A stretch of 64,000 nt of DNA from Amphritea sp. (GTDB taxonomy: Bacteria; Pseudomonadota; Gammaproteobacteria; Pseudomonadales; Balneatricaceae), in the NCBI RefSeq assembly GCF_016744155.1, contig NZ_JADGEW010000004.1, positions 1 to 64,000 of the forward strand, written 5' to 3'. Positions 1 to 64,000 of this stretch are shown here, piece after piece. Under the pieces are notes generated by a model, which was not told the origin of the DNA, did no database searches, and saw only the letters and a list, made by a program, of their open reading frames with translations. Both the position numbers and the translations under genes were made by a program. Positions within the stretch are counted from its first letter, which is position 1, and each line of letters opens with the position of its first letter.

Positions 1-103
1 TTGCACTGAAATGTGCGAATACGTCAGGGCCATTTTCTTGCTCAATAAAACCGAAGCCTTTATCAGCGTTAAACCATTTAACAGTACCGGTTACAGTAGA
101 CAT
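1..103 (-). CDS. Cold-shock protein, CspA family (5' part only)
   Basis: The reverse strand from the ATG at 103 encodes a protein beginning [20 protein letters not shown], the standard start of a CspA-family OB-fold RNA chaperone with the RNP1 motif KGFGFI. Only 34 codons lie in the window; the family is about 70 residues long, so the 3' half is beyond base 1. A good ribosome binding site (AAAGGA) sits just upstream of the start. Family members bind single-stranded RNA and melt secondary structure, often in the cold. The 204 bases between this start and the end of the GGDEF gene must hold its promoter and leader; I could not define a cold-box there. Confidence 0.93.
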
Positions 104-307
104 GTTAGTTTCCTTTAAGAAATAATGTTAGCCATCAATGATGGCGGATGATGCAGGAATTTTTACTATACATTATGGAAACAGGACGATGAAGCTGAAA
201 CAGGATCTTCGCAATGAGGCATAAAAATACGGTGAATCTTCAAGCTGAATTCAATATAACACTTTATTTTTTATTATCAACACTTTAATTAATCTTTGTG
301 ACAGTTA

Positions 308-1783
308 TCAAACGGTCTCAGTTGGTATGTTCGTCGTGCATTCAACCTGATTACGTGATTTAGCTTTAGCCCGATATAGCGCTTTGTCAGTACGGCTGAA
401 CAGGTTAGCAGATGATTCATTGTTGCTATATTCAGCGACGCCAAAGCTGGCTGTGATTTTTAAATTCAGGTTGTCTACTGAAGGTAAAGAATTTTCTATC
501 TGCTGGCGCATCTTCTCAGCGACCTGGCGGGCTTCTGCCTGATTACAGTGTGGTAGAACGATTAGAAACTCATCCCCGCCCCAGCGGCATAAAGTATCGG
601 ATTGACGCAGGTTATCAGTGAGAATATTTGCAATCCGAGAGAGTACTTTATCACCAACCAGGTGGCCGTGATTATCATTTACTTTTTTAAAATGATCGAT
701 ATCGACCAAGATTGTAGAGACCGGGTGTTGCTCCCGCTGGGCAAAACTGAGTATCTGTTCAAAGATTGATTCGAATGCATAACGGCTTGCAGTGCCGGTC
801 AGAGGGTCAGTATTGGCCATATACTCCAGCCGACGCTGATACCCGCCAAGAGTATAATAAAGCAGTAGCAGTACAAGCAGGGTGACTAGCAGACTGATCG
901 AGAGGTTAACCCATAATGTTTTAGTGATGAGCACTTCACTATGCTCTTTGTGTTCGACGATCAGATACCAGTCCAGCTCCGGAATAAAACGTGATTTGAT
1001 CAGATATTGTTGGTTGTTACTGCTATAGCTGAATGATCCACCCCGTGTGGTTAGTATCACCGAGGCAATATCTCTCAATCCCTCAGCCTGATGTATGTTC
1101 TCTGTACCGTTATATTTACTGCCCTGGAGGGCGACCTTGCCGAGTCGGTCAATGAAGTAAACCTGACGACCAAATCTTTGTTGATAATCTTCAATTAACT
1201 CTTTGAGTGTATGTGACGCCAGGCCAACACCGATGATGCCCAAGAAGTTGCCTTGCTGGTCTTTGACTTTATGGTTAACGAATAGGTTAGTGCTGGAGCT
1301 ATCAACGGTATCCAAATCAAGATTGATATCAAACTCGACCTCGAGATTTCGGGTGGTGAAATACCAATTATCTGCTGGGTCTTCAGCGGATACTTGTTTG
1401 ATGATGCCGCTACTGTGGTAGTAGTTAGATGTTTGCTCTGAAACAAAGAAAGTGGTGATTGCGTTATAGCGATCCTGAATTGATTTGAGGTAGCGATACA
1501 TCTGCTCGGGTTGCTGTTCTCCGGTATCAATCCAGTTGTGTACGAAGGTATCCTGGGCCATTAATGAAGACACCAAAATTGGCTGTAACAGATCTCGCTG
1601 TACTTCTGAGTAGATGTTGTCACTGGTTAGGGGGAGCGTATTTGTCTTGATGTGCTGATTCAGTGAACGGTTTGCCACATAGTAGCTAATCAGGCTAATC
1701 GCAGTGAATGCAATGATCAGTAAGCAGCTGCTAATCAGAATAAAAGGTGGCTTACGCTTAAATGTCTGTTTCATATAGTGCAT
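308..1783 (-). CDS. Membrane diguanylate cyclase with periplasmic cache-type sensor
   Basis: A 491-residue protein. Residues about 14-36 form a transmembrane helix, followed by a large periplasmic sensor region that looks like a double cache domain (for example FLGIIGVGLASHTLKELIE), and a second transmembrane helix near 288-311. The C-terminal GGDEF domain carries an intact GGDEF signature at 402-406 in RWGGDEFLIVLPH. An RxxD inhibitory site (R393-D396) stands five residues before it. It should therefore make cyclic di-GMP from GTP and be product-inhibited. It is monocistronic. A second in-frame ATG three codons in is an equally possible start because the ribosome site is weak. The ligand is unknown. 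Confidence 0.93.
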   Translation of the reverse strand: MHYMKQTFKRKPPFILISSCLLIIAFTAISLISYYVANRSLNQHIKTNTLPLTSDNIYSEVQRDLLQPILVSSLMAQDTFVHNWIDTGEQQPEQMYRYLKSIQDRYNAITTFFVSEQTSNYYHSSGIIKQVSAEDPADNWYFTTRNLEVEFDINLDLDTVDSSSTNLFVNHKVKDQQGNFLGIIGVGLASHTLKELIEDYQQRFGRQVYFIDRLGKVALQGSKYNGTENIHQAEGLRDIASVILTTRGGSFSYSSNNQQYLIKSRFIPELDWYLIVEHKEHSEVLITKTLWVNLSISLLVTLLVLLLLYYTLGGYQRRLEYMANTDPLTGTASRYAFESIFEQILSFAQREQHPVSTILVDIDHFKKVNDNHGHLVGDKVLSRIANILTDNLRQSDTLCRWGGDEFLIVLPHCNQAEARQVAEKMRQQIENSLPSVDNLNLKITASFGVAEYSNNESSANLFSRTDKALYRAKAKSRNQVECTTNIPTETV

Positions 1784-1972
1784 CGACTCGGAGTAGTATT
1801 GGCCGACAGCCGAAATCTTCCTTGGTGTCGCTTCCTTATTTTAGCAGCTTTCTTAGCTTTGCCTATCGAAAGAGAGTGGCCGATTGGCAAGTATTGATGA
1901 GTGCCAGCTAGCTATCAACAGCAGTTACATTTGCTTGCGGGTAAAAAGGTGGAGGGGGTGGGTAGAAAAAAA

Positions 1973-1992
1973 ACCGCCCTTAGAAGGGCGGT
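1973..1992 (-). terminator. Rho-independent terminator after potF
   Basis: An eight to nine base-pair GC-rich stem (ACCGCCCT pairing with AGGGCGGT) is followed on the minus strand by a run of eight T residues. It lies about 50 bases after the stop codon of the PotF-like gene and should end the puuA-potF transcript. Confidence 0.85.
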
Positions 1993-2039
1993 ATGAATGG
2001 AGTAAATATTGGTCTGACCGGATTAGTTATCAGTGTACT

Positions 2040-3161
2040 TTAGTTGCCGGTTTTTATGTTTGACCAGGTACGGCTTCGCACGCGGGCGACTTTTGCTGGG
2101 AGTGTTGCTGGCATATACAAGCGAGCCCTGGTTTCAGCATCCGGATAGATCGCTGGATCTGAAGTGATCTCCTCATCGACCATTGTGGTGGAAGCCTTGT
2201 TTGGGTTGGCATACCAGACGTAGTTAGTAATCTCGGCAATGATCTCAGGTCGTAGCAGGAAGTTGATAAACTTATGCGCGTTTTCGGCATGTTTGGCATC
2301 AGATGGGATTAGCAGCATATCAAACCAGATCTCAGTTCCCTGTTTGGGAATGCTGTAGCCGATCTCGATACCGTTTCCAGCCTCTTCAGCTCGGGCCTGA
2401 GCCTGAAATACATCACCGGAGTAGCCGATAGCGACACAGATATCGCCATTTGCCAGGTCGTTAACATACTGGGATGAATGAAATTGGCGCAGGTAGGGGC
2501 GTACTGCTTTCAATGCCGTCGCTGCGGGACTGTCATTTTTATGCGCGGCTTTACTCGTATCCGTTGAGGACTGACCACTGTAAAGCAATGCTAATGGGTA
2601 TATTTCATCGGGAGAGTCGAGGAAGGTGACACCGCAGTCCTTCAGTTTTTTTATGTTCTCAGGGTTGAAGATTAGCTCCCAGCTGTCGATGGGTGCATTT
2701 TCACCCAGTGCCGCCTGAACCAGTTTAACGTTGTAGCCGATACCCGTAGTGCCCCAAAGATAGGGAACACCGTAGTCATTACCCGGGTCTTTACTATCTA
2801 ATAGCTTCATTAATGAAGGGTCAAGATTGCTGAGGTTGGACAGTTTCTCTTTCTGTAGTTTCTGAAATATGCCCGCTCTAATCTGCTGTTGCATAAAGTG
2901 TGAACTAGGTACAACCAGGTCGTATCCTGAGTTGCCGGCCAGCAGTTTTGCCTCAAGCGTTTCGTTACTGTCATAGACGTCGTAGATTACTTTGATACCG
3001 GTTTCAGCTTCAAACTTTTCCAACGTATCTTCAGCGATATAGTCTGACCAGTTGTAGAAGTTCAGAACCTCCTGAGCTTGGACGAATGGCACAGATGCTG
3101 TCAGCCCCAAAATCGAGATCTGAATAGCTTTTCTGATCAGGGAAGGTACAGATGTTTTCAT
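2040..3161 (-). CDS. potF: Polyamine ABC transporter substrate-binding protein, PotF/SpuD type
   Basis: A 373-residue periplasmic binding protein with a signal peptide (hydrophobic stretch to about residue 29, cleavage near VQAQE) and the family-typical start NFYNWSDYIAEDTLEKFE. In PotF, SpuD and SpuE this fold binds putrescine or spermidine. The length fits PotF (about 370). A strong ribosome site (GAGAGG) precedes the ATG at 3161. It lies downstream of puuA on the same strand, so it may be co-transcribed with it. No ATPase or permease genes for the transporter are present here, so it must work with components encoded elsewhere. Whether it binds putrescine or spermidine cannot be decided from the sequence. 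Confidence 0.88.
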   Translation of the reverse strand: MKTSVPSLIRKAIQISILGLTASVPFVQAQEVLNFYNWSDYIAEDTLEKFEAETGIKVIYDVYDSNETLEAKLLAGNSGYDLVVPSSHFMQQQIRAGIFQKLQKEKLSNLSNLDPSLMKLLDSKDPGNDYGVPYLWGTTGIGYNVKLVQAALGENAPIDSWELIFNPENIKKLKDCGVTFLDSPDEIYPLALLYSGQSSTDTSKAAHKNDSPAATALKAVRPYLRQFHSSQYVNDLANGDICVAIGYSGDVFQAQARAEEAGNGIEIGYSIPKQGTEIWFDMLLIPSDAKHAENAHKFINFLLRPEIIAEITNYVWYANPNKASTTMVDEEITSDPAIYPDAETRARLYMPATLPAKVARVRSRTWSNIKTGN

Positions 3162-3207
3162 TATTATTTGCCTCTCAACTGATTTAATAATTGATTACTT
3201 TTTAAGA

Positions 3208-3240
3208 ACCCCTCTAGCAACTCAATATTGCTAGAGGGGT
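3208..3240 (-). terminator. Intercistronic hairpin between puuA and potF
   Basis: A perfect 13-base-pair inverted repeat (ACCCCTCTAGCAA and its complement) with a seven-base loop begins eight bases after the puuA stop codon. On the minus strand it is followed by an A/T-rich segment without a strong T run, so it may be a partial terminator or an RNA-stabilising hairpin. It could set different levels of puuA and potF. Confidence 0.6.
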
Positions 3241-3247
3241 GATAGCA

Positions 3248-4594
3248 TTAAACATTCAGTAACAGGTATTCCCGTTCCCAGGAACTGATGACTTCATGGA
3301 AAGTTTCGAACTCGGCCCGCTTAACGCCAATATAAGCATCAACAAATGCTGAGCCCATAATTTCACGGAGTTCAGGGCAGTCTTCCAAAAGCCTCAGGCC
3401 CTCTTCAAGTGAGCGTGCTACCTCTACCGTATCGCCTTCATCAGCAGCCAGTTCTGAAACCGGCTTGTCTGGTTGCAAACTATGCTTTAACCCCAGATAA
3501 CCACAGGCCAGGCTTGCGGCAATAGCCAGATAAGGATTGCAATCAGCCCCCGGGAAGCGGTTTTCTATTCGGGTTGCTGCTAATGGTGCCTCGGGAGCCC
3601 GCAACCCTGTCGTACGGTTATCAATTCCCCATTTGAAGTTAACCGGTGCTGCGATATCTGGCGCAAAACGGCGATAAGAATTCACGTTGGGCGCATAGAA
3701 CGAGATTGCGTGGTGAGTATATTTCTGCAACCCTCCCAGATAGTTGTAAAACTTGTCTGAGAACTTCTTCTCTTTAGTACCAGCAAAGATGTTTTTACCG
3801 GTTTTAACGTCGATAAGACTCTGGTGGATATGCATCGAACTGCCAGGCTCATGCTGCATCGGCTTGGCCATAAAGGTCGCGTACATGTCGTGTTTCAGAG
3901 CGGTTTCCCGCAGGGTACGCTTGAATACAAATACCTGATCAGCCAGGTCCAGTGCATCGCCATGAAGGAAGTTGATCTCCATCTGTGCAGCACCGGATTC
4001 ATGGATTAGCGTGTCGACGTCCAGTCCCAGGGTTTCACAATAGCTGTATAGGGTATCGATCACTGGGGTGAATTCATTCACGGCGTCGATACCGTATGAT
4101 TGGCGAGCAGTTTCCCGACGGCCAGAGCGACCGGTAGCGGGCTTTAGCTCATAGTCAGGGTCGACATTTTTTTGTATCAGGTAGAACTCTACTTCAGGTG
4201 CGATAACCGGGCGTAGCCCTTCATCCTCATAGAGCTTTAATACTCTGCGAAGTACTGAGCGGCTGGCTAATGGGTGTAATTCCCCATCATTTGTATAACA
4301 GTCATTGATCACTTGGGCAGTGGGTTCATCAGCCCAGGGGACCAGACGCAATGAATTTGAGTCGGGCACTAACACCATATCCCGGTCAGCCGGGTCGACA
4401 ATGTCGTAATGGTTATTGGCCCACTCGCCGGTCACGGTCTGTACCAGCAGAGTCTCAGGAATTTTACCGCCTTTCTCCGCTAGGAATTTTTTCGTGGGGT
4501 AAAACTTGCCCCGTGCGTTGCCTGTCATGTCCGGTAGGGTCGATTCGACCTCAGTAATCCCGTTCTCTTTGAGAAACCTTTCCACGGCTTCCAT
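3248..4594 (-). CDS. puuA: Glutamine synthetase-like gamma-glutamylputrescine synthetase
   Basis: A 448-residue member of the glutamine synthetase superfamily. It has the N-terminal beta-grasp region (residues about 12-110) and the catalytic domain with GTGSS-equivalent loops, NRTTGLRAPE and ENRFPGADCNPYLA near residues 322-362. PuuA/SpuI-type enzymes ligate glutamate to putrescine with ATP, the first step of putrescine breakdown through GABA. The neighbours fit this: a PotF-like putrescine binding protein downstream and a PuuB-like oxidase divergently upstream. The start at 4594 has a clear AGGTGA site. True ammonia-assimilating GlnA is unlikely given the length and the start of the protein. 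Another glutamyl-amine substrate, such as ethanolamine or another polyamine, remains possible. Confidence 0.87.
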   Translation of the reverse strand: MEAVERFLKENGITEVESTLPDMTGNARGKFYPTKKFLAEKGGKIPETLLVQTVTGEWANNHYDIVDPADRDMVLVPDSNSLRLVPWADEPTAQVINDCYTNDGELHPLASRSVLRRVLKLYEDEGLRPVIAPEVEFYLIQKNVDPDYELKPATGRSGRRETARQSYGIDAVNEFTPVIDTLYSYCETLGLDVDTLIHESGAAQMEINFLHGDALDLADQVFVFKRTLRETALKHDMYATFMAKPMQHEPGSSMHIHQSLIDVKTGKNIFAGTKEKKFSDKFYNYLGGLQKYTHHAISFYAPNVNSYRRFAPDIAAPVNFKWGIDNRTTGLRAPEAPLAATRIENRFPGADCNPYLAIAASLACGYLGLKHSLQPDKPVSELAADEGDTVEVARSLEEGLRLLEDCPELREIMGSAFVDAYIGVKRAEFETFHEVISSWEREYLLLNV

Positions 4595-4930
4595 AAATCA
4601 CCTGCTTGGTAGTGTTAATTTCTCTGCGCTGCCTTTCACTATAGAAGTGCTGTGCGTAACCGCTAAGCCTGAATACAGGGCAGATCAAAATATTTGGGAA
4701 TAATAAACGCGGATATCAGATCGGTTTAGATCTTGTTGTGTGATAGATAACCGAATTATTATTCGGCTTTTAGGTTATTTCATGATTTTATAGAAATCAA
4801 CACTAATTTGAAATTTGTTACCATTTAATGGGGTTGTTGTTGGGTTAAATTAGAACTATTATTCGGTTTATTGTGTGGTCCTTTCTATTTTTGTTGTTAT
4901 TTAATGCTATGTTTGATGGAGACCCAGTTT
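4595..4930. promoter_or_regulatory. Divergent puuA/puuB control region with repeated half-sites
   Basis: This 336-base A/T-rich gap separates the divergent puuA and puuB genes and must hold both promoters. An inverted repeat CCGAAT-TATT-ATTCGG lies at 4751-4766. Its right half, the ten-mer TATTATTCGG, occurs again at 4857-4866, exactly 100 bases on. These are plausible operator half-sites for the adjacent TetR regulator or another factor. I see no gene in the gap. Confidence 0.5.
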
Positions 4931-6214
4931 ATGAGTTCTAACGATTATCAGCCGTCTTACTATGCCGATTCGGCGAGTTTCAACACGGATTATCCATCGC
5001 TTACCGGTGAGGAACAGGCTGATGTCTGCATAATTGGAGCGGGCTATACGGGGCTGTCTGCCGCTCTGCATCTGGCTGAAAAAGGCTACTCAGTCAGGGT
5101 GCTGGAAAGTGAGAAGGTGGGCTGGGGAGCCTCTGGACGCAACGGTGGTCAGGTGTGTCCTGGGCATAATATGGGTCACGAAGAGCTGATTAAGAAAGTG
5201 GGTAAAACCTCGGCAGACGGATTGTGGCAGATGTCCCTTGATTCAGTGCAATTGGTAAAAGATCTGATTGCTGAACACCAGATCAGCTGTGATCTGAAGC
5301 AGGGGGTTATGCATGTTGCGGCTAAGCCGGGGCATGTTGCTGAGATACGCGAAAGTGTTGAGTATAAACAGCGTGTTCAGGGTTATGACAAAATCCGCTT
5401 TGTCGCAGATGATGAAGTTCAGGCGATGCTGGGCACCGAACGCTATTTTGGAGGTGAGTACTGGGAGGATGCGGTACATCTGCACCCATTTAATTACACC
5501 CTGGGTCTGGCTAGTGCTGCGGTAAAGGCAGGGGCGGTTATTCATGAGAAAAGCCGGGTTACCGATTATCACACCGGGGCTAATGCTGAAGTACGTACCA
5601 CCGCGGGCGTGGTAAAAACTAAATATATTCTGCTGGCCTGTAATGGCTATCTGGGCAAACTCGAGCCCAGGATTGCGGGTAAAATTATGCCAATAAACAA
5701 CTTCATCCTGGCGACCGAACCACTCAGTGATGAGCTGTGCCGAAAGATAAACCGAGATGATGTTGCGGTGGCCGATTCCCGGTTTGTTATCAACTACTTC
5801 AAGCTCTCCGGCGATAATCGATTGCTCTGGGGTGGCGGTGAAAACTATAGCAGCCAGTTCCCGAAGGATATTCCCAACTTTGTCCGTCCCTATATGCTGC
5901 AGTTCTACCCTGAACTGAAGGATGTAAAGATAGATTATGGCTGGGGCGGCACTCTGGCTATTACCCTCAATCGGATGCCGCACTTTGATCGTATGGACGA
6001 TAATCTGTTCGTCGCCCATGGCTATTCAGGACACGGTGTTGCCCTGGCGACCCTGGGTGGAAAACTAATGGCCGAGGCGATCAGTGGGACGGTAGAGAAA
6101 TTCGATACTTTTGCCAGGGTTCCTACTCCGACTTTCCCCGGGGGGACTCTGCTGCGCTGGCCAGGTCTGGTGGCGGGGATGTTGTATTACTCAATGCGGG
6201 ATCGTTTTTTATAG
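4931..6214 (+). CDS. puuB: FAD-dependent gamma-glutamylputrescine oxidase
   Basis: A 427-residue DAO-family flavoprotein. The FAD-binding Rossmann motif GAGYTGLSAALHLAEKG lies near residue 37, followed by GASGRNGGQ. PuuB oxidises gamma-glutamylputrescine to gamma-glutamyl-gamma-aminobutyraldehyde, releasing ammonia and hydrogen peroxide. The ATG at 4931 is chosen because GGAGA lies nine bases upstream and because the paralogue at 26985-28268 has exactly the same length; a GTG 60 bases upstream adds an unlikely hydrophobic extension. It is divergent from puuA, whose product it would oxidise. Specificity for the glutamylated amine is inferred from context; related oxidases act on other amines. 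Confidence 0.86.
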   Translation: MSSNDYQPSYYADSASFNTDYPSLTGEEQADVCIIGAGYTGLSAALHLAEKGYSVRVLESEKVGWGASGRNGGQVCPGHNMGHEELIKKVGKTSADGLWQMSLDSVQLVKDLIAEHQISCDLKQGVMHVAAKPGHVAEIRESVEYKQRVQGYDKIRFVADDEVQAMLGTERYFGGEYWEDAVHLHPFNYTLGLASAAVKAGAVIHEKSRVTDYHTGANAEVRTTAGVVKTKYILLACNGYLGKLEPRIAGKIMPINNFILATEPLSDELCRKINRDDVAVADSRFVINYFKLSGDNRLLWGGGENYSSQFPKDIPNFVRPYMLQFYPELKDVKIDYGWGGTLAITLNRMPHFDRMDDNLFVAHGYSGHGVALATLGGKLMAEAISGTVEKFDTFARVPTPTFPGGTLLRWPGLVAGMLYYSMRDRFL

Positions 6215-6301
6215 GCTTAGTTTTCAGCCGCTGGATAAATCGGTCTATAATAGCCCCGCATTATCAGAACCGGTTTATAAGAATAAGAGCAGGGTAGAAA
6301 G

Positions 6302-6952
6302 TTGACTGAGAGTCGTCGGGTAAAAACAGCGCAAGATCTGGCACCGCGCAATGCGCCGGTACAGGGGCGTTCAAAAAAGCGTTCAAAGGAGATCATTGAT
6401 GTTACCGGTGAGCTGCTTGAACGGGTTGGACTGGATGACCTGAACACTATCCTGATCGCTAAAGAGGTGGGTATCTCGGTTGGCTCACTCTATCACTACT
6501 TTCCTAACAAACATGCCATCTTATATGCCATGGGCTCACGCTGGTTAGAAACCGTGGAAGCCGCACTTGATGAGATTGCGAGCTGGCCGATAGAAGGGTT
6601 GCCCATGGATGTTTTGGTCGAGCAGATGCTCGGCCTGAAACTGAAAACGTATAAGCGGCAGAAAGCGATTCTGACGTTGGTGCAGGCGATGTTTTCAGTG
6701 CCGGAGTTACGCGAACTGGATGCACGTCATGATGAACTGGAAATATCCCGCATGTCTGTTGTGTTTAAGCGGATGGGTATTAATCGACACCTGAAAGAGC
6801 GCGAACGACTTGCTCGACTCTACCTGGAAGTGACCCACAGTGTGATGCTGGTGGTTGTTAATCAGCAGGGTGAACGCGCCAAACGTACTCTGGCCGATTT
6901 GAAAATGATTATCTGTAATCTGTTGAGTCAGTATACGGTAGATGTCGAGTAG
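6302..6952 (+). CDS. TetR/AcrR-family regulator
   Basis: A 216-residue protein with an N-terminal helix-turn-helix typical of TetR (GISVGSLYHYFPNKHAILYA) and a helical effector domain. The start is a TTG at 6302; no in-frame ATG occurs before the HTH, so the unusual start is probable. It follows puuB by 87 bases on the same strand and may control the putrescine genes, with a polyamine or a glutamylated intermediate as effector; this is inference. An AACCGGTT palindrome at 6269-6276, 25 bases before its start, is a possible autoregulatory site. Its stop codon overlaps the first REP-like palindrome. Confidence 0.88.
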   Translation: MTESRRVKTAQDLAPRNAPVQGRSKKRSKEIIDVTGELLERVGLDDLNTILIAKEVGISVGSLYHYFPNKHAILYAMGSRWLETVEAALDEIASWPIEGLPMDVLVEQMLGLKLKTYKRQKAILTLVQAMFSVPELRELDARHDELEISRMSVVFKRMGINRHLKERERLARLYLEVTHSVMLVVVNQQGERAKRTLADLKMIICNLLSQYTVDVE

Positions 6953-7132
6953 CTCGAACGTCGCTTCGCGACTTACTCGTGGCTCGACGTGACTGCGTCA
7001 CTTGCTAGAAAGGGCGGGTGGTTCCAGGGTTTTAATCTGGTGTAGGAGCTGCTTCTAGCAGCGATGGGTACAGTGCTTAGAGCGACTGTTAGTTGCTCGA
7101 CGTGACTGCGTCACTTGCTAGAAAGGGCGGGT
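6949..7132. repeat. Cluster of REP-like palindromes
   Basis: Three short palindromes of one family lie here. The first is GTCGC-TTC-GCGAC at 6960-6972. The next two have the stem GTGAC-TGC-GTCAC at 6989-7001 and 7102-7114. Each is preceded by GCTCGA and the last two are followed by TTGCTAG. A second type sits between them at 7041-7068: GTAGGAGC, a GCTGCT-TCT-AGCAGC stem and GATGGG, resembling Pseudomonas-type REP elements. A 38-base segment (6982-7019) is repeated perfectly at 7095-7132. Related copies occur at 10427-10594 and 17593-17605. Confidence 0.8.
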
Positions 7133-7188
7133 TGAGTCTGCACTTCAAGCCTACTCGCGTAGAATTCCGTAATTTGGTACGCTCAATT

Positions 7189-7917
7189 ATGCTTAAATCC
7201 TGCTCAAATCTACCCATATTGTATTCCCTACAACATTGCCCTTATGCGATGCGTGCTCGGTTAGGCATTCTATTGGCGCAGCAGTCAGTGCTGATTCGCG
7301 CGGTGGTGACAAATAACAAACCAGCAGAAATGTTAGCCATCTCTCCTAAGGGCACCGTGCCCGTATTAATCATCAATCATATTGAAGGTAGCGAAGCGCA
7401 GCACCAGCCGGGCGCTCTTGTTGATGAGCGTATTATTGATGCCAGTATTATCGACGAAAGCATCGATATTATGTTGTGGGCGCTAAAGCGAAATGATCCT
7501 CAGAATTTATTACGGGCGGAAGACCCCGTTCATCTAGAGTCCATGTTAGAACTTATCCGGAAAAACGATAAAGAATTCAAATCCAGGTTGGAAGTTTATA
7601 AGCTGGCGAAGCGATTCCATAAAGAGTCTGAAGTGAAAGATCGTCAGGACTGTGAAGTTTTTATAGCAGCGCTAGAAAAGAGGTTGGAGAGGCATCACAA
7701 CCTAATGGGCGACCAAGACAGCCTGGTTGACTATGCTTTACTGCCCTTTGTACGGCAATTCGCCCGAGTCGATCGCAAATGGTATCTGCAATCGCCTTAC
7801 CCTAAATGTCGAGACTGGTTAAATCGGCATTTGCAAATGCCGCTATACACTAAAGCCATGGCGAAATATCCACTCTGGTTAGAGTGCCATGAAGCCTTTT
7901 TATTAGGGAAAAACTAG
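7189..7917 (+). CDS. Glutathione S-transferase/glutaredoxin-2-like protein
   Basis: A 242-residue protein starting MLKSCSNLPILYSLQHCPYA. The thioredoxin-fold N-terminus with a CPYA motif followed by MRARLGI, then SPKGTVPVLI, matches the GST_N/Grx2 pattern. A helical C-terminal half (residues about 95-240) fits GST_C. The real start is the ATG at 7189; the reading frame is open upstream to 7093, but that part runs through a REP-like palindrome and is not protein-like. It has a single Cys rather than the CPYC pair of glutaredoxin 2, so disulfide reduction would be monothiol. The substrate is unknown. It lies between two repeat clusters with the U32 gene on the opposite strand. Confidence 0.75.
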   Translation: MLKSCSNLPILYSLQHCPYAMRARLGILLAQQSVLIRAVVTNNKPAEMLAISPKGTVPVLIINHIEGSEAQHQPGALVDERIIDASIIDESIDIMLWALKRNDPQNLLRAEDPVHLESMLELIRKNDKEFKSRLEVYKLAKRFHKESEVKDRQDCEVFIAALEKRLERHHNLMGDQDSLVDYALLPFVRQFARVDRKWYLQSPYPKCRDWLNRHLQMPLYTKAMAKYPLWLECHEAFLLGKN

Positions 7918-7986
7918 AGTCTTCTCCTAAGCAGAGAGCACAGCATAACGTACTAGCAAGTGCCGTCGTTATGCTGAGGTTTCTCT

Positions 7987-10233
7987 CTATAGGCCCTGCT
8001 TGTACTGCGCATTAGTCGATACTGTGACCATCTCATGTAACTGAACGCCAGCTTCCTGTACGCCATTCAACACACTTTCAAATTGATGAATCAGTTGGAT
8101 TTTATCCAGCTTTTCTTTCGACCCGCTACCGATATCAGTTAGATCGATAAAGAACTCATCGAACAACTTCGAAAAATCATTAACGGCATCTATATTCAAA
8201 AATTGTTCATGATTATAGATGCTGGGATAGCCTCCTTTCTGCTTATCAACGGCAAACTTAATGCCTTTCACATTGGTAATAGAGGTGGCCTTTTCACACT
8301 TCAGCATACAGCCGTCTTCGATACTGGGTTTTTTACATCCGACCGTTTGCTGGAAGAAGCACTGACGGCTGGTCATCATCAGAATAGGGTGATAGATACT
8401 GTAAAACAGCTTAAAGTTTTCAGGGCGCTTAATATTACGAATTTGAGATTGGTTAATCTCGTTAGAGATAAAAGCACCCTTACAATTCAGATCTTCTTTC
8501 AGCGTTAATAACGCATAAGAGTTGGTCGTATTCAGGAAGGGGCCTGCTACCCAATCAATACCCATTTCAAACGCTTTGTAAGCGATGCCCGTGTTATTGC
8601 TTACAATCTGTTTTGGCCGTACTTCTTCAAGTACTTTAACCGCCTCTAAATAGTCCTTACCAATGAGCACGGCAGGAAACCAAGGGATCAGCCTTGGGTT
8701 GTCTAAGAATATGTCGATGTACTTTCGGTCGCCGACTTTGAAGCTTTCTGGCAACTTGAAATAAATGTCGGCCGCTGTTTCATCACATAGATGGATGTCA
8801 TTTATGTCGGCAATTAACAGCGATAGCGTAGGCTTTTCTTCGACCTTGGCATGCTGCTTTAAGGGCGCTATTTCAACAGCCGGAACAATAGCGACAGAGT
8901 CATTGAGTAGGAATGCCAGTTCTTTTTTTAACGCGGTCAGTTCTCTAAACGGAATATTCAGATCTGAATCCAGATCTTCATAGTCAAAGCTTTCAACCAG
9001 GTACTCAGAGTTGTTGAATGCTTTGAAACGCTTTTCGATATCGACCTTATCAATTCCGGATTGGCCTGCTGCCGTCAGATTCATACTGGATTTAACGACA
9101 AATGTCTTATCTTCAGACACCATCGCTGTGACGGTAAAAGGTTGGCCTAGCTTGCCTGAAAACTTTATCACAAGATTTTGTTTGGCAATGCTCAGATACT
9201 TTATTTTCTCGTCTACCAGCAGGCCGATCTCATTTTTTTCTTGAGCCAGGTCATGCTGTGTTTCCTGAATTTGAACAACCGAAATAGCATCGCTTTTTTC
9301 ATTGGCATGGGTAAAGCTATGATCACGGGGGTTATCAATAAACATCGACTTTTTCATGTCGCCTTTCATGAAAAGGTTGGTGAAATCCCGGTTAAACACT
9401 TTGTAGAGATTTGAGTCGTCATCAAGCAACTTGCCGGTTTCGACAAACGTATTGATCTGTTTGCGCCAGCTATCAACCACCGTATGCACATACTGTGGGC
9501 CTTTAATTCGCCCTTCGATTTTCAAAGAATCTACACCGGCCTCTACCAGTTCGGGTAGATCAAAATAGGCTGAATTGTCTTTTAAGTTAAGCGGGAATTT
9601 ATTGCCCATGGCGGTGGGCTCATATTCATCACGGCACGCCTGACTACAGCGACCACGGTTACCCGAGTTGCCCACGCTGACCGAGCTTGAATAACATTGA
9701 CCAGAAAAGGCGATGCACAAAGCCCCATGAACAAAGACTTCAGTTAATACGTCAACATCATGAGCAACTTCTGTTAAGGCTTTAATTTCAGTCAGGTTTA
9801 GCTCACGGGATAAATTAACCCGCGTAGCACCGACTTTAGACAGAAACTGAATCTGCCCTTCATTATGCGTCGTTACCTGAGTTGATGCGTGCGCATCCAA
9901 ACTCGGAAAATGCTTTTTAACCAGATTAAACAGCCCGAGATCCTGGACAATGATGCCATCGATTCCACTGTTCACCAGCTTATTCAATAGCTTAATCATG
10001 CCCACTATTTCGTGTTCCAAAATCACAACATTGAGGGTTAAAAAGATCTCGCAATCATACTTATGGGCCAGCTTGACGACACCGGTTAGATCATCAAAAG
10101 AGAGGTTAGCCGCACGGTTACGGGCATTAAAGGTGTCGAGGCCGCAATAGACGGCATTGGCACCCGCCACGATAGCCGCTTTAATCGCATTAACATCACC
10201 GCCAGGGGCTAATAGTTCTATTTTCTTAGTCAT
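7987..10233 (-). CDS. rlhA: U32-family protein (RlhA/YdcP-like rRNA hydroxylation factor)
   Basis: A 748-residue U32 protein. The N-terminus MTKKIELLAPGGDVNAIKAA, the segment EVFVHGALCIAFSGQCYSSS and the cysteine motif GNRGRCSQACR are diagnostic of the family. A second cysteine-rich segment (SRQCFFQQTVGCKKPSIEDG and onward) occurs near residue 660. In E. coli the U32 protein RlhA makes 5-hydroxycytidine at 23S C2501; U32 proteins carry Fe-S clusters rather than being true peptidases. The ATG at 10233 is used: the frame stays open for 48 more codons, but U32 proteins start at this MTKK. The protein is about 95 residues longer than E. coli RlhA, so it may be a sister subgroup; the symbol is tentative. 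Confidence 0.75.
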   Translation of the reverse strand: MTKKIELLAPGGDVNAIKAAIVAGANAVYCGLDTFNARNRAANLSFDDLTGVVKLAHKYDCEIFLTLNVVILEHEIVGMIKLLNKLVNSGIDGIIVQDLGLFNLVKKHFPSLDAHASTQVTTHNEGQIQFLSKVGATRVNLSRELNLTEIKALTEVAHDVDVLTEVFVHGALCIAFSGQCYSSSVSVGNSGNRGRCSQACRDEYEPTAMGNKFPLNLKDNSAYFDLPELVEAGVDSLKIEGRIKGPQYVHTVVDSWRKQINTFVETGKLLDDDSNLYKVFNRDFTNLFMKGDMKKSMFIDNPRDHSFTHANEKSDAISVVQIQETQHDLAQEKNEIGLLVDEKIKYLSIAKQNLVIKFSGKLGQPFTVTAMVSEDKTFVVKSSMNLTAAGQSGIDKVDIEKRFKAFNNSEYLVESFDYEDLDSDLNIPFRELTALKKELAFLLNDSVAIVPAVEIAPLKQHAKVEEKPTLSLLIADINDIHLCDETAADIYFKLPESFKVGDRKYIDIFLDNPRLIPWFPAVLIGKDYLEAVKVLEEVRPKQIVSNNTGIAYKAFEMGIDWVAGPFLNTTNSYALLTLKEDLNCKGAFISNEINQSQIRNIKRPENFKLFYSIYHPILMMTSRQCFFQQTVGCKKPSIEDGCMLKCEKATSITNVKGIKFAVDKQKGGYPSIYNHEQFLNIDAVNDFSKLFDEFFIDLTDIGSGSKEKLDKIQLIHQFESVLNGVQEAGVQLHEMVTVSTNAQYKQGL

Positions 10234-10426
10234 ACAAACCCACTTTAAGTCTTTGCCGGCTAACGTTGTAATTTTGAGGGGCGATTTTATCTTTACCCCC
10301 TGAGTATTACTATCAAATTGTGGGTGAGGGCGGGTTAATGTTACAAGAAGAGTACAAATCAGCGCTCTTATGGGCATTTTCCACGTAGTAACCGTACATA
10401 ATTAAGGGTCTAGAGCGATAAGGGCC

Positions 10427-10594
10427 GTAGCTCGAACGTCGCTTCGCGACTTGCTAGTAGCTCGACGCGACTTCGTCACTTGCTAGAAAAATCGAGATTG
10501 GTGCAGGGCTTGATTTTGTAGGAGCCGCTTTAGCATGCCCTCTGGGTACTAGCAGCGATGGATATATTACCCGGTGTGAACGTCGCTACGCGAC
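10427..10594. repeat. Second cluster of REP-like palindromes
   Basis: The first element (10427-10457) has the stem GTCGC-TTC-GCGAC with GCTCGA before it and TTGCTAG after it. The next (10458-10486) follows immediately and is an imperfect version, GCGAC-TTC-GTCAC. A GTAGGAGC...AGCAGCGATGG element, enlarged by an internal insertion, lies at 10518-10561. A further GTCGC-TAC-GCGAC stem is at 10582-10594. They match the 6949-7132 cluster and lie on the other side of the GST-like and U32 genes. Confidence 0.78.
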
Positions 10595-10994
10595 TCATTA
10601 GACGAAACTGCGATTCGTACTGTTTCTTCAAAACGCCATTTCAAAGCGCGATTTTAACGCAATAAGGTGCCTACTAAATACTGGTCGATTCAGAAACGGT
10701 AAAGCGGGAAGGATTGAGTGTGGGGCAGAGTTTTTTATATATGGTTCAAGAAGTATTTATATAACTACTAAAAAGTACGATCTTTGAGTTGAACCATGTA
10801 ACACATCAACCTTGGACATGCATAATCCATAAAATTTAATTTATGCTGTTTCAGCCTCAACACGGATGAAGTGATAACGCCTTATTTCCTTATGAATATC
10901 GGGCCTACTCCAGCAGCATCTTGTGCTAGCATCGTCATCAATCCAATTGCTATCTAATTGTTAATCGATGGCAGAACATATTTAAGGAATCCCT
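10595..10994. other. 400-base gap without a gene
   Basis: No protein-like reading frame, tRNA or terminator is visible between the repeat cluster and the GST gene at 10995. The last part is A/T-rich and presumably carries the GST promoter. Confidence 0.5.
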
Positions 10995-11606
10995 ATGTTA
11001 ACTATTTATGGTAGCCCTCAGTCCAGTGCCGGCCGTTGTTTCTGGTGTTTAGAAGAGACAGGTGTTGAGTACAGAGCAAAGTCGATTGATTTTAGCGCGG
11101 GTGAGCATAAGGCAGTTGATTTTTTAAAGGTGAATCCGAACGGGAAAGTCCCGGCATTGGTCGATGGCGATTTCACAATTTGGGAATCGTTGGCGATCAA
11201 TAATTACATTGCGGAAGCTTATAAACCAGAGTTGCTGGGCAACACCGTGCAGGAGCGCGGGTTGGTTAGTCAGTGGAGTATCTGGTCGGTGGCTGATTTA
11301 CAAGCACCGTTAATTCAGGCGTTTATTCAGTTGGTGTTTGTCCCCGAACCGAAGCGTGATGCTTCGATCATTGAGAAATCGTTTGAGAAACTGCCTCCCC
11401 TACTGAGCACACTGAATAATTCCCTCGCAGATAAAACCTATTTGGTGGCAGAGAGGTTTACACTGGCCGATCTTAATACGTCGTTTGTAGTGGCGATTTG
11501 TGATGCAGTTAAGTTTGATCTGGCTGAATGCACGCATATCCAGCAATGGCGTGAACGTATTGCTGAGCAAGACAGCGCAAAACGCTATATGGCTTTGTGC
11601 AAGTAG
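10995..11606 (+). CDS. Glutathione S-transferase
   Basis: A 203-residue cytosolic GST. The thioredoxin-like N-terminal domain reads MLTIYGSPQSSAGRCFWCLE, with SS where the catalytic serine is expected and the cis-proline GKVPAL near residue 52 that contacts glutathione. The C-terminal helical domain carries the conserved FTLADL motif. Such enzymes conjugate or reduce electrophiles with glutathione. A strong AAGGAA site precedes the start. It stands alone, followed by a short repeat region, so no pathway can be assigned. It is one of three GST-like genes in the window. Confidence 0.9.
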   Translation: MLTIYGSPQSSAGRCFWCLEETGVEYRAKSIDFSAGEHKAVDFLKVNPNGKVPALVDGDFTIWESLAINNYIAEAYKPELLGNTVQERGLVSQWSIWSVADLQAPLIQAFIQLVFVPEPKRDASIIEKSFEKLPPLLSTLNNSLADKTYLVAERFTLADLNTSFVVAICDAVKFDLAECTHIQQWRERIAEQDSAKRYMALCK

Positions 11607-11610
11607 TTTA

Positions 11611-11663
11611 GGGAATAAATGGGGAATAAATGGGGTCAAGATCAATGGGGTCAGAGTAGATTG
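11611..11663 (+). repeat. Short GGGG(A/T)(A/C)A-type tandem segments
   Basis: Just after the GST stop codon, GGGAATAAAT is repeated in tandem, followed by ATGGGGTCAAGATCA and ATGGGGTCAGAGTAGAT. The string ATGGGGTCAGAGT resembles sequence often found around REP-associated (RAYT, Y1-type) transposase genes in gammaproteobacteria. No transposase gene is present here, so this is at most a remnant. Confidence 0.4.
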
Positions 11664-11752
11664 ATCCGATATTTGGGACAGTTTAACGCTATGTCTTAGG
11701 TTGAAACATGCTTCGTAGTACAACCAAGTCTTTCAGTTGATAGAGGTTTATT

Positions 11753-11977
11753 TTGAGCATTAATCCAGACGCTATTGATCCAAATCTATGCCCGATCTGT
11801 CAGCAAGACAATCGGTGTGGGAATATGGCTTCCTGTGGTTCTGATGAAAATTGTTGGTGTCGCTCGCCTGATATAACGTTTTCAGAATCGTTGTTAAGTC
11901 AGGTGCGGGAAGAGGCTAAAGGGAAGGCCTGTATATGCAGAGCTTGTGCGTTGTTAAATAGTCAAATAGCTAAATAG
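11753..11977 (+). CDS. Small cysteine-rich CWC-family protein
   Basis: A 74-residue protein with ten cysteines in the order CPICQQDNRC, ASCGSDENCWC and CICRAC, the pattern of the cysteine-rich CWC family. The cysteines suggest metal binding. The start is a TTG at 11753 with AGAGG ten bases upstream, and the CWC domain begins almost at once, so no other start fits. Function is unknown. It may share a transcript with the two-TM gene downstream. Confidence 0.75.
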   Translation: MSINPDAIDPNLCPICQQDNRCGNMASCGSDENCWCRSPDITFSESLLSQVREEAKGKACICRACALLNSQIAK

Positions 11978-12101
11978 TTAAGTGACTTGACTGTTTGGTG
12001 TATATTCAAAGAGTTAAGAAAACAAAACGGATGCCTAACCGTTGGCTGTGGTACCTTTTTCTCTCTTTCAGCCGACTGCGTTAAAGCCTGAGGAATTGGT
12101 A

Positions 12102-12365
12102 ATGCCTAAGAATAAGCACAAACGAAAAGCGTCAGCTCACTCTAAATCTAACGCAGTAAAAAGTGCCAAGCCATCCGGGTTGAGAGCGTTAAACCCTAAA
12201 ATATTTGTTGTGCTGGGTTTGTGCTTAGTTGCGTTAGGGCTCTATATTTTGGTGTTTAAATCTCACGGTAATGCCATGTCTGGCTTTGCTATGCTGTCTA
12301 TTTTTATTGGCGTGGTGACAGCCATCATTGCCAGCTTTTCTGGGCCGAAGAAAAAGATAGATTAA
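12102..12365 (+). CDS. Small protein with two membrane segments
   Basis: An 87-residue protein. A strongly basic N-terminus (MPKNKHKRKASAHSKSNAVK) is followed by two hydrophobic segments (residues about 33-48 and 56-76) and a basic KKK tail. The ATG at 12102 is chosen because GAGGA lies just upstream; the frame is open for 20 more codons, but that part looks non-coding. This suggests an inner-membrane hairpin protein with both ends in the cytoplasm. I do not recognise the family with certainty and give no function. Confidence 0.65.
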   Translation: MPKNKHKRKASAHSKSNAVKSAKPSGLRALNPKIFVVLGLCLVALGLYILVFKSHGNAMSGFAMLSIFIGVVTAIIASFSGPKKKID

Positions 12366-12426
12366 CGGGTGTAAAGGCTTGCTCCCAGTTCTTCTTTAAT
12401 TGGGTGCTATGTTGTAGGGATACTGA

Positions 12427-12912
12427 ATGTTCAGAGAAATAACGCAATCAGATTTTGAGTTGTTTTGGCCTACGTTTTCGAGCGTAATCCAAGCTCAGGA
12501 AACCTATGCATTCGACCCGAGTATGACACTAGAGCAGGCATATCATTTGTGGTGTGAAACACCATTGAAAACTTATGTGTTCGTAGAGAATGACGTAGTC
12601 TTAGGTTCTTACTTTATTAAGCCAAACGGGATGGGCCCCAGTCAGCATATTTGTAATTGTGGTTATATGGTTGCAGATAAAGCGAGAGGCAAGGGCATCG
12701 CCCGTAAAATGTGTGAGCATTCTCAACAACAAGCACTTTTGCTGGGCTTTGAAGCTATGCAATTTAATAGTGTAGTTTCAACTAATGACGTTGCAGTTCA
12801 GCTTTGGCAAAAGCTTGGCTTCAATATTATTGGCACGATTCCAAGGGCTTATAAACACGGCAAACTTGGGTATGTTGATAGCTATGTCATGCACAAGCAG
12901 CTACGAACATAA
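12427..12912 (+). CDS. GNAT-family N-acetyltransferase
   Basis: A 161-residue acetyltransferase of the GNAT fold. The acetyl-CoA pyrophosphate-binding loop is visible as ARGKGIARKMCEHS near residue 90, and the C-terminal LWQKLGFNIIGTIPRAY is typical of motif B. The full length suggests a single complete domain. The acceptor substrate cannot be told. A good AGGGA ribosome site precedes the ATG. It ends 12 bases before the convergent NYN gene. Confidence 0.88.
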   Translation: MFREITQSDFELFWPTFSSVIQAQETYAFDPSMTLEQAYHLWCETPLKTYVFVENDVVLGSYFIKPNGMGPSQHICNCGYMVADKARGKGIARKMCEHSQQQALLLGFEAMQFNSVVSTNDVAVQLWQKLGFNIIGTIPRAYKHGKLGYVDSYVMHKQLRT

Positions 12913-12924
12913 TTAACGACTGCT

Positions 12925-13398
12925 TCAAAGAAGCAGTTCCTGTTCGATGGGGAAAAACTCGGTCGCCGAGCTGACTAACGAATTCGCTGTTAGTGCCGGC
13001 ACCCCGTATACCTGGGCCTTCACGCCATACTTCCGTTTGATCCTTTCCAGTAATAGATCAAAATCACCATCGCCTGAGAGTAGAATAATAGTGTCTACTT
13101 CCGGAGCGGTGTCCATCACGTCGATGGCGATACCTACATCCCAGTCGCCTTTGGCAGAACCGTCGCTGCGCTGAATGTAAGGTTTTAGTTTTATGTTGAA
13201 ACCGATATGTTTCAGGGCGTTCTGGAACTTCATCTGACTGTCGTCACCCCGATGAATGGCGTAGGCATTAGCGATAACGATCTCACCTTCAGCACTGATT
13301 TTCTGCCAGAGTTTACGGTAGTTAAATTGTCGTCCATACGCCTGACGGGTGGTGTAGTAGATATTCTGTACATCAACAAAGACAGCAATTCGATTCAC
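12925..13398 (-). CDS. NYN-domain (PIN-like) ribonuclease-type protein
   Basis: A 157-residue LabA/NYN domain protein. The acidic residues expected for a PIN-like metal-dependent nuclease are present: FVDVQNIYY at the N-terminus, GDWDVGIAIDVM in the middle and SGDGDFDLLLE near residue 110. These domains are thought to cleave RNA, but few are characterised. The start is a GTG at 13398 with AAGGA upstream, and no ATG lies near it. It ends convergently with the GNAT gene and starts 49 bases after the bauR stop codon, so it may be read from the bauR promoter. Confidence 0.83.
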   Translation of the reverse strand: MNRIAVFVDVQNIYYTTRQAYGRQFNYRKLWQKISAEGEIVIANAYAIHRGDDSQMKFQNALKHIGFNIKLKPYIQRSDGSAKGDWDVGIAIDVMDTAPEVDTIILLSGDGDFDLLLERIKRKYGVKAQVYGVPALTANSLVSSATEFFPIEQELLL

Positions 13399-13447
13399 AG
13401 GTATTCCTTAGGTTTTAATCTTTATCGAGCAACGAGCAACGGCTTTC

Positions 13448-14365
13448 TTACTGCTTTTCCAATTCTTCAATAAAGGCATCACGAATCAGGTTATTGCGAG
13501 CACCTTTACGGGTGATGGTGGTGTAATGAGTGGTAAAAGTGCGTTTCTCTGGCTGGACCGCTTTGAGCCGTCCTTCCTTAATCCATTGTTCAGCATAATG
13601 GGTGGGTAGAAAGCCGATATAACTACCACTGAGAATCAGAAAAGCGATGCCTTCCCGATCGGTAGAGCTGGCGCTGGCTTTCAGCATCGTTTGTTGCTGC
13701 TTTATCTCGGCTGATTGGGGGTAGGCGGGTAAAACGGCATCGTACTTAGCCAGTTCACTATCGCTCAAACTATCGTTATCGGTTTCAAACAGTGGGTGTT
13801 CGTTGCCGCAATAGAGCAGGGATTGTTCGTCATAGAGAGACAGGTAATTAAGGCCGGGCAGGGTACGCTGTTCAGACACAATACCGACCAGTAGCTGGCC
13901 ATCCAACACTCCGGATTCAATATCTTTAGGTGGGATCATGCGAATATTGATAGTTACTTCAGGTCCGCGTGCTTTCAGTGCTGCAAGGGCCCGGGTAATG
14001 CGCATATGTGGCACAGTGATCATATTGTCGGTAATACCAATATTTAACTCACCTTTGAGTTCAGTATTGATTGCGTTGATACGCGCACGAAAGTTTTCCA
14101 GCCCGCCCAATAACTGCAATGTCGCATCGTATGCTTCTTCGCCTTGCTCGGTCAAAGCAAAGCCAGCTCTGCCTCGATTACAGAGGCGCATATTGAGTAG
14201 GCTTTCCAGCTCAGATATAGCTAAACTGATAGCGGGACGACTTATATTCAGTTCCACTTCAGCCGCTGAAAAACCGCCACTTTCGACCACGGCCTTATAG
14301 ATACGTAGTAGCCGGATATGGGCATCGCCAAGCTGCCGTGGCAACAGGTTTTCTCGTCGGGACAT
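13448..14365 (-). CDS. bauR: LysR-family regulator of the beta-alanine genes
   Basis: A 305-residue LysR protein. The winged HTH lies in residues about 18-75 (GGFSAAEVELNISRPAISLA), followed by a substrate-binding domain. It is divergent from an omega-amino acid aminotransferase and malonate-semialdehyde dehydrogenase pair, matching bauR-bauA-bauC of Pseudomonas, where BauR activates beta-alanine use. It belongs to the same subfamily as the LysR genes at 28457 and 32980, sharing RGRAGF-LTE and a FLPTHYA-like C-terminal motif. The effector is probably beta-alanine or its semialdehyde (inference). Confidence 0.8.
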   Translation of the reverse strand: MSRRENLLPRQLGDAHIRLLRIYKAVVESGGFSAAEVELNISRPAISLAISELESLLNMRLCNRGRAGFALTEQGEEAYDATLQLLGGLENFRARINAINTELKGELNIGITDNMITVPHMRITRALAALKARGPEVTINIRMIPPKDIESGVLDGQLLVGIVSEQRTLPGLNYLSLYDEQSLLYCGNEHPLFETDNDSLSDSELAKYDAVLPAYPQSAEIKQQQTMLKASASSTDREGIAFLILSGSYIGFLPTHYAEQWIKEGRLKAVQPEKRTFTTHYTTITRKGARNNLIRDAFIEELEKQ

Positions 14366-14566
14366 GTACGCCTCTATATGAAAGTCTTAATAGGTTTGTT
14401 AATGGTTAACTTTAAGTAAATAAGTATGGATTTAATAAACTTAGTTGTTGGCGATAATAGAGTCAACCGAAAATAACAACACAACACTGAGATTGGTTAG
14501 TTAACGGACTGCGTAAAACCTAAAGCGTAGCCGATACCAATAAGCTCAAAATTGAGGTGAGATTCT
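14366..14566. promoter_or_regulatory. bauR/bauA divergent control region
   Basis: A 201-base A/T-rich region between divergent start codons. GGTTAACTTTAAG and GGTTAGTTAACGG could be LysR-type T-N11-A sites. The 12-mer TTGGTTAGTTAA (14493-14504) is also found upstream of the first TRAP operon at 23356-23367. GAGGTGAG just before 14567 is the bauA ribosome site. Confidence 0.45.
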
Positions 14567-15904
14567 ATGACTGATACCACCAAACGCTGCGGCCTGAGTC
14601 AGGCGCAACTAGATGCACACTGGATGCCGTTTACTGCGAATCGCAGTTTTAAGCAGGACCCACGCCTGATCGTTTCAGCAGAAGGGAATTACTATACCGA
14701 TGCTGAAGGTCGCAAGATCTTCGATGGCCTGTCTGGCCTGTGGACTTGCGGTGCAGGTCATAGCCGTCCGGAAATTACCGAGGCTGTGAGCCGACAGTTG
14801 AAGGAGCTGGATTATTCTCCGGCATTTCAGTTTGGTCACCCTAAATCATTTGAGCTGGCGCATCGCATTTCTGAACTGATGCCAGACGGCATGAACCGTG
14901 TGTTCTTTACCGGTTCGGGTTCTGAGTCGGTTGAGACCGCATTGAAGATCGCCCGTGCATACTGGCGTAAAAAAGGTATGGCCAGCAAGACTCGTTTTAT
15001 TGGTCGGGCTAAAGGCTACCACGGTGTTAACTGGGGTGGCATCAGCGTTGGTGGTATCGGTGGTAACCGGGCTACTTTCGGTCAGGGTATCGATGCGGTT
15101 CATCTGCCTCATACAATGCTGCCGGAAAATCTGTTTACCCAGGGTATGCCTGAAACCGGTGCCCATCTGGCAGATGAGCTAGAGCAACAGATTGCTATGT
15201 ATGACGCTTCAAATATCGCGGCAGTGATTGTTGAGCCGTTAGCGGGCTCTGCGGGTGTGATTCCACCACCAAAGGGCTACCTGAAGCGTCTGCGTGAAAT
15301 CTGCGATAAGCATAATATTCTGCTGATTTTTGATGAGGTTATTACTGCTTTTGGTCGTATGGGCTCAAATACCGGGTCAGAAGAGTTTGGTGTAACGCCT
15401 GACATGATGACGGTAGCCAAGCAGCTGACCAACGGTGTAGTGCCGATGGGTGCGCTGATTGCTAAGCAGGAAATTTACGATACTTTTATGGAAGATGCCG
15501 GCCCTGACTATATGTTAGAGCTGCCCCATGGCTATACCTATTCTGCACATCCAGTGGCTTGCGCTGCTGCTCTGGCATCGCTGGATATTCTGGCTAATGA
15601 CAAACTGATCGAGCGGGTTAATTCTATCTCACCTCAATTCCAGGAGATGGTACATAGCCTCAAAGGTACACAGTATGTTGCGGATATTCGCAACTACGGT
15701 CTGGCTGCGGGTATTACTATCGAGTCGGCACCGGGTGAGCCAGCACTGCGTCCTTACCAGATCGCGATGAAGTGCTGGGAGAAAGGTTTCTATGTTCGCT
15801 TCGGCGGAGACACTATTCAACTAGGTCTGCCGTTTACGACAGAACTGGGAGAGATAGATAGCCTGATTAATGCCTTGGGTGAATCAATCAACGAACTTTC
15901 CTGA
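14567..15904 (+). CDS. bauA: Beta-alanine (omega-amino acid):pyruvate aminotransferase
   Basis: A 445-residue class III PLP aminotransferase. The start (LDAHWMPFTANRSFKQDPR) is characteristic of omega-amino acid:pyruvate transaminases. Visible motifs are FFTGSGSESVETALKIAR (PLP phosphate loop), FDEVITAFGRMG (PLP ring aspartate) and TVAKQLTNG, with the Schiff-base lysine near residue 285. It moves the amino group of beta-alanine to pyruvate, giving malonate semialdehyde and alanine. The next gene uses the semialdehyde, and the divergent LysR completes a bau-type locus. GABA or other omega-amines may also be accepted. Confidence 0.88.
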   Translation: MTDTTKRCGLSQAQLDAHWMPFTANRSFKQDPRLIVSAEGNYYTDAEGRKIFDGLSGLWTCGAGHSRPEITEAVSRQLKELDYSPAFQFGHPKSFELAHRISELMPDGMNRVFFTGSGSESVETALKIARAYWRKKGMASKTRFIGRAKGYHGVNWGGISVGGIGGNRATFGQGIDAVHLPHTMLPENLFTQGMPETGAHLADELEQQIAMYDASNIAAVIVEPLAGSAGVIPPPKGYLKRLREICDKHNILLIFDEVITAFGRMGSNTGSEEFGVTPDMMTVAKQLTNGVVPMGALIAKQEIYDTFMEDAGPDYMLELPHGYTYSAHPVACAAALASLDILANDKLIERVNSISPQFQEMVHSLKGTQYVADIRNYGLAAGITIESAPGEPALRPYQIAMKCWEKGFYVRFGGDTIQLGLPFTTELGEIDSLINALGESINELS

Positions 15905-16050
15905 AGCTGAAGGTAGCTATTGTGCCTGGCCAGATGATGCTTTCTGGCCGGCGCTCATGACGCTATCTATAGCCTCAGTATTTTGACACAACAGATTAAA
16001 TACTGCCGTTTGCAGTAAATAATAAATAAATATATTAAGAGTATAAAGCT

Positions 16051-17541
16051 ATGACAATTATCGGCCATCTGATTAACGGCGAGATGCGTGATGACGCAGC
16101 CCGTACCCAGGACGTATTCAACCCATCCACTGGTGAAGTAACTAAGCAGGTTGCGCTGGCAAGTGTTGAAACTGTTGAAGAAGCGATTGCTGCTGCACAG
16201 GCTGCTTTCCCTGCATGGCGTAATACACCACCGGCAAAGCGTGCTCAGGTGATGTTCCGTTTTAAAGCGCTACTGGAACAGAATGCTGACAAGATCTGCG
16301 CCATGATTGGTGAAGAGCATGGCAAGATTTCTCACGATGCAATGGGTGAGCTTCAGCGTGGTATTGAAAACGTTGAGTACGCTTGCGGTGCACCTGAGCT
16401 GCTGAAAGGCGAGCATAGCCGTAATGTTGGACCAGGTATCGATTCCTGGAGTGAATTCCAGCCATTGGGCGTCGTTGCGGGTATTACACCGTTCAACTTC
16501 CCAGCGATGGTTCCGCTGTGGATGTACCCTATGGCGATCGTTTGCGGTAACACTTTTATACTGAAGCCTTCTGAGCGTGATCCAACCGCTACTACCTTTA
16601 TTGCACAGTTGTTGCAGGAAGCGGGTCTGCCAAAGGGTGTCATTAACGTCGTAAATGGCGATAAAGAAGCAGTTGATGTTCTGCTGACTGATGAGCGGAT
16701 TAAAGCGGTAAGCTTTGTTGGCTCTACACCGATTGCTGAATACATTTACAGCACTGCTAATGCCAACGGTAAGCGTTGTCAGGCACTGGGTGGCGCTAAG
16801 AACCACGCGATCGTAATGCCGGATGCGGATATGGATAACGCTGTAAACCAGTTGTTGGGTGCTGCATTTGGCTCTTCTGGCGAGCGTTGTATGGCTCTGT
16901 CTGTTGCGGTTGCCGTGGGCGATGACGCTGCAGACGCGCTAGTTGCGAAAATGAGTGCCGGTATGGAACCTTTGAAAGTTGGTGCTTACAGCAATAGTGA
17001 TAACGATTTCGGTCCGGTAATCACTCGTGCACACCAGCAGAAAGTAAATGGCTTCATCGACAGTGCAGAAGCTGACGGTGCGAAGATTGTTGTTGATGGT
17101 CGTAACCCAGACGTTGCGGGTTATGAAAACGGCTTCTTCGTTGGTGCTACCCTGATCGACGGCGTTACTGCTGAGATGCAGAGCTACCAGGAAGAGATCT
17201 TCGGTCCGGTACTGCAGATTGTACGTGTTGATACGATGGAAGAAGCGATGCAGCTAATCAACGATCACGAATATGGTAACGGTACCTGTATCTTTACCCG
17301 TGACGGTGAAGCAGCACGTTACTTCTCTGACAATATCCAGGTGGGCATGGTCGGTATTAACGTACCACTGCCAGTACCCGTGTCTTACCACAGCTTCGGT
17401 GGCTGGAAGCGTTCTTTGTTTGGTGATCTGCACGCTTACGGTCCTGACTCAGTACGTTTTTACACTAAGCGTAAGACGATTACTCAGCGCTGGCCTTCCA
17501 GCAGTATGCGTGAAGGTGTTTCTTTCGCATTCCCTAGTTAA
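16051..17541 (+). CDS. bauC: CoA-acylating (methyl)malonate-semialdehyde dehydrogenase
   Basis: A 496-residue aldehyde dehydrogenase of the MmsA type, usual length about 500. It shows ITPFNFPAMVPLWMYP, LKPSERDPT, FVGSTPIAEYIY and the active-site cysteine in SSGERCMALS near residue 285. MmsA-type enzymes convert malonate semialdehyde to acetyl-CoA with release of CO2, using NAD and CoA. It is 146 bases after bauA on the same strand. The gap has no terminator, so co-transcription is likely. The name mmsA would also fit, but no valine-degradation genes are near, so the beta-alanine role is preferred. Confidence 0.88.
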   Translation: MTIIGHLINGEMRDDAARTQDVFNPSTGEVTKQVALASVETVEEAIAAAQAAFPAWRNTPPAKRAQVMFRFKALLEQNADKICAMIGEEHGKISHDAMGELQRGIENVEYACGAPELLKGEHSRNVGPGIDSWSEFQPLGVVAGITPFNFPAMVPLWMYPMAIVCGNTFILKPSERDPTATTFIAQLLQEAGLPKGVINVVNGDKEAVDVLLTDERIKAVSFVGSTPIAEYIYSTANANGKRCQALGGAKNHAIVMPDADMDNAVNQLLGAAFGSSGERCMALSVAVAVGDDAADALVAKMSAGMEPLKVGAYSNSDNDFGPVITRAHQQKVNGFIDSAEADGAKIVVDGRNPDVAGYENGFFVGATLIDGVTAEMQSYQEEIFGPVLQIVRVDTMEEAMQLINDHEYGNGTCIFTRDGEAARYFSDNIQVGMVGINVPLPVPVSYHSFGGWKRSLFGDLHAYGPDSVRFYTKRKTITQRWPSSSMREGVSFAFPS

Positions 17542-17559
17542 TCACCAATGTAAGATTGG

Positions 17560-17633
17560 CTAGACCGTTGAATATGTTTGCTTTGCTAGAGTGTCGCAGT
17601 GCGACCTGCTAGTGGTCAGACAAAACGGTCTAG
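17560..17633. repeat. Nested inverted repeat with REP-like core
   Basis: The perfect ten-base arms CTAGACCGTT (17560-17569) and AACGGTCTAG (17624-17633) enclose a palindrome GTCGC-AGT-GCGAC (17593-17605), itself flanked by GCTAG on both sides. The core matches the repeat family at 6949-7132 and 10427-10594. It lies just after bauC. Confidence 0.65.
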
Positions 17634-17710
17634 GCTTCTTTTTGCTTTCCTCTTGTTTTGAGCGATAAGGAAACAAGTTTTACTCCTGAGTTTCTTTTAT
17701 TCCGCCATTT

Positions 17711-17746
17711 GCCGGTTCCTGTACATACAGGTGCCGGCTTTTTTTT
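17711..17746 (+). terminator. Terminator of the bauAC transcript
   Basis: The stem GCCGG..CCTGTA pairs with TACAGG.CCGGC around a two-base loop with small internal bulges, followed by eight T residues on the plus strand. It is about 170 bases after bauC. Confidence 0.8.
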
Positions 17747-17773
17747 GTCTGGTTGTTAATAATCTTAGGCGTG

Positions 17774-18568
17774 TCAGTTCGCCGCGATAAAGTCATATAT
17801 CTTATCTACGACTTTATCTTCGATTCCCAGGAAACCGTGATAAGAGAGGCCCTTACAGGAATCGCCAGTTTCCCTGCCACCTTGAAAGATAATAACCTCA
17901 GCGCTACTGGCGTTGACTAATTTATCTTTGATCAGCTCAGCACCTTCTGGTGGTGTATTTGCACAGCCGTCATTCTCATGGGTGGCAATAAGAGTCGGTT
18001 GAGTAATCTTTGCAAGATCCATCATGACTACGGATTTACCACCCTTATTACGCTTACTCATGCTGGATGTCAGCACCAGACCGGAAACCTGTTGAGCGCT
18101 ATTAATCGTAATATGGGTTGCTGATTCTGTACCGCGGCTAGTGCCTACCAACCAGACCGGAATATCTGCCTGCTGCTTCAGATAGGCAATAACTGCGTCA
18201 ATATCGGTGACATGCTCCTCGCTGCTACGAAAGCCTTTGAACATGCCTTTCATCTTTTGCTTATCAGATGGCGCATCAACCACCGCAACCATCAGACCTT
18301 TATCAGCGAACAGACCCCTGGAGCGGACCAGAAAGTTAGTTGTGCCAGCGCCCAGAGAGGGAGTGCCAAACACTGACGAAAGCTTAAGAGTACCTGCGCC
18401 GCCGCTGAATAGAATTACACTGGCAGTGGGGTTGTCCGGTTTGATCAGGATAAATTTTTGGGTTACGTCGCCGCGAGTTTTCAGGCTGACAAGTTCTGCA
18501 GCGGATACAGAGTAGGAAGCTAAAGTGAGGAGCAGGATTAAGAAGTTGCTTAACAGTCGCATAGTCAT
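17774..18568 (-). CDS. Exported alpha/beta-hydrolase
   Basis: A protein of about 264 residues with a signal peptide (LLSNFLILLLTLASYSVSAA). The mature part has an alpha/beta-hydrolase outline: a strand plus oxyanion segment ASVILFSGGAG, the nucleophile elbow VGTSRGTESA (serine near residue 140), an acid-bearing ATHENDGCA segment and a late histidine in GLSYHGFLG. It is probably a periplasmic esterase or peptidase of unknown substrate. The start at 18568 or the next ATG at 18562 are both possible, with GGA before the second; the upstream extension to 18595 lacks a ribosome site. It is monocistronic. Confidence 0.75.
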   Translation of the reverse strand: MTMRLLSNFLILLLTLASYSVSAAELVSLKTRGDVTQKFILIKPDNPTASVILFSGGAGTLKLSSVFGTPSLGAGTTNFLVRSRGLFADKGLMVAVVDAPSDKQKMKGMFKGFRSSEEHVTDIDAVIAYLKQQADIPVWLVGTSRGTESATHITINSAQQVSGLVLTSSMSKRNKGGKSVVMMDLAKITQPTLIATHENDGCANTPPEGAELIKDKLVNASSAEVIIFQGGRETGDSCKGLSYHGFLGIEDKVVDKIYDFIAAN

Positions 18569-18811
18569 TCCATGTATTAAAGCACCTGCGAACAAGTCTG
18601 CAGGTTACTTAGATGCTGTTATTAAAGAGGTTCAGATAAAGAAAACAGACCTGAATCAGTATTATCATCGGTCAGGGCTGTATGAAAAACAATCAGACTA
18701 AGGCCGTTATATGGCCAGTCTGGAAGGAGCTTTAACTATTCTTTTGCTATGATAACCCTGTTTATATGAGTTCAGGGATAGTGTTACAGCTAACCGCCAT
18801 GGAGGGTGGAA

Positions 18812-19657
18812 ATGGTAATTCGTAATGGGCTGATTTTGTTAATCAGCTATCTAATCACGTCATTTAGTTATGCAGATAAACCGGCGTTGCAGTTGGCGAC
18901 AGTCTACTCGCCCGGGCTTGATGTCTCTCGTTATTGGGTTAGTGAGAAACTTGATGGAGTACGCGGTTACTGGGATGGCCAGCAGTTGCTAACCCGCCAG
19001 GGTTATCGCATTGATGCGCCGGACTGGTTTATTGCACCGCTACCCGAACAATCACTGGATGGCGAGTTATGGATAGGACGGGGGCAGTTTGATACAGTCT
19101 CTGCGCTTATCCGAAGTAGCTATGTTGGAGACAATAAAGGCCGCGATAACCGCTGGCGACAGGTGAAATTTATGCTATTTGATCTGCCACAGTTCCCCGG
19201 TGCTTTTAGTCAGCGACTTACGCGATTAAGAGGCGTTATTGATGAGGTTGATCGGGACTGGATTCAGACGGTGTATCAACGGCAGTTGGCCAGTGATACA
19301 GCGTTAATGGATTGGTTAGAACAGGTAGTTGCTGGTGGCGGTGAAGGGTTGATGTTGCATCATGAAGAGGCGATTTATAAGCAGGGGCGTAGTGCAGATC
19401 TGCTGAAGTTGAAACAGTGGCAAGATGCAGAAGCGATGGTTATAGGTTATCAACCGGGCAGAGGTAAATATGCCGGTATGCTGGGTTCATTAGTGGTGGA
19501 AACGGCTGATGGAATACGCTTCAAATTAGGCAGTGGATTCAGCGATGCTCAGCGCAAGAATCCGCCTGCAATCGGCAGTCAGGTTACCTATAAATATACC
19601 GGCGTCAGTGCCAGAGGTGTGCCCCGGTTTGCCAGTTTTATGCGAGTTCGCAGATAA
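18812..19657 (+). CDS. Exported ATP-dependent DNA ligase (Lig E type)
   Basis: A 281-residue minimal ATP-dependent DNA ligase with an N-terminal signal peptide (GLILLISYLITSFSYA). It has the nucleotidyltransferase motifs: EKLDGVRGYWDG with the adenylated lysine near residue 46, LDGELWIGRG, GGEGLMLH and LLKLKQW. An OB-fold domain follows (GSLVVETADGIRFKLGSGF). Lig E proteins occur in proteobacteria beside the NAD-dependent LigA and are thought to work in the periplasm, perhaps on incoming DNA during uptake. The ATG at 18812 is chosen over the GTG at 18806 because GGAGG stands seven bases before it. No competence genes lie adjacent. Confidence 0.88.
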   Translation: MVIRNGLILLISYLITSFSYADKPALQLATVYSPGLDVSRYWVSEKLDGVRGYWDGQQLLTRQGYRIDAPDWFIAPLPEQSLDGELWIGRGQFDTVSALIRSSYVGDNKGRDNRWRQVKFMLFDLPQFPGAFSQRLTRLRGVIDEVDRDWIQTVYQRQLASDTALMDWLEQVVAGGGEGLMLHHEEAIYKQGRSADLLKLKQWQDAEAMVIGYQPGRGKYAGMLGSLVVETADGIRFKLGSGFSDAQRKNPPAIGSQVTYKYTGVSARGVPRFASFMRVRR

Positions 19658-19703
19658 TGAGCACAGCGCTTTAAAATCTTTATAGCAGAGATCTATATGA
19701 CAT

Positions 19704-20033
19704 ATGAATAGAGTTGAATCATTAAGCCAGATTATCAGTTTTGGTGAACGCAGGGAGCAAGCCTATTCTTGTCTAGTGGGTGGTTCTCTTGAAAGTAGTT
19801 GCGAGCAGGTTGTCGTAACTAAACAGCAGCTTGCTGAAGTGTTAAACAAATATATCCTTGGCGATATCTGCACCGATGATCTTGAAGAGTGGGCGATGTT
19901 TGTTGAGTGCCGTGATGATATCGATCACGCCACAATTGAAGATTATATATATGCTTTGTCTAATCCATCTGTGATGGGAGAAATTGATAAAGATAAGATA
20001 GTTCAGATGGCGCAGCTGCTGACGGATGTATAA
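19704..20033 (+). CDS. Hypothetical acidic protein
   Basis: A 109-residue acidic soluble protein, apparently all helical, with an N-terminal MNRVESLSQIISFGERREQA and no signal peptide or membrane segment. I do not recognise it. The ribosome site is weak. It follows the ligase gene by 46 bases on the same strand and could be co-transcribed, and a strong terminator lies 78 bases after its stop. Codon use resembles the neighbours, which supports a real gene. Confidence 0.55.
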   Translation: MNRVESLSQIISFGERREQAYSCLVGGSLESSCEQVVVTKQQLAEVLNKYILGDICTDDLEEWAMFVECRDDIDHATIEDYIYALSNPSVMGEIDKDKIVQMAQLLTDV

Positions 20034-20110
20034 CAATTATCAAGCCAGCTTAATTTATTCAATAGTGTTTGCCCTGTCAGATTAGAATCAAGTGAGTCAC
20101 GTAAATAAAA

Positions 20111-20135
20111 ACCGGGCATGGAGCCCGGTTTTTTT
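20111..20135. terminator. Bidirectional terminator
   Basis: Perfect seven-base stem ACCGGGC/GCCCGGT with a five-base loop. There is a T run on the plus strand after it and a shorter T run on the minus strand. It separates the convergent hypothetical gene and TRAP operon. Confidence 0.88.
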
Positions 20136-20153
20136 ATGGCTATCGACCGTTGA

Positions 20154-21455
20154 TTAGTAACCCAGTAATAACTTAGGCAGGAAGAGTGACAGTTCCGGCA
20201 CAAAGGTCACCAGGAATACCATCGGCAAGTGGCCCAAACAGAGGAATTTCAAGGTCGGTTTGATATATTTATCTAACGATAACTTTCCGACCCCTCCTGC
20301 CATATAGAGCATGGGCGCACAGGGGGGCGAAACATTACCCAGTCCCAGGTTCACACCCACAACCGCTGCGAAGTGGATCGGATCTATACCCAGTTGATTA
20401 ATGATCGGCAGGAAGATAATCGCGGCAAGTACGCTGCCAGAAATATCATCCACTATCATGCCGATAAGTAGCAGCAGGATATTGATCAGAAATAGCAGTA
20501 CGTACTTGTTATCCGATACCTGGAGTAAAGCGTCTGCCAGATCGCGGGGCACCTGCTCCAGAATCATGGCGCGGCTCATAATAAACAGGAAGAACAATAC
20601 CGCCATAATTGAGCCGGTCATGGTCACCGCTCGTACGGTCACTGCTCCTAAGTTGCTTAGAGACATCCCTTTGTAGATAAACAGACCCACCGGAATAGCA
20701 TAGATAACGGCAATAGCAGCCGCTTCAGTGGGTGTTGCGATGCCACTATAGATAGCACCGAGAATGATCAGTGGCATGAGTAGCGCAAAGATTGCGTTGT
20801 AGCTGGTTGTTGCGACTTCTTTGGCTGCTGCTTTAAAGGCCAGTGGTGGATCGACTTTAATATCGGGATTATCACGCAGGAACCAGATGTTCAGTACGCA
20901 GTAAATGACGGTCAGCATGATGCCCGGAATAATGGTTGACAGAAATGCCGCGCCTACCGATAAGCCACCGGTGATTGAAAACACGATCATCGGAATGCTG
21001 GGGGGAATCAGCAATGCCAATACCGAAGAGCAGGCTACCAGCGCGGTGGCATGCCCCGGTGGATAGCCTTCGCGAATCATCCTTGGAATCATGATCTGAC
21101 CAACGGCTGCGATCGCCGCGGACGAGCTGCCGGATATGGCACCAAATAGCGCACAGGTAAGCACCGTCACAGCGCCTAAGCCGCCTTTAATTCGTCCTAC
21201 CAGAGAGTTTACAAAGTTAAGTAGTCGTTCTGATATTCCACCTTCAGCCATTAAAAGACCGGCAAATATAAACAGTGGCAGAGCCAATAGGGCAAAGCTA
21301 CTGGCGGTTTTAAACCCGTGCGGAATCAGGAACGAAATATCGTTACCGGTGGTGTAGGTAAAGAGAATTGCGCCGATACCGAAGGCAAAGGCTACCGGGA
21401 TCTCGATCAGGATCAGGATAACGACAATCAGCATTGAAATTAGAAACAGAGTCAT
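20154..21455 (-). CDS. TRAP transporter large permease (DctM), first system
   Basis: A 433-residue polytopic membrane protein with about 12 hydrophobic segments and DctM signatures: PLFIFAGLLMAEGGISERL, LIPPSIPMIVFSITGG and GNVSPPCAPMLYMAGG. DctM is the sodium-driven channel subunit that moves the solute delivered by the periplasmic binding protein. It starts three bases after the small permease gene, so the two are translated together. The substrate is not evident; TRAP systems usually carry organic acids or zwitterionic acids. Confidence 0.92.
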   Translation of the reverse strand: MTLFLISMLIVVILILIEIPVAFAFGIGAILFTYTTGNDISFLIPHGFKTASSFALLALPLFIFAGLLMAEGGISERLLNFVNSLVGRIKGGLGAVTVLTCALFGAISGSSSAAIAAVGQIMIPRMIREGYPPGHATALVACSSVLALLIPPSIPMIVFSITGGLSVGAAFLSTIIPGIMLTVIYCVLNIWFLRDNPDIKVDPPLAFKAAAKEVATTSYNAIFALLMPLIILGAIYSGIATPTEAAAIAVIYAIPVGLFIYKGMSLSNLGAVTVRAVTMTGSIMAVLFFLFIMSRAMILEQVPRDLADALLQVSDNKYVLLFLINILLLLIGMIVDDISGSVLAAIIFLPIINQLGIDPIHFAAVVGVNLGLGNVSPPCAPMLYMAGGVGKLSLDKYIKPTLKFLCLGHLPMVFLVTFVPELSLFLPKLLLGY

Positions 21456-21458
21456 CGT

Positions 21459-22112
21459 TTAATCCTCCTGTTTATTCGGTTGGCGGGGCATTTTGCATAA
21501 TGCGCGGAATTCAGTAATGGTTTCGAGCAAGAAGTAGCCCACCATCATGGCAAATCCTACGACCATGCTGGCGCTCCAAAGGCCACGGGGCCAACGCAGG
21601 TTGACGCTTAAGCGGCCACGATCTATCTCTTTTAGCGCGTATTTACAGGCAAAGTAGCCAAAGATGCAGGCGGCAATCATGCAGGTTATTGAGCCAGCAA
21701 AGCGAATAATGCTTACTTTGTAGGGGTCTTTTACTACCAGGCTTACAATACCGCCGTGGATATGTTCGCGTACCCGGGTGGCATAGCCCATACCGAGGAA
21801 ATAGATCCATACAGCCAATAGGACAGCTACTTCTTCTATTCCAGTGAAGGGAGATTGGAATACGTAGCGCATGATGACTTGCGAGAACATCAGTACAGCC
21901 AGGCCCAGGCCAGCTATCATCATCATCCCACGGAACGTCCAGTTCAACAGGCGTTCAAAGCGGATCAGATAGTGGTCAATCTTGTTGTTTGATTGAACAG
22001 GTATGGCGTGTAGGTGAGGTGGAATTGGATGGGTACTGAGGTCAGGATCGTAATCATAGATCTTGGCTTCACCCACCGGTTTTACAACGGTATTCAGTTT
22101 TTCTTTTTGCAT
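21459..22112 (-). CDS. TRAP transporter small permease (DctQ), first system
   Basis: A 217-residue protein with four transmembrane segments from about residue 58 on, including FSQVIMRYVFQSPFTGIEE and a GMGYATRVREHIHGG loop typical of DctQ. It carries an unusual hydrophilic N-terminal extension of about 50 residues (contains DYDPDLSTHPIPPHLH). The start at 22112 has a clear AGGA site, so the extension looks real. Small permeases are normally 160-190 residues. It works with the large permease downstream. Confidence 0.88.
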   Translation of the reverse strand: MQKEKLNTVVKPVGEAKIYDYDPDLSTHPIPPHLHAIPVQSNNKIDHYLIRFERLLNWTFRGMMMIAGLGLAVLMFSQVIMRYVFQSPFTGIEEVAVLLAVWIYFLGMGYATRVREHIHGGIVSLVVKDPYKVSIIRFAGSITCMIAACIFGYFACKYALKEIDRGRLSVNLRWPRGLWSASMVVGFAMMVGYFLLETITEFRALCKMPRQPNKQED

Positions 22113-22141
22113 AGTACTGATCCTGAATTAGTATCCGGACG

Positions 22142-22203
22142 ATATCACCCTCGAGGCCCCTGTGTTCTGCCAACAGGGCAGAACAGAGGGGGAGGGTGAT
22201 ACC
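22142..22203 (-). terminator. Long hairpin between dctP and dctQ
   Basis: ATCACCCTC and GAGGGTGAT (22144-22152, 22192-22200) enclose a second 15-base stem CCCCTGTGTTCTGCC with one mismatch to its partner. The whole folds into one long hairpin after the binding protein gene. No T run follows, so it more likely protects the dctP message or attenuates readthrough than fully terminates. Confidence 0.65.
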
Positions 22204-22226
22204 GAGACAGTTAACGTCGGGATGGA

Positions 22227-23246
22227 TCAGTTGATACCGGCAATATCGCGCATCATGTTCATGATCTCAGGACCAACAATCTTTTCCATGAATGGCCATT
22301 CATTCTTATAGAGAATAGCTTTTGCCTTATCCATCTGTTCAGGAGTCAGTTCAACTACGTTGATACCTTCGTCACGAACTCGCTTCAGGAAGCCTTCGTC
22401 AATTGCTTGTGCTTCATCCCAAACTTTGTTGAGGGTTACGTCAGCAGCTGCCAGCAGTTTTGCACGCTCATCAGCCGGCAGGTCTTCCAACCAGGATTTG
22501 TTGACTACCCAGAATGCGTGCTCAAAGTAGTCCTTGGTCAGGATGTAAGCGGACAGTACGTCGCGCATCTGCCAGATCTCTACGGATGGGCCAAACGCAC
22601 GGCCATCAACGGTGCCTAGCTGTAAGCCTGTGTATAGCTCAGAGAATGGCATAGGTACTGCGGTGAAGCCCCAGTTATTGAAACGCTCAATGCCGATTGG
22701 CACTGGTGGTACGCGCATCTGGATACCTTTGGTATCTTCCGGGAAGTTGACGGGTACGCGATCTACGCCTTTACGGATAGCAACTGAGCCGAAGCCGGTA
22801 GGAATAGTTCCCAGTACGACCAGATCAAGATCGGCCATGATGTTGTTATATACATCGGTCATCTTACCGTTCGGGCCATAAACTTTGCGTGCGTCATCCC
22901 AGTTATCAACCACGTAACCCAGCCATGAGATGTCCAGGCGTGGATCAAATTCGGATGCAGCAAAGGTCATGCTCATCGGAACGACACCATCCATGCTTTG
23001 CTCGAAGATAGATGCCCAGTCACCCAGGTCGCCGCCTGGATGGTAATCGACTTCCATACCAGAACCCTGCTTTGCCAGCTGTTCTGTAAAGGAAGTAGAT
23101 GCCAGGTGAAATATGTGATCAGTAGGGTAGGCGTGGGCTAGCATAAAGTCATCGCCGGCCTGTGCAGACTGAATTGCCGGCACTGATAGTGCTGCGGTAA
23201 CGGCACAGGTAGAGATAAGGTTTTTCAGAGATTTGTAACTTGTCAT
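22227..23246 (-). CDS. TRAP transporter solute-binding protein (DctP), first system
   Basis: A 339-residue periplasmic protein with a signal peptide ending near AIQSAQA. The DctP-type core shows KGIQMRVPPVPI, in which the conserved arginine binds the carboxylate of the ligand, and FSELYTGLQLGTVDGRAFGP. It leads a three-gene operon with both permeases. A good AGAGGT site precedes the ATG at 23246. The neighbours, amine and beta-alanine catabolism and NhaC, suggest an amino-acid-like or keto-acid ligand, but this is inference. Confidence 0.9.
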   Translation of the reverse strand: MTSYKSLKNLISTCAVTAALSVPAIQSAQAGDDFMLAHAYPTDHIFHLASTSFTEQLAKQGSGMEVDYHPGGDLGDWASIFEQSMDGVVPMSMTFAASEFDPRLDISWLGYVVDNWDDARKVYGPNGKMTDVYNNIMADLDLVVLGTIPTGFGSVAIRKGVDRVPVNFPEDTKGIQMRVPPVPIGIERFNNWGFTAVPMPFSELYTGLQLGTVDGRAFGPSVEIWQMRDVLSAYILTKDYFEHAFWVVNKSWLEDLPADERAKLLAAADVTLNKVWDEAQAIDEGFLKRVRDEGINVVELTPEQMDKAKAILYKNEWPFMEKIVGPEIMNMMRDIAGIN

Positions 23247-23724
23247 AGCGACCTCTAATATTTTTTTTATGGTCTTTCTTAAGCACTGCCATCGGCCGTT
23301 TCTGTTTATAACAGACCTAGTTAAGATGGAGCAGGTGACATTCTGCGCTATGAGTTTGGTTAGTTAAATTACGAATTTATATATTTAACTTAAGTGAAAG
23401 CTTAACTTTAATCTTTATCAATACCCTTATCTGGGTACGGGATTTAAATGAAGCAATTAAGGGACGTTTTATGATAAAAAAGGCATCGCATTAAAGTAGT
23501 CTGTCGTAATTATTTATTGTAAATAACCGGAGGGTTGAACAACGTTATGCTGTTAGCACAAGGAGTGCTTAACACTGGCAGTAGCTTGATGACTTGTCGG
23601 GTGTCACTGAAGTGATCGGCGATATCGTTAGTCAGGCATTGTATCTCTACCCCCACGAGGGTATGCCCTGATGCTTAAATCGCAGACTATAATTAGGTTG
23701 TCTTAATAATTTCGAGTAGTAGTA
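23247..23724. promoter_or_regulatory. 478-base control region between dctP and the cNMP-binding gene
   Basis: Divergent genes leave this gap, which must hold two promoters. TTGGTTAGTTAA at 23356-23367 is shared with the bauA promoter region, and direct TTAACTT repeats follow at about 23386-23410. TATAATTAGG near 23690 could be a -10 region for the downstream gene. A 22-codon frame at 23547 looks like chance. Confidence 0.4.
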
Positions 23725-24207
23725 ATGCAGGAACTTCAATATTCCGAGCAACGTGGACAGTTTTCAACTGATTTCTGTCATGGCTTGTCTATGTTTGGTG
23801 CCCTATCAGACGATAGCCTTGATTTTATGTTACAGCGGGGGCGGCTTTTGCAGGTAGATGCGGGTGAGACGCTGTTCAGCGTCGGTGATAAATCTGACAT
23901 GTTTTATGTCGTGTTAAAAGGGGCTGTGCGTTTCTTTCAAGCTAAAGATGAAAGTGGCATTAAGGTGCCATTGCGTAAATACCAGGTCGGTGAACAGGTG
24001 GGATTTGTTGGCATGATAGGTCTGCATCAACGACGTGGTGACGCACTGATGGAAGAATCCGGTTATTTGATGGAGATCAGTGCTGAACTGTTCCATCAAT
24101 TGTGTGAGAAATTTCCTGAAATGTTCCAGATTTTCCTGATAAATATTGCCCGGGAAATGAGCCGAGAGATCAGCCATTTGGACCAGATGTATATTGATAA
24201 AGATTAA
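23725..24207 (+). CDS. Stand-alone cyclic-nucleotide-binding domain protein
   Basis: A 160-residue protein consisting of one CRP-like beta-barrel (GETLFSVGDKSDMFYVVLKG at about residues 51-70) and the start of the following helix. The helix-turn-helix of Crp/Fnr regulators is absent; the protein ends shortly after the dimer helix. The usual cAMP-binding RxS motif in the phosphate-binding cassette is not obvious, so it may bind another ligand or none. It could act by protein contact. It is monocistronic. Confidence 0.8.
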   Translation: MQELQYSEQRGQFSTDFCHGLSMFGALSDDSLDFMLQRGRLLQVDAGETLFSVGDKSDMFYVVLKGAVRFFQAKDESGIKVPLRKYQVGEQVGFVGMIGLHQRRGDALMEESGYLMEISAELFHQLCEKFPEMFQIFLINIAREMSREISHLDQMYIDKD

Positions 24208-24353
24208 TATCGGGGCTCAACTTTCCCTGCTTTACCATTCCTGGTTCTTACTCTCTTTGCTGTTTAATGTTCATGGCCAGTATTTAAAGGCCAAGCCTCG
24301 GAATGTTCCTCATACAACAGCACAAGCTACAGATATCGTTTTATATTACCGGG

Positions 24354-25310
24354 CTAAGTAATAGCTGTGGTCTGATCTAGCGGCGCTATTTTTACTTTAC
24401 GTTTACGGTCGCCTAGTTCCGCAATTAGCATGGCGGCAATAATCAGTCCTGCACCGATAAAGCCTTTGCTACCCAACTCTTCTTCCAGAAAAAACCACGC
24501 AGCAAGGTAGGCAAATACTGGCTCTGTCGCAAAGATTAGCGCGACTTTGTGAGATTCTAATATCTGTTGGCAAGCTGACTGAGCCCAGTAAGCGTAGGCG
24601 GTACCTAAAACGCCTGAGATGAGAACTGCGCTGATAATGATGGGGCTCACCGCAAGATCTTGCCAGCTAAGGGGTGAAGAACCGGCGTGATAGAAAGCGG
24701 GCTCAGAACTTAACCCTGCCGATACTGAACTATAGATAGCCACAGCAAACAGCTGCAGAATACTCAAGGGTATAACGGGAAGCTTGTCGACGAATCGACC
24801 GGTCAGAATGATATGAATGGCAAAGCAAAATGCGCAGATAAGCACCAGAACATCACCCTGATTAAATTCTAACTTATCACCAATAGTGAGCAGATAAAGT
24901 CCGCAGGTGGCGATGATCATTCCGATCCAGACTGAGATGGCGGCACGGGTTTTAAAGAGAAGAAAGCCTAATAGAGGGACCAGAGGTACATTCATCCCGG
25001 TGATAAAACCGGCGTTGGAAACCGAGGTGTAACGCATACCCTCTGTCTGGGTGTAGAAACCAGCAAATAGAAGCAGACCGAGTAAAGCACTGGCGCCCAG
25101 CAGAGGGCGCCAGCACATATCTGCATATTGCTTACGCGTCAACCAGAGCAGTGGTAATAATGATAAAGCTGCCAGTAAAAAGCGCACACTGTTAAACGTA
25201 TGCGTGGGTATCAACTCGATTGCCAGATCTATCAGAACAAACTCTGCTCCCCAGATAAAGCTTACTAATAGCAATAGAATGACAGCCATTCGCGGAGATC
25301 TGATAAGCAT
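24354..25310 (-). CDS. DMT-superfamily (EamA) transporter
   Basis: A 318-residue membrane protein with ten predicted helices arranged as two EamA repeats. The first repeat begins LLLVSFIWGAEFVLIDLAIE and the second ends with FLEEELGSKGFIGAGLIIAA, both standard for the family. Many members export amino acids or metabolites. The NhaC gene upstream on the same strand is separated by a strong terminator, so this gene probably has its own promoter. The substrate is unknown. Confidence 0.9.
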   Translation of the reverse strand: MLIRSPRMAVILLLLVSFIWGAEFVLIDLAIELIPTHTFNSVRFLLAALSLLPLLWLTRKQYADMCWRPLLGASALLGLLLFAGFYTQTEGMRYTSVSNAGFITGMNVPLVPLLGFLLFKTRAAISVWIGMIIATCGLYLLTIGDKLEFNQGDVLVLICAFCFAIHIILTGRFVDKLPVIPLSILQLFAVAIYSSVSAGLSSEPAFYHAGSSPLSWQDLAVSPIIISAVLISGVLGTAYAYWAQSACQQILESHKVALIFATEPVFAYLAAWFFLEEELGSKGFIGAGLIIAAMLIAELGDRKRKVKIAPLDQTTAIT

Positions 25311-25333
25311 CGATTGTCCTTTTCCATAATCTG

Positions 25334-25358
25334 AAAATGGAGGCTAGGCCTCCATTTT
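25334..25358. terminator. Hairpin terminator after nhaC-type gene
   Basis: A perfect 11-base stem AAAATGGAGGC with a three-base loop and T-rich 3' arm on both strands. It lies 23 bases after the NhaC stop on the minus strand and just ahead of the DMT gene. Confidence 0.82.
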
Positions 25359-25380
25359 ATCTATTATGTGGTTTAGCCGC

Positions 25381-26889
25381 TTAGGCTACGCTGAAACCTA
25401 GTATTAATAGAGATATAAGTGCAATGACTGCTCCGATCATCGCATAGGGTATCTGACTCAGGGCATGTTGCATCGGTGTACAGCCAGAACCTTGGGAGGA
25501 GAGCACAGTGGAGTCACTGAAGAAGCAGGCGTGGCTACCGAATGCTGAAGCAGACAACAGAGCACCAACTGTTAACGGCATCGACATATCCAGGCTGATT
25601 GCCATAGGGATGACGATCGGCAGGGATACGACGAATACACCCCAGCTGGAACCCGTGGCGAAAACGACTGCAGCCATAGAGACGAAAACTAATGCCGGTA
25701 ATAGTTCTTTAGAGAGGTAGGGTGCCAGTGAGTCGATGATGTACGGCGTCATACCCAGTTGATCGTTGACCTCTTTAACCATGAAACCTGCACAAACAAC
25801 GGCGATAGGGTGAAGCATGACCTTAAAGCCATCTAACATGGAGTCGACCAGCTGTCCGAAACTCATTAGGCGCTGCCAGAAGTACAGAACCATCGTGAAC
25901 ATAGAGGCAACCAGAGCTCCCAGTAATAGATCAATTTCGTAGTAGACGCTTGCCGCAACCAGAACCGCCATCGGCATCAAAAAGTTGAGTAGGCCAACAA
26001 TCGGTGCTGTTTTTTTCATGGCCGAGGTATCAAAACCATCCTGCTGGATACCAGGAGGAATCGGCTGACCTGCCTGGGCGCGCTTCTCCGCTGTTTTCAT
26101 GGTGCCAAAGTCGCCTAAGATACCTGCAGCAACCAGGAAAACGACTAATAGAGCAGCCCAGCCGTAAGCCATATAAGGAATAGACTCGATATAGAGGGAC
26201 ATACCCTTGCCTTCAGGGGTAGCGCCGTTCTCTTCTAACAGAGCCGCAAAGTAAACTGCCCAGGTTGATACGGGCACTAGAATACAGACAGGAGCTGCCG
26301 TTGAGTCGACCAGAAAGGCCAGTTTTTCACGGGAGATCTTGTAGCGGTCAGTCAGGTTCTTCATTGAGGCGGATACCGCCAGAGAGTTCAGGTAGTCATC
26401 GATAAAAACCATGATTCCCAGAGTGCAGGTGGTCAGCATAGTGCCGCGCTTGGTTTTGATTCGCTTGGCCAGCATCTCGCCAAAACTAAGGACACTTCCA
26501 CCCCGTTCCAGCATATTGATCAAGCCTCCCATCATGCCGCATACCAAAACAATCCAGGCGATGGTTTCATCCATCACAACGTTGATTGATAAATCTCCTA
26601 AGCCTGACACTATATTGGTTGGATCTAATAGCAACAGGCCGGCAATAATGCCGGCAAAAATAGATTCCAGTGGTTTTTTGGTAATGACTGCGACAAATAG
26701 GATCAGCAGCGCAGGTAGCAAACTATAGAAGCCATAAGGCTCGCCTTCGATATGTTGAGTCGACAAATAAGCGAAAAATGCCATGATCGAACCAAAGAAG
26801 ATTATCCACTTTTGTGGGCTATTCGTGGTTTCATTTACCGTGCAGGTAAAATTGCTATCTGCTCCCGGTTGAGCGATATCAGAACTCAT
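25381..26889 (-). CDS. NhaC-family sodium/proton antiporter-type carrier
   Basis: A 502-residue polytopic membrane protein with about 12 helices. Motifs GIMVFIDDYLNSLAVSASMK and FGSHACFFSDSTVLSSQG are typical of the NhaC family. NhaC-type carriers exchange Na+ for protons or, in some cases, couple Na+ to organic solutes. The next gene downstream on the same strand belongs to another transcript. Upstream, 95 bases away, is the second PuuB-like oxidase; the pair may be an operon in which the carrier imports the amine or its product. That is inference; a housekeeping Na+ role is also possible. Confidence 0.88.
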   Translation of the reverse strand: MSSDIAQPGADSNFTCTVNETTNSPQKWIIFFGSIMAFFAYLSTQHIEGEPYGFYSLLPALLILFVAVITKKPLESIFAGIIAGLLLLDPTNIVSGLGDLSINVVMDETIAWIVLVCGMMGGLINMLERGGSVLSFGEMLAKRIKTKRGTMLTTCTLGIMVFIDDYLNSLAVSASMKNLTDRYKISREKLAFLVDSTAAPVCILVPVSTWAVYFAALLEENGATPEGKGMSLYIESIPYMAYGWAALLVVFLVAAGILGDFGTMKTAEKRAQAGQPIPPGIQQDGFDTSAMKKTAPIVGLLNFLMPMAVLVAASVYYEIDLLLGALVASMFTMVLYFWQRLMSFGQLVDSMLDGFKVMLHPIAVVCAGFMVKEVNDQLGMTPYIIDSLAPYLSKELLPALVFVSMAAVVFATGSSWGVFVVSLPIVIPMAISLDMSMPLTVGALLSASAFGSHACFFSDSTVLSSQGSGCTPMQHALSQIPYAMIGAVIALISLLILGFSVA

Positions 26890-26984
26890 AAAAACACCTT
26901 ATGTTGTATTTCTTATAACTGTTATTTTGGTCTTACTGCATTCACTGCGCTGATTCAGAGCGCTACTGTTAGCAAGGAAATTAT

Positions 26985-28268
26985 TTAGATTCCCAGCTTA
27001 TCCCGCAGGGTGTAATACCAAGCGCCCATTGCAGTGTAGGGGATGCGCAAAGCACGGCCGCCCGGGAAGGGATATTGCGGCAGGCCGGCAAATATATCGT
27101 AACGTTCAGCCTGACCCTGGATCGCGTCGGAGAGTACTTTGCCCGCCAGGTGTGAGCTGGTGACACCGTGGCCGCTATAGCCCTGGGCGTAGTATATGTT
27201 GCTGCCGATCCGGCCGAATTGAGGCAGACGCATCAGGGTTAGCAGGAAGTTGCCGGTCCAGGCGTAATCAACTTTGACGCCTTTGAGTTGTGGAAAGGTT
27301 TTTAACATATTCGGCACGATAAGTGATTCGATCTTGTCCGGCTCGCGGGCTCCGTAAGTGACGCCACCACCATAGATCAGGCGGCCATCGCCGGACAGAC
27401 GGAAATAGTCCAGCAGGTAGTTACAGTCTTCGACACAATTACCCTGGGGTAAGAGCTCTTTCTGCTGAGCTTCGGTCAGCGGTGCAGTAGTGATTACCTG
27501 AGTACCACAGGGCATCGCCTTCTGTTCCAGCTTGGGAATCAGGCCACCCAGATACGCGTTACCAGCCACAACGACAAAATCGGCGGTTACCGAACCCTTA
27601 TCGGTGAAGATGACCGCTTTATTACCCTCCTGAACCCGGGTGACAGCAGAGTCTTCGTAAATCACTCCGCCCAGGCTTTCCAGTGCGGCTGCCTCGCCCA
27701 ATACCAGATTAAGTGGATGGAAGTGGCCGCCACTTTTGTCCAGCAGGCCACCTTTGTAACGTGATGAACCTACGTGGTTCTGAATAGTCTCTTCTGAAAG
27801 CATTTCCAGCTGGCTATGGCCATGGGCTTCCCAGAGTGCTTTTTTCTGTTCCATATCTTGTAGCTGTTTGCTGTTGCAGGCTGCAAAAATCCCACCCTCT
27901 TTAAGGTCACACTTAATATTGTACTGATCGACAAAGCGACGGATGATTCTGCCACCCTCGAAGGCCATCTTGCCCATCTCAGTACCGGTATGCTTTCCGT
28001 AATGTTTCTCAATAAAGTCGATATCGCGGCTGTAGCTGTGAACAATTTGGCCGCCATTACGGCCCGAGGCGCCGAAGCCAATTCTGCTGGCTTCCAGTAC
28101 GACAACTTTAAAACCCTGTTCAGCAAGGTGAAGTGCAGATGACATACCGGTATAGCCTGCACCGATAACACAGACATCGGCTGTGATATCTTCATTTAAT
28201 GAGGCGCGAAGCGATTTATCATTAGCGGAAGCGGCATAGTATGACGTTGTGTGAGATGGAGTTGTCAT
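26985..28268 (-). CDS. Second FAD-dependent PuuB-like amine oxidase
   Basis: A 427-residue DAO-family flavoprotein that aligns end to end with the gene at 4931: both have GAGYTG-S-ALHLAE, GASGRNGGQ and a closing YSGHGV segment. It would oxidise a primary or glutamylated amine with FAD. Unlike the first copy it is not next to a glutamine-synthetase-like ligase; it lies between a LysR gene and the NhaC carrier. It may therefore act on another substrate, such as a free amino acid or a different polyamine conjugate. The ATG at 28268 gives exactly the same length as the first copy. Confidence 0.83.
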   Translation of the reverse strand: MTTPSHTTSYYAASANDKSLRASLNEDITADVCVIGAGYTGMSSALHLAEQGFKVVVLEASRIGFGASGRNGGQIVHSYSRDIDFIEKHYGKHTGTEMGKMAFEGGRIIRRFVDQYNIKCDLKEGGIFAACNSKQLQDMEQKKALWEAHGHSQLEMLSEETIQNHVGSSRYKGGLLDKSGGHFHPLNLVLGEAAALESLGGVIYEDSAVTRVQEGNKAVIFTDKGSVTADFVVVAGNAYLGGLIPKLEQKAMPCGTQVITTAPLTEAQQKELLPQGNCVEDCNYLLDYFRLSGDGRLIYGGGVTYGAREPDKIESLIVPNMLKTFPQLKGVKVDYAWTGNFLLTLMRLPQFGRIGSNIYYAQGYSGHGVTSSHLAGKVLSDAIQGQAERYDIFAGLPQYPFPGGRALRIPYTAMGAWYYTLRDKLGI

Positions 28269-28456
28269 ATAAAGAAACCTGTATTACGACCCAGCGTGGG
28301 TATTGGTGATATGTGCCGGGACGTAAAATGAAAGTCCGCAGCTTGGTATATGCCACTACAATAATATTTTGCAGCTGTAGAGAGCTATACCTATCAGGGG
28401 ATAGAAGAGTGTTGGTGTTACCTACTCGCCGTGTAGGCGCCGATATCAGACGAGTA

Positions 28457-29395
28457 TTAATAAGGGGGGGCAATTTCTGTATCAGCGTGAATGCTACGGA
28501 TAGTCTCGAGAAACAGGTCTCTGGCCCGGTTTGGCTGAGCAGATTTTTTACTGATAACAGCCACTCCTAAACGGAAGCTCTTAAGTTGTCTGGCAATGGA
28601 TTTTAACTGACCACGTTCCACATAGGGAAGGGCGACTTGCTCCGGCAGAAAACTGATAAAGAAGCCGGACATTAATAACGCGATTCTGGATTCATAGTGA
28701 TAAGAACTGGCTGCCAGGTTCATGTGAGCCAATTGATGGTAGACCTCTTCATGGGGTTTTAAACCGGCATGGACTAGCTTACTGCTGTTGATTATGTCTT
28801 CCGTTATTTCCGCCTCTGGTAGATTGAACAGAGGGTGTTCATGGCCGCAGTATATGTAGTTTACATCGGTAAAAAGGTGGATATAGTCGAGGCCTTCAAA
28901 CTGGCGATGGTAGGGAATTATCGCGATATCAACTTCGTTATTCAGAACCAGTTTTTCCATCACGGTCATATGTTCGACTTCAACTTTCAGTTCAACATCC
29001 GGTGCTTGTTGATAAAATTGTCGGAATATCTCGGTTACTTTACAGCGCGGATCTGTACTGAAGGTGTCGCTTAACGCAATTTTGAGTAACCCGGCTGGAC
29101 TTGAGCCTAAATTATTAATGGTATTACGAAATTGATTCAGTTGTTCGAGAAGCTGATTAGTTTGCTGGTATACAACGGCACCTTCCTCGGTTAATGAAAA
29201 CCCCGCTCGTCCTCGTTTACACAACGTCATATCCAGGCGTGATTCCAGTGCGGCAATATGATTACTAATAGTGGGACGACTGATATTTAGTTCTGTTTCA
29301 GACGCCGAAAACCCGCCGCAATCGACAACCGCTTTGAAAATTTTCAATTGCTTTATTTCAATGTCACCCAGCTGTCCCAATGCAAATTTAGTCAC
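28457..29395 (-). CDS. LysR-family regulator, BauR-like subfamily
   Basis: A 312-residue LysR protein with HTH near residues 15-70 (GGFSASETELNISRPTIS) and the subfamily marks CKRGRAGFSLTEEG and FFISFLPEQVA. It is divergent from the second TRAP operon, with a 214-base gap, and upstream of the second PuuB-like oxidase on its own strand. It could control either or both. It is a paralogue of the regulators at 13448 and 32980. Confidence 0.88.
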   Translation of the reverse strand: MTKFALGQLGDIEIKQLKIFKAVVDCGGFSASETELNISRPTISNHIAALESRLDMTLCKRGRAGFSLTEEGAVVYQQTNQLLEQLNQFRNTINNLGSSPAGLLKIALSDTFSTDPRCKVTEIFRQFYQQAPDVELKVEVEHMTVMEKLVLNNEVDIAIIPYHRQFEGLDYIHLFTDVNYIYCGHEHPLFNLPEAEITEDIINSSKLVHAGLKPHEEVYHQLAHMNLAASSYHYESRIALLMSGFFISFLPEQVALPYVERGQLKSIARQLKSFRLGVAVISKKSAQPNRARDLFLETIRSIHADTEIAPPY

Positions 29396-29609
29396 TTACT
29401 GCCTCTTTTTCTCTCGTTCAGGTCCTATAACCAAGCTCTAATAACGGAGTTATTGTTCGTATATTCTATACCTATGGAGAGGTGTTGCGTAAAGCTTTTC
29501 AAACGTTTGGGTGGATTTGTCGTGATTTATCGATTCACCGTGATTTGTAAGGATTGGGGTACAGAGAGTTTATTCCGATCAATAACTAATAAGAACTGTA
29601 GGGTAAAGC

Positions 29610-30626
29610 ATGATTAAAAACCTTAAGAAAAAGCTATCTACATCTGCGTTAGCAGTAACGTTAGGCCTGGCTACGCTGGCAGCAGATGTATCTGCAGCAG
29701 AGCATAACTGGCGCTTTAGCAATCTGTATGGCCGTGGTACTGCTTTCGGTGAAGTTTACGAGAGTCTGGCTAAGAATATTGAAACCGCTTCAGAAGGCCG
29801 TATTAAGGTTCAGGTTCTGTACTCCGGTGAAGGTGTCGGTACAAGTGGTCTGTTGGGTGCAGTTAAGTCCGGTCTGGTCACTATGGGTGCGCCTTTCCAG
29901 TCTATGCATGCCGGTGAATTACCTGCAGGTGTTGTAGAGATCGGCCTGCCAGGTGGTACTGATGATCCGGCTGAGCTACAGGCGCTTTTTCATGATCAGG
30001 GTTGGGATAAAGTCCTGACTAAAGCTTACGGTTCACAAGGTCTGGTTTGGCTTGAACCTTACATCCAGCCACCGGTTTACATCCTGACTAAGAAAGAAAT
30101 TAAGTCCGCTGCAGACTTTAAAGGTCTGAAAATCCGTGCGCCGGGTGCTTACGGTAAGTTCCTGCGTAACCTGGAAGCGTCACCTGTTTCTTTGTCCTGG
30201 AGCGAGATTTATACCTCTCTGGCAACGGGCGTAATCGATGGTTCTATCGGTAGTAACATGATCGATCACCGCGATGGTAACCACGTTGAAGTGGCTAAGT
30301 ACATGTACAAACTACCGTTGGCGGGCGCTCAGGTGCTGCCAATCGTTGTTAACCGTAGTGCCTGGAAGAAACTGCCAGAAGATCTGCAGGCTGTAGTACG
30401 TAAAGCAACTGAACAGCATGCAGCTGACCAGCTGCGTTTGTCTAAGAAGTGGGAAACTGAAGCGGTTGCCGAGATGGAAGCTAAAGGCCTGAAGTGGAGC
30501 CCAGAGCCATCTGACGCTGATCGTAAAGCATGGGCTGATGCAGGTGCTGGCCTGTGGGATGAATATGCCGCAGCGGATAAGTACAGCAAAGAGCTGATCG
30601 ATATCCTGCGTGCAAATAGCAAGTAA
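29610..30626 (+). CDS. TRAP transporter solute-binding protein (DctP), second system
   Basis: A 338-residue periplasmic binding protein with a signal peptide (LAVTLGLATLAADVSAAE). The DctP signature DFKGLKIRAPGAYGKF contains the ligand-carboxylate arginine near residue 173, followed by LSWSEIYTSLATGVIDGSIG. It heads an operon with small and large permease and a universal stress protein. AGGG before the ATG is a good ribosome site. With gabD and a GABA-type transaminase nearby, GABA or a related amino acid is a sensible candidate ligand, but this is not shown by the sequence. Confidence 0.9.
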   Translation: MIKNLKKKLSTSALAVTLGLATLAADVSAAEHNWRFSNLYGRGTAFGEVYESLAKNIETASEGRIKVQVLYSGEGVGTSGLLGAVKSGLVTMGAPFQSMHAGELPAGVVEIGLPGGTDDPAELQALFHDQGWDKVLTKAYGSQGLVWLEPYIQPPVYILTKKEIKSAADFKGLKIRAPGAYGKFLRNLEASPVSLSWSEIYTSLATGVIDGSIGSNMIDHRDGNHVEVAKYMYKLPLAGAQVLPIVVNRSAWKKLPEDLQAVVRKATEQHAADQLRLSKKWETEAVAEMEAKGLKWSPEPSDADRKAWADAGAGLWDEYAAADKYSKELIDILRANSK

Positions 30627-30642
30627 GCATTTTCAGTAAGCT

Positions 30643-30672
30643 AAAAAGGGGTGCAGCTGTGCCCCTTTTTTT
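30643..30672 (+). terminator. Hairpin with T run between dctP and dctQ
   Basis: AAAAAGGGG and CCCCTTTTT around a ten-base loop, ending in seven T residues. It sits inside the TRAP operon after the binding protein, so it is probably an attenuator that keeps permease expression below that of the binding protein. Confidence 0.7.
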
Positions 30673-30687
30673 ATTGCAGGTGTCGTT

Positions 30688-31218
30688 ATGTTTAAGAAAA
30701 TACTAATAAAATTCTGTTTTACTATTGATTGGGTGGTTCGCCAGGCAGGCCTGCTAGCGTCTTTCATCATGCCTGTGCTCGCGTTTGTTGTCGCCTATGA
30801 AGTGTTCTCTCGCTACGTCCTGGGCAGCCCTACGATCTGGGCATTTGATCTATCCCTGTTTATGTTTGGTTATCTTGCGGCTCTCGGCGGTGCGTATGCG
30901 CAGCAACAACGAGCCCACATCAATGTAGATATTCTCTATCTGAAAGTTTCCCACAAAACCCGCTGCATTTTTAATCTGATCTCATTCTCGTTAGCCATTT
31001 TCTTCCTGGTGGTCATCGTCATGATGAGCTGGGGAAAGTATGAAGAAGCGATTGAGTTTGATTACCGCCGACAAAGTGAGTGGGCTCCACCCATGTTTCA
31101 CTTCTGGATCATGATGATGGTCGCTAGTGGTTTATTTATTGCCCAGTTGGCAAGAGACATGTTGGCCGAGCTGTATTTTCTTCTGACCAGTACAGCGCTT
31201 ATTGAGGAGGCTCAGTGA
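30688..31218 (+). CDS. TRAP transporter small permease (DctQ), second system
   Basis: A 176-residue protein with four hydrophobic segments. It includes VAYEVFSRYVLGSPTIWAFD and a GGAYAQQQRAHINVDIL loop, the DctQ pattern. The length is normal for the family, unlike the extended DctQ of the first system. Its last four bases overlap the start of the large permease, so the two are translationally coupled. Confidence 0.9.
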   Translation: MFKKILIKFCFTIDWVVRQAGLLASFIMPVLAFVVAYEVFSRYVLGSPTIWAFDLSLFMFGYLAALGGAYAQQQRAHINVDILYLKVSHKTRCIFNLISFSLAIFFLVVIVMMSWGKYEEAIEFDYRRQSEWAPPMFHFWIMMMVASGLFIAQLARDMLAELYFLLTSTALIEEAQ

Positions 31219-32540
31219 TGGGTATCGAACTATTAACGGTAGTATTACTGCTATGCATACTGGTGTTCTTCGCGTTAGGCGCTCAGGTGGGACTGGCATT
31301 GGGCGGTATCGCCATGATGATCGGTTATATGACCTGGGGCGATGGAATATTCAATGTTATACCCACGACGCTTGAATCAACCTACTTCAGTTTTATTCTG
31401 TTGGCGATTCCCCTCTATATCTATATGGGGCAGTTGCTGACTAAGTCGGGTATCGGCGATGCGATGTTCAATTTCAGCCAGATGTTGATTGGCCGTGTGC
31501 GTGGATCGCTGGCAATCAGTGTTATCGGTGTTTGTTCAATGATCGGCGCAATGGTGGGCATTATCGGCGCAGGTATTATGACCTCCGGTAGTATCGCACT
31601 ACGCCCGATGTTGGAACGGGGTTATAACAAGCGTCTGGCTCTGGGTGTCATCATGGCCGGTGGAGGCCTGGGTATCCTTATTCCGCCCAGTATTCCGATG
31701 ATTATGTTTGCGGCGTCAACGCAAAACTCAGTGGGCCGGATGTTCCTGGGTGCGATGATGCCTGCACTGCTGACAGTGGTGATGATGGTGCTCTATGTTG
31801 GTATCAGCTGCTGGCTGTATCCGGAGCGTGCGCCACGGGATATGGATAATAAAGATATCGTTAAGCTGGAAGGGCGGGAAAAATTCAAGATTGCCCGGGA
31901 CGGCCTGTTCTCAATACTGCTAATTGTGGCGGTACTGGGCAGTATTATCAGTGGTATCGCAACGCCAACTGAATCCGGTGCTATCGGCGTAGTGGGTGCG
32001 TTAATTCTGGCGGTTATGTTTAAGCGCTTTAAGCTGGATATGTTCCTGCATTCCGGTTTCCAGACCGCCGCATTGGTGAGCGTCGCGATGTGGATTATCT
32101 TTGGCGCTTCAGTCTTCAGTAACTTCCATCTGTTGATGGGTGTGCAAAGCATGGTGGCTGACTTTACAGGCACCCTCGATTTGCCGCCGATCATGATCAT
32201 TATCATGTTCCAGCTGATCATGCTGTTGTTGGGCTTCATCATTGATGAGTTCATCATCGTGTTGATGTGTGCACCGCTATTTACGCCGATTGCAGTGTCT
32301 CTGGGCTACGATCCAATCTGGTTCGGTGTGTTGATGATTCTGAATATTCTGATTGCGGTACAAACACCACCCTATGGTTTTGCACTGTTCTATCTGAAAG
32401 GGATAGCACCTCCTGAGATCGGTATGTCAGAGATCTACAAGTCAGTAGCGCCCTTTATTATGTTGAATCTGACCGTGCTGATTCTCTGTATGGTGTTTCC
32501 AGAGATTGTGCTCTGGTTACCGACACTAGTGATGGGTTGA
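31215..32540 (+). CDS. TRAP transporter large permease (DctM), second system
   Basis: A 441-residue DctM membrane protein with about 12 helices and motifs LLAIPLYIYMGQLLTKSGI, GILIPPSIPMIMFAAST and QTPPYGFALFYLKG. It imports the solute with Na+ together with DctQ. Ten bases after its stop the universal stress gene begins, an arrangement known from the ectoine TRAP system teaABCD of Halomonas, where TeaD binds ATP and tunes the transporter. Confidence 0.92.
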   Translation: MMGIELLTVVLLLCILVFFALGAQVGLALGGIAMMIGYMTWGDGIFNVIPTTLESTYFSFILLAIPLYIYMGQLLTKSGIGDAMFNFSQMLIGRVRGSLAISVIGVCSMIGAMVGIIGAGIMTSGSIALRPMLERGYNKRLALGVIMAGGGLGILIPPSIPMIMFAASTQNSVGRMFLGAMMPALLTVVMMVLYVGISCWLYPERAPRDMDNKDIVKLEGREKFKIARDGLFSILLIVAVLGSIISGIATPTESGAIGVVGALILAVMFKRFKLDMFLHSGFQTAALVSVAMWIIFGASVFSNFHLLMGVQSMVADFTGTLDLPPIMIIIMFQLIMLLLGFIIDEFIIVLMCAPLFTPIAVSLGYDPIWFGVLMILNILIAVQTPPYGFALFYLKGIAPPEIGMSEIYKSVAPFIMLNLTVLILCMVFPEIVLWLPTLVMG

Positions 32541-32550
32541 GGAAGTAATT

Positions 32551-32991
32551 ATGTACAAAAATATTCTAGTGCCTCTGGATCTGTCTCATAAAGAACAGGT
32601 TGTCGAGTTAGGGCAGATAGCCGCATCACTGGCTGCCGGAGGGAACGCTGATCTGAATTTACTTTATGTTGATCAGAGCTTTGTGCACCGAGCGGGAAAT
32701 CCTCAGTTTGATGAGAAAACCCATGAGGGGCATCGTAAAGACGCTCTTAAAGAGATGGAGGGGTTGTTGTCTGAGCTGCCAGAGAGCCTTCGCGTGAGTA
32801 CCATCTATCGTAGTGGCCCTGCCCATGATCAGATTCTGGAAACGGCTAATCAGCTTAATGCCGATGTCATAGTAATGATGGCCCGTAAACCGGGTATCAG
32901 CAGCTATTTCATCGGGTCTAATGCTGAACGGGTGGTGCGTCATGCGCCTTGCTCGGTCTTTATCGTACGCTGCGATGAATCAGATAGTTGA
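32551..32991 (+). CDS. UspA-family protein linked to the TRAP operon
   Basis: A 146-residue universal stress protein. The start MYKNILVPLDLSHKEQ and end AERVVRHAPCSVFIVR are canonical. USPs encoded inside TRAP operons (TeaD) bind ATP and affect transport activity, so a regulatory role in uptake is likely. It ends in a 12-base tail-to-tail overlap with the LysR gene on the other strand. Confidence 0.92.
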   Translation: MYKNILVPLDLSHKEQVVELGQIAASLAAGGNADLNLLYVDQSFVHRAGNPQFDEKTHEGHRKDALKEMEGLLSELPESLRVSTIYRSGPAHDQILETANQLNADVIVMMARKPGISSYFIGSNAERVVRHAPCSVFIVRCDESDS

Positions 32992-33903
32992 TTCACTCAG
33001 GCATTCGGTAAAGCGTTGAATAATTAACTGGTTTTTCTGGCGGTTACGCCAGATCGCTTTGAATTGGTTGCTGTAGCCGTACTGCTCAATTAACAGGGGA
33101 CGAAGATCGTTATCAAGTCCCCAGTTACTGACCAGATGGCGGGGCAGGAATCCCAAATAGTGGCCACTCAGAATAAGCGTGGCCCGAGCTTCCTGGTGAT
33201 GGGCTTTGGCCTGTTTATTCCACAGTTTCATTTCTGGATGTATCTCCCTACCTGGCATAAGGCGAGGTGACTCAACAAAACGATACTGGCGAAGCTCCTC
33301 TGCACTAATATTATCTTCACGGATAAACAGAGGGTGGCTCTGACCACAGTACAACAGCATCTCTTCGTCGAAGAGGTGCAGACTGGTGAGTTCGGGGTAG
33401 GACTGATGAGTAACGGTAATGCCGATGTCGATCTGATTGTTGAGAAGTGTTGAGATGACTTCATCGGAGCTCATGATACTGATGCTAATATTTACATCAG
33501 GTGCTAATTGAGAAAAACGGTCCAGTGCTTTTACAATACCTGAATTATGAGCGCCCAGCATATGTTCGGCAAAGCCCAGATGAAGATCCCCCAGAATTCG
33601 GTGATGACTTTGGTTGATGGTGTTTTTAAATTGATCGATAGCGCTTATCAGTTCTAACGTTGCGTTGTAAACGGTTTGACCCTGCTCTGTGAGTGAAAAT
33701 CCAGCCCGGCCCCGTTCACATAAGCGCATATCAAGCCGTTTCTCCAAATCAGATATGTAGTTTGAAATCGTGGAGTTAGCCAAATTCAGCTGAATTTCAG
33801 CGGCAGTAAAACCACCGCATTCAACGACAGTTTTGAAAACTCTCAGCAAGCGCAAGTCCATATCTGCCAGCTGACCGGAGAGGGCGGCTTTTTTGCGTCC
33901 CAT
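32980..33903 (-). CDS. LysR-family regulator, BauR-like subfamily, by gabD
   Basis: A 307-residue LysR protein starting MGRKKAALSGQLADMDLRLL, with HTH GGFTAAEIQLNLANSTISNY and the subfamily marks CERGRAGFSLTEQG and HYLGFLPRHLV. The ATG at 33903 is chosen because the frame upstream (to 34047) would overlap the divergent gabD start and is not LysR-like. It lies 137 bases from gabD, divergently, and is the likely regulator of gabD and the aminotransferase. Confidence 0.88.
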   Translation of the reverse strand: MGRKKAALSGQLADMDLRLLRVFKTVVECGGFTAAEIQLNLANSTISNYISDLEKRLDMRLCERGRAGFSLTEQGQTVYNATLELISAIDQFKNTINQSHHRILGDLHLGFAEHMLGAHNSGIVKALDRFSQLAPDVNISISIMSSDEVISTLLNNQIDIGITVTHQSYPELTSLHLFDEEMLLYCGQSHPLFIREDNISAEELRQYRFVESPRLMPGREIHPEMKLWNKQAKAHHQEARATLILSGHYLGFLPRHLVSNWGLDNDLRPLLIEQYGYSNQFKAIWRNRQKNQLIIQRFTECLSESTI

Positions 33904-34040
33904 AGCACGTTGTACCTTTATGTTTGTATATTCAAATGTAAATAATTGAAAGTAATTATATAAGCAAAAGAGTTGCCGATCTATAAATAGGTTAATAGCT
34001 AAGCCGCTTGAACGGCTATGTGTAAGAGATGAGATAGAGA

Positions 34041-35507
34041 ATGACATTAGAACTTAAAGACAGAGCGTTGCTCCGGACTCAGGCTTTTATCAATGGCCAG
34101 TGGGTTAATGCTGATAGTGGAGACACTTTTGCTGTTACTGATCCTGCTACGGGCGAACACCTGGCAGATATCGCCAGCGTAGGTGCAGATGAAACCCGCA
34201 GGGCCATCGAAGCGGCTCAAATCGCTATGTCTGAATGGAAGGCGTTGCCAGCAAAAGAACGCAGCGATGTGTTAGAAACGTGGTATCAGCTGATCATTGA
34301 AAGCACCGAAGATCTGGCGGTGATTATGACCGCAGAGCAGGGCAAGCCTTTGGCTGAGTCTCGTGGTGAGATCGCCTACGGTGCTTCGTTTATTAAGTGG
34401 TTTGCCGAAGAAGGGAAACGGGTTTACGGCGATATTATTCCTACCCCGCAGACAGATCGTCGTGGTGTTGTCGTTAAACAGCCTATTGGTGTGGTGGCTG
34501 CTATTACGCCCTGGAATTTCCCTAATGCGATGATTACCCGTAAAGCGGGTCCAGCTTTGGCGGTTGGTTGTGCCATTGTGTTGAAGCCTGCTGCTGAGAC
34601 GCCTTTGTCTGCATTGGCATTGGTTGAGTTGGCAAATCGTGCGGGTATGCCAGCAGGCCTGTTAAATGTGTTGCCTGGTATGGATGCGCCAGCGATCGGT
34701 GGAGAGATGACTTCGAATCCTATCGTTAAGAAGCTTACTTTCACCGGCTCTACACCGGTAGGTAAATTGCTGATGAAACAGTGCGCTGATACTGTTAAAC
34801 GAACGTCTATGGAGTTAGGTGGCAACGCACCGGTCATCATTTTTGATGATGCTGATCTTGATCTGGCCGTTGCGGGTGCTTTAACTGCTAAGTATCGTAA
34901 CTCTGGTCAAACCTGTATCTGTGCCAATCGTCTGTTAGTACAGGAAGGGATCTACGATGCTTTCGTTGAGAAATTTAGTGCTGCGGTCAGCGAGTTCCGG
35001 ATGGGTAATGGCTTTGATACCAACACCACGCATGGCCCGGTGATTACCGTGAAAGCGGCTAAAGATATCGATGCTAAAGTTAAGAATGCGATTGAAGAGG
35101 GCGCAACCGTAGTTATCGGTGGTCAGCCTGGTGAGCAGGGCCCCTGTTTCTATCAGCCTACCGTGTTGACTAACGTAAACCGTTCGATGCGCGTATTCCG
35201 GGAGGAGATCTTTGGCCCAGTAGCGCCAGTATTTAAATTCAGTACAGAAGCAGAGGCTGTGCAGATGGCCAATGATACTGAGTTTGGCCTGGCTGCTTAT
35301 GTTTATACCGAGAATATGGGCCGTAGCTGGCGCGTATCGGAAGCGATTGATTACGGTATGGTGGGTGTGAATGAAACCGCCATCAGCTCTGAAGTAATTC
35401 CGTTCGGCGGTGTTAAAGAGTCGGGGCAGGGCCGTGAAGGTTCTAAATATGGTCTGGATGATTATCTGGAAACCAAGTACATCTGTTTTGGCGCATTGCA
35501 GCGTTAA
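34041..35507 (+). CDS. gabD: Succinate-semialdehyde dehydrogenase
   Basis: A 488-residue aldehyde dehydrogenase of the GabD type. Motifs are ITPWNFPNAMITRKAGPAL, FTGSTPVGKLLM, the catalytic glutamate in SMELGGNAPVI and the catalytic cysteine in NSGQTCICANRLL near residue 288. It oxidises succinate semialdehyde to succinate with NAD(P). The next gene, 23 bases on, is a GABA:pyruvate-type transaminase that makes this semialdehyde, so the pair forms a GABA-to-succinate operon. Glutarate semialdehyde is an alternative substrate. Confidence 0.88.
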   Translation: MTLELKDRALLRTQAFINGQWVNADSGDTFAVTDPATGEHLADIASVGADETRRAIEAAQIAMSEWKALPAKERSDVLETWYQLIIESTEDLAVIMTAEQGKPLAESRGEIAYGASFIKWFAEEGKRVYGDIIPTPQTDRRGVVVKQPIGVVAAITPWNFPNAMITRKAGPALAVGCAIVLKPAAETPLSALALVELANRAGMPAGLLNVLPGMDAPAIGGEMTSNPIVKKLTFTGSTPVGKLLMKQCADTVKRTSMELGGNAPVIIFDDADLDLAVAGALTAKYRNSGQTCICANRLLVQEGIYDAFVEKFSAAVSEFRMGNGFDTNTTHGPVITVKAAKDIDAKVKNAIEEGATVVIGGQPGEQGPCFYQPTVLTNVNRSMRVFREEIFGPVAPVFKFSTEAEAVQMANDTEFGLAAYVYTENMGRSWRVSEAIDYGMVGVNETAISSEVIPFGGVKESGQGREGSKYGLDDYLETKYICFGALQR

Positions 35508-35530
35508 GCTGCGATTAGTGGAGAAGAATT

Positions 35531-36883
35531 ATGAGTAATATTATTTACCCAACGACTAACCTGAAAGCAACTGAAACCCTGGTTATAGAGCGGGGCGACG
35601 GCGCCTATGTTTATGACAACGAAGGTAATCAGTATCTGGAAGGGCTGGCAGGGCTGTGGTGTACTTCACTTGGTTACAACAACCGTGAACTGATAGACAC
35701 TGCGGCTGATCAGATGAGCAAGCTGTCCTACTCGCATATGTTCGGTGGTAAAACTCATCAAGTGGGCATCGATCTGTCCGAGAAGCTAACCGCAATGGTG
35801 CCGGTTGAGAATGCGAAGGTGTTTTTTGGTAACTCAGGAAGCGATGCTAACGATACCCATGTAAAGATGCTGCGCTATTACTTTAATGCCATCGGTAAGC
35901 CTGAAAAGTTTAAGATTATTGCCCGAGAGCGCTCTTATCATGGAGTGACGGTTGCCGCGGCGTCTCTGACCGGATTGCCACCTAATCATACCAATTTTGA
36001 TCTGCCGTTTGATGCTCTGGGTGTTCTGCGAACCGATGCTCCGCATTACTTCCGTGGTGCGCTAGTAGGTGAAACTGAAGAGCAGTTTGTGGACCGTATC
36101 GTTAATAATCTGGAACAACTGATCCTGAAAGAGGGCGCGGATACAATCGCAGCCTTCATCGCTGAACCTATTACCGGTGCCAGTGGCGTTATCGTTCCTC
36201 CAAAAGGTTACTACCAAAAGGTTCAGGCGGTACTAAACAAGTACGATATTCTGTTCTGGGCTGATGAAGTTATCACCGGCTTTGGCCGTACCGGTAATGA
36301 TTTTGGCTGTACCACTATGGGGATTGAAAGTCCTGCACTGATGACTCTGGCTAAGCAGCTTTCATCCGCCTACATGCCGATTAGTGCCTCTGTTATTCGC
36401 GGTGATATCTATGAAGCGATGATCGAGCCAAGCGCTAAAGTCGGCGTATTCGGTCACGGCTATACCTACTCAGGTCATCCGGTAGCTGCTGCAGTTGCGC
36501 TGAAAACACTGGAAATCTACGAGCGCGATAATATCTTCGGCCATGCCGCTACATTGGGCGAGTATATGCAGAAACGTCTGCATGAATTCGCCGATCATCC
36601 GCTGGTGGGTGAAGTGCGTGGCGAAGGTATGATTGGTGCTGTGGAGATGGTTGCTGATAAGCGCTCTGGTGCGAGCTTTGAGGGCGGCGCAGTGGGTACT
36701 TTTGCGATGCAGTCATGTCAGAAGCACGGCATGATTACCCGTTCTGTTGCGGGTAATTCACTGGCATTCTGTCCGCCGTTGATTGTTACTGAAGCACAGA
36801 TCGATGAGATGATTGAAAAGCTGGGTAAAGCGCTGGATGAAACGCTGGACTTCGTTACCCGTGAAGGCTTGATTGCTGCTTAA
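35531..36883 (+). CDS. Class III aminotransferase, GABA:pyruvate type
   Basis: A 450-residue PLP enzyme. Motifs FFGNSGSDANDTHVKMLRYY, ARERSYHGVTVAAASLTG and SSAYMPISAS closely follow plant GABA:pyruvate transaminase (POP2) as I recall it. The PLP lysine is in TLAKQLSSAY near residue 281. The bacterial putrescine:pyruvate transaminase SpuC is related, so putrescine cannot be excluded. The gene follows gabD with a GGAGAAG ribosome site. Together they would convert GABA to succinate using pyruvate as amino acceptor and releasing alanine. Confidence 0.82.
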   Translation: MSNIIYPTTNLKATETLVIERGDGAYVYDNEGNQYLEGLAGLWCTSLGYNNRELIDTAADQMSKLSYSHMFGGKTHQVGIDLSEKLTAMVPVENAKVFFGNSGSDANDTHVKMLRYYFNAIGKPEKFKIIARERSYHGVTVAAASLTGLPPNHTNFDLPFDALGVLRTDAPHYFRGALVGETEEQFVDRIVNNLEQLILKEGADTIAAFIAEPITGASGVIVPPKGYYQKVQAVLNKYDILFWADEVITGFGRTGNDFGCTTMGIESPALMTLAKQLSSAYMPISASVIRGDIYEAMIEPSAKVGVFGHGYTYSGHPVAAAVALKTLEIYERDNIFGHAATLGEYMQKRLHEFADHPLVGEVRGEGMIGAVEMVADKRSGASFEGGAVGTFAMQSCQKHGMITRSVAGNSLAFCPPLIVTEAQIDEMIEKLGKALDETLDFVTREGLIAA

Positions 36884-37042
36884 TACAGTATTGAATAGCG
36901 TTTAATACTTTCTTGCACGATCGGGTCGGTTTGGAACTGGCTTGCCCGATGACCTCTACAGTTCCATTGCAACTTACATTCGCTGTTGGAATGGTTGAGT
37001 TGTTTCTTGTCGAGCACTGGTCCTAACGGATCTCTTTGTTTG

Positions 37043-37065
37043 GGGGCTTTATGCCCCTTTTTTTT
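37043..37065 (+). terminator. Terminator after the gabD operon
   Basis: GGGGC-TTTAT-GCCCC followed by eight T residues, 160 bases after the aminotransferase stop. The rest of the 363-base gap 36884-37246 shows no gene; its last part carries the recQ promoter. A 73-codon frame from 37036 to 37257 overlaps the terminator and is not believed. Confidence 0.85.
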
Positions 37066-37246
37066 GTCTTTTTACTAAGCCCTATTTTGAGTCGAATCAA
37101 CGGATTCAGTGAAACGGTAGCAGTGTTCGTGGAAGTGGTTATACTGCGAAACATTGAACTGCTGTTGTTCTTGAGTCAGTACCAAGCTGAGCAGATATGC
37201 GCTAACCCCATTAAAGCTTATAAATGGACTTACGACGAGTACTCAG

Positions 37247-39184
37247 ATGACAATTGACCTGCACTCCCCACTTAAACAATTTTTTGGTTTTGACCAGTTC
37301 CGCCAGGGGCAGGAGCAAACGGTCAGTCAGCTGCTCAATGGCAACTCTTCGCTAGCCATCTTTCCCACCGGCTCGGGTAAATCACTTTGTTATCAGTTAA
37401 CCGCAACACAGCTTCCGCATCTAACGCTGGTGGTGTCTCCTCTGTTGGCGCTGATGAAAGATCAGTTAGAGTTTCTGGCCCAAAAGGGCATTCCTGCCGC
37501 CAGTATTGATTCAACACTAACACCGGACCAGAACCGCCAGGTGATGAGTGATATACGTAACGGCACAACGAAAATTCTGATGGTATCGGTGGAGCGGTTT
37601 AAGAATGAACGTTTCCGACAGTTTATTCAGTCAGTTCCGGTATCAATGCTGGTGGTAGATGAAGCACACTGTATCTCTGAGTGGGGTCATAACTTTCGAC
37701 CAGACTACCTTAAACTACCTGCTTATAGAGAAGCGCTTAATATCCCTTTGGTGTTGTTGTTAACGGCCACCGCAACACGGCAAGTAAAGCTGGATATGGC
37801 GCAAAAGTTTGATATTAGTGAAGAGCATATTGTTCAGACAGGTTTCTATCGTCCAAATCTAGACCTGACGGTACTGCCGGTCTCCAGTGCGGGTAAAAAT
37901 AGTCAGTTGTTGCAATCGATCAGGGAACAGCAGGGGCCGGGTATCGTCTATGTGACTTTGCAACACAGCGCTGAGCAGGTTGCAGGATTTCTGCTTCAGC
38001 AGGGAATTAACGCTAGCGCCTATCATGCGGGTTTTGAAGATCAGAAACGTCAAAAGATCCAGTCTGATTTTATGTCCGGTCGCATTAATGTTGTGGTGGC
38101 GACCATCGCCTTTGGTATGGGGATTGATAAAAGTAATATCCGCTTCGTTATACATTATGACCTGCCTAAATCGATTGAAAACTACAGTCAGGAGATCGGT
38201 CGGGCGGGGCGGGACGGATTGCCATCTAACTGCATCACGCTGGCTAATTTGGACGGTTTGAATACGGTCGAAAATTTTGTCTATGGAGATACTCCCGAAC
38301 TCAGTGGCATCGAGCATGTTCTGGATAATATCCGCAATGAGTGTCAGAGCAGTCAGTGGGAATTACAGCTACATGGGCTGTCTACTGCCAGTAATATCCG
38401 TCAGTTACCGATGAAAACCTTGCTTGTGCAACTAGAGTTGCTAGGTGTTCTGCAGCCGTTGTACGCCTATTTTGCCGATTTCAAATATAAATTATTACAG
38501 CCTGAGAGCCAGATACTAGAAGGCTTTAACGGTGAGCGAAAAGATTTTTTATCTTCAGTCTTTGCTAATACTCAGTTTAAACGAGTCTGGGGAGCCCTGG
38601 AATTTGAGGCTCTGTTCAGGGCTTATAACTGTGACCGTAAACGGGTTGTTTCGGCGCTGGACTACTTGCAAGAGCAGCGTCTGATCGAACTTGAAACAAA
38701 GAAAATTACTGAGGTATTTCAGATAAATCTGGCAGCGTTAGCTGATCCTGAACTGGGACAAAGACTATATGAGTATTTTGCGGATAAAGAAGAAAAAGAG
38801 ATAAAACGCATCGCTGCACTGATCAGTTTCTTTGAGCTCGATAGCTGTTTGAGTCGTAACCTCTCGATCTATTTTGATGACCACGAAAGTGCTGAAAACT
38901 GCGGGCACTGTTCCTCGTGCAGAGGCTTGTCAGCACGTCTGGAATACTCAGTATCACCCAGCTGGCCTTCCGATGAACAACTCCAGAGTTATCTCTCTGG
39001 GTTGCGACAGCACCTCGCTGCGAAGCATTCAGAGACTATTTCGATTGATACCCAGTGTCGTTTCCTGGCGGGTATCAGTGTGCCGTTGTTTGCCCGTAAC
39101 AAAGTTCGACAGTTGAGTGGCTTTGGGAGTTGCGAAAGTCTGAGATACGCTGATATTCTTAAAAAGGTCGAGTCATTGGGGTAA
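37247..39184 (+). CDS. recQ: RecQ-like ATP-dependent DNA helicase
   Basis: A 645-residue superfamily 2 helicase. Walker A reads PTGSGKSLCYQL, the DEAH box is VVDEAHCISEWGH, and motif VI is YSQEIGRAGRDG. The zinc-binding cysteines appear late, in CGHCSSCRG with an upstream Cys. RecQ unwinds 3' overhang and forked DNA in repair. The C-terminal 80 residues do not read like a normal HRDC domain, and spacing differs from the 609-residue E. coli protein, so this may be a second, divergent RecQ. The start ATG at 37247 gives the standard N-terminus (LKQFFGFDQFRQGQ). Confidence 0.87.
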   Translation: MTIDLHSPLKQFFGFDQFRQGQEQTVSQLLNGNSSLAIFPTGSGKSLCYQLTATQLPHLTLVVSPLLALMKDQLEFLAQKGIPAASIDSTLTPDQNRQVMSDIRNGTTKILMVSVERFKNERFRQFIQSVPVSMLVVDEAHCISEWGHNFRPDYLKLPAYREALNIPLVLLLTATATRQVKLDMAQKFDISEEHIVQTGFYRPNLDLTVLPVSSAGKNSQLLQSIREQQGPGIVYVTLQHSAEQVAGFLLQQGINASAYHAGFEDQKRQKIQSDFMSGRINVVVATIAFGMGIDKSNIRFVIHYDLPKSIENYSQEIGRAGRDGLPSNCITLANLDGLNTVENFVYGDTPELSGIEHVLDNIRNECQSSQWELQLHGLSTASNIRQLPMKTLLVQLELLGVLQPLYAYFADFKYKLLQPESQILEGFNGERKDFLSSVFANTQFKRVWGALEFEALFRAYNCDRKRVVSALDYLQEQRLIELETKKITEVFQINLAALADPELGQRLYEYFADKEEKEIKRIAALISFFELDSCLSRNLSIYFDDHESAENCGHCSSCRGLSARLEYSVSPSWPSDEQLQSYLSGLRQHLAAKHSETISIDTQCRFLAGISVPLFARNKVRQLSGFGSCESLRYADILKKVESLG

Positions 39185-39274
39185 AGCAAGGGAAGGATTT
39201 AACCTTAACGTTAATCGCGTAAAAGTGATGCTGCAGAAGAGTGACATAAAATAACGGTTTATATCACTGCTTCA

Positions 39275-39478
39275 TTAGAGAGCATAACGTCGGTGTTTAC
39301 GAAGCTGACATAAGGTCAGAATCTCATTTTTTTCATCATCTGATGCCTGGTGCCAGTTTAGAATCTCTTCAAGTGAACGATAACACCCCATACAGATGTC
39401 TTTTTCATCTAAACAGCAGTTGCGGACACAAGGAGAGTTCGCAACTTCAGATGCACTGCTGAAATTAGATTTTGTCAT
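39275..39478 (-). CDS. DUF1289 small cysteine protein
   Basis: A 67-residue protein with the DUF1289 signature SPCVRNCCLDEKDICMGCYR followed by a tryptophan-containing helix. The four conserved cysteines suggest a metal or Fe-S site. Members are common in proteobacteria and have no proven function. It is convergent with recQ, ending 90 bases from it. Confidence 0.85.
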   Translation of the reverse strand: MTKSNFSSASEVANSPCVRNCCLDEKDICMGCYRSLEEILNWHQASDDEKNEILTLCQLRKHRRYAL

Positions 39479-39986
39479 ATGGGCTACTCAAAATGACTGT
39501 ATTAGAATAGTAAAGGCGCCTCAGAGTTAACTTCGCTTCAGAAACATACCCGCGTTAAAAACCTTCAATCAAACCAGCAATACTTCGATACTAGCAAAAT
39601 TACAGCTTTAGTCCCGGTCTTTAGGGATCAAGTAAGAGTGCTTTCCAGATAATTGACTGAATCATAGCTACTATCAACCGTATACCCATAGGCTAGCTGA
39701 ATATTCATCTTCTTGCCTATCTGATGCCTTGTTTAATCAGGCTCAAATTCTGGTAGACACTTTTAAAGTAAGCAAGGCTAGAGGGCGAGTGTAAGCATAG
39801 TAGTAACGACTCGGATTAAAATACTGAGCAGCAAGGGGGTCGATAGAAAAGGCCTGGATAGAGAACCCATTTTTTGATTTATAAAGCGCTCAAAGTATCT
39901 ATATATCGAATAAAAACGAATTATATATTGCTATATCGCGATTTAACGATATTATGATTGAGAGATAAACGCTATAGAGGAATTGT
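39479..39986. promoter_or_regulatory. 508-base gap with an ArsR-type operator
   Basis: No gene is visible. Just before the ArsR start, an A/T-rich imperfect dyad (ATATATCG...CGAATTATATAT, 39901-39928) and a perfect dyad ATATCG-N8-CGATAT (39933-39952) overlap the likely promoter. They are probable binding sites for the ArsR protein encoded next to them. Confidence 0.5.
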
Positions 39987-40292
39987 ATGAGCTCTACCGA
40001 ACTCGATGAGATGATCAAAGCGCTGTCGCACCCGGTGCGTAGAGATATTCTAAATTGGTTAAAACAACCTGAGCTGTATTTTTCAGATCAGGAGCACCCA
40101 CTAAGTTTCGGCGTTTGTGCGGGTTTGATCGACCAGAAAACAGGTCTGTCACAGTCCACAGTTTCAGCTCATCTTGCAACTCTGCAGCGGGCTGGTTTTA
40201 TCAGTAGAAAAAAAGTAGGTCAGTGGAATTTCTTCGCCCGTAATGAAGAGATTATTAAGCAATTTTTGTCGCGTTTAAATGAACAGCTTTAA
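39987..40292 (+). CDS. ArsR-family repressor
   Basis: A 101-residue single-domain winged-helix protein, with ALSHPVRRDILNWL at the N-terminus and the recognition helix in GLSQSTVSAHLATLQRAG. ArsR-family repressors leave DNA when bound by metal or by thiol-reactive compounds. It lies 62 bases ahead of an alkene reductase, so an electrophile-sensing role, parallel to NemR for NemA in E. coli, is likely. A cysteine occurs in FGVCAGL, a possible sensor site. Confidence 0.87.
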   Translation: MSSTELDEMIKALSHPVRRDILNWLKQPELYFSDQEHPLSFGVCAGLIDQKTGLSQSTVSAHLATLQRAGFISRKKVGQWNFFARNEEIIKQFLSRLNEQL

Positions 40293-40354
40293 TTGAATAA
40301 CTTTTATTAATGCTTTTCTTCAGACCCGCTCTTAACAAATTACCGGAGTTATCG

Positions 40355-41407
40355 ATGCCAACTTTATTTGATCCAGTTACTTTGGGTGATCTGACCCTGA
40401 AAAACCGTATTGTAATGTCACCTTTAACCCGTGGCCGTGCGGATGAAGGGCGGGTGCCAAACGCATTAATGGCTGAGTATTATGCCCAGCGTAGCAGTGC
40501 CGGTCTGATTCTCTCTGAAGCAACCTCGGTTACACCTATGGGGATAGGTTACCCTAATACACCGGGAATCTGGTCTGATGAGCAGGTGCAAGGCTGGAAG
40601 CTGGTCACCGATGCTATCCATCAGGCGGGTGGACGTATATTTCTTCAACTATGGCATGTAGGTCGCGTGTCAGACCCTATTTATTTGAATGGTGAGTTGC
40701 CGGTCGCGCCAAGTGCTGTACGCCCAGAAGGGCATGTCAGTCTGATGCGTCCAATAAAGGATTTCGTACAACCTCGTGCCTTAACACTGAGTGAGATTAA
40801 AGAGGTTGTAGAAACGTTTCGTCAGGGTGCGATTAATGCAAAAGCCGCCGGTTTTGACGGTGTACATGTGCATGGGGCGAACGGTTATCTGCTGGATCAG
40901 TTCCTGCAGGATAAAACTAACCTGCGGGATGATGAGTACGGTGGTTCACTGGAAAATCGTGCCCGCCTGTTATTAGAAGTTACGGATGCTTGTATCGATG
41001 TTTGGGATAAGGATCGGGTTGCTGTACATCTGTCTCCACGGATGGATGCTCATGATATGGGCGACTCAAACCCTGTCGAGACCTTTAGCTATGTAGCGAC
41101 TGAGCTGGGTAAACGGAGCATCGCCTTTATTTCGACCCGTGAACATGATGCAGAGGACAGCTTAACGCCATTGTTAAAAGAGTTGTTTGCTGGCCCGGTA
41201 ATCGCTAATGAACAGTTCAATAAGGTTAAGGGTAATCAGTGGTTGGCGGATGGTAAAGCCGATGCTATTGCGTTCGGTGTACCATTTATTGCCAATCCGG
41301 ATCTGCCAAAACGTCTGGAATTGGATGAGGAACAGAACACGCCGCGCCCCGAACTGTTTCATGTCCAGGGAGCAGAGGGCTACACGGATTACCCATCGCT
41401 GGGATGA
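40355..41407 (+). CDS. nemA: Old yellow enzyme-type alkene reductase
   Basis: A 350-residue FMN-dependent TIM-barrel enzyme. MPTLFDPVTLGDLTLKNRIV, the segment HGANGYLLDQFLQD and DEYGGSLENRARLL are typical of NemA/OYE proteins. These reduce activated C=C bonds, N-ethylmaleimide and nitro compounds with NADPH. The ATG at 40355 has GGAG ten bases upstream; the upstream extension to 40310 lacks homology. The ArsR gene before it forms the regulatory pair. Confidence 0.88.
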   Translation: MPTLFDPVTLGDLTLKNRIVMSPLTRGRADEGRVPNALMAEYYAQRSSAGLILSEATSVTPMGIGYPNTPGIWSDEQVQGWKLVTDAIHQAGGRIFLQLWHVGRVSDPIYLNGELPVAPSAVRPEGHVSLMRPIKDFVQPRALTLSEIKEVVETFRQGAINAKAAGFDGVHVHGANGYLLDQFLQDKTNLRDDEYGGSLENRARLLLEVTDACIDVWDKDRVAVHLSPRMDAHDMGDSNPVETFSYVATELGKRSIAFISTREHDAEDSLTPLLKELFAGPVIANEQFNKVKGNQWLADGKADAIAFGVPFIANPDLPKRLELDEEQNTPRPELFHVQGAEGYTDYPSLG

Positions 41408-41430
41408 GTCAGTCTGTTGAGTGAATAAAA

Positions 41431-41457
41431 AGGCCTGCTTGATGCAGGCCTTTTTTT
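41431..41457 (+). terminator. Terminator after nemA
   Basis: Perfect eight-base stem AGGCCTGC/GCAGGCCT, five-base loop and seven T residues, 23 bases after the stop of the alkene reductase. Confidence 0.9.
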
Positions 41458-41606
41458 ATATAAATAAGCATTGTTTTAGTTGTATAAGCGCTGATAATCC
41501 AGCTCAATATGAGCGTTACTATGCGCTGTGCACCGATCCGAATTTGATTCAGTCGGATTTGAATATTGAAAACTATTAGCTGAAGAGAAAAACGAAAAAT
41601 ATTCTT

Positions 41607-42266
41607 ATGGAAAATAATATCCTGGCGACTATCGAGTGGCTACAACTGTTGGGTAGTACCCCTCTGGAAATTATAGCAACTGTGAGCGCTATTCTGGGGG
41701 TTATTCTGATTGCCCGGCAGAGCATTTGGGGTTGGCCGTTGGGTATCCTGTGGGCGTCAATCTCCGCATGGTTGGCGATTACCGAGTGGCAGTTAGTTTC
41801 CGATGGCATTCTTTACCTTACTTATATCCCGATTCAGCTGTACTGCTGGAGGGTCTGGGCTAAAGGGAGTGCGGCTCGAGAGGAGGCCTCTTTTGTTCCG
41901 GTATGGCTAGCCAGAGATAAGCAGTTGGCTCTGTTTTTTGCCACAGTTCTCTGTATCGCTGGGTGGGGCTTTGGTATAACGGCATTGGCAGCAAAGGTTA
42001 GTTGGATTCCTCAACCCTCGTTGTTGTGGCTTGATTCTGTCACTACCGTATTAAGCTTTTTTGCTCAGTTCCTTCAGGCACGTAAACGGATGGAAAACTG
42101 GGTCGGCTGGTGTATCGTCAATGTGCTTGGTATTTACATCTACTGGGTTAAAGGCGCGCCTATATACTCCTTCCAATATGCAATTTTTCTGGGTCTGGGG
42201 ATCTATGGCTGGATTCAGTGGCACAGGTCTCTTAAAGCTCAACCCTTGGCGAGCGACCTTTCCTAA
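41607..42266 (+). CDS. pnuC: PnuC-family nicotinamide riboside transporter
   Basis: A 219-residue protein with seven hydrophobic segments. TPLEIIATVSAILGVILIAR and QSIWGWPLGILWASI match the start of PnuC. These carriers take up nicotinamide riboside by facilitated diffusion, trapped by phosphorylation. The next gene overlaps by one base (TAATG) and encodes a kinase of the right kind. No ribosome site stands out before 41607, so the exact start is uncertain. Confidence 0.87.
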   Translation: MENNILATIEWLQLLGSTPLEIIATVSAILGVILIARQSIWGWPLGILWASISAWLAITEWQLVSDGILYLTYIPIQLYCWRVWAKGSAAREEASFVPVWLARDKQLALFFATVLCIAGWGFGITALAAKVSWIPQPSLLWLDSVTTVLSFFAQFLQARKRMENWVGWCIVNVLGIYIYWVKGAPIYSFQYAIFLGLGIYGWIQWHRSLKAQPLASDLS

Positions 42267-42802
42267 TGAGGATTGTTATTACAGGTGCGGAATCATCCGG
42301 GAAAAGTACTATTGCAGAGCACCTGGGCAGACAATTCAATCTGCCTTATGCACTGGAGTATGCTCGCTGTTATCTGGAAGAAAATGGCCCTGACTATGAC
42401 CTTGAACTGCTGATTCGATTGAGCGGATTACATCGGGACTATCAACAGACAGAGGTTGATCCTGTTGCGCCAATGGGTATTTTCGATACTGATATGATCA
42501 ATTATAAAATCTGGGCTGAAGAGGTTTTTGGGCATTGCCCTGGGCAGATTATCGAGGGGATTGAGAAAGAGTCATCCCACGTCTATCTGCTATGTATGCC
42601 CGATCTTCCCTGGAAGCCTGACTTGTTGCGGGAGAACCCAGACGATCGTGAGATGCTTTATCAGCGCCATTTGAGTGAGATTAAGCGGCTTAACCGGCCC
42701 TATGCGGTAGTGGAGGGGGTGGAGGGGGTGGGTCTGCAACGATTAGCGAATGCTGAAGCGGCTGTAGAGTGTCTGATGGCAGAGCAGGCGGCTAAAGCCT
42801 AA
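42266..42802 (+). CDS. NadR-type ribosylnicotinamide kinase
   Basis: A 178-residue P-loop kinase with Walker A GAESSGKST and Asp-containing FDTDMINYKIWAE. It corresponds to the C-terminal kinase domain of NadR and lacks the NMN adenylyltransferase and HTH domains. It would phosphorylate nicotinamide riboside brought in by PnuC to NMN. The start overlaps the pnuC stop (TAATG), implying translational coupling. Confidence 0.83.
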   Translation: MRIVITGAESSGKSTIAEHLGRQFNLPYALEYARCYLEENGPDYDLELLIRLSGLHRDYQQTEVDPVAPMGIFDTDMINYKIWAEEVFGHCPGQIIEGIEKESSHVYLLCMPDLPWKPDLLRENPDDREMLYQRHLSEIKRLNRPYAVVEGVEGVGLQRLANAEAAVECLMAEQAAKA

Positions 42803-42840
42803 GCCTATTTAGAGTATATAACTGTTCTTTAGCCATAAAA

Positions 42841-42863
42841 AAACGCACCGAGGTGCGTTTTTT
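42841..42863. terminator. Bidirectional terminator
   Basis: Perfect eight-base stem AAACGCAC/GTGCGTTT with a CGAG loop and T runs on both strands. It separates the convergent kinase and D-amino-acid transaminase genes. Confidence 0.88.
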
Positions 42864-42944
42864 GAGAGTCAGTTATCGGCTAAATCGTCTGCTTAATCGC
42901 AGGACTTAATAGCCGTGCTTGCCAGTAGTACTTACTAGCAGTGC

Positions 42945-43808
42945 TTAGAAGTCGTACTTTGACGCAGTGTAGATCTTGAATGCTTTTTCCCAGATCTCGC
43001 CAACTTCGCCATTACCGACAGGCTTTCCATCCAGTTTAGTGACCGGCGCGATCTCTTTAGATGAGCTGGAAACCCAAAGTTCATCAGCATTTTGTGCTTC
43101 TTCCAGAGTGATAATACGCTCTTCAACCTTCAGGGAACCATCTGCTTTGAGGCTATCGATGATGATGCGACGGGTGATACCCGGCAGGATCTGGTTGTCC
43201 TGAATCGGGGTCGCAATCACGCCATCTTTAACGATAAATACGTTACATGAGCTGGCTTCGGTCAGCTCGCCTTTAGCGTTGAAAAGCAGGGCTTCGTCGT
43301 TACCGGTAGAGTAGCCTTCCTGGAAATGGATAACGTTGCCTAGCAGTGCAGTCGATTTTATGTGGCAGCGCTGCCAGCGTAGGTCTTCAGTCGAAACCAT
43401 GCTGTATTGGTGTACTTGACTACGATCAGCTGGCTCAGGATCTTTGATAGCGAAGGCGAAACAGAAGATAGTTGGCTCTACACCTTCTGGATACGCATGG
43501 TAACGCTTAACGTCAGTACCACGAGACACGTGAACGTATACACCCAGGTTTGTACCCAGGTCGCTGTTTTTAGCAATCAGATCGCTCAGTAGGGTTTTCC
43601 ACTCGTCAGCGGTGTGACTATTCTTGATCTCGATCTCAGTAAGGCCGTTGATCATACGGTTGATATGGGGCATCAGGCCTACAGATTTACCGTTGTAATA
43701 CGGAATTACTTCGTAGATACCGTCGCCAAACAGAAAGCCGCGATCCATTGGTGAGATGCGGGCTTCTTCTAGTGGCAGGTATTCGCCATTAAGGTATGCA
43801 ATGCTCAT
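42945..43808 (-). CDS. D-amino-acid (D-alanine) aminotransferase
   Basis: A 287-residue class IV PLP aminotransferase. MDRGFLFGDGIYEVIPYYNG at the N-terminus, the PLP lysine in RCHIKSTALLGNVI near residue 147 and ELTEASSCNVFIVKDG fit D-alanine transaminases (Dat). It would interconvert D-alanine and 2-oxoglutarate with pyruvate and D-glutamate. Branched-chain transaminases are related but longer. The D-glutamate cyclase operon lies 3 kb away. A LysR gene lies upstream on the same strand but with a 373-base gap. Confidence 0.82.
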   Translation of the reverse strand: MSIAYLNGEYLPLEEARISPMDRGFLFGDGIYEVIPYYNGKSVGLMPHINRMINGLTEIEIKNSHTADEWKTLLSDLIAKNSDLGTNLGVYVHVSRGTDVKRYHAYPEGVEPTIFCFAFAIKDPEPADRSQVHQYSMVSTEDLRWQRCHIKSTALLGNVIHFQEGYSTGNDEALLFNAKGELTEASSCNVFIVKDGVIATPIQDNQILPGITRRIIIDSLKADGSLKVEERIITLEEAQNADELWVSSSSKEIAPVTKLDGKPVGNGEVGEIWEKAFKIYTASKYDF

Positions 43809-44181
43809 ATTAACCTTCCTTTAAACGTGTGTGAGACCCTGCTTAAGTGTAAACCCCGACTCGAATATAGCCAGGTGGTGAAGTCTTAATGCATGGTCCG
43901 GAATACTATGACTCTGTGTTGCTGATTTAACTTGATCGGGTATCGATCTGAGGACAGCGATAGAGTCATGCAATTTTGCAGAAAACCGGGCAGGTTTACT
44001 GCGGTCTGGTTTTTCTATGGAGGTCAGTTTCTTAGAAAAGAGGAATAGTTTCAATAGCTTTAAAAAGATAAGAAAAAAAATCTGTATATGTTTATCAAAC
44101 AGAAATAAATAGCGTTATATACAGGGTTTTAGTTATAAGTCCTGTCTATGTTTTTGGTCGTTTTGGCGCAAGCTTAATGGC
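43809..44181. other. 373-base gap without a gene
   Basis: A/T-rich with no convincing coding frame; a 77-codon frame at 43821-44054 has the composition of non-coding DNA. It must contain the promoter of the D-amino-acid transaminase gene. Confidence 0.45.
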
Positions 44182-45066
44182 CTAGACTGTAGTGATAATA
44201 ATTTCACGGCCGCTTTGGGCTAACAGCTGGGGAAGAATCCGGTCATCATCTAGCCGCCAGCAGGCACAGAATGCAAGTTCCGGTGGTTTAGGGCCGGGGC
44301 TGAACTCTACTAACATTCCTTTTGCCAGGTGTTCTTTTACAATTGGCGCGGGTAAGAGCGCCATTCCTGCTCCCTGAAGCGTGAGTGTCAGCAAGTTGGC
44401 GACAGAACTACAGGTATGAAAGACAGGCGTTTCATCAAGGGGCCGAAACAGCTGTTGCAGATAGTCCCAGGGCCGGGTGTCACGGGGAAAGCTTAGAATT
44501 GGGGAGTGGCTGAGTTCTTCTATGCTGGTGACGGGGTTTTCAGCGAGTCGCTCCGGTGTCGCGACCCAGTGTTGAGGGTAACTACATAAGGGCTCTGTCA
44601 CCAGTTCGGGCTGGTCGTTATTTCCAGCCACCATCAGAGCCAGGTCCAGTTGGTTCTCTTGCAATTGACGAGTCAGAGTCGGTGTTACATCACTGATCAA
44701 CTCAAATGACATTAAAGGATGCTGTTGCTGCCAGTGTTTCAGTAATGGAGAAAGATATAGATTCGCCAGTGTGTCGGTAATGCCGATACGCAGCGTGCCC
44801 TTTTGCGGGTTTTGATCGCTGATTTGCTGCTTCATCTCCTGACTGATTGCCAGTAGTTTCTTTGCATAGGGAAGTAGCTGTACACCACGGGAAGAGAGTC
44901 GGGTGCCGCTCTTATCACGAATAAAAAGCTGGGTCCCCAGTTCCTCTTCAAGTGTGTTAATGCGTGCTGATATAGCCGGTTGAGTGGCATGCAGTTGTTG
45001 GGCGGCAGCGTGGAAACTTCCCAGACTCGCTACTTTGATAAAAGTGTTCAGGTTTCTCAGGCGCAT
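44182..45066 (-). CDS. LysR-family regulator
   Basis: A 294-residue LysR protein with HTH GSFHAAAQQLHATQPAISAR and a substrate-binding domain. It is not of the BauR-like subfamily seen elsewhere in the window; its N-terminus is of the common LysR type. It lies between the transaminase and the Lrp regulator, all on the minus strand, and the target is not clear. Confidence 0.88.
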   Translation of the reverse strand: MRLRNLNTFIKVASLGSFHAAAQQLHATQPAISARINTLEEELGTQLFIRDKSGTRLSSRGVQLLPYAKKLLAISQEMKQQISDQNPQKGTLRIGITDTLANLYLSPLLKHWQQQHPLMSFELISDVTPTLTRQLQENQLDLALMVAGNNDQPELVTEPLCSYPQHWVATPERLAENPVTSIEELSHSPILSFPRDTRPWDYLQQLFRPLDETPVFHTCSSVANLLTLTLQGAGMALLPAPIVKEHLAKGMLVEFSPGPKPPELAFCACWRLDDDRILPQLLAQSGREIIITTV

Positions 45067-45128
45067 GGGGATAATACTCGTGTAATCATCGAGTCAACTA
45101 TATAGAAGCCTGCCGGCGGTGCAAACTT

Positions 45129-45590
45129 TTAGATGTTGTGAAGCGGAAGGCAGGTGGAGAATTTAATCTCCTCCATGGCAAAGCTGGAAGTTACATCGGT
45201 TAAACCATTTATTTCAGTAATGAGCTTTTTATAGAAACGGTCAAAAGATTCGATATCTTTAGTGGCGACTCTTAACAGGTAATCCCACTCACCGGCCATT
45301 CGGTAGCATTCCATCACCTCATCAAAACCAGTGATGCTTTCAGCAAAGCGCGCCAGCCACAGGTCTTCATGATTGTGGGTTTTCAAGTGGACAAAAACAG
45401 AAACCCCCGCACCTACTTTTGCACTGTTCAACAGTGCTACCCGAGCTTTGATGACGCCGGTATCCTCAAGCTTTTTAATGCGTTTCCAACAGGGGGTTGT
45501 TGAGAGGTTAACCCGTTCAGCTATGTCATTAACCGACAGGGTCGTATCCTGCTGTAGTAGGTTAAGTATTTTCTTATCTACGCTATCCAT
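45129..45590 (-). CDS. Lrp/AsnC-family regulator, DecR-like
   Basis: A 153-residue Lrp-type regulator with an HTH (NLSTTPCWKRIKKLEDTGVI) and a RAM effector domain. The end, VTSSFAMEEIKFSTCLPL, and the HTH closely match E. coli DecR (YbaO), the cysteine-responsive activator of a cysteine-degradation operon. It is divergent from a PLP enzyme of the cysteine synthase fold, so cysteine is the probable effector. The start at 45590 has AGGAT upstream. Confidence 0.82.
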   Translation of the reverse strand: MDSVDKKILNLLQQDTTLSVNDIAERVNLSTTPCWKRIKKLEDTGVIKARVALLNSAKVGAGVSVFVHLKTHNHEDLWLARFAESITGFDEVMECYRMAGEWDYLLRVATKDIESFDRFYKKLITEINGLTDVTSSFAMEEIKFSTCLPLHNI

Positions 45591-45700
45591 AAAAATATTT
45601 ATCCTAAAATGATAATAGATGAGAAAATTATTCTATATATTGGCGATTTAATCCAGAAAAAGACAAAAACTTTCTATCAGCACAGTTCTATACTTTGTGT

Positions 45701-45739
45701 GTTGAATAATTGAGTTGAATAATTGAGTTGAGGAATTGC
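45701..45739 (+). repeat. Triple 13-base tandem repeat before the PLP gene
   Basis: GTTGAATAATTGA occurs twice in direct succession (45701-45713, 45714-45726), followed by the related GTTGAGGAATTGC. The third copy contains the GAGGAA ribosome site of the gene at 45744. It may bind the divergent Lrp regulator. Confidence 0.7.
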
Positions 45740-45743
45740 CGAT

Positions 45744-46790
45744 ATGACGAGCTGGGTACAAGAGGCGGTAGCCCTGATTCAGGCCGACGCACAGCGTTCT
45801 GCTGATACGCATCTAATTAAGCTGGATGTGCCGGGTCTGGTTGGAATCGACCTGTATTTGAAGGATGAGAGCAGTCACCCTACCGGAAGCCTGAAACACC
45901 GGTTAGCCCGCTCTCTGTTTCTCTATGCGTTATGTAATGGACAGATTAGCAATCAGACAACCGTGATCGAGGCTTCTTCGGGAAGTACTGCTGTCTCAGA
46001 AGCCTACTTTGCTCGTATGATTGGTGTGCCATTTGTAGCGGTAATGCCGCGTAAGACCGCCGTAGCTAAAATCAAGCAAGTCGAATTTTATGGTGGTCGT
46101 TGTCATTACGTCGATTGCCCCACTCAGATGCATGATGCCGCGGTGATGTTAGCGCAAGAATGTAATGGCCATTTCATGGATCAGTTCCGTTATGCTGAGC
46201 GGGCTACCGACTGGCGGGGTAATAGCAATATTGCTGAGAGTATCTTTCGGCAGATGAGCCAGGAGCCTCATCCGGTGCCTGCTGCCATCGTTATGAGTGC
46301 CGGTACCGGTGGAACAACAGCGACTTTAGGGCGTTATATTCGCTATAAAGGATTGGATACAGAACTGATGGCCGTCGACCCTGAAAACTCAGTATTCTAT
46401 GACGTTTGGCGAACCGGTGATCGTTCGATTGAAATTGCTAAAGGGGGGCGAATTGAAGGAATCGGGCGCCCTCGGGCGGAGGAGTCGTTTCAACCTACAG
46501 TGATCGACCGGATGATCAAAGTACCTGATGGGGCTTCGGTTGCTGCGATGCGCTGGCTGGAACAGCAAACAGGTCGCAGAGCAGGGGCGTCAACCGGAAC
46601 CAACCTTTGGGGTATGTTGACGCTTGCAGCGGAGATGCATCAGCGGGGCGAAAAGGGCTCTCTGGTTACGCTTATCTGTGATAGCGGTGAGCGCTACCTG
46701 GATAGCTATTATGATGCGCAATGGGTGGCACAAAATATTGGCGATATCTCTCTTTATCAGGAACCTCTGAAAGTGATGACGGGGGGATAG
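45744..46790 (+). CDS. PLP-dependent cysteine synthase-fold enzyme (probable cysteine desulfhydrase)
   Basis: A 348-residue fold-type II PLP enzyme with HPTGSLKHRLA (PLP lysine near residue 52), ASSGSTAVSEAYFARMIG and SAGTGGTTATLG. These belong to the cysteine synthase superfamily. The KHRLA and SSGSTAVSEAY pattern resembles Cds1-type cysteine desulfhydrases, which release H2S, pyruvate and ammonia from cysteine. The divergent DecR-like regulator supports cysteine breakdown. Synthesis of another beta-substituted amino acid is an alternative. Confidence 0.78.
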   Translation: MTSWVQEAVALIQADAQRSADTHLIKLDVPGLVGIDLYLKDESSHPTGSLKHRLARSLFLYALCNGQISNQTTVIEASSGSTAVSEAYFARMIGVPFVAVMPRKTAVAKIKQVEFYGGRCHYVDCPTQMHDAAVMLAQECNGHFMDQFRYAERATDWRGNSNIAESIFRQMSQEPHPVPAAIVMSAGTGGTTATLGRYIRYKGLDTELMAVDPENSVFYDVWRTGDRSIEIAKGGRIEGIGRPRAEESFQPTVIDRMIKVPDGASVAAMRWLEQQTGRRAGASTGTNLWGMLTLAAEMHQRGEKGSLVTLICDSGERYLDSYYDAQWVAQNIGDISLYQEPLKVMTGG

Positions 46791-46851
46791 ATTTTTTAGA
46801 GGAGTCGGTCAGGGGGCAACTCGTTCTTCGCTGCAATTTTCAGACATAAAA

Positions 46852-46871
46852 AAACCGCCATACGGCGGTTT
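46852..46871. terminator. Bidirectional terminator
   Basis: Stem AAACCGCC/GGCGGTTT with an ATAC loop. A T run follows on the minus strand. It sits between the convergent PLP gene and the DUF4392 gene. Confidence 0.85.
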
Positions 46872-46888
46872 CTTATTTGTATCAGTGG

Positions 46889-47743
46889 TTAGTCGTTATA
46901 ACCAATCAGTCCACGCAGTTCTTTTATAACACTGATCCCTTCATCAACCGGCAGACCATCTTCGGTGAGTTCGTTGATGCGGGTAACGCCATCAACACTA
47001 CCAAGCTTGGACAGGTATTCAAGGATCGCTAATGGTTCGAACTCACCTAGCAGATCGCGGCCACTCCAGAGACTGAAGAATGTGATCAGGCCATATGCTC
47101 CCCAGTTAGATACATCGGCGATCAGTAGCTCATCAACGCAGGTTGCCGCCGCGTTGATATCCAGATCTTTAAGCGCTTCAGTAATGTTACCCATACCAAT
47201 TTCGTTGCCACCATCGCCGATACCAATCGTCGGGCACTTAGCGTTGTTAACAAAGGTATCGAAACAAGCGGTGCGTTCACTGATGCTCTCGCCGCGCATA
47301 TTGTAATAGCCCCCATCTGCTGCCTGTCCCGGGCGTTCGATAGATAACACGGCATCTGGGTTATAGTTGTACAGTGCCTTGAAAGCTTCAAGGGTACGTT
47401 CCTGATGTTCGCCAACGCGGATTTCATGTACCCGGTAGTTGTCCATCAGTGCCTGAGATACCGGCGGTCCACAAACGATAACCGGTGTGGCACCGAGTTT
47501 TTCCAATGCTTCGTAGAGCGCAATAGCGCCAACGGGGCCATCGGTTTCAAAGGTGTCGACTACAGGAAAGCCGGTACCAATCAGTACATGGCCTTTACAC
47601 TTATAAAGTGTGCGTGCAGCGCGCAGGTAGTAGCCTGTAGAAAGAGCAGGCTGAACGGTTTTCATGCCGCGCAGGTTGCGGGAAACCAGTAGGTCTTCTA
47701 CCTGAAGGCTCAGGGCTGATTCGTTGATCTGATTCTTAGACAT
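46889..47743 (-). CDS. D-glutamate cyclase, DUF4392 (DGLUCY C-terminal type)
   Basis: A 284-residue protein of the DUF4392 family, the domain that forms the C-terminal half of mammalian D-glutamate cyclase (DGLUCY). Visible motifs are GTGFPVVDTFETDGPVGA near residue 57 and IGIGDGGNEIGMGNI near residue 174. DGLUCY turns D-glutamate into 5-oxo-D-proline. The gene is the last of a minus-strand operon after pxpC, across a 101-base gap. A YcsI-type gene, matching the N-terminal half of DGLUCY, leads the same operon. Confidence 0.82.
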   Translation of the reverse strand: MSKNQINESALSLQVEDLLVSRNLRGMKTVQPALSTGYYLRAARTLYKCKGHVLIGTGFPVVDTFETDGPVGAIALYEALEKLGATPVIVCGPPVSQALMDNYRVHEIRVGEHQERTLEAFKALYNYNPDAVLSIERPGQAADGGYYNMRGESISERTACFDTFVNNAKCPTIGIGDGGNEIGMGNITEALKDLDINAAATCVDELLIADVSNWGAYGLITFFSLWSGRDLLGEFEPLAILEYLSKLGSVDGVTRINELTEDGLPVDEGISVIKELRGLIGYND

Positions 47744-47844
47744 CGAGAGTTCTCTCTTTAAAAATTCTGTTCGTAGCCATTAATACAGACTCAGCTATAA
47801 GTACTTATCTATAGGTACTCATCTACAAGAGCCTGGCTGTTTGC

Positions 47845-48783
47845 TTAATCGATGGCTTCCGGCTCGGTATTGTTAAACCGAACATGGGCCAGGCAATGTA
47901 GGTTATGGGCATCATCGATACTGATCTCCTCGAATGATATTCGAGAGCCTGGGAGTAACTGAGCCATTCGGGCTGTATCCATTGCGATCATTGAGCCTAT
48001 CTTCGGATAGCCGCCGATCGTCTGTCGATCATTAAGCAATACGATCGGTTGACCATCGGCCGGAATCTGTATCGCTCCGTGGCAGATACCTTCAGATAAA
48101 ATGCCATCAATCGCCGGTTTAACTTCAGGGCCTTCCAATCGGTAGCCCATGCGGTCAGCACGATCAGTAACCTTGTATTCGCTACTGAAAAACAATCGTT
48201 TTTGGTAATCGCTGAAAGCCTGTTGCTGATAACCGGTAATCACCCTTAGGGATATGTCGTCGAAGTAGTCGGGACGATGTTCGTCAGGTAGGCGGAAACC
48301 ACGATGATCTACAGGTGGATTGCAATGTAGATAATCACCCTGTTGGAGCTTTTCACCGGTAAAACCGCCGATGCCTTCGCGGGTAACTGTCGCGCTGCTG
48401 GAAAAACTGTGCTCTACCTGAAAGCCACCGCTGACGGCCAGGTAAGCACGTGCACCTTGTGTCGAGAAACTGACTTCGATTTTATCGCCTGCTTTGATCT
48501 TGTGAGCGTGCCAGCGATCTTGTTCAATACCGTTGATCTTCAGGGGCATCTCGGCGCCGGCCAGCACGATCTGGGCATCAGTCTCAGCTTGCATCACCAA
48601 ACCGCCAAAACTAATCTCCAGGGTGGTGCTGTTCATTGGGTTATCAACCAGACGGTTAGCCCATTTGAACGCCAGACTATCCAATGGACCACCGGTGGTC
48701 AGGCCGATGCGATGGTGACCGAAACGGCCGGCATCCTGGATCAGGGTAAGCAGACCCGGTTGAATAACTTTAAAACCGCTCAT
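47845..48783 (-). CDS. pxpC: 5-oxoprolinase subunit PxpC
   Basis: A 312-residue biotin-dependent carboxyltransferase-like protein with PGLLTLIQDAGRFGHHRIG and GLTTGGPLDSLAFKWANRL, then VLNDRQTIGGYPKIG, the signature of KipA/YbgK. With PxpA and PxpB it cleaves 5-oxoproline to glutamate using ATP. Its start overlaps the pxpB stop by four bases. Confidence 0.92.
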   Translation of the reverse strand: MSGFKVIQPGLLTLIQDAGRFGHHRIGLTTGGPLDSLAFKWANRLVDNPMNSTTLEISFGGLVMQAETDAQIVLAGAEMPLKINGIEQDRWHAHKIKAGDKIEVSFSTQGARAYLAVSGGFQVEHSFSSSATVTREGIGGFTGEKLQQGDYLHCNPPVDHRGFRLPDEHRPDYFDDISLRVITGYQQQAFSDYQKRLFFSSEYKVTDRADRMGYRLEGPEVKPAIDGILSEGICHGAIQIPADGQPIVLLNDRQTIGGYPKIGSMIAMDTARMAQLLPGSRISFEEISIDDAHNLHCLAHVRFNNTEPEAID

Positions 48784-49493
48784 TTTATCTCTCCCAGTTC
48801 ACCACCCAGAGAGAAAAACTCATCACGGCTGATCGGGTTGAATTTAATGCGGTCTCCTACCTGAACGGGCATGGTAGGTTTAGCTTCTGGGTCAAACATA
48901 CGCGTAGGACAAAGTCCGATCAGATTCCAGCCGCCGGGAGATATCGCCGGATAAACAGCGGTCTGACGGTCAGCAATAGCGATAGCGCCACGGGGAACCT
49001 TCATTCTCGGTGTAGAAAGGCGTGGAGCGGCAATTCGTTCATCGACTTCGCCAAGGTATGCGAACCCCGGTGCAAAGCCGATGGCGTAGACCCGATATTC
49101 CATTTCGCTATGTAACTTAATTACTTCATCAGCACTGAGCCCGGCCCGTTGAGCCAGAGCATCAAGATCGGGGCCAGATTCACTGCTGTAATATGCAGGC
49201 AGGATAACCAGATTCCCCTCTGCGTTAACGGCATCGCTCAATTGGTTAAGTACCTTGCGTATGGTACTGCGTACTTCCAGGTGGTCAGTTGCCAACTGAT
49301 CATAGATCACCAGCAATGACGCATAGGAAGGCACCATATCGATCAGCTTGCCATTTAACTCAGTCTCAAGAATGGTGACCGCTTGTTGGACCCGTGCCGA
49401 CACGCTTGGATCGGTCTTTTCACCAAAGTAGATGATCAGAGCATTTTCGCCTGCCACTTCGATGCGGATGCTTTTGTCTGCCATGCTAATCAT
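48780..49493 (-). CDS. pxpB: 5-oxoprolinase subunit PxpB
   Basis: A 237-residue KipI/YbgJ-type protein. The key segment is YAIGFAPGFAYLGEVDERI followed by RLSTPRMKVPRGAIAIADRQ and YPAISPGGWNLIGLCP. It is the second subunit of the ATP-dependent 5-oxoprolinase. Four-base overlaps with both neighbours show tight translational coupling. Confidence 0.92.
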   Translation of the reverse strand: MISMADKSIRIEVAGENALIIYFGEKTDPSVSARVQQAVTILETELNGKLIDMVPSYASLLVIYDQLATDHLEVRSTIRKVLNQLSDAVNAEGNLVILPAYYSSESGPDLDALAQRAGLSADEVIKLHSEMEYRVYAIGFAPGFAYLGEVDERIAAPRLSTPRMKVPRGAIAIADRQTAVYPAISPGGWNLIGLCPTRMFDPEAKPTMPVQVGDRIKFNPISRDEFFSLGGELGEIK

Positions 49494-50224
49494 TGGCGGA
49501 TCAACTCTCTAATTTCCTCAATAGCATTAACGCCGTCCATATTGTCACCATGTACACAAAGGGTATCAGCGCGCAGGTTTAAGGTATGCCCGCTAACGGT
49601 AGTGACGGTACCTTGTTCTTTAAGCTGTTTAACCTGAGTTAGCATCTTCTCTTTGGTGTGAACGGCTCCTGGCTTGGTGCGGGCTAATAACTTGCCGTCG
49701 TCGTCGTAACAGCGGTCGGCAAAGATCTCAAACCAAAGCTCTATACCGGCGGCTTTAGCTTCCTCAAGGTGCTGCTCAAATTGAGGCGTGCTCTGAAGCA
49801 TCAGAACCAGTGGACGGTGATACTCGGCGACGGCCTGCATGATGGTTTGGCGTATGGAAGCGTCAGCCATCATATCGTTGTACATAGCGCCGTGAGGCTT
49901 AACGTAGCTCAGAGTCATACCCTGAGTTAATGCCATTCCATCGATAGCTGCGATCTGGTACTGCACCATCGCTTTTAATTCTGCCGCAGAGGCTTTAATA
50001 CTACGACGACCAAAACCGACAAGATCTGGGTAACCGGGGTGTGCGCCAATAGTGACACTGTTATCTTTGGCCAGCGTCAGTGTCTTCTGTAACACTAGCG
50101 GGTCGCCAGCGTGAAAACCACAGGCGATATTTGCCTGGTCTATGTGCGGCATTACTGCTTCATCAAGACCCATTTTCCAGGAGCCAAAGCTTTCACCTAA
50201 GTCACAATTCAGACGTAAAGACAT
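49490..50224 (-). CDS. pxpA: 5-oxoprolinase subunit PxpA
   Basis: A 244-residue LamB/YcsF-type protein beginning LNCDLGESFGSWKMG, with ACGFHAGDP and YVKPHGAMYND. It is the first subunit of 5-oxoprolinase, the complex that turns 5-oxoproline, a spontaneous product of glutamine and glutamate, into glutamate. It lies 13 bases after the YcsI-type gene and overlaps pxpB by four bases. Confidence 0.93.
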   Translation of the reverse strand: MSLRLNCDLGESFGSWKMGLDEAVMPHIDQANIACGFHAGDPLVLQKTLTLAKDNSVTIGAHPGYPDLVGFGRRSIKASAAELKAMVQYQIAAIDGMALTQGMTLSYVKPHGAMYNDMMADASIRQTIMQAVAEYHRPLVLMLQSTPQFEQHLEEAKAAGIELWFEIFADRCYDDDGKLLARTKPGAVHTKEKMLTQVKQLKEQGTVTTVSGHTLNLRADTLCVHGDNMDGVNAIEEIRELIRQ

Positions 50225-50237
50225 AGTTGATTCTCCT

Positions 50238-51026
50238 TTACAGTATAGCCAGACGGCTGTTTGGCAGATCGGTTATCAGCATATGCCCCGGGCTGTGGGT
50301 GATACAGAATTCCGGCTTGGCTTGCTCAATGGCCACTTGTGGTGTTACCCCGCAAGCCCAGAATACTGGAAGTTCACCCTCTTTGATGGTAACGGCATCG
50401 CCAAAGTCAGGTGAGTTTATATCGGTGATTCCGATCTGAGACGGATCGCCCAAGTGAAGAGGTGCGCCATGTACTGATGGGAAGCGGGTGCAGATTTGTA
50501 CAGCACGAATTGCATCAGCCGCTTTCATTGGACGCATACTCACGACGGTGGTGCCGCTGAAGCGTCCCGCACTTTTACACTCAATGTTGGTGCGGTACAT
50601 AGGTACGTTGACACCTTCGGTGATATTACGTACTTCCAGTCCGTCGGCGATCAACGCTTCTTCAAAAGAGAATGAACAGCCTAATACAAAGGTCACCAGA
50701 TCATCACGCCAGAAAGGTGTCAGGTCAGCGACTTCCTGGGTCAGTATGCCCTTTTCGTAGATACGGTATCTCGGTACATCGCTGCGGATATCAATCTCTT
50801 GGCCGAGGTCTGGCAGCATAAATTCGCCTGGCTGGCTGGACATGCCAACAATCGGGCAAGGTTTTGGGTTCTTTTGGCAGAACTGGAGAAAGTCATTAGC
50901 CCATTCTTTTGGCATAATCGCGAGGTTTCCCTGTACAAAACCCTGTCCGAATCCAGACGTATTACCGGTAAAATCGCCGTTGCGAATCTGCTGGCGGATC
51001 TCAAAAGGAGTCATCTCTTTGTTCAT
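50238..51026 (-). CDS. YcsI-type (DUF1445) D-glutamate cyclase family protein
   Basis: A 262-residue protein of the DUF1445/YcsI family, with [33 protein letters not shown] and [20 protein letters not shown]. This domain is the N-terminal half of mammalian DGLUCY. The ATG at 51026 is chosen because AAAGGT lies upstream and YcsI proteins begin just here; the 21-codon extension to 51089 is basic and not conserved. It leads the pxpABC operon. B. subtilis ycsI is also linked to kipI and kipA, so the linkage itself is known. Confidence 0.85.
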
Positions 51027-51111
51027 CAGTTTTACCTTTATTCTGCGGGTCGCAATGCGACGCTCTTTTGTGACTTTGTTTTCCTGCATTTAAAGAATGC
51101 GGGACAACGAC

Positions 51112-51138
51112 AGCCTGATAATTGAATCCTATCAGGCT
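51112..51138. promoter_or_regulatory. Inverted repeat upstream of the D-glutamate/5-oxoproline operon
   Basis: AGCCTGATA and TATCAGGCT, a perfect nine-base dyad with a nine-base spacer, lie about 86 bases before the first start codon. Size and position fit a repressor operator. Which regulator would bind is unknown. Confidence 0.5.
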
Positions 51139-51244
51139 AAACTGCCGGTAGAACAGAGTATAAGCTTAGACCCTGTTGGAAAAAATGGAGCTAAAAGTAG
51201 AGCTCTAACGTCGAAGGAAATGCCAGGTGGCTGGGGTAGGGGGA

Positions 51245-51269
51245 GGCTGGTCAGGATCGCTGACCAGCC
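51245..51269 (-). terminator. GC-rich hairpin after the small hypothetical gene
   Basis: Perfect nine-base stem GGCTGGTCA/TGACCAGCC with a seven-base loop, about 52 bases after the stop of the 63-residue gene on the minus strand. There is no T run, so termination is unproven. Confidence 0.45.
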
Positions 51270-51320
51270 GGTTAACTAAAATCTAGAGGTATTTAGAAGT
51301 CAGTCAAAACCTGTAGTCGC

Positions 51321-51512
51321 TTACTGATTGGCCATCCACTCTGTCACCTGGGCTTTAGTACGTCCGAAAAAGACGACGCGGGCTGTAGCGCTCAGGCCTC
51401 CGTTATAACCGATAGTACGACGGTATACCCACCAGCTATTTACCGCCTGTTCAACGATTTCATCAACATGGCGAAGTTGTTGAAACTTGTTCAGTGAGAT
51501 CATTGTGCTCAT
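51321..51512 (-). CDS. Small hypothetical protein
   Basis: A 63-residue soluble basic protein with tryptophan-rich VNSWWVYRRTIGYNGGL and a closing FFGRTKAQVTEWMANQ. I do not recognise it. Coding is supported by protein-like composition and by a flanking hairpin on either side. The ribosome site is weak, and a second start six to nine bases downstream is possible. Confidence 0.5.
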   Translation of the reverse strand: MSTMISLNKFQQLRHVDEIVEQAVNSWWVYRRTIGYNGGLSATARVVFFGRTKAQVTEWMANQ

Positions 51513-51603
51513 GAGTGGACCATACTCTCTTTAAATTCATGGTTGTGTGAATATGTAGTTATTGTCGTCCTACCATCGAATTCTGTCTAATGAATAATCG
51601 CTT

Positions 51604-51636
51604 ACAGATCTGATAACAAATTCTTATCAGATCTGT
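51604..51636. repeat. Long perfect inverted repeat
   Basis: ACAGATCTGATAA and TTATCAGATCTGT form a perfect 13-base stem around a seven-base centre, about 90 bases from both neighbouring genes (start of the 63-residue gene, stop of the EAL-HDOD gene). It could be a terminator without a T run for the latter, or an operator. Confidence 0.7.
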
Positions 51637-51722
51637 AGTTTCAACCTGATCACGTTTAGTTAGTTGTGGGTTTGCTTGGTCGTCATTAGGAAGGGGGTGA
51701 ACTAGAGGCGGAGAGACAGGGG

Positions 51723-52928
51723 TCAGATCATTTTATCTGTGATTTCAGTCACCCAGGCCAGACTCTCGATATAGGATTTGCTGAGATCTTGTTCTGAGTG
51801 TTGGGAAGATAATTTGTTCCAGTGCCCCTGAATCAAATTATCAACACAGCATAGTAAGTCCCCGTAAGGGCCCTCACTCATTAGAATGGCTTTCTCAATA
51901 TCATCACTCAGGAATACCTGATCCAGAATTTCTTCCATTGGGATATCAAGCAGGGCATCAAGACCGGAAACGACACCCATCATAAAGGCTGTTGAACCAG
52001 ACATTCCAGGAATGTTTTCAGCCAAAAGTTCACACATGCGGGCGCGGATAAGTGTATGACGGGTCAGTTCTTCGGGCTTTCCCGTTTGATCTGAAAAAGC
52101 GATCAAAGCACACCAGCGTTTTATCTCAGATATTCCCAGTAATATGATCGCTTCTTCAAGGCTGTCTATCTTTCTGGTCAGATTGTAGAAAGAGGAATTA
52201 ACGATTCGAAGAATCCTGAATGTGAGTTGAGGGTCTTTTTTAATCACCAACTCAATACTGGCGGGTGTTACATCGGCTTCCGCCAGAACTGACATCAGTT
52301 CGACCATGACTATTTCACTGGAGTTCAGCTGTTTACCTTCAACAAGTTGGGGGCGGCAAAGGAAGTAGCCTTGGAAGAGTTTAAACCCCAGTGCCTGGCA
52401 ACGTTCGAATTCAGCGTGTGTTTCTATCTTCTCAGCTAACAAAGTGACATCGAAAGGCTTAAGGATTTCTACATGCCTGACGAGTTCTTCGTCAGTCATT
52501 TCGAGTATGTCTAATTTGACGATATGCGCCATACGAATGATCGGGTCATATTCGGGACTATAGATAAAGTCGTCTAGAGCAACTCTATACCCTTCATCTA
52601 CAAAACGTTGAATGCCGGAAATTAGCTCGTCATCGACCTTCATGCCCTCGAGGATTTCCAGCACTATATGTTCGCGGGAAAGTTCAGGCATGCGATCAGA
52701 TTTCACCATCTCTTTGGTTAGATTGATGAAGGCAGGAAGCTTGGTCAGTTTGCCGGACTGATAGATACTGGTGTAATTATTAAGTAAAACTTGGCTGGTG
52801 GCACTATTGCCATCACTAATCAGATTGTTTTGTAGACTGTCTTTTGAACGGTATAACAATTCATAAGCTACAACGTTTAGGTGCTGATTATAAATTGGCT
52901 GGCGGGCCATTAGTATATCCTGCGCCAT
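51723..52928 (-). CDS. EAL plus HDOD domain signalling protein
   Basis: A 401-residue cytoplasmic protein of the YuxH type. The N-terminal EAL domain has ELLYR where active phosphodiesterases have EAL, and NLTKEM and LLAEKIET follow. The C-terminal HDOD domain (residues about 200-395, with LTFRILRIVNSSFYNL) is a regulatory domain. The missing catalytic residues suggest it binds rather than breaks cyclic di-GMP. The ATG at 52928 is preferred because AGGAG precedes it; a frame to 52958 lacks a site. Such proteins influence motility and virulence in other bacteria. Confidence 0.87.
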   Translation of the reverse strand: MAQDILMARQPIYNQHLNVVAYELLYRSKDSLQNNLISDGNSATSQVLLNNYTSIYQSGKLTKLPAFINLTKEMVKSDRMPELSREHIVLEILEGMKVDDELISGIQRFVDEGYRVALDDFIYSPEYDPIIRMAHIVKLDILEMTDEELVRHVEILKPFDVTLLAEKIETHAEFERCQALGFKLFQGYFLCRPQLVEGKQLNSSEIVMVELMSVLAEADVTPASIELVIKKDPQLTFRILRIVNSSFYNLTRKIDSLEEAIILLGISEIKRWCALIAFSDQTGKPEELTRHTLIRARMCELLAENIPGMSGSTAFMMGVVSGLDALLDIPMEEILDQVFLSDDIEKAILMSEGPYGDLLCCVDNLIQGHWNKLSSQHSEQDLSKSYIESLAWVTEITDKMI

Positions 52929-53178
52929 AAACAGCTCCTGCTTTGTGGACTTAATCAATAATGTACGTTGTAAGTAAGCCCTGTCTACGGGTGGCTAGAA
53001 TTGAGTATAGCGATTTTTTATTAGGTTAGGGCCTTTATTATCCCCGGATTGTGTATTTATTAAGCGACAGGATGAGAGGAACACAGATCGCAAATTTCTT
53101 CACCTCATTCAGGTTGTCAGAACTGACACAATTGCTATGATGGGCCACTATATTGATACTTTTTAAGGATCGAATATC

Positions 53179-53949
53179 GTGAAAGCAACCATTGTTAAAT
53201 CTGCTTTGCTGGCTTTTTTATGTCTGTTCTCCTTCGTAAGTCATGCGTTTGAGTATTTTGTCGTTAACCAAACCGCTAAGGTGTTTTCTGCTCCTGATAG
53301 TCATAAGGTCTTAACGCAGCTTAGTAAGGGGAGTTTTCTGCTGGAGATTGATAAGCAGGGGACCTGGTCTAAAGTTTTTTTTCTGACGGCTGAAAAGCAG
53401 GCCCTTAAAGGTTGGATTTTAAGTGAACATCTCTCAGCACAACAGCAGGGAGCAAGTCAGCCCGTTAGTGAAGATAGCGGGAAATATTATACAGTCGCTG
53501 TTAACGTACTCCGGTTGCGAAGAGGGCCCGGTGGTGACCAGCCTATTGTCGGTGGTTTGAAGCGTGATCAGATGGTAAAGCAACTGCATCGTGAAGGTAA
53601 ATGGGTAAAAGTCAGGTATCGCAATGAGTCAGGTAATACTGCCCAGGCATGGACTGCTTCACAATTTTTAAAGTCGGTTAAAGTGATGCCAGAGGGTAAA
53701 ACATCTAATTTAGCCTCTACACAGTTATTGACTGAACCTGATGCTGGTAACGGTTTGTTTAGGGTTAAAGGCACGCAAGTTAATTTCCGTTCGGGCCCGG
53801 GAGTCGAGTATCGGGTGATTGGTCAGCTGAGTAAGCCACAACAGGTCGAAGTGATTGCCAGCCAGGGAGAGTGGAAGAAAATCCGTGTCGATCCAAATGG
53901 TAAAGACGTTACCGGTTGGATTATCGAACGGTTACTTGAGCCGCGATGA
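53179..53949 (+). CDS. Exported protein with three bacterial SH3 domains
   Basis: A 256-residue protein with a signal peptide (LLAFLCLFSFVSHAF). It is built from three SH3b-like repeats at about 24-88, 102-167 and 192-256; the later two have the clear pattern VLRLRRGPGGDQPIVGGL and VNFRSGPGVEYRVIGQL. Such domains bind cell-wall peptides. A GTG start at 53179 with AAGGAT upstream is probable. It is followed by a strong terminator. The function is likely in the periplasm but is not known. Confidence 0.83.
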   Translation: MKATIVKSALLAFLCLFSFVSHAFEYFVVNQTAKVFSAPDSHKVLTQLSKGSFLLEIDKQGTWSKVFFLTAEKQALKGWILSEHLSAQQQGASQPVSEDSGKYYTVAVNVLRLRRGPGGDQPIVGGLKRDQMVKQLHREGKWVKVRYRNESGNTAQAWTASQFLKSVKVMPEGKTSNLASTQLLTEPDAGNGLFRVKGTQVNFRSGPGVEYRVIGQLSKPQQVEVIASQGEWKKIRVDPNGKDVTGWIIERLLEPR

Positions 53950-53984
53950 GGGTTTATAGTAACTTATCCGGTTAACAGAAATAA

Positions 53985-54016
53985 AAAAGGCTGAACATAG
54001 TTCAGCCTTTTTTTTT
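53985..54016. terminator. Terminator after the SH3 gene
   Basis: Perfect 11-base stem AAAAGGCTGAA/TTCAGCCTTTT with a five-base loop and a T run on the plus strand; the minus strand also has T residues. It separates the convergent SH3 gene and hpf. Confidence 0.88.
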
Positions 54017-54029
54017 GCTTGATTAGAGA

Positions 54030-54377
54030 TCATTCTTCTTCGACGATCTCTTCTTCAGGTTCAGCCATCACTGGGATGCCAGAGCCCTTTTTATTGGTTT
54101 GAATATCACGGATCTTCGCTAGCTGCTTATCAATCTTATGAGCTAGAGAGTCCAGTGCAGCAAAAAGATTTTCTTCACTGGCTTTGGCAAATAGATCTTT
54201 GCCAGTCGCATGAATAGTGGCTTCAACAATCTCCTCTTTACCATTACTTTTTTCAACGGTGACCTGGGCGCTGGTGATGACGTTGTAGCGCTTTTGACTC
54301 TCCTCTAACCAGCTTTCAATTTTGTCTCTCAGAGCGGGAGATACTTTGTCATTTCGGTTAGTAATATTGATATTCAT
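54030..54377 (-). CDS. hpf: Ribosome hibernation-promoting factor, short HPF/RaiA type
   Basis: A 115-residue protein starting MNINITNRNDKVSPALRDKI with the beta-alpha-beta fold typical of YfiA/HPF. It ends in an acidic tail (PEEEIVEEE). HPF binds the decoding centre of idle 70S ribosomes in stationary phase. The ATG at 54377 has an AAGGG site; a frame to 54413 lies upstream without one. It is not next to rpoN, where hpf often sits in gammaproteobacteria. Confidence 0.88.
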   Translation of the reverse strand: MNINITNRNDKVSPALRDKIESWLEESQKRYNVITSAQVTVEKSNGKEEIVEATIHATGKDLFAKASEENLFAALDSLAHKIDKQLAKIRDIQTNKKGSGIPVMAEPEEEIVEEE

Positions 54378-54823
54378 GATGTGGCCCTTAATGCAAACTA
54401 TGCTTGATGTCACACTTACAGAATGCCCTTTTCAGATTTTATTGCAAGCGCTTGTGCTACTAAAAAATAACCATTTTGTGCTATATGGAAAATAACGATT
54501 GAGATCCTTGATCTCTGCCCGGCTTGGTTCACTTTTTTATATCTAAAGTCGTTTGTTTAGCTTTCATATCCATTAATCAGCTTGCTTTGTCAGGGTATTC
54601 AAGAGTTGTGAGGCTGGCGTAATACTCTCAAAGAGCAGAGCGAGATGTTGCTATCCAATCCAAAGTAAATCTCAAAATCAGTAGGATTCGGATTATAGAT
54701 AGTCATATAGATTTGAAAACAGGAGCAGCACAGAAGCTGGAATACCTGTAAGTAAAGGTGACACAGCGGTGCTTAAAGAATAAAAAAAACCGGACAAATG
54801 TCCGGTTTTTTATGTCGATCCGA
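54378..54823. other. 446-base gap with a terminator
   Basis: No gene is visible. A perfect ten-base stem AAAACCGGAC/GTCCGGTTTT with an AAAT loop (54786-54809) and T-rich ends lies next to the stop of the exported protein at 54824 and should end its transcript. The left part must hold the hpf promoter; a CAAGCGCTTG palindrome lies near 54446. Confidence 0.6.
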
Positions 54824-55342
54824 TTAAACTGGTGGTACGAACGGTACGACTACGACTACTTTTTCCTGATCAGGAGCCTCATAATCAGTACTGTTAAGCT
54901 GGCCATTCAATTGGAAGCCGCCCTGTTTAAGCAGGTCAGCGCCGATATTAAAGTGGTCACCCTGAGCTCCTAGTGTGCCGAGCCAGCTTTGGTTGAGCAG
55001 GCTGAAACCGAAACCGAGCTCTCCAGCCAGATCATCGTTGCCCTTAATGCCAAATACTTTGATTTTATCAAAGCTGGTTTTCAGCAAGCTAAAAGAGATG
55101 CTGGTACCCGCACCTTCAACATCGCCATCACTGTTCACATCAACGCTTCGAAAACCCAGAATAAGCTCGGGTGTCAGGCTGCCGCCCAGCGCCCAGTTGA
55201 AACCGATGAAAGCTTCATCTTTAGATTCTTCAACATCATTATAAGTTGTTGTCGTCGTTGCTGGTGGAGGGCCACCTGCGAAACTATTAAAAGATAGTAT
55301 TAAGAAGGCAAGGCTTAAGCCAGCCTGGAAAGTTTTATGCAT
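54824..55342 (-). CDS. Exported hypothetical protein
   Basis: A 172-residue protein with a signal peptide (LSLAFLILSFNSFAGG) and a threonine-rich linker (PPPATTTTTYND). The mature part has alternating hydrophobic residues (GFGFSLLNQSWLGTLGAQG) that suggest beta strands, perhaps a small outer-membrane barrel. I do not recognise a family. The ATG at 55342 is chosen because GGGGA lies upstream; the frame to 55357 adds only five codons. It is monocistronic. Confidence 0.68.
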   Translation of the reverse strand: MHKTFQAGLSLAFLILSFNSFAGGPPPATTTTTYNDVEESKDEAFIGFNWALGGSLTPELILGFRSVDVNSDGDVEGAGTSISFSLLKTSFDKIKVFGIKGNDDLAGELGFGFSLLNQSWLGTLGAQGDHFNIGADLLKQGGFQLNGQLNSTDYEAPDQEKVVVVVPFVPPV

Positions 55343-55399
55343 TGTAAATGTCCCCATTATGCGATGTTATGTTTTGTACAGAGGCTAAATCATAGTGAC

Positions 55400-57076
55400 T
55401 TATTCTACAAGGTGTTTTAGAGAGTTGGCCATTCGCAACGCCAGGGCTTCTATGGTTAGTGAAGGAGATTCTCCACCGCCACTGCTTGGAAAAATACTTG
55501 CATCACAGATGTAAAGGTTGTTCCAGCGATGGGATTGTCCGTAACTGTTTGTAACAGATGTATTACTATCATTGCCCATTCGGCAGGTGCCAAATACATG
55601 AGTAGATGAAAAAAAGTCGTAACTGCCATAGGACTCGATTACTTCGGTCATTCCTGCTGCATGCAGAATACTGTTACAGCGCTTAGCCATAAACTCAAGA
55701 CGTCTGAGTTCCGTTTCAGGCAGATAGCTGTTAATCCTGGCCAGAGGTAAGCCATGCTCATCTTTCGCTGTTGCGTCCAGAGCGATGAATGAACGGTCAT
55801 TGGGTAGCGATTCGCCAATAGCGCCAACGGTTATTGCATGCCCAAATTGCTGTCGCATAGTGTCTTTGAATTCAGCTCCCCAGCCTTTGACAAGACGACG
55901 GGCATAATTGACCGGGCCGCTCAGGTCAGCTTCGGCTGTAGTCGAAGAAAAACGACAGCCTCCAATAATATGAGGGACACTGTCAGGGGCATTAAAATCC
56001 CAGCAGATGCCATCAGCAGGTAAACCTTTGAAGGTTTGAACTGAATCATTACTCAAACCAGTTGAAGTCCAACTCAGGGTCTCCATAAAGTTTTTGCCAA
56101 CTTGCCCTGATTCGTTGGCAAGCCCTTCTAGAGAGTTTGCGTCAGCTGAATTCAACAGAAGTCTAGGAGTCTCTAGTGCGCCGCAGGCGAGGATAACAAT
56201 AGGCGCTGAGAACGAAAAACGCTGCCCGGAACTGTCGGCACACAGCACCCCTGAAATTTTACTGTTGCCATCATTTTCAAGTTTTAAAACCGAAAGTCTG
56301 GTTTTTATCTGCAGTTTGCCAGTTAATTCTGCCTGACGAATAAAAGTTACATCTGCAGATCCTTTATCACCTCTGGGGCAGCCACGGTTACAGTTGTGAC
56401 AATAATTACAGGCGGGTCTACCATCATAGGCTTGGGACAATGCTGCCCGGTTATTGGCCTGCCAATGCATTCCGAGCTTTTCTGCTCCACGTTGCAATAT
56501 TCTGCTGGTGTCAGAGAACGGGTGGGGAGGAAGAAGCGATGAGCCGTTGTAATCTCTGCCCGAAATATTAGTTATGCCTGCAACACCGATCAGCTTTTCT
56601 GCTTGATTATAGTATGGCATGAGGTTGTGGTAGGTCAGAGGCCAATCGGCAGCGACCCCAAATAGGGAATGCATTTTCATCGATTGCTGATGGAGCCGGT
56701 GGCTTTCGCCTGTAAAATGAAGCGTGCTGCCACCGATTCCTCTGACGTGATGGTAACCGATCCCAGAGGGTATTCGGGAATCTCCGGGTGATAGATAGCC
56801 ATTAAGACTGTTTTTCGAGCGAAGGTGTTGCCAGCGAGCTTCAAGCTTTTGCATCGGCGCAAAGGTATATTTTCCCTGGCTTCCCTTCTTTTCTGGAAAT
56901 AATGATAACTCCCAGTCGCTGTTGGTCAGTGGATAATCAGTAGCTGGGTTGAAACGTGGGCCCGCTTCAAGCAGCAGTACCTTGTGTCCTGCCTGAGTCA
57001 ATCCGTAAGCAGCAGCGCTTCCACCGGCCCCTGATCCCACAATAATTACATCGTACATAGTACTTGTCTTATCCAC
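55400..57076 (-). CDS. GMC-family FAD dehydrogenase with a ferredoxin-like cysteine motif
   Basis: A 558-residue GMC oxidoreductase. The FAD-binding motif VGSGAGGSAAAYGLTQAG lies near residue 13, and HVRGIGGSTLHFTG and STHVFGTCRMGNDS are family marks. Cysteines at 223, 226, 229 and 233 read CNYCHNCNRGCP, the C-x2-C-x2-C-x3-C-P pattern of a [4Fe-4S] site; related GMC glucose dehydrogenases carry an Fe-S cluster here. It begins directly after the stop of a gluconate 2-dehydrogenase subunit 3-like gene (TAAGTG), so the two form a pair. A start at an ATG six codons later is equally likely. The alcohol or sugar substrate is unknown. Confidence 0.85.
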   Translation of the reverse strand: MDKTSTMYDVIIVGSGAGGSAAAYGLTQAGHKVLLLEAGPRFNPATDYPLTNSDWELSLFPEKKGSQGKYTFAPMQKLEARWQHLRSKNSLNGYLSPGDSRIPSGIGYHHVRGIGGSTLHFTGESHRLHQQSMKMHSLFGVAADWPLTYHNLMPYYNQAEKLIGVAGITNISGRDYNGSSLLPPHPFSDTSRILQRGAEKLGMHWQANNRAALSQAYDGRPACNYCHNCNRGCPRGDKGSADVTFIRQAELTGKLQIKTRLSVLKLENDGNSKISGVLCADSSGQRFSFSAPIVILACGALETPRLLLNSADANSLEGLANESGQVGKNFMETLSWTSTGLSNDSVQTFKGLPADGICWDFNAPDSVPHIIGGCRFSSTTAEADLSGPVNYARRLVKGWGAEFKDTMRQQFGHAITVGAIGESLPNDRSFIALDATAKDEHGLPLARINSYLPETELRRLEFMAKRCNSILHAAGMTEVIESYGSYDFFSSTHVFGTCRMGNDSNTSVTNSYGQSHRWNNLYICDASIFPSSGGGESPSLTIEALALRMANSLKHLVE

Positions 57077-57577
57077 TTAGTTATCACGCAGGCCTATTTC
57101 AGGGTAACCCATTGGTTGAGGGGACTGATGTAGTCCTAGCCCTTTCTGAGCCTGTTCAGTTGCATAATAGAGACCTACAGAGTGATATCTTACTTGTCTG
57201 AAAAAAAGCCCTGGGAGGCGCTTAGGCGATGCTCTCTCGTCCATCCAGCGTAGTAATTCAATCTTTTGGTTGTCCGGCAGTGTGATAAAGTTCCCAAACG
57301 ATTCTTTGTCGAGCCATCGGCAACCTTTAATCAAGAGTTTTTTTAGGTTTAAATTTCTCTCAGCAAGCTGCCACAGGGCTTTATTTACCCCCAACTGACT
57401 GGCAGCAGGCGAGTGTTGGTCGGCTGGAAGTATCATATCAACCATCGCAGTCAGTATTTCTTGCGGATGATTAGAGGCTTGTTTATTGATCGTTCCAGCT
57501 GACAAAATCTGGGGAGCAGGCAGAATGGCACTATAAACTGTCGCAACTAGCAGCTGTCTTCTGGATAAAGGTTTCAT
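57077..57577 (-). CDS. Gluconate 2-dehydrogenase subunit 3-like protein with Tat signal
   Basis: A 166-residue protein with an N-terminal twin-arginine motif (SRRQLLVATVYSAILPAPQ), which directs folded proteins through the Tat system. The rest matches the small subunit of FAD-dependent gluconate/glucose dehydrogenases, which is needed to export and assemble the catalytic subunit. The downstream GMC gene has no signal peptide of its own, consistent with hitch-hiking export. No cytochrome c subunit is present in the operon. Confidence 0.8.
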   Translation of the reverse strand: MKPLSRRQLLVATVYSAILPAPQILSAGTINKQASNHPQEILTAMVDMILPADQHSPAASQLGVNKALWQLAERNLNLKKLLIKGCRWLDKESFGNFITLPDNQKIELLRWMDERASPKRLPGLFFRQVRYHSVGLYYATEQAQKGLGLHQSPQPMGYPEIGLRDN

Positions 57578-57671
57578 TTTGATCCCTGAGTAAATTCTTT
57601 TTGACCCTTAATCATATTTGTCACAGTATCAACTGTAGCGACGAAGATGACCATATAACGGAATAGAGTCA

Positions 57672-58514
57672 ATGGCTAAAGAGTTAAAAAAAATCTCAAC
57701 CTCAGCTCTAGCAAAGAAGCTAGGTAAGACCAGTCGCCAGATGTTTTCTGAGCTGGAAGCGCTTGGCTGGATTAGGCGTGAAGAAGAACAGTGGTTGTTA
57801 ACAACTAAAGGGGAATTTGAACAGGGGAGTTACCGGGATAGCGAACGCTATGGGCGTTATATCGTCTGGCCAGAAACAGTAAAAGAGCATCGTGCGCTGG
57901 TCAGTCCTGAAGACCGCTTCACCAGTGCTAAAGGGCTGGGGTTGAAAACAGGACTTGAAGCGAAGCGTATTAATACCTTACTGGCAGAACTTGGGTGGAT
58001 AAAATCCTGGTTAAAAGGCTGGCAAGTTACCTTGGCCGGAAAAGAACAGGGAGGGCTTCAGAAAGAAGATCCGAATACGGCGATACCTTATGTCGTCTGG
58101 CCTAAGACGCTGACAGATAGCGCCGTGTTAAAACGAAGCCTGAAACAGTTTGCGCCGCATTTGGCTGAAGTAGAAAGTCGCATGGGGTGTAGTTCAATGG
58201 ATGGTCATCTTCTGCGTTCTGAAGCAGAAGTGATGATTGATAATTGGCTCTACTTGGCGGGTATCCCACATGCCTGTCATAAAGTTTTACCTGTCAGGGA
58301 TGATGTCAGAGCTGATTTTTATCTACCTCAGATTAGCTTGTTTATAGAGTTCTGGGGCAGTGAGAATGATCCAGGCTACCTGAAAGAGAAGATGCGCAAG
58401 ATATCGTTATATCAGGAAAATAACCTCGATGTGCTTGAATTACAGCAGGAAGATCTAAAGAACCTTGATGAGTTTTTGCCCCGACAACTTCGCCGGTTTG
58501 GCCTGGAGTGTTGA
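57672..58514 (+). CDS. Unrecognised protein: two winged-helix modules and a PD-(D/E)XK-like domain
   Basis: A 280-residue protein with an internal duplication. Residues about 8-68 and 84-144 each read as a short winged helix (TSALAKKLGKTSRQMFSELE and GLKTGLEAKRINTLLAELGW) ended by a RYIVWPETV or PYVVWPKTL strand. The C-terminal part (about 178-275) has E186, D215 and E226 with a lysine-rich follow-on (RADFYLPQISLFIEFWG, KEKMRKISLY), the arrangement of PD-(D/E)XK nucleases such as the DUF559 or Vsr relatives. It may be a DNA- or RNA-binding nuclease. It is monocistronic, convergent with a GST gene. I do not know the family. Confidence 0.6.
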   Translation: MAKELKKISTSALAKKLGKTSRQMFSELEALGWIRREEEQWLLTTKGEFEQGSYRDSERYGRYIVWPETVKEHRALVSPEDRFTSAKGLGLKTGLEAKRINTLLAELGWIKSWLKGWQVTLAGKEQGGLQKEDPNTAIPYVVWPKTLTDSAVLKRSLKQFAPHLAEVESRMGCSSMDGHLLRSEAEVMIDNWLYLAGIPHACHKVLPVRDDVRADFYLPQISLFIEFWGSENDPGYLKEKMRKISLYQENNLDVLELQQEDLKNLDEFLPRQLRRFGLEC

Positions 58515-58533
58515 CGAAGTATTGCGTAGGGTT

Positions 58534-59151
58534 TTAAGGGACGGCCATGCCTCGCTGAACAAATTCGATGTTACTCATCTTCTCCATCCAGGTTTTTACA
58601 TGGGGGTATTTATCCAACTGAACTCCCTGCCACTCATAGCGTCCTGCCCAAGGATATATAGCAAAATCAGCAATGCTGAGCTCTTGATCAATGATAAAGG
58701 AATGTCCGGCCAGTTGTTTATCTAACACTCCCCAAAGGCGCCGGGTTTCATCACTGTAACGCTTAATGGCATAGGGAATGGTTTCTTTTGCAAAACGGTT
58801 GAAGTGATGAGCCTGGCCCAGCATCGGGCCAAAGCCGCCCATTTGCCACATCAGCCATTGCAGACACTCCAAGCGTTTGATTGGATCGGTAGGGATAAAA
58901 TCACCAGTCTTTTCTGCGAGATAGAGAAGAATGGCCCCGCTTTCAAAGAGCTTTATACTTCCTCCATCTGGGCCTTCATCATCGATAATGGCAGGAATTT
59001 TATTATTAGGGCTAATAGCCAGGAAATCCGCTTCATGCTGGTCACCCTTCACAATATCTATCGGGTGCACCATATACGGTAAACCTGTTGCTTCCAGCAT
59101 GATAGAAATCTTACGTCCGTTGGGCGTTCCCCAAGTGTAGAGATCAATCAT
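58534..59151 (-). CDS. Glutathione S-transferase, YfcG/YghU type
   Basis: A 205-residue GST beginning MIDLYTWGTPNGRKISIMLE, with ISPNNKIPAIID containing the glutathione-contacting cis-proline, and a WLMWQMGGFGPMLGQ helix typical of the YfcG/YghU group. Those enzymes are disulfide-bond reductases that use glutathione. It begins 17 bases before the stop of the next gene on the minus strand and could be co-transcribed. Confidence 0.9.
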   Translation of the reverse strand: MIDLYTWGTPNGRKISIMLEATGLPYMVHPIDIVKGDQHEADFLAISPNNKIPAIIDDEGPDGGSIKLFESGAILLYLAEKTGDFIPTDPIKRLECLQWLMWQMGGFGPMLGQAHHFNRFAKETIPYAIKRYSDETRRLWGVLDKQLAGHSFIIDQELSIADFAIYPWAGRYEWQGVQLDKYPHVKTWMEKMSNIEFVQRGMAVP

Positions 59152-59168
59152 GTTAACTCCCGCATTTG

Positions 59169-59936
59169 TTATTGATTACTGAAATGGTTGTAAATATTTA
59201 TCAACTCATCCTGTGTGAAGGATACGATTATTAATTCCTGGCCTGGGTTAATAAGGTTTGGGTTTTGGCCAAGAACACCTTTTGCGTAGTTATATACATA
59301 GGTGTCTTTAACTTTTTCATCTAGTACAGAACCTAAGAATGAACTGGTACTGTTGGCGAGTCTTTCGTCAGCAACTTGCGGGATGTCAGTACGGATCTGT
59401 TGGTTATTTAATTGAATGCCACGGGCAAAGGTGTCGATAAGCCCGCTTTGGATTATCCCCCAGAGTCCCTGCTTATCAGAGTTGCTGACACCGTGAATGT
59501 AAAACAGGGTGCCTGCTGCATTATCCGGATTATTCAGTAGCTCCTGAAGCCTGATCTGGTCGGCTGCTGGAAGTTGGGTAATGGATATTATTTCTTTCTG
59601 AGGTTGGCTGGGGTTACCTATCTGTTCCAGTTGAATACCAAAGGTTGTTGCGGTATCGGATTTGATCGCTTCAAGACCCGCTTCGGCTGTGGCTTTACCC
59701 GCCGGTAGCTGTAGGAGTTGATCCTGGGTGACAAAGTTATTTGCCTGACCGATTTCAATTACTTGCTCGGGTTCTGAGGTCAGATTTTCAATATGCCGCT
59801 CTGCCGCCATCCGCGATAATTCGTCCTGCTGAGGTTCCGGGTTACTGACTGATTGTGTAGGTTGCTGTTGGTTTAAAAATAGATAACCGCCAAAACTCAC
59901 TACGGCCAATATGACAAGAATCAGAATATTTCGCAT
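59169..59936 (-). CDS. Membrane-anchored periplasmic hypothetical protein
   Basis: A 255-residue protein with one N-terminal membrane segment (ILILVILAVVSFGGYLF) and a glutamine/proline-rich linker. The rest is soluble and presumably periplasmic. It ends with NYAKGVLGQNPNLINPGQEL, which recalls the tail of a LysM peptidoglycan-binding motif (NPNLI-PGQ-L), although the first part of a LysM domain is not evident. I give no function. It is just upstream of the GST gene. Confidence 0.6.
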   Translation of the reverse strand: MRNILILVILAVVSFGGYLFLNQQQPTQSVSNPEPQQDELSRMAAERHIENLTSEPEQVIEIGQANNFVTQDQLLQLPAGKATAEAGLEAIKSDTATTFGIQLEQIGNPSQPQKEIISITQLPAADQIRLQELLNNPDNAAGTLFYIHGVSNSDKQGLWGIIQSGLIDTFARGIQLNNQQIRTDIPQVADERLANSTSSFLGSVLDEKVKDTYVYNYAKGVLGQNPNLINPGQELIIVSFTQDELINIYNHFSNQ

Positions 59937-60175
59937 TTTTCCCCCATTGAAAAATCCACTGAAAATACTTTGGAGTTATTCGCATACTTCCCTAGTGTAT
60001 AAAGAGTGGTTTATTTTCATATAGTTCAGACTAAAGCAGATTTGCAATTTATCAAAGTTAAATTGCTTTTACTCTAAGTCTCTCACATATTAGTTGAAAT
60101 CTTATTTTTGGCCGTGCTTCTCTTCTATACTGAGATCTGGGGCGTGCTAAATAATTGGTTTAATGAGGGAATAGT

Positions 60176-60781
60176 ATGACCGAACAGATAGAAGAGGTTC
60201 TGCAATTTTGGTTTGGCGAGCTGAAGCAGGGGTTTCCAGCTACAAATCGTAAGAATCTTTGGTGGTTTGGTGATGAAAAGATGGACCGTCTGATTGACGA
60301 GTTATTTGGTCATCAGGTTAGAATGGCTCAGTGGGGAAAGTTGGATGATTGGTCGGGCCAGCCGAGAGGGCGTTTAGCGCTGATTCTCCTACTGGATCAA
60401 TTCACCCGTAGTATTTATCGCGGTTCGGTTGATGCTTTTTCCGGTGATCAGAGAGCGGAACAGTTATGTCGTGAAGGCATTGAGAGTGGTCATGATACCG
60501 CTCTGGAAACCAGTGAAAGACTGTTCTTTTATATGCCTTTGGAACATGCTGAAGATATGAGTGCTCAGAACCTTTGTGTTACGCAATTTGAAGGGATGCT
60601 TTGTGCAACCCCCAGAGAGCAGAGGCATCATATAGATAATGCCCTTGATTTTGCCAATGAACATCGGGATCTTATTGTTCGTTTTGGCCGGTTTCCGCAT
60701 CGCAATAAAATTCTAAACCGTTCTTCAACGCCTGAAGAGCTGGCTTATCTCAATCAGCCACATAAACGTTATGGCCAATAG
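60176..60781 (+). CDS. DUF924 family protein
   Basis: A 201-residue protein of the DUF924 family, with VLQFWFGELKQGFPATNRKN and RLALILLLDQFTRSIYRGS near residue 65 and FYMPLEHAEDMSAQN near 122. The fold is an alpha-helical TPR-like bundle; no enzyme activity is established. It is followed by a GGDEF-type gene on the same strand, 67 bases away. Confidence 0.88.
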   Translation: MTEQIEEVLQFWFGELKQGFPATNRKNLWWFGDEKMDRLIDELFGHQVRMAQWGKLDDWSGQPRGRLALILLLDQFTRSIYRGSVDAFSGDQRAEQLCREGIESGHDTALETSERLFFYMPLEHAEDMSAQNLCVTQFEGMLCATPREQRHHIDNALDFANEHRDLIVRFGRFPHRNKILNRSSTPEELAYLNQPHKRYGQ

Positions 60782-60847
60782 GGGTTTGCATCAACTAAGA
60801 AAAAAGTATTTACTGGATGAAACAGGTCGTCATAAAGGAACACGAGT

Positions 60848-61804
60848 GTGATAGAAACCAGACAAACGGAAACTCAGAGCCGACTTCAAACCATTTTTAT
60901 TCTGGTGGTTTCGGTGCTGGTGTTTGTCGCTTTATTTTTTGGGGTTCGCTCCTATGAAGAAAGGGTTGCTGTTCAGGCTATCCGTCTTGCGATTGAGCAC
61001 CGGGTGGATGAGGTCAATTATGAGCTAGCGGGAAAAGCGAGAGATGTCGATTCGCTATGGGAAGCGTATGGGCCGCAGGAAGAGTTGGCTGAAGATGAGT
61101 TTTTTAGTCTTGCGGATCCAATTGTTGCCAGTCATCATACGTTTATTCCCCTTTTTATTGCGTTGATGGGAGGCGGTTTGACCTTTGTAATGTTCGGTAT
61201 GTGGTTGAGCATGTCAGGACGAACCCGTACTTATCATCAGGTCATTCAGTCGAAAGAACTGGAGCTACAACAGAGTCAGGAAAAGGTAGCTTCACTTGTT
61301 GTCAGCGATGATCTTACTGGTCTTGCTAATGAACGCCATTTTAATCAGATGCTGAATACTGAATGCCGTCGGGCTGTGAGGGAGTTCAGCCCATTAACAT
61401 TGATGCTAATTAATGCCGATAAGCTTGAAGTGGAGGAAAGCGAGTCTTCTCGTCAGAAGGTTTGCCAGGTTGCTGCTGTTCTTGAGGGCGCTATATCGCG
61501 GCCAGGTGACCTCGTTGCCCGAATTGCGGGTAACCGCTTTGCCCTGCTGTTGCCGGCAACTAATGAACAATCTCCGGTGCTGGCTGAACGACTCTGCCAG
61601 GAGGTTCGGGATATCGGAACAGAAGGAAAGGCACTGAGTCTCAGTATTGGTACTTGTACAATGCAACCATCGTCTCTACTCACCGCTGAAAACATACTGA
61701 CCAAAGTTGAAGCGGCATTGAGCGATGCAATTGCTCAGGGTGGCGACCAGGTTTGTGCTAAAACTGAAGACCCTCGAGATATTCCGGTAACATTTTCCAG
61801 CTAA
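60848..61804 (+). CDS. Membrane protein with degenerate GGDEF domain
   Basis: A 318-residue protein. Two transmembrane helices flank a short periplasmic loop (residues about 15-35 and 98-120). A coiled-coil-like linker leads to a GGDEF-fold domain. The signature is AGNRF (227-231) instead of GGDEF, and the DxLTGL start of the domain is kept (DDLTGLANERHF). It is therefore not expected to make cyclic di-GMP; it may bind GTP or c-di-GMP or act by protein contact. The start is a GTG. It is followed by a clear terminator. Confidence 0.83.
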   Translation: MIETRQTETQSRLQTIFILVVSVLVFVALFFGVRSYEERVAVQAIRLAIEHRVDEVNYELAGKARDVDSLWEAYGPQEELAEDEFFSLADPIVASHHTFIPLFIALMGGGLTFVMFGMWLSMSGRTRTYHQVIQSKELELQQSQEKVASLVVSDDLTGLANERHFNQMLNTECRRAVREFSPLTLMLINADKLEVEESESSRQKVCQVAAVLEGAISRPGDLVARIAGNRFALLLPATNEQSPVLAERLCQEVRDIGTEGKALSLSIGTCTMQPSSLLTAENILTKVEAALSDAIAQGGDQVCAKTEDPRDIPVTFSS

Positions 61805-61844
61805 TCTAGTGGCGGGTAAATAGATAATTCAGTACTAGTTAAAG

Positions 61845-61867
61845 CCTGCTAATCAGCGGGTTTTTTT
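61845..61867 (+). terminator. Terminator after the GGDEF-like gene
   Basis: CCTGCT-AATC-AGCGGG with one G-T pair, followed by seven T residues on the plus strand. Confidence 0.8.
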
Positions 61868-61999
61868 ATGAAGGAGAAACCTTGTTAATAATATGTTGAG
61901 ACAGACGCTAAGCTGGCAGAGACGTTTTATGAACAAGGTTTGATCGTATTGAAAATTTTGCAATAGGGCGCAATAGAGAACGCATTATCGATGGGTCAG

Positions 62000-63421
62000 T
62001 TATTCATCCAGTTGTTCAAGGTATTCCCTGAATACTTCCTGCCACCGTTTATAGCGTGCTTCGAGAGCTGTATTCTTCATCGGTGCAAATTGCTGCTCAG
62101 GTTTAAAGTCTCTGATGCTATTTGGCAAGGCGTGCCAGGCAGCTCCCAGAGAAGATGCCTCTTGTTGCTCATAGCGTATTACCGGAATTCCGCACAGATC
62201 AGCTACCCCTTGGCTCAGATAGTTCAGTCGACTAGCGCTGCCGCTAATGATGATCTGTTTGGCTTTGGGTAGGGCAGACATAGCCGAAATATTACGGCAG
62301 GTGAGGAATATGATGCTCTCCATCACCGCAACCATTCGAGCTTTAGGGTCTTCATTGTCATCGATCCAACAGGACCGATCCAGAGAGTTCCAATAGGGAG
62401 ATCCTACCCCACCAACCATATTCATAAATAGGGGTGGATCAGGGAACTGGGCGGGCCACTCATCCAGATTTTGAGAATCAGGGCGACAGATATTCAATGC
62501 CCATTCCAGAGCATTTTCTACACCGTTAACAGTACCTTCCGCACTAAACATTGGCAGCTGCCCTGACAAGATCAGATTGTGCAGAAGCTTCTCCTGTGGA
62601 TGAAGTCCCCGTTCCGTTATGACCCGGTTTAGAGAACCGCCTGTCCCCAGATTTATATGCAGGTTATCTTGCGAGGGTGGGCCAAAGGCAAATAAAGCAG
62701 CTGCCTGATCACCACTGACAAAATTGAGGGGTAATTCGCACCCAGGCAATCGCAGTTTTCCGTAATTAAATTTGCTAGGGCAGACCGTGGGGAGAAGAGA
62801 ATCAGGTAGTTCAAACAGGTTCAGTAGTTCGGGGTGCCAGTTTTTTTCATTGATTGAATAAAGCATGGTACTTGAGGCATTAACTCCATCGACCAGGTCC
62901 GGCTGTTCGTGGACTAATTGTTTAATCAGCCAGGCAGCAACCGGGCCTCCTCTGACACGGTGCTTTGCAGTAGTGAATGGCAGATGCTCTAAACACCAGC
63001 GCAATTTTGAGGCAGCCAGGTGAGCACTAGGGTAGAGCCCCGTCAGTTGTCTGATCATCGACGCCAGAGGCATTATATCGTCTATATAATGGCTACCACG
63101 GCGGTCCTGCCAGCTGATGACAGGTGTTAGCGCAGCACCGCTATCAGCATCCCAGCACAAGGTGCTAGAGCGTTGAGTGACAAGAGCTGCGCTTCGCAGG
63201 CGCATTCTGTCTTCCCGCTTCAGGGTGCTGATCGCTTCCAGGGCTGCACGTTTTAATGAGATAAGAATCTGCTCGGGTTGCTGTTCGGCGCGGTTGGGTG
63301 GTGTCAGCTGTGTCTTAATTCTGACCTGTCCCTGGCTATGACAATGACCAAAACGATCAAAGACCATTGCTCGGCTGCTATGGCTGCCCTGATCCATTAC
63401 CAGACATAAGTCAGAATGCAT
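62000..63421 (-). CDS. FGGY-family carbohydrate/polyol kinase
   Basis: A 473-residue kinase of the FGGY family. The phosphate loop CLVMDQGSHSSRAMVFDRFG, the substrate-binding VISWQDRRGSHYID and the ATP-side INLGTGGSLNRVI are visible. The family includes glycerol, xylulose and gluconate kinases; the 473-residue length is a little short for GlpK (about 500), and the segment QDRRG differs from the GlpK WQCRRT. The substrate remains open. No transporter or dehydrogenase for a sugar is adjacent. It is monocistronic. Confidence 0.82.
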   Translation of the reverse strand: MHSDLCLVMDQGSHSSRAMVFDRFGHCHSQGQVRIKTQLTPPNRAEQQPEQILISLKRAALEAISTLKREDRMRLRSAALVTQRSSTLCWDADSGAALTPVISWQDRRGSHYIDDIMPLASMIRQLTGLYPSAHLAASKLRWCLEHLPFTTAKHRVRGGPVAAWLIKQLVHEQPDLVDGVNASSTMLYSINEKNWHPELLNLFELPDSLLPTVCPSKFNYGKLRLPGCELPLNFVSGDQAAALFAFGPPSQDNLHINLGTGGSLNRVITERGLHPQEKLLHNLILSGQLPMFSAEGTVNGVENALEWALNICRPDSQNLDEWPAQFPDPPLFMNMVGGVGSPYWNSLDRSCWIDDNEDPKARMVAVMESIIFLTCRNISAMSALPKAKQIIISGSASRLNYLSQGVADLCGIPVIRYEQQEASSLGAAWHALPNSIRDFKPEQQFAPMKNTALEARYKRWQEVFREYLEQLDE

Positions 63422-63549
63422 TAGTTATATCCAACACTTCATACGCATAGAGGCCGATTCCGTAGTGATTTGTTTTTAATTGTATTTCTCTTATACCCTG
63501 ACTAACAGACGGTGTAAAATTCAGTAGTGGTGAAATTAAGGATAGAACA

Positions 63550-64000
63550 GTGAGCGGCGTTGAACCGGTTCAGAAGAATATTGAAGCATTACTGAAGGCT
63601 CAGCAGGAGAGCGCCCATCGATTACTGATAGTTATTAGTGGTAGTCGTGAATGGTGTCAGCGAGTAATACCCCGGCAGCGAAATAGTCTGTCGCGGTGGT
63701 CCTGGGTTGGCGATTCCGATATAGGGTTACAGTCGCCTTCAGGTATTCGTCCAGTTAGTGCAAAACAGGCACATCAGTTGCTAGGACAGGAAAGTGATTG
63801 TGTTTTGTTGGACTGTTGGAGCGGCTTTAACCCTAATGGCTTTGGGCAGGTGGTCGGCACTTTGGTTGCCGGGGGCACATTTATCCTGATTACACCATTA
63901 CCTGAACTGTGGGAGGGTTTCTCTGATCCGGAGTATCAGCATATTGCGGTAGAACCTTATGTTGAAAAGGATGTGGGGCGCCGCTTTATCCGCCATCTGC
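63550..64000 (+). CDS. tmcA: tRNA(Met) cytidine acetyltransferase, N-terminal part
   Basis: The frame from a GTG at 63550 stays open to the last base and encodes about 150 residues (SGVEPVQKNIEALLKAQQES, then RLLIVISGSREWCQRVI and WSWVGDSDIG). This matches the N-terminal domain of TmcA, which acetylates the wobble cytidine of the elongator tRNA-Met with ATP and acetyl-CoA. The helicase and acetyltransferase parts are beyond the window. It is divergent from the FGGY kinase. Confidence 0.8.
   Translation, partial: MSGVEPVQKNIEALLKAQQESAHRLLIVISGSREWCQRVIPRQRNSLSRWSWVGDSDIGLQSPSGIRPVSAKQAHQLLGQESDCVLLDCWSGFNPNGFGQVVGTLVAGGTFILITPLPELWEGFSDPEYQHIAVEPYVEKDVGRRFIRHL

Follow-up and report, generated by a model that had tools for sequence, protein, structure and literature searches.

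The locus analysed here raises the question of what the two domains of the animal D-glutamate cyclase do when they are encoded separately, at the two ends of a 5-oxoprolinase operon. ORF calls and profile searches of the window, the whole 64-kb stretch of Amphritea sp. DNA under analysis, located the genes DUF1445-pxpA-pxpB-pxpC-DUF4392, in order of transcription, on the minus strand at 46889-51026. The earlier note had described the same five genes in this order; its coordinates proved exact, and the Pfam assignments agree with it.

Gene content of the locus and its known counterparts

The DUF1445 gene (YcsI, UPF0317; 50238-51026, minus strand, 262 aa) matched PF07286 'D-Glu_cyclase' at 229 bits and passed the NCBIfam model NF003969 'putative hydro-lyase' (421 against a cut-off of 324). 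The next three minus-strand genes belong to the PxpA, PxpB and PxpC families, as in the prokaryotic 5-oxoprolinase PxpABC: subunit A (LamB/YcsF; 49490-50224) matched PF03746 and the NCBIfam PxpA subfamily models, subunit B (48780-49493) matched PF02682 and TIGR00370, and subunit C (47845-48783) matched PF02626 (CT_A_B) and the domain model TIGR00724 (256.4 against 230.2), remaining below the PxpC equivalog NF045499 (217.4 against 500). The DUF4392 gene (46889-47743, minus strand) matched PF14336 'GLUCM-like_C', a D-glutamate cyclase-like C-terminal family, at 236 bits, and had zero matches in the NCBIfam search of the window proteins. The curated Pfam cut-offs were exceeded by all five genes. 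Both domains of the DGLUCY type are present in the window, not as one fused chain but as separate genes 2.5 kb apart.

The intergenic distances along the operon are 13, -4, -4 and 101 bases. A single transcript is least secure at the 101-base gap, which precedes DUF4392 and in which the consensus scan found no minus-strand terminator or promoter. Directly 3' of DUF4392 (46852-46871) lies a terminator-like hairpin with a minus-strand T run, as a consensus match only. Such signals are weak evidence, because promoter-like sites over the whole stretch showed no excess (8 against 11.3 in shuffles) and terminator-like sites were about equal (12 against 8.7, sd 3.1). A longer in-frame start of DUF1445 exists at 51089; AAAGG directly precedes the ATG at 51026.

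The mouse fused protein (9030617O03Rik) was reported to convert D-glutamate to 5-oxo-D-proline and to be without racemase activity on glutamate. DGLUCY (9030617O03Rik, C14orf159) and the window share DUF1445 and DUF4392, but DGLUCY is a single fused mitochondrial protein of demonstrated activity, whereas the window encodes two proteins around PxpABC, together a putative cyclase. The idea of a split D-glutamate cyclase has precedents in Sohn 2016 (fusion of the two domains in higher animals), in a 2024 preprint on split homologues and in the Pfam names of both families. In the accessible part of that preprint, the table row for human GLUCM holds the numbers 0 and 6, which are read as full-length and split homologues, the column heads lying outside that part. 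Among the matches listed in the literature, none describes a cyclase assay of DUF1445 or DUF4392 from bacteria. The Pxp studies, in the sections available, concern 5-oxo-L-proline. The PxpABC operon of Bacillus subtilis likewise keeps pxpABC together with DUF1445 (YcsI) and, in the portion of the source available, with the Mn importer YcsG; it differs in that a PF14336 search found no DUF4392 in the genome, and the window unit is without a metal importer.

Conservation of the unit and its D-amino acid neighbours

The order of the five genes was intact in 64 of the 80 closest loci. In a survey of 115 genomes of the order, DUF1445 was present in 16 of the 17 genomes with DUF4392 and in 10 of the 98 without it (Fisher p = 5e-12, a value that takes genomes as independent and whose significance is inflated by kinship, the counts being non-independent samples; G104, at 19.6 bits and below the cut-off, was excluded from the DUF4392 counts). 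At the five loci with room from which DUF1445 had gone, it was found elsewhere in the genome (5/5). The counts support DUF1445-pxpABC-DUF4392 as a conserved unit of marine bacteria to which DUF4392 belongs. Dispersed forms were also observed: G103, of the same family as the window, carries DUF1445, DUF4392 and pxpA at separate places. Outside the class of the window none of four DUF4392 loci had an adjoining DUF1445, and two of the four genomes have no DUF1445; at two rhizobial plasmid loci, DUF4392 occurs with a PLP dehydratase and RidA. Plasmid searches returned DUF4392 in 16 records and DUF1445 in 240, Klebsiella being the largest group (93).

A homologue of D-amino-acid transaminase (Dat) was observed downstream of DUF4392, on the same strand, in 71 of the 80 closest loci (of the nine without it, two end at a contig edge), and it was next in 15 of the 16 fetched loci of the order survey with DUF4392 above the cut-off. 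Alanine racemase (Alr) followed Dat in 44 of 91 Dat loci (two contigs counted twice), with gaps of at most 176 bases; one upstream Alr passes TIGR00492, those of L135 and L137 were identified by Pfam and the remainder by tblastn. In the Dat alignment, with positions set against 3daa, Y32 (92/92), R102 (90/92), H104 (92/92) and K151 (92/92) correspond to what we take to be the signature Tyr, Arg-x-His and PLP lysine of D-amino-acid transaminase. The Dat and Alr genes adjoining DUF4392 in relatives are the strongest sign of a D-glutamate link and strengthen it.

The Dat homologue of the window (class IV; 42945-43808, minus strand) aligns with D-amino-acid transaminase at all four residues, and scores below the equivalog TIGR01121 (228 against 277) and also below its best model, the D-amino-acid transaminase PRK06680 (242 against a cut-off of 320). 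The earlier note had named this transaminase, 3 kb away, as a source of D-glutamate. The distance is as it stated, but a LysR-type regulator (44182-45066, minus strand; Pfam), an Lrp/AsnC-type regulator (45129-45590, minus strand; Pfam, NCBIfam), an opposite-strand PLP fold-II enzyme near L-cysteine desulfhydrase Cds1 (45744-46790, plus strand; 547.6 bits against a cut-off of 600) and the hairpin lie between, and Dat is set apart from the operon here, beyond a likely terminator. The Cds1-like gene also parts the operon from Dat in the five closest loci (L036-L040, the first of them truncated by its contig). In 23 of the 80 loci a relative of the LysR gene (at least 38% identity) stands between Dat and DUF4392, on the other strand in four of these, and the LysR-type protein is a candidate regulator of the unit. 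In the window genome, Alr is located elsewhere, away from the unit. The position of Dat after DUF4392 in relatives, the strongest D-glutamate sign, was absent from the earlier note.

Shorter variants were observed to hold the D-glutamate genes together, with DUF1445-PxpA-DUF4392-Dat in Pseudoalteromonas and DUF1445-DUF4392-Dat, without pxp at the locus, in Reinekea (L083); DUF1445-DUF4392 pairs without adjoining pxp were found in L083, L133 and L134. In L135 and L136, pxpABC-Dat-Alr was found with both cyclase genes missing, an arrangement that would suit a reverse flow, in which PxpABC in this clade would act on 5-oxo-D-proline and yield D-glutamate, whose amino group Dat and Alr would move first to D-alanine and then to L-alanine, a 5-oxoproline racemase therefore being unneeded. 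Under this flow the cyclase would work against PxpABC, and we regard it as very unlikely.

All 26 DUF1445 genomes of the 115-genome survey have pxpA, and 10 of the 26 are without DUF4392. Eight of these 10 were inspected: five have a TRAP importer and pxpABC adjoining DUF1445 (importer genes checked by Pfam in L140, L141 and L143), with no adjoining DUF4392 or Dat, two have pxp genes without an importer and one has neither. These arrangements, the DUF1445-pxp-Mn importer grouping of B. subtilis and the phosphatase activity of an archaeal DUF4392 protein (see below) favour salvage of 5-oxoproline only, in which PxpABC would repair spontaneous 5-oxo-L-proline, DUF1445 would be an accessory to PxpABC, DUF4392 would be a Mn phosphatase or other hydrolase instead of a cyclase, and Dat would be a neighbour through shared glutamate demand. 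Such salvage leaves unexplained the frequent position of Dat after DUF4392, the DUF1445-DUF4392 pairs without pxp, the cyclase activity of the mouse protein and the lack of glutamate racemase described next, and is judged improbable.

Distribution of glutamate racemase

Glutamate racemase (MurI) is essential in most bacteria studied. Among the 115 genomes of the order, MurI above the cut-off was found in 5 of 17 DUF4392 genomes and 75 of 98 others (p = 3e-4), and, in the subset of 100 genomes with a completeness of 90% or more, in 5 of 16 and 66 of 84, respectively (p = 4e-4); sub-cut-off fragments in G092 and G113 were scored as absent. In 50 further operon genomes, MurI above the cut-off was present in 12 and absent from 38, with 10 of 27 isolates carrying it (17 without) and 2 of 23 metagenome bins and uncultured records. 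The share lacking MurI is smaller in isolates than in metagenome bins, so gaps in the assemblies, whose completeness is not given for these 50 genomes, may explain some of the apparent loss. Restricted to isolates, the contrast with the other genomes of the order that are at least 90% complete persists (10/27 against 66/84, p = 1e-4), and for this reason confidence in the operon reading given below is unchanged.

Dat homologues (E at most 1e-40, at least 36% identity) were found in 29 of 35 MurI-less and 16 of 80 MurI-bearing genomes (p = 2e-10); the counts fell to 15 and 4 genomes when an identity of at least 50% was required. In the 50 operon genomes, MurI presence differed weakly with Alr adjoining Dat (2 of 22 with, 10 of 28 without, p = 0.045; 2 of 10 and 8 of 17 in isolates only). 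A route to D-glutamate through Alr and D-amino-acid transaminase is known in Bacilli; the operon genomes resemble it in having Dat with Alr and often no MurI, and differ in linking Dat with 5-oxoprolinase and a putative D-glutamate cyclase. The frequent lack of MurI suggests D-glutamate supply and control, not breakdown alone. Of the route from D-glutamate through 5-oxoproline to glutamate proposed in the earlier note, the conserved unit, the membership of DUF4392 and the D-glutamate link stand, the last made stronger by Dat and Alr; the complete route to L-glutamate is putative, the Pxp studies concerning the L form of 5-oxoproline and the mouse product being the D form. The window genome has its own MurI (G000:C38), so the absence does not extend to it.

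The presence of MurI in the window genome would also suit scavenging rather than homeostasis, in which the same chemistry consumes D-alanine and D-glutamate of peptidoglycan, Dat passing the amino group to 2-oxoglutarate and the cyclase with PxpABC returning glutamate. GH3 glycosidases, a family of muropeptide enzymes, lie directly upstream of DUF1445 in Pseudoalteromonas (three loci inspected) and L132 and one gene further upstream in L134, and the unit is carried by Pseudoalteromonas sp. CF6-2, reportedly the strain in which Dat was needed for D-alanine use; both points favour scavenging. Conversely, the conserved unit contains no importer (80 closest and further loci), and D-glutamate supply is favoured by the frequent lack of MurI and by a 1.3-Mb genome (L137) in which Dat and Alr form a pair on their own. 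A different route of D-glutamate degradation, DgcN/DgcA, is reportedly used by CF6-2, which argues against scavenging by the unit. This catabolism of marine bacteria, reportedly described by Yu in 2023, resembles the unit as D-glutamate handling by marine gammaproteobacteria, and reportedly differs in running through N-acetyl-D-glutamate and a racemase, not 5-oxoproline. Scavenging is a possible but doubtful explanation.

Metal site of DUF4392 and the proposed route

The window DUF4392 matched the structure 5gl2 of TON_0340 of Thermococcus (also PDB 4dwz, 4fc5, 5gkx, 5gl3 and 5gl4) with a Foldseek E of 7.5e-22, indicating the same fold and metal site; matches beyond TON_0340 were weak and general, starting at E 4e-4. 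The ligand residues of the TON_0340 site are named in PMC5132392, in its accessible text, and all six acidic ligands are kept in the window protein (E66, D68, E136, D177, E181, D262) and in 101 of 101 aligned DUF4392 rows (two contigs twice). TON_0340 differs in being archaeal and a reported Mn-dependent phosphatase; in the part of the source available, this activity is lost in D157L.

The predicted DUF1445 model (pLDDT 90) has the PDB relatives 3db9 and 2pif; beyond these the sole match among the best 50 rows was 3nek, a nitrogen-repressor-like structure (E 1e-5, TM 0.4), a weak match from which no mechanism follows, and derivation of a mechanism from structural neighbours was dropped. Two cysteines, C117 and C225, are invariant. 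An internal repeat with two equivalent cysteines, in the style of two-base racemases, was rejected, as comparison of the half profiles gave a probability of 0.5%, no higher than for unrelated halves, and survives as a weak idea at most.

We consider it about an even chance that the unit is a D-glutamate/5-oxoproline operon in which Dat supplies D-glutamate, a split cyclase drains it and PxpABC reopens the product. Dat, with Alr alongside in many relatives, would catalyse the reversible transamination between D-alanine and 2-oxoglutarate on one side and D-glutamate and pyruvate on the other, a reaction that could feed the cell wall with D-glutamate in the absence of MurI. The cyclase would consist of DUF1445 together with the metal-binding DUF4392 and turn surplus D-glutamate into 5-oxoproline, which PxpABC would convert to glutamate at the expense of ATP. 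If PxpABC opened 5-oxo-D-proline, it would form a futile cycle with the cyclase. Against this operon reading stand the reported phosphatase activity of TON_0340 and, in the window genome, the presence of MurI, the distant Alr and the hairpin between DUF4392 and Dat, as do the dispersed forms and the DUF1445 genomes without DUF4392 described above.

An unlikely solution to the D-to-L step is that DUF4392 would be the Mn-dependent D-glutamate cyclase, DUF1445 would invert 5-oxo-D-proline to 5-oxo-L-proline and PxpABC would yield L-glutamate, a MurI-independent bridge between the mirror forms of glutamate. Inversion would explain why DUF1445 tracks pxpA, even beside a TRAP importer without DUF4392 or Dat, and would make DUF1445 a novel type of 5-oxoproline racemase. 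The repeat comparison gave this idea no support, and the fused mouse protein was reported without glutamate racemase activity.

If the operon reading is true, bacteria hold an animal enzyme in split form, in a gene context that reveals its job, two 'DUF' families, one spanning archaea to humans, gain a function, and marine bacteria are shown to make and restrain D-glutamate without MurI. The D/L question at 5-oxoproline would then become directly testable.

Conservation of the unit and its neighbours

The five minus-strand genes DUF1445, pxpA, pxpB, pxpC and DUF4392 were found at 46889-51026, exactly where the earlier note had placed them, and its family names for all five agreed with Pfam. 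The gaps within this series were 13, -4, -4 and 101 bases, and the end of the unit is followed by a hairpin and T run resembling a terminator (46852-46871), a consensus match of a kind barely commoner here than in shuffles. Further downstream are a plus-strand gene encoding a Cds1-like cysteine desulfhydrase (45744-46790; 547.6 bits, cut-off 600) and then minus-strand genes encoding Lrp, LysR and the D-amino-acid-transaminase homologue Dat. The Cds1-like gene is divergent from the Lrp gene and was also present within the locus in the five closest loci (L036-L040).

In the order-level survey of 115 genomes, DUF4392 was over the cut-off in 17, DUF1445 in 26 and pxpA in 54. The proposed co-occurrence was borne out, with DUF1445 present in 16 of the 17 DUF4392 genomes and pxpA in all 26 DUF1445 genomes. 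The one DUF4392 genome that lacked DUF1445 (G082) is 87% complete, and its DUF4392 gene lies close to where a contig stops. A single locus held DUF4392, DUF1445 and pxpA in 14 of the 17; in genome G003 DUF4392 lay beside pxpA with DUF1445 on a different contig, in G103 the three were at separate places, and the locus of G082 was cut.

Among relatives, compared as the best 80 of 553 confirmed in the genome collection and so a sample biased towards the closest ones, the five-gene order was kept in 64 of 80 loci, in three of which DUF1445 lay 2 to 6 kb off. DUF1445 was within the locus in 66 of 80; of the 14 loci without it, nine were cut by a contig start and the other five had DUF1445 elsewhere in the genome. 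By record name these 80 were gammaproteobacteria, a few bins being named only as Proteobacteria or by an order, and the genera, as read from the names, were mostly marine.

In 71 of the 80 loci Dat was located downstream of DUF4392 on the same strand, an association that the earlier note had missed, with nothing, a LysR gene or, in five loci, Cds1, Lrp and LysR genes in between; Dat is not by nature a distant neighbour of the unit. Of the remaining nine loci, two were cut by a contig end, five had no Dat, and in two a more weakly matching relative of Dat lay on the opposite strand. The Dat of the window scored under the equivalog cut-offs, yet kept the D-transaminase residues; a second homologue, 41% identical, is encoded in the same genome (G000:C29:523127-523960). 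In a neighbour search of 97 loci, the commonest further family was alanine racemase (Alr; 36 loci, mostly downstream and on the same strand), and the second-ranking one was found in 23 loci on mixed strands. By direct search, 44 of the 91 Dat-bearing loci had Alr as the gene immediately following Dat; two contigs were counted twice among these loci (L021/L055 and L032/L106).

A putative route through D-glutamate and the distribution of MurI

Most likely, Dat and Alr would connect alanine with D-glutamate, the DUF1445 and DUF4392 proteins would cyclise D-glutamate to 5-oxoproline, and the 5-oxoprolinase PxpABC would reopen it, spending ATP. The only assayed support found for the putative cyclase was the fused mouse protein, which according to passages of Ariyoshi 2017 yielded 5-oxo-D-proline, glutamate racemase activity not being seen. 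The main gap is the D/L mismatch with PxpABC: either Pxp here uses the D form, or one of the DUF proteins inverts 5-oxoproline. Both predicted structures were confident (pLDDT 90 for DUF1445 and 95 for DUF4392) and matched solved relatives. DUF4392 retains E66, D68, E136, D177, E181 and D262, corresponding to the six metal ligands described in a passage of Sohn 2016 for the archaeal protein TON_0340, and all six were kept in 101 of 101 aligned rows. TON_0340 itself is reported to be a phosphatase.

Production of D-glutamate by Alr and Dat, if it takes place, would be expected to make the glutamate racemase MurI dispensable. MurI was over the cut-off in 5 of 17 genomes with DUF4392 versus 75 of 98 without (115 genomes; p 3e-4, too small a value because the genomes are related), and in 5 of 16 versus 66 of 84 when the comparison was limited to the 100 genomes with a completeness of 90% or more. 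A Dat homologue was present in 29 of 35 MurI-less genomes versus 16 of 80 MurI-bearing ones in the same survey. A further comparison covered 50 of the 80 operon loci: 22 were drawn from the 29 in which Alr follows Dat, and the remaining 28 came from the other loci. MurI was found in 12 of these 50 genomes (completeness not given for the 50), in 10 of 27 isolates and 2 of 23 others, so bins overstate MurI loss. It was present in 2 of 22 operon genomes with Alr after Dat versus 10 of 28 without (p 0.045, too small for the same reason of relatedness). In 17 of the 38 MurI-less operon genomes there was a weak racemase-model match, so another racemase is possible in these. The window's own genome has MurI, with Alr elsewhere; in the related Amphritea opalescens and A. 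balenae the only MurI match was weak and below the cut-off.

Pfam already labels both DUF families by D-glutamate cyclase, Sohn 2016 pointed out the DUF1445/DUF4392 domain fusion in animals, and a 2024 preprint includes GLUCM in a table of human proteins whose gut homologues are split. Among the matches listed, as represented by title, start of abstract and passages, no publication linked DUF4392, Pxp, Dat and MurI loss. Within the reach of these literature searches, the novelty lies in the combination and in the MurI link, each component being known already.

Variants of the locus

The variants speak for a common topic rather than a fixed chain. In Reinekea the order was DUF1445-DUF4392-Dat, with pxpC-family genes elsewhere, while three Pseudoalteromonas megaplasmids examined had GH3-DUF1445-PxpA-DUF4392-Dat. 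In L148-L150 and L132 the gene immediately preceding DUF1445 encoded a GH3 glycosidase, in L134 one gene separated the two, and a partial GH3 match was about 6 kb away in L130; GH3 upstream of DUF1445 hints at cell-wall fragments as a source.

Two genomes (loci L135 and L136), one just 75% complete, had pxpABC-phosphoribosyltransferase-Dat-Alr without cyclase genes, and a 1.3-Mb genome had Dat-Alr alone. The gene between pxpC and Dat (L135:8147-8725, L136:2023-2583) was phosphoribosyltransferase-like by Pfam in L135, and MurI was below the cut-off or absent in both genomes.

DUF1445 occurred without DUF4392 in 10 genomes, of which eight were inspected. Loci L140, L143 and L145 had LysR-DUF1445-TRAP importer-pxpABC, with LysR one gene off in L145; L141 and L146 had longer importer units beside DUF1445, L138 and L142 had pxp genes but no importer near it, and L139 had no adjoining pxp.

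In the phylum sample of 398 genomes, DUF4392 was present in 10, the window counted. DUF1445 was in the same locus in all five other genomes of the window's class, of which two had no pxp at the locus and one had a 3573-aa ORF instead, and it was beside DUF4392 in none of the four outside the class. The 3573-aa ORF (L131:4683-15401, genome G424) carries a DUF4781 match as well as two domains resembling DUF4392, and a DUF1445 gene adjoins it on the same strand. On Sinorhizobium and Agrobacterium plasmids (L151, L152), divergent DUF4392 genes, 31% identical, were flanked by a threonine/serine dehydratase-like (PLP) gene on one side and RidA on the other, following a LysR gene; this arrangement suggests another use of the family.
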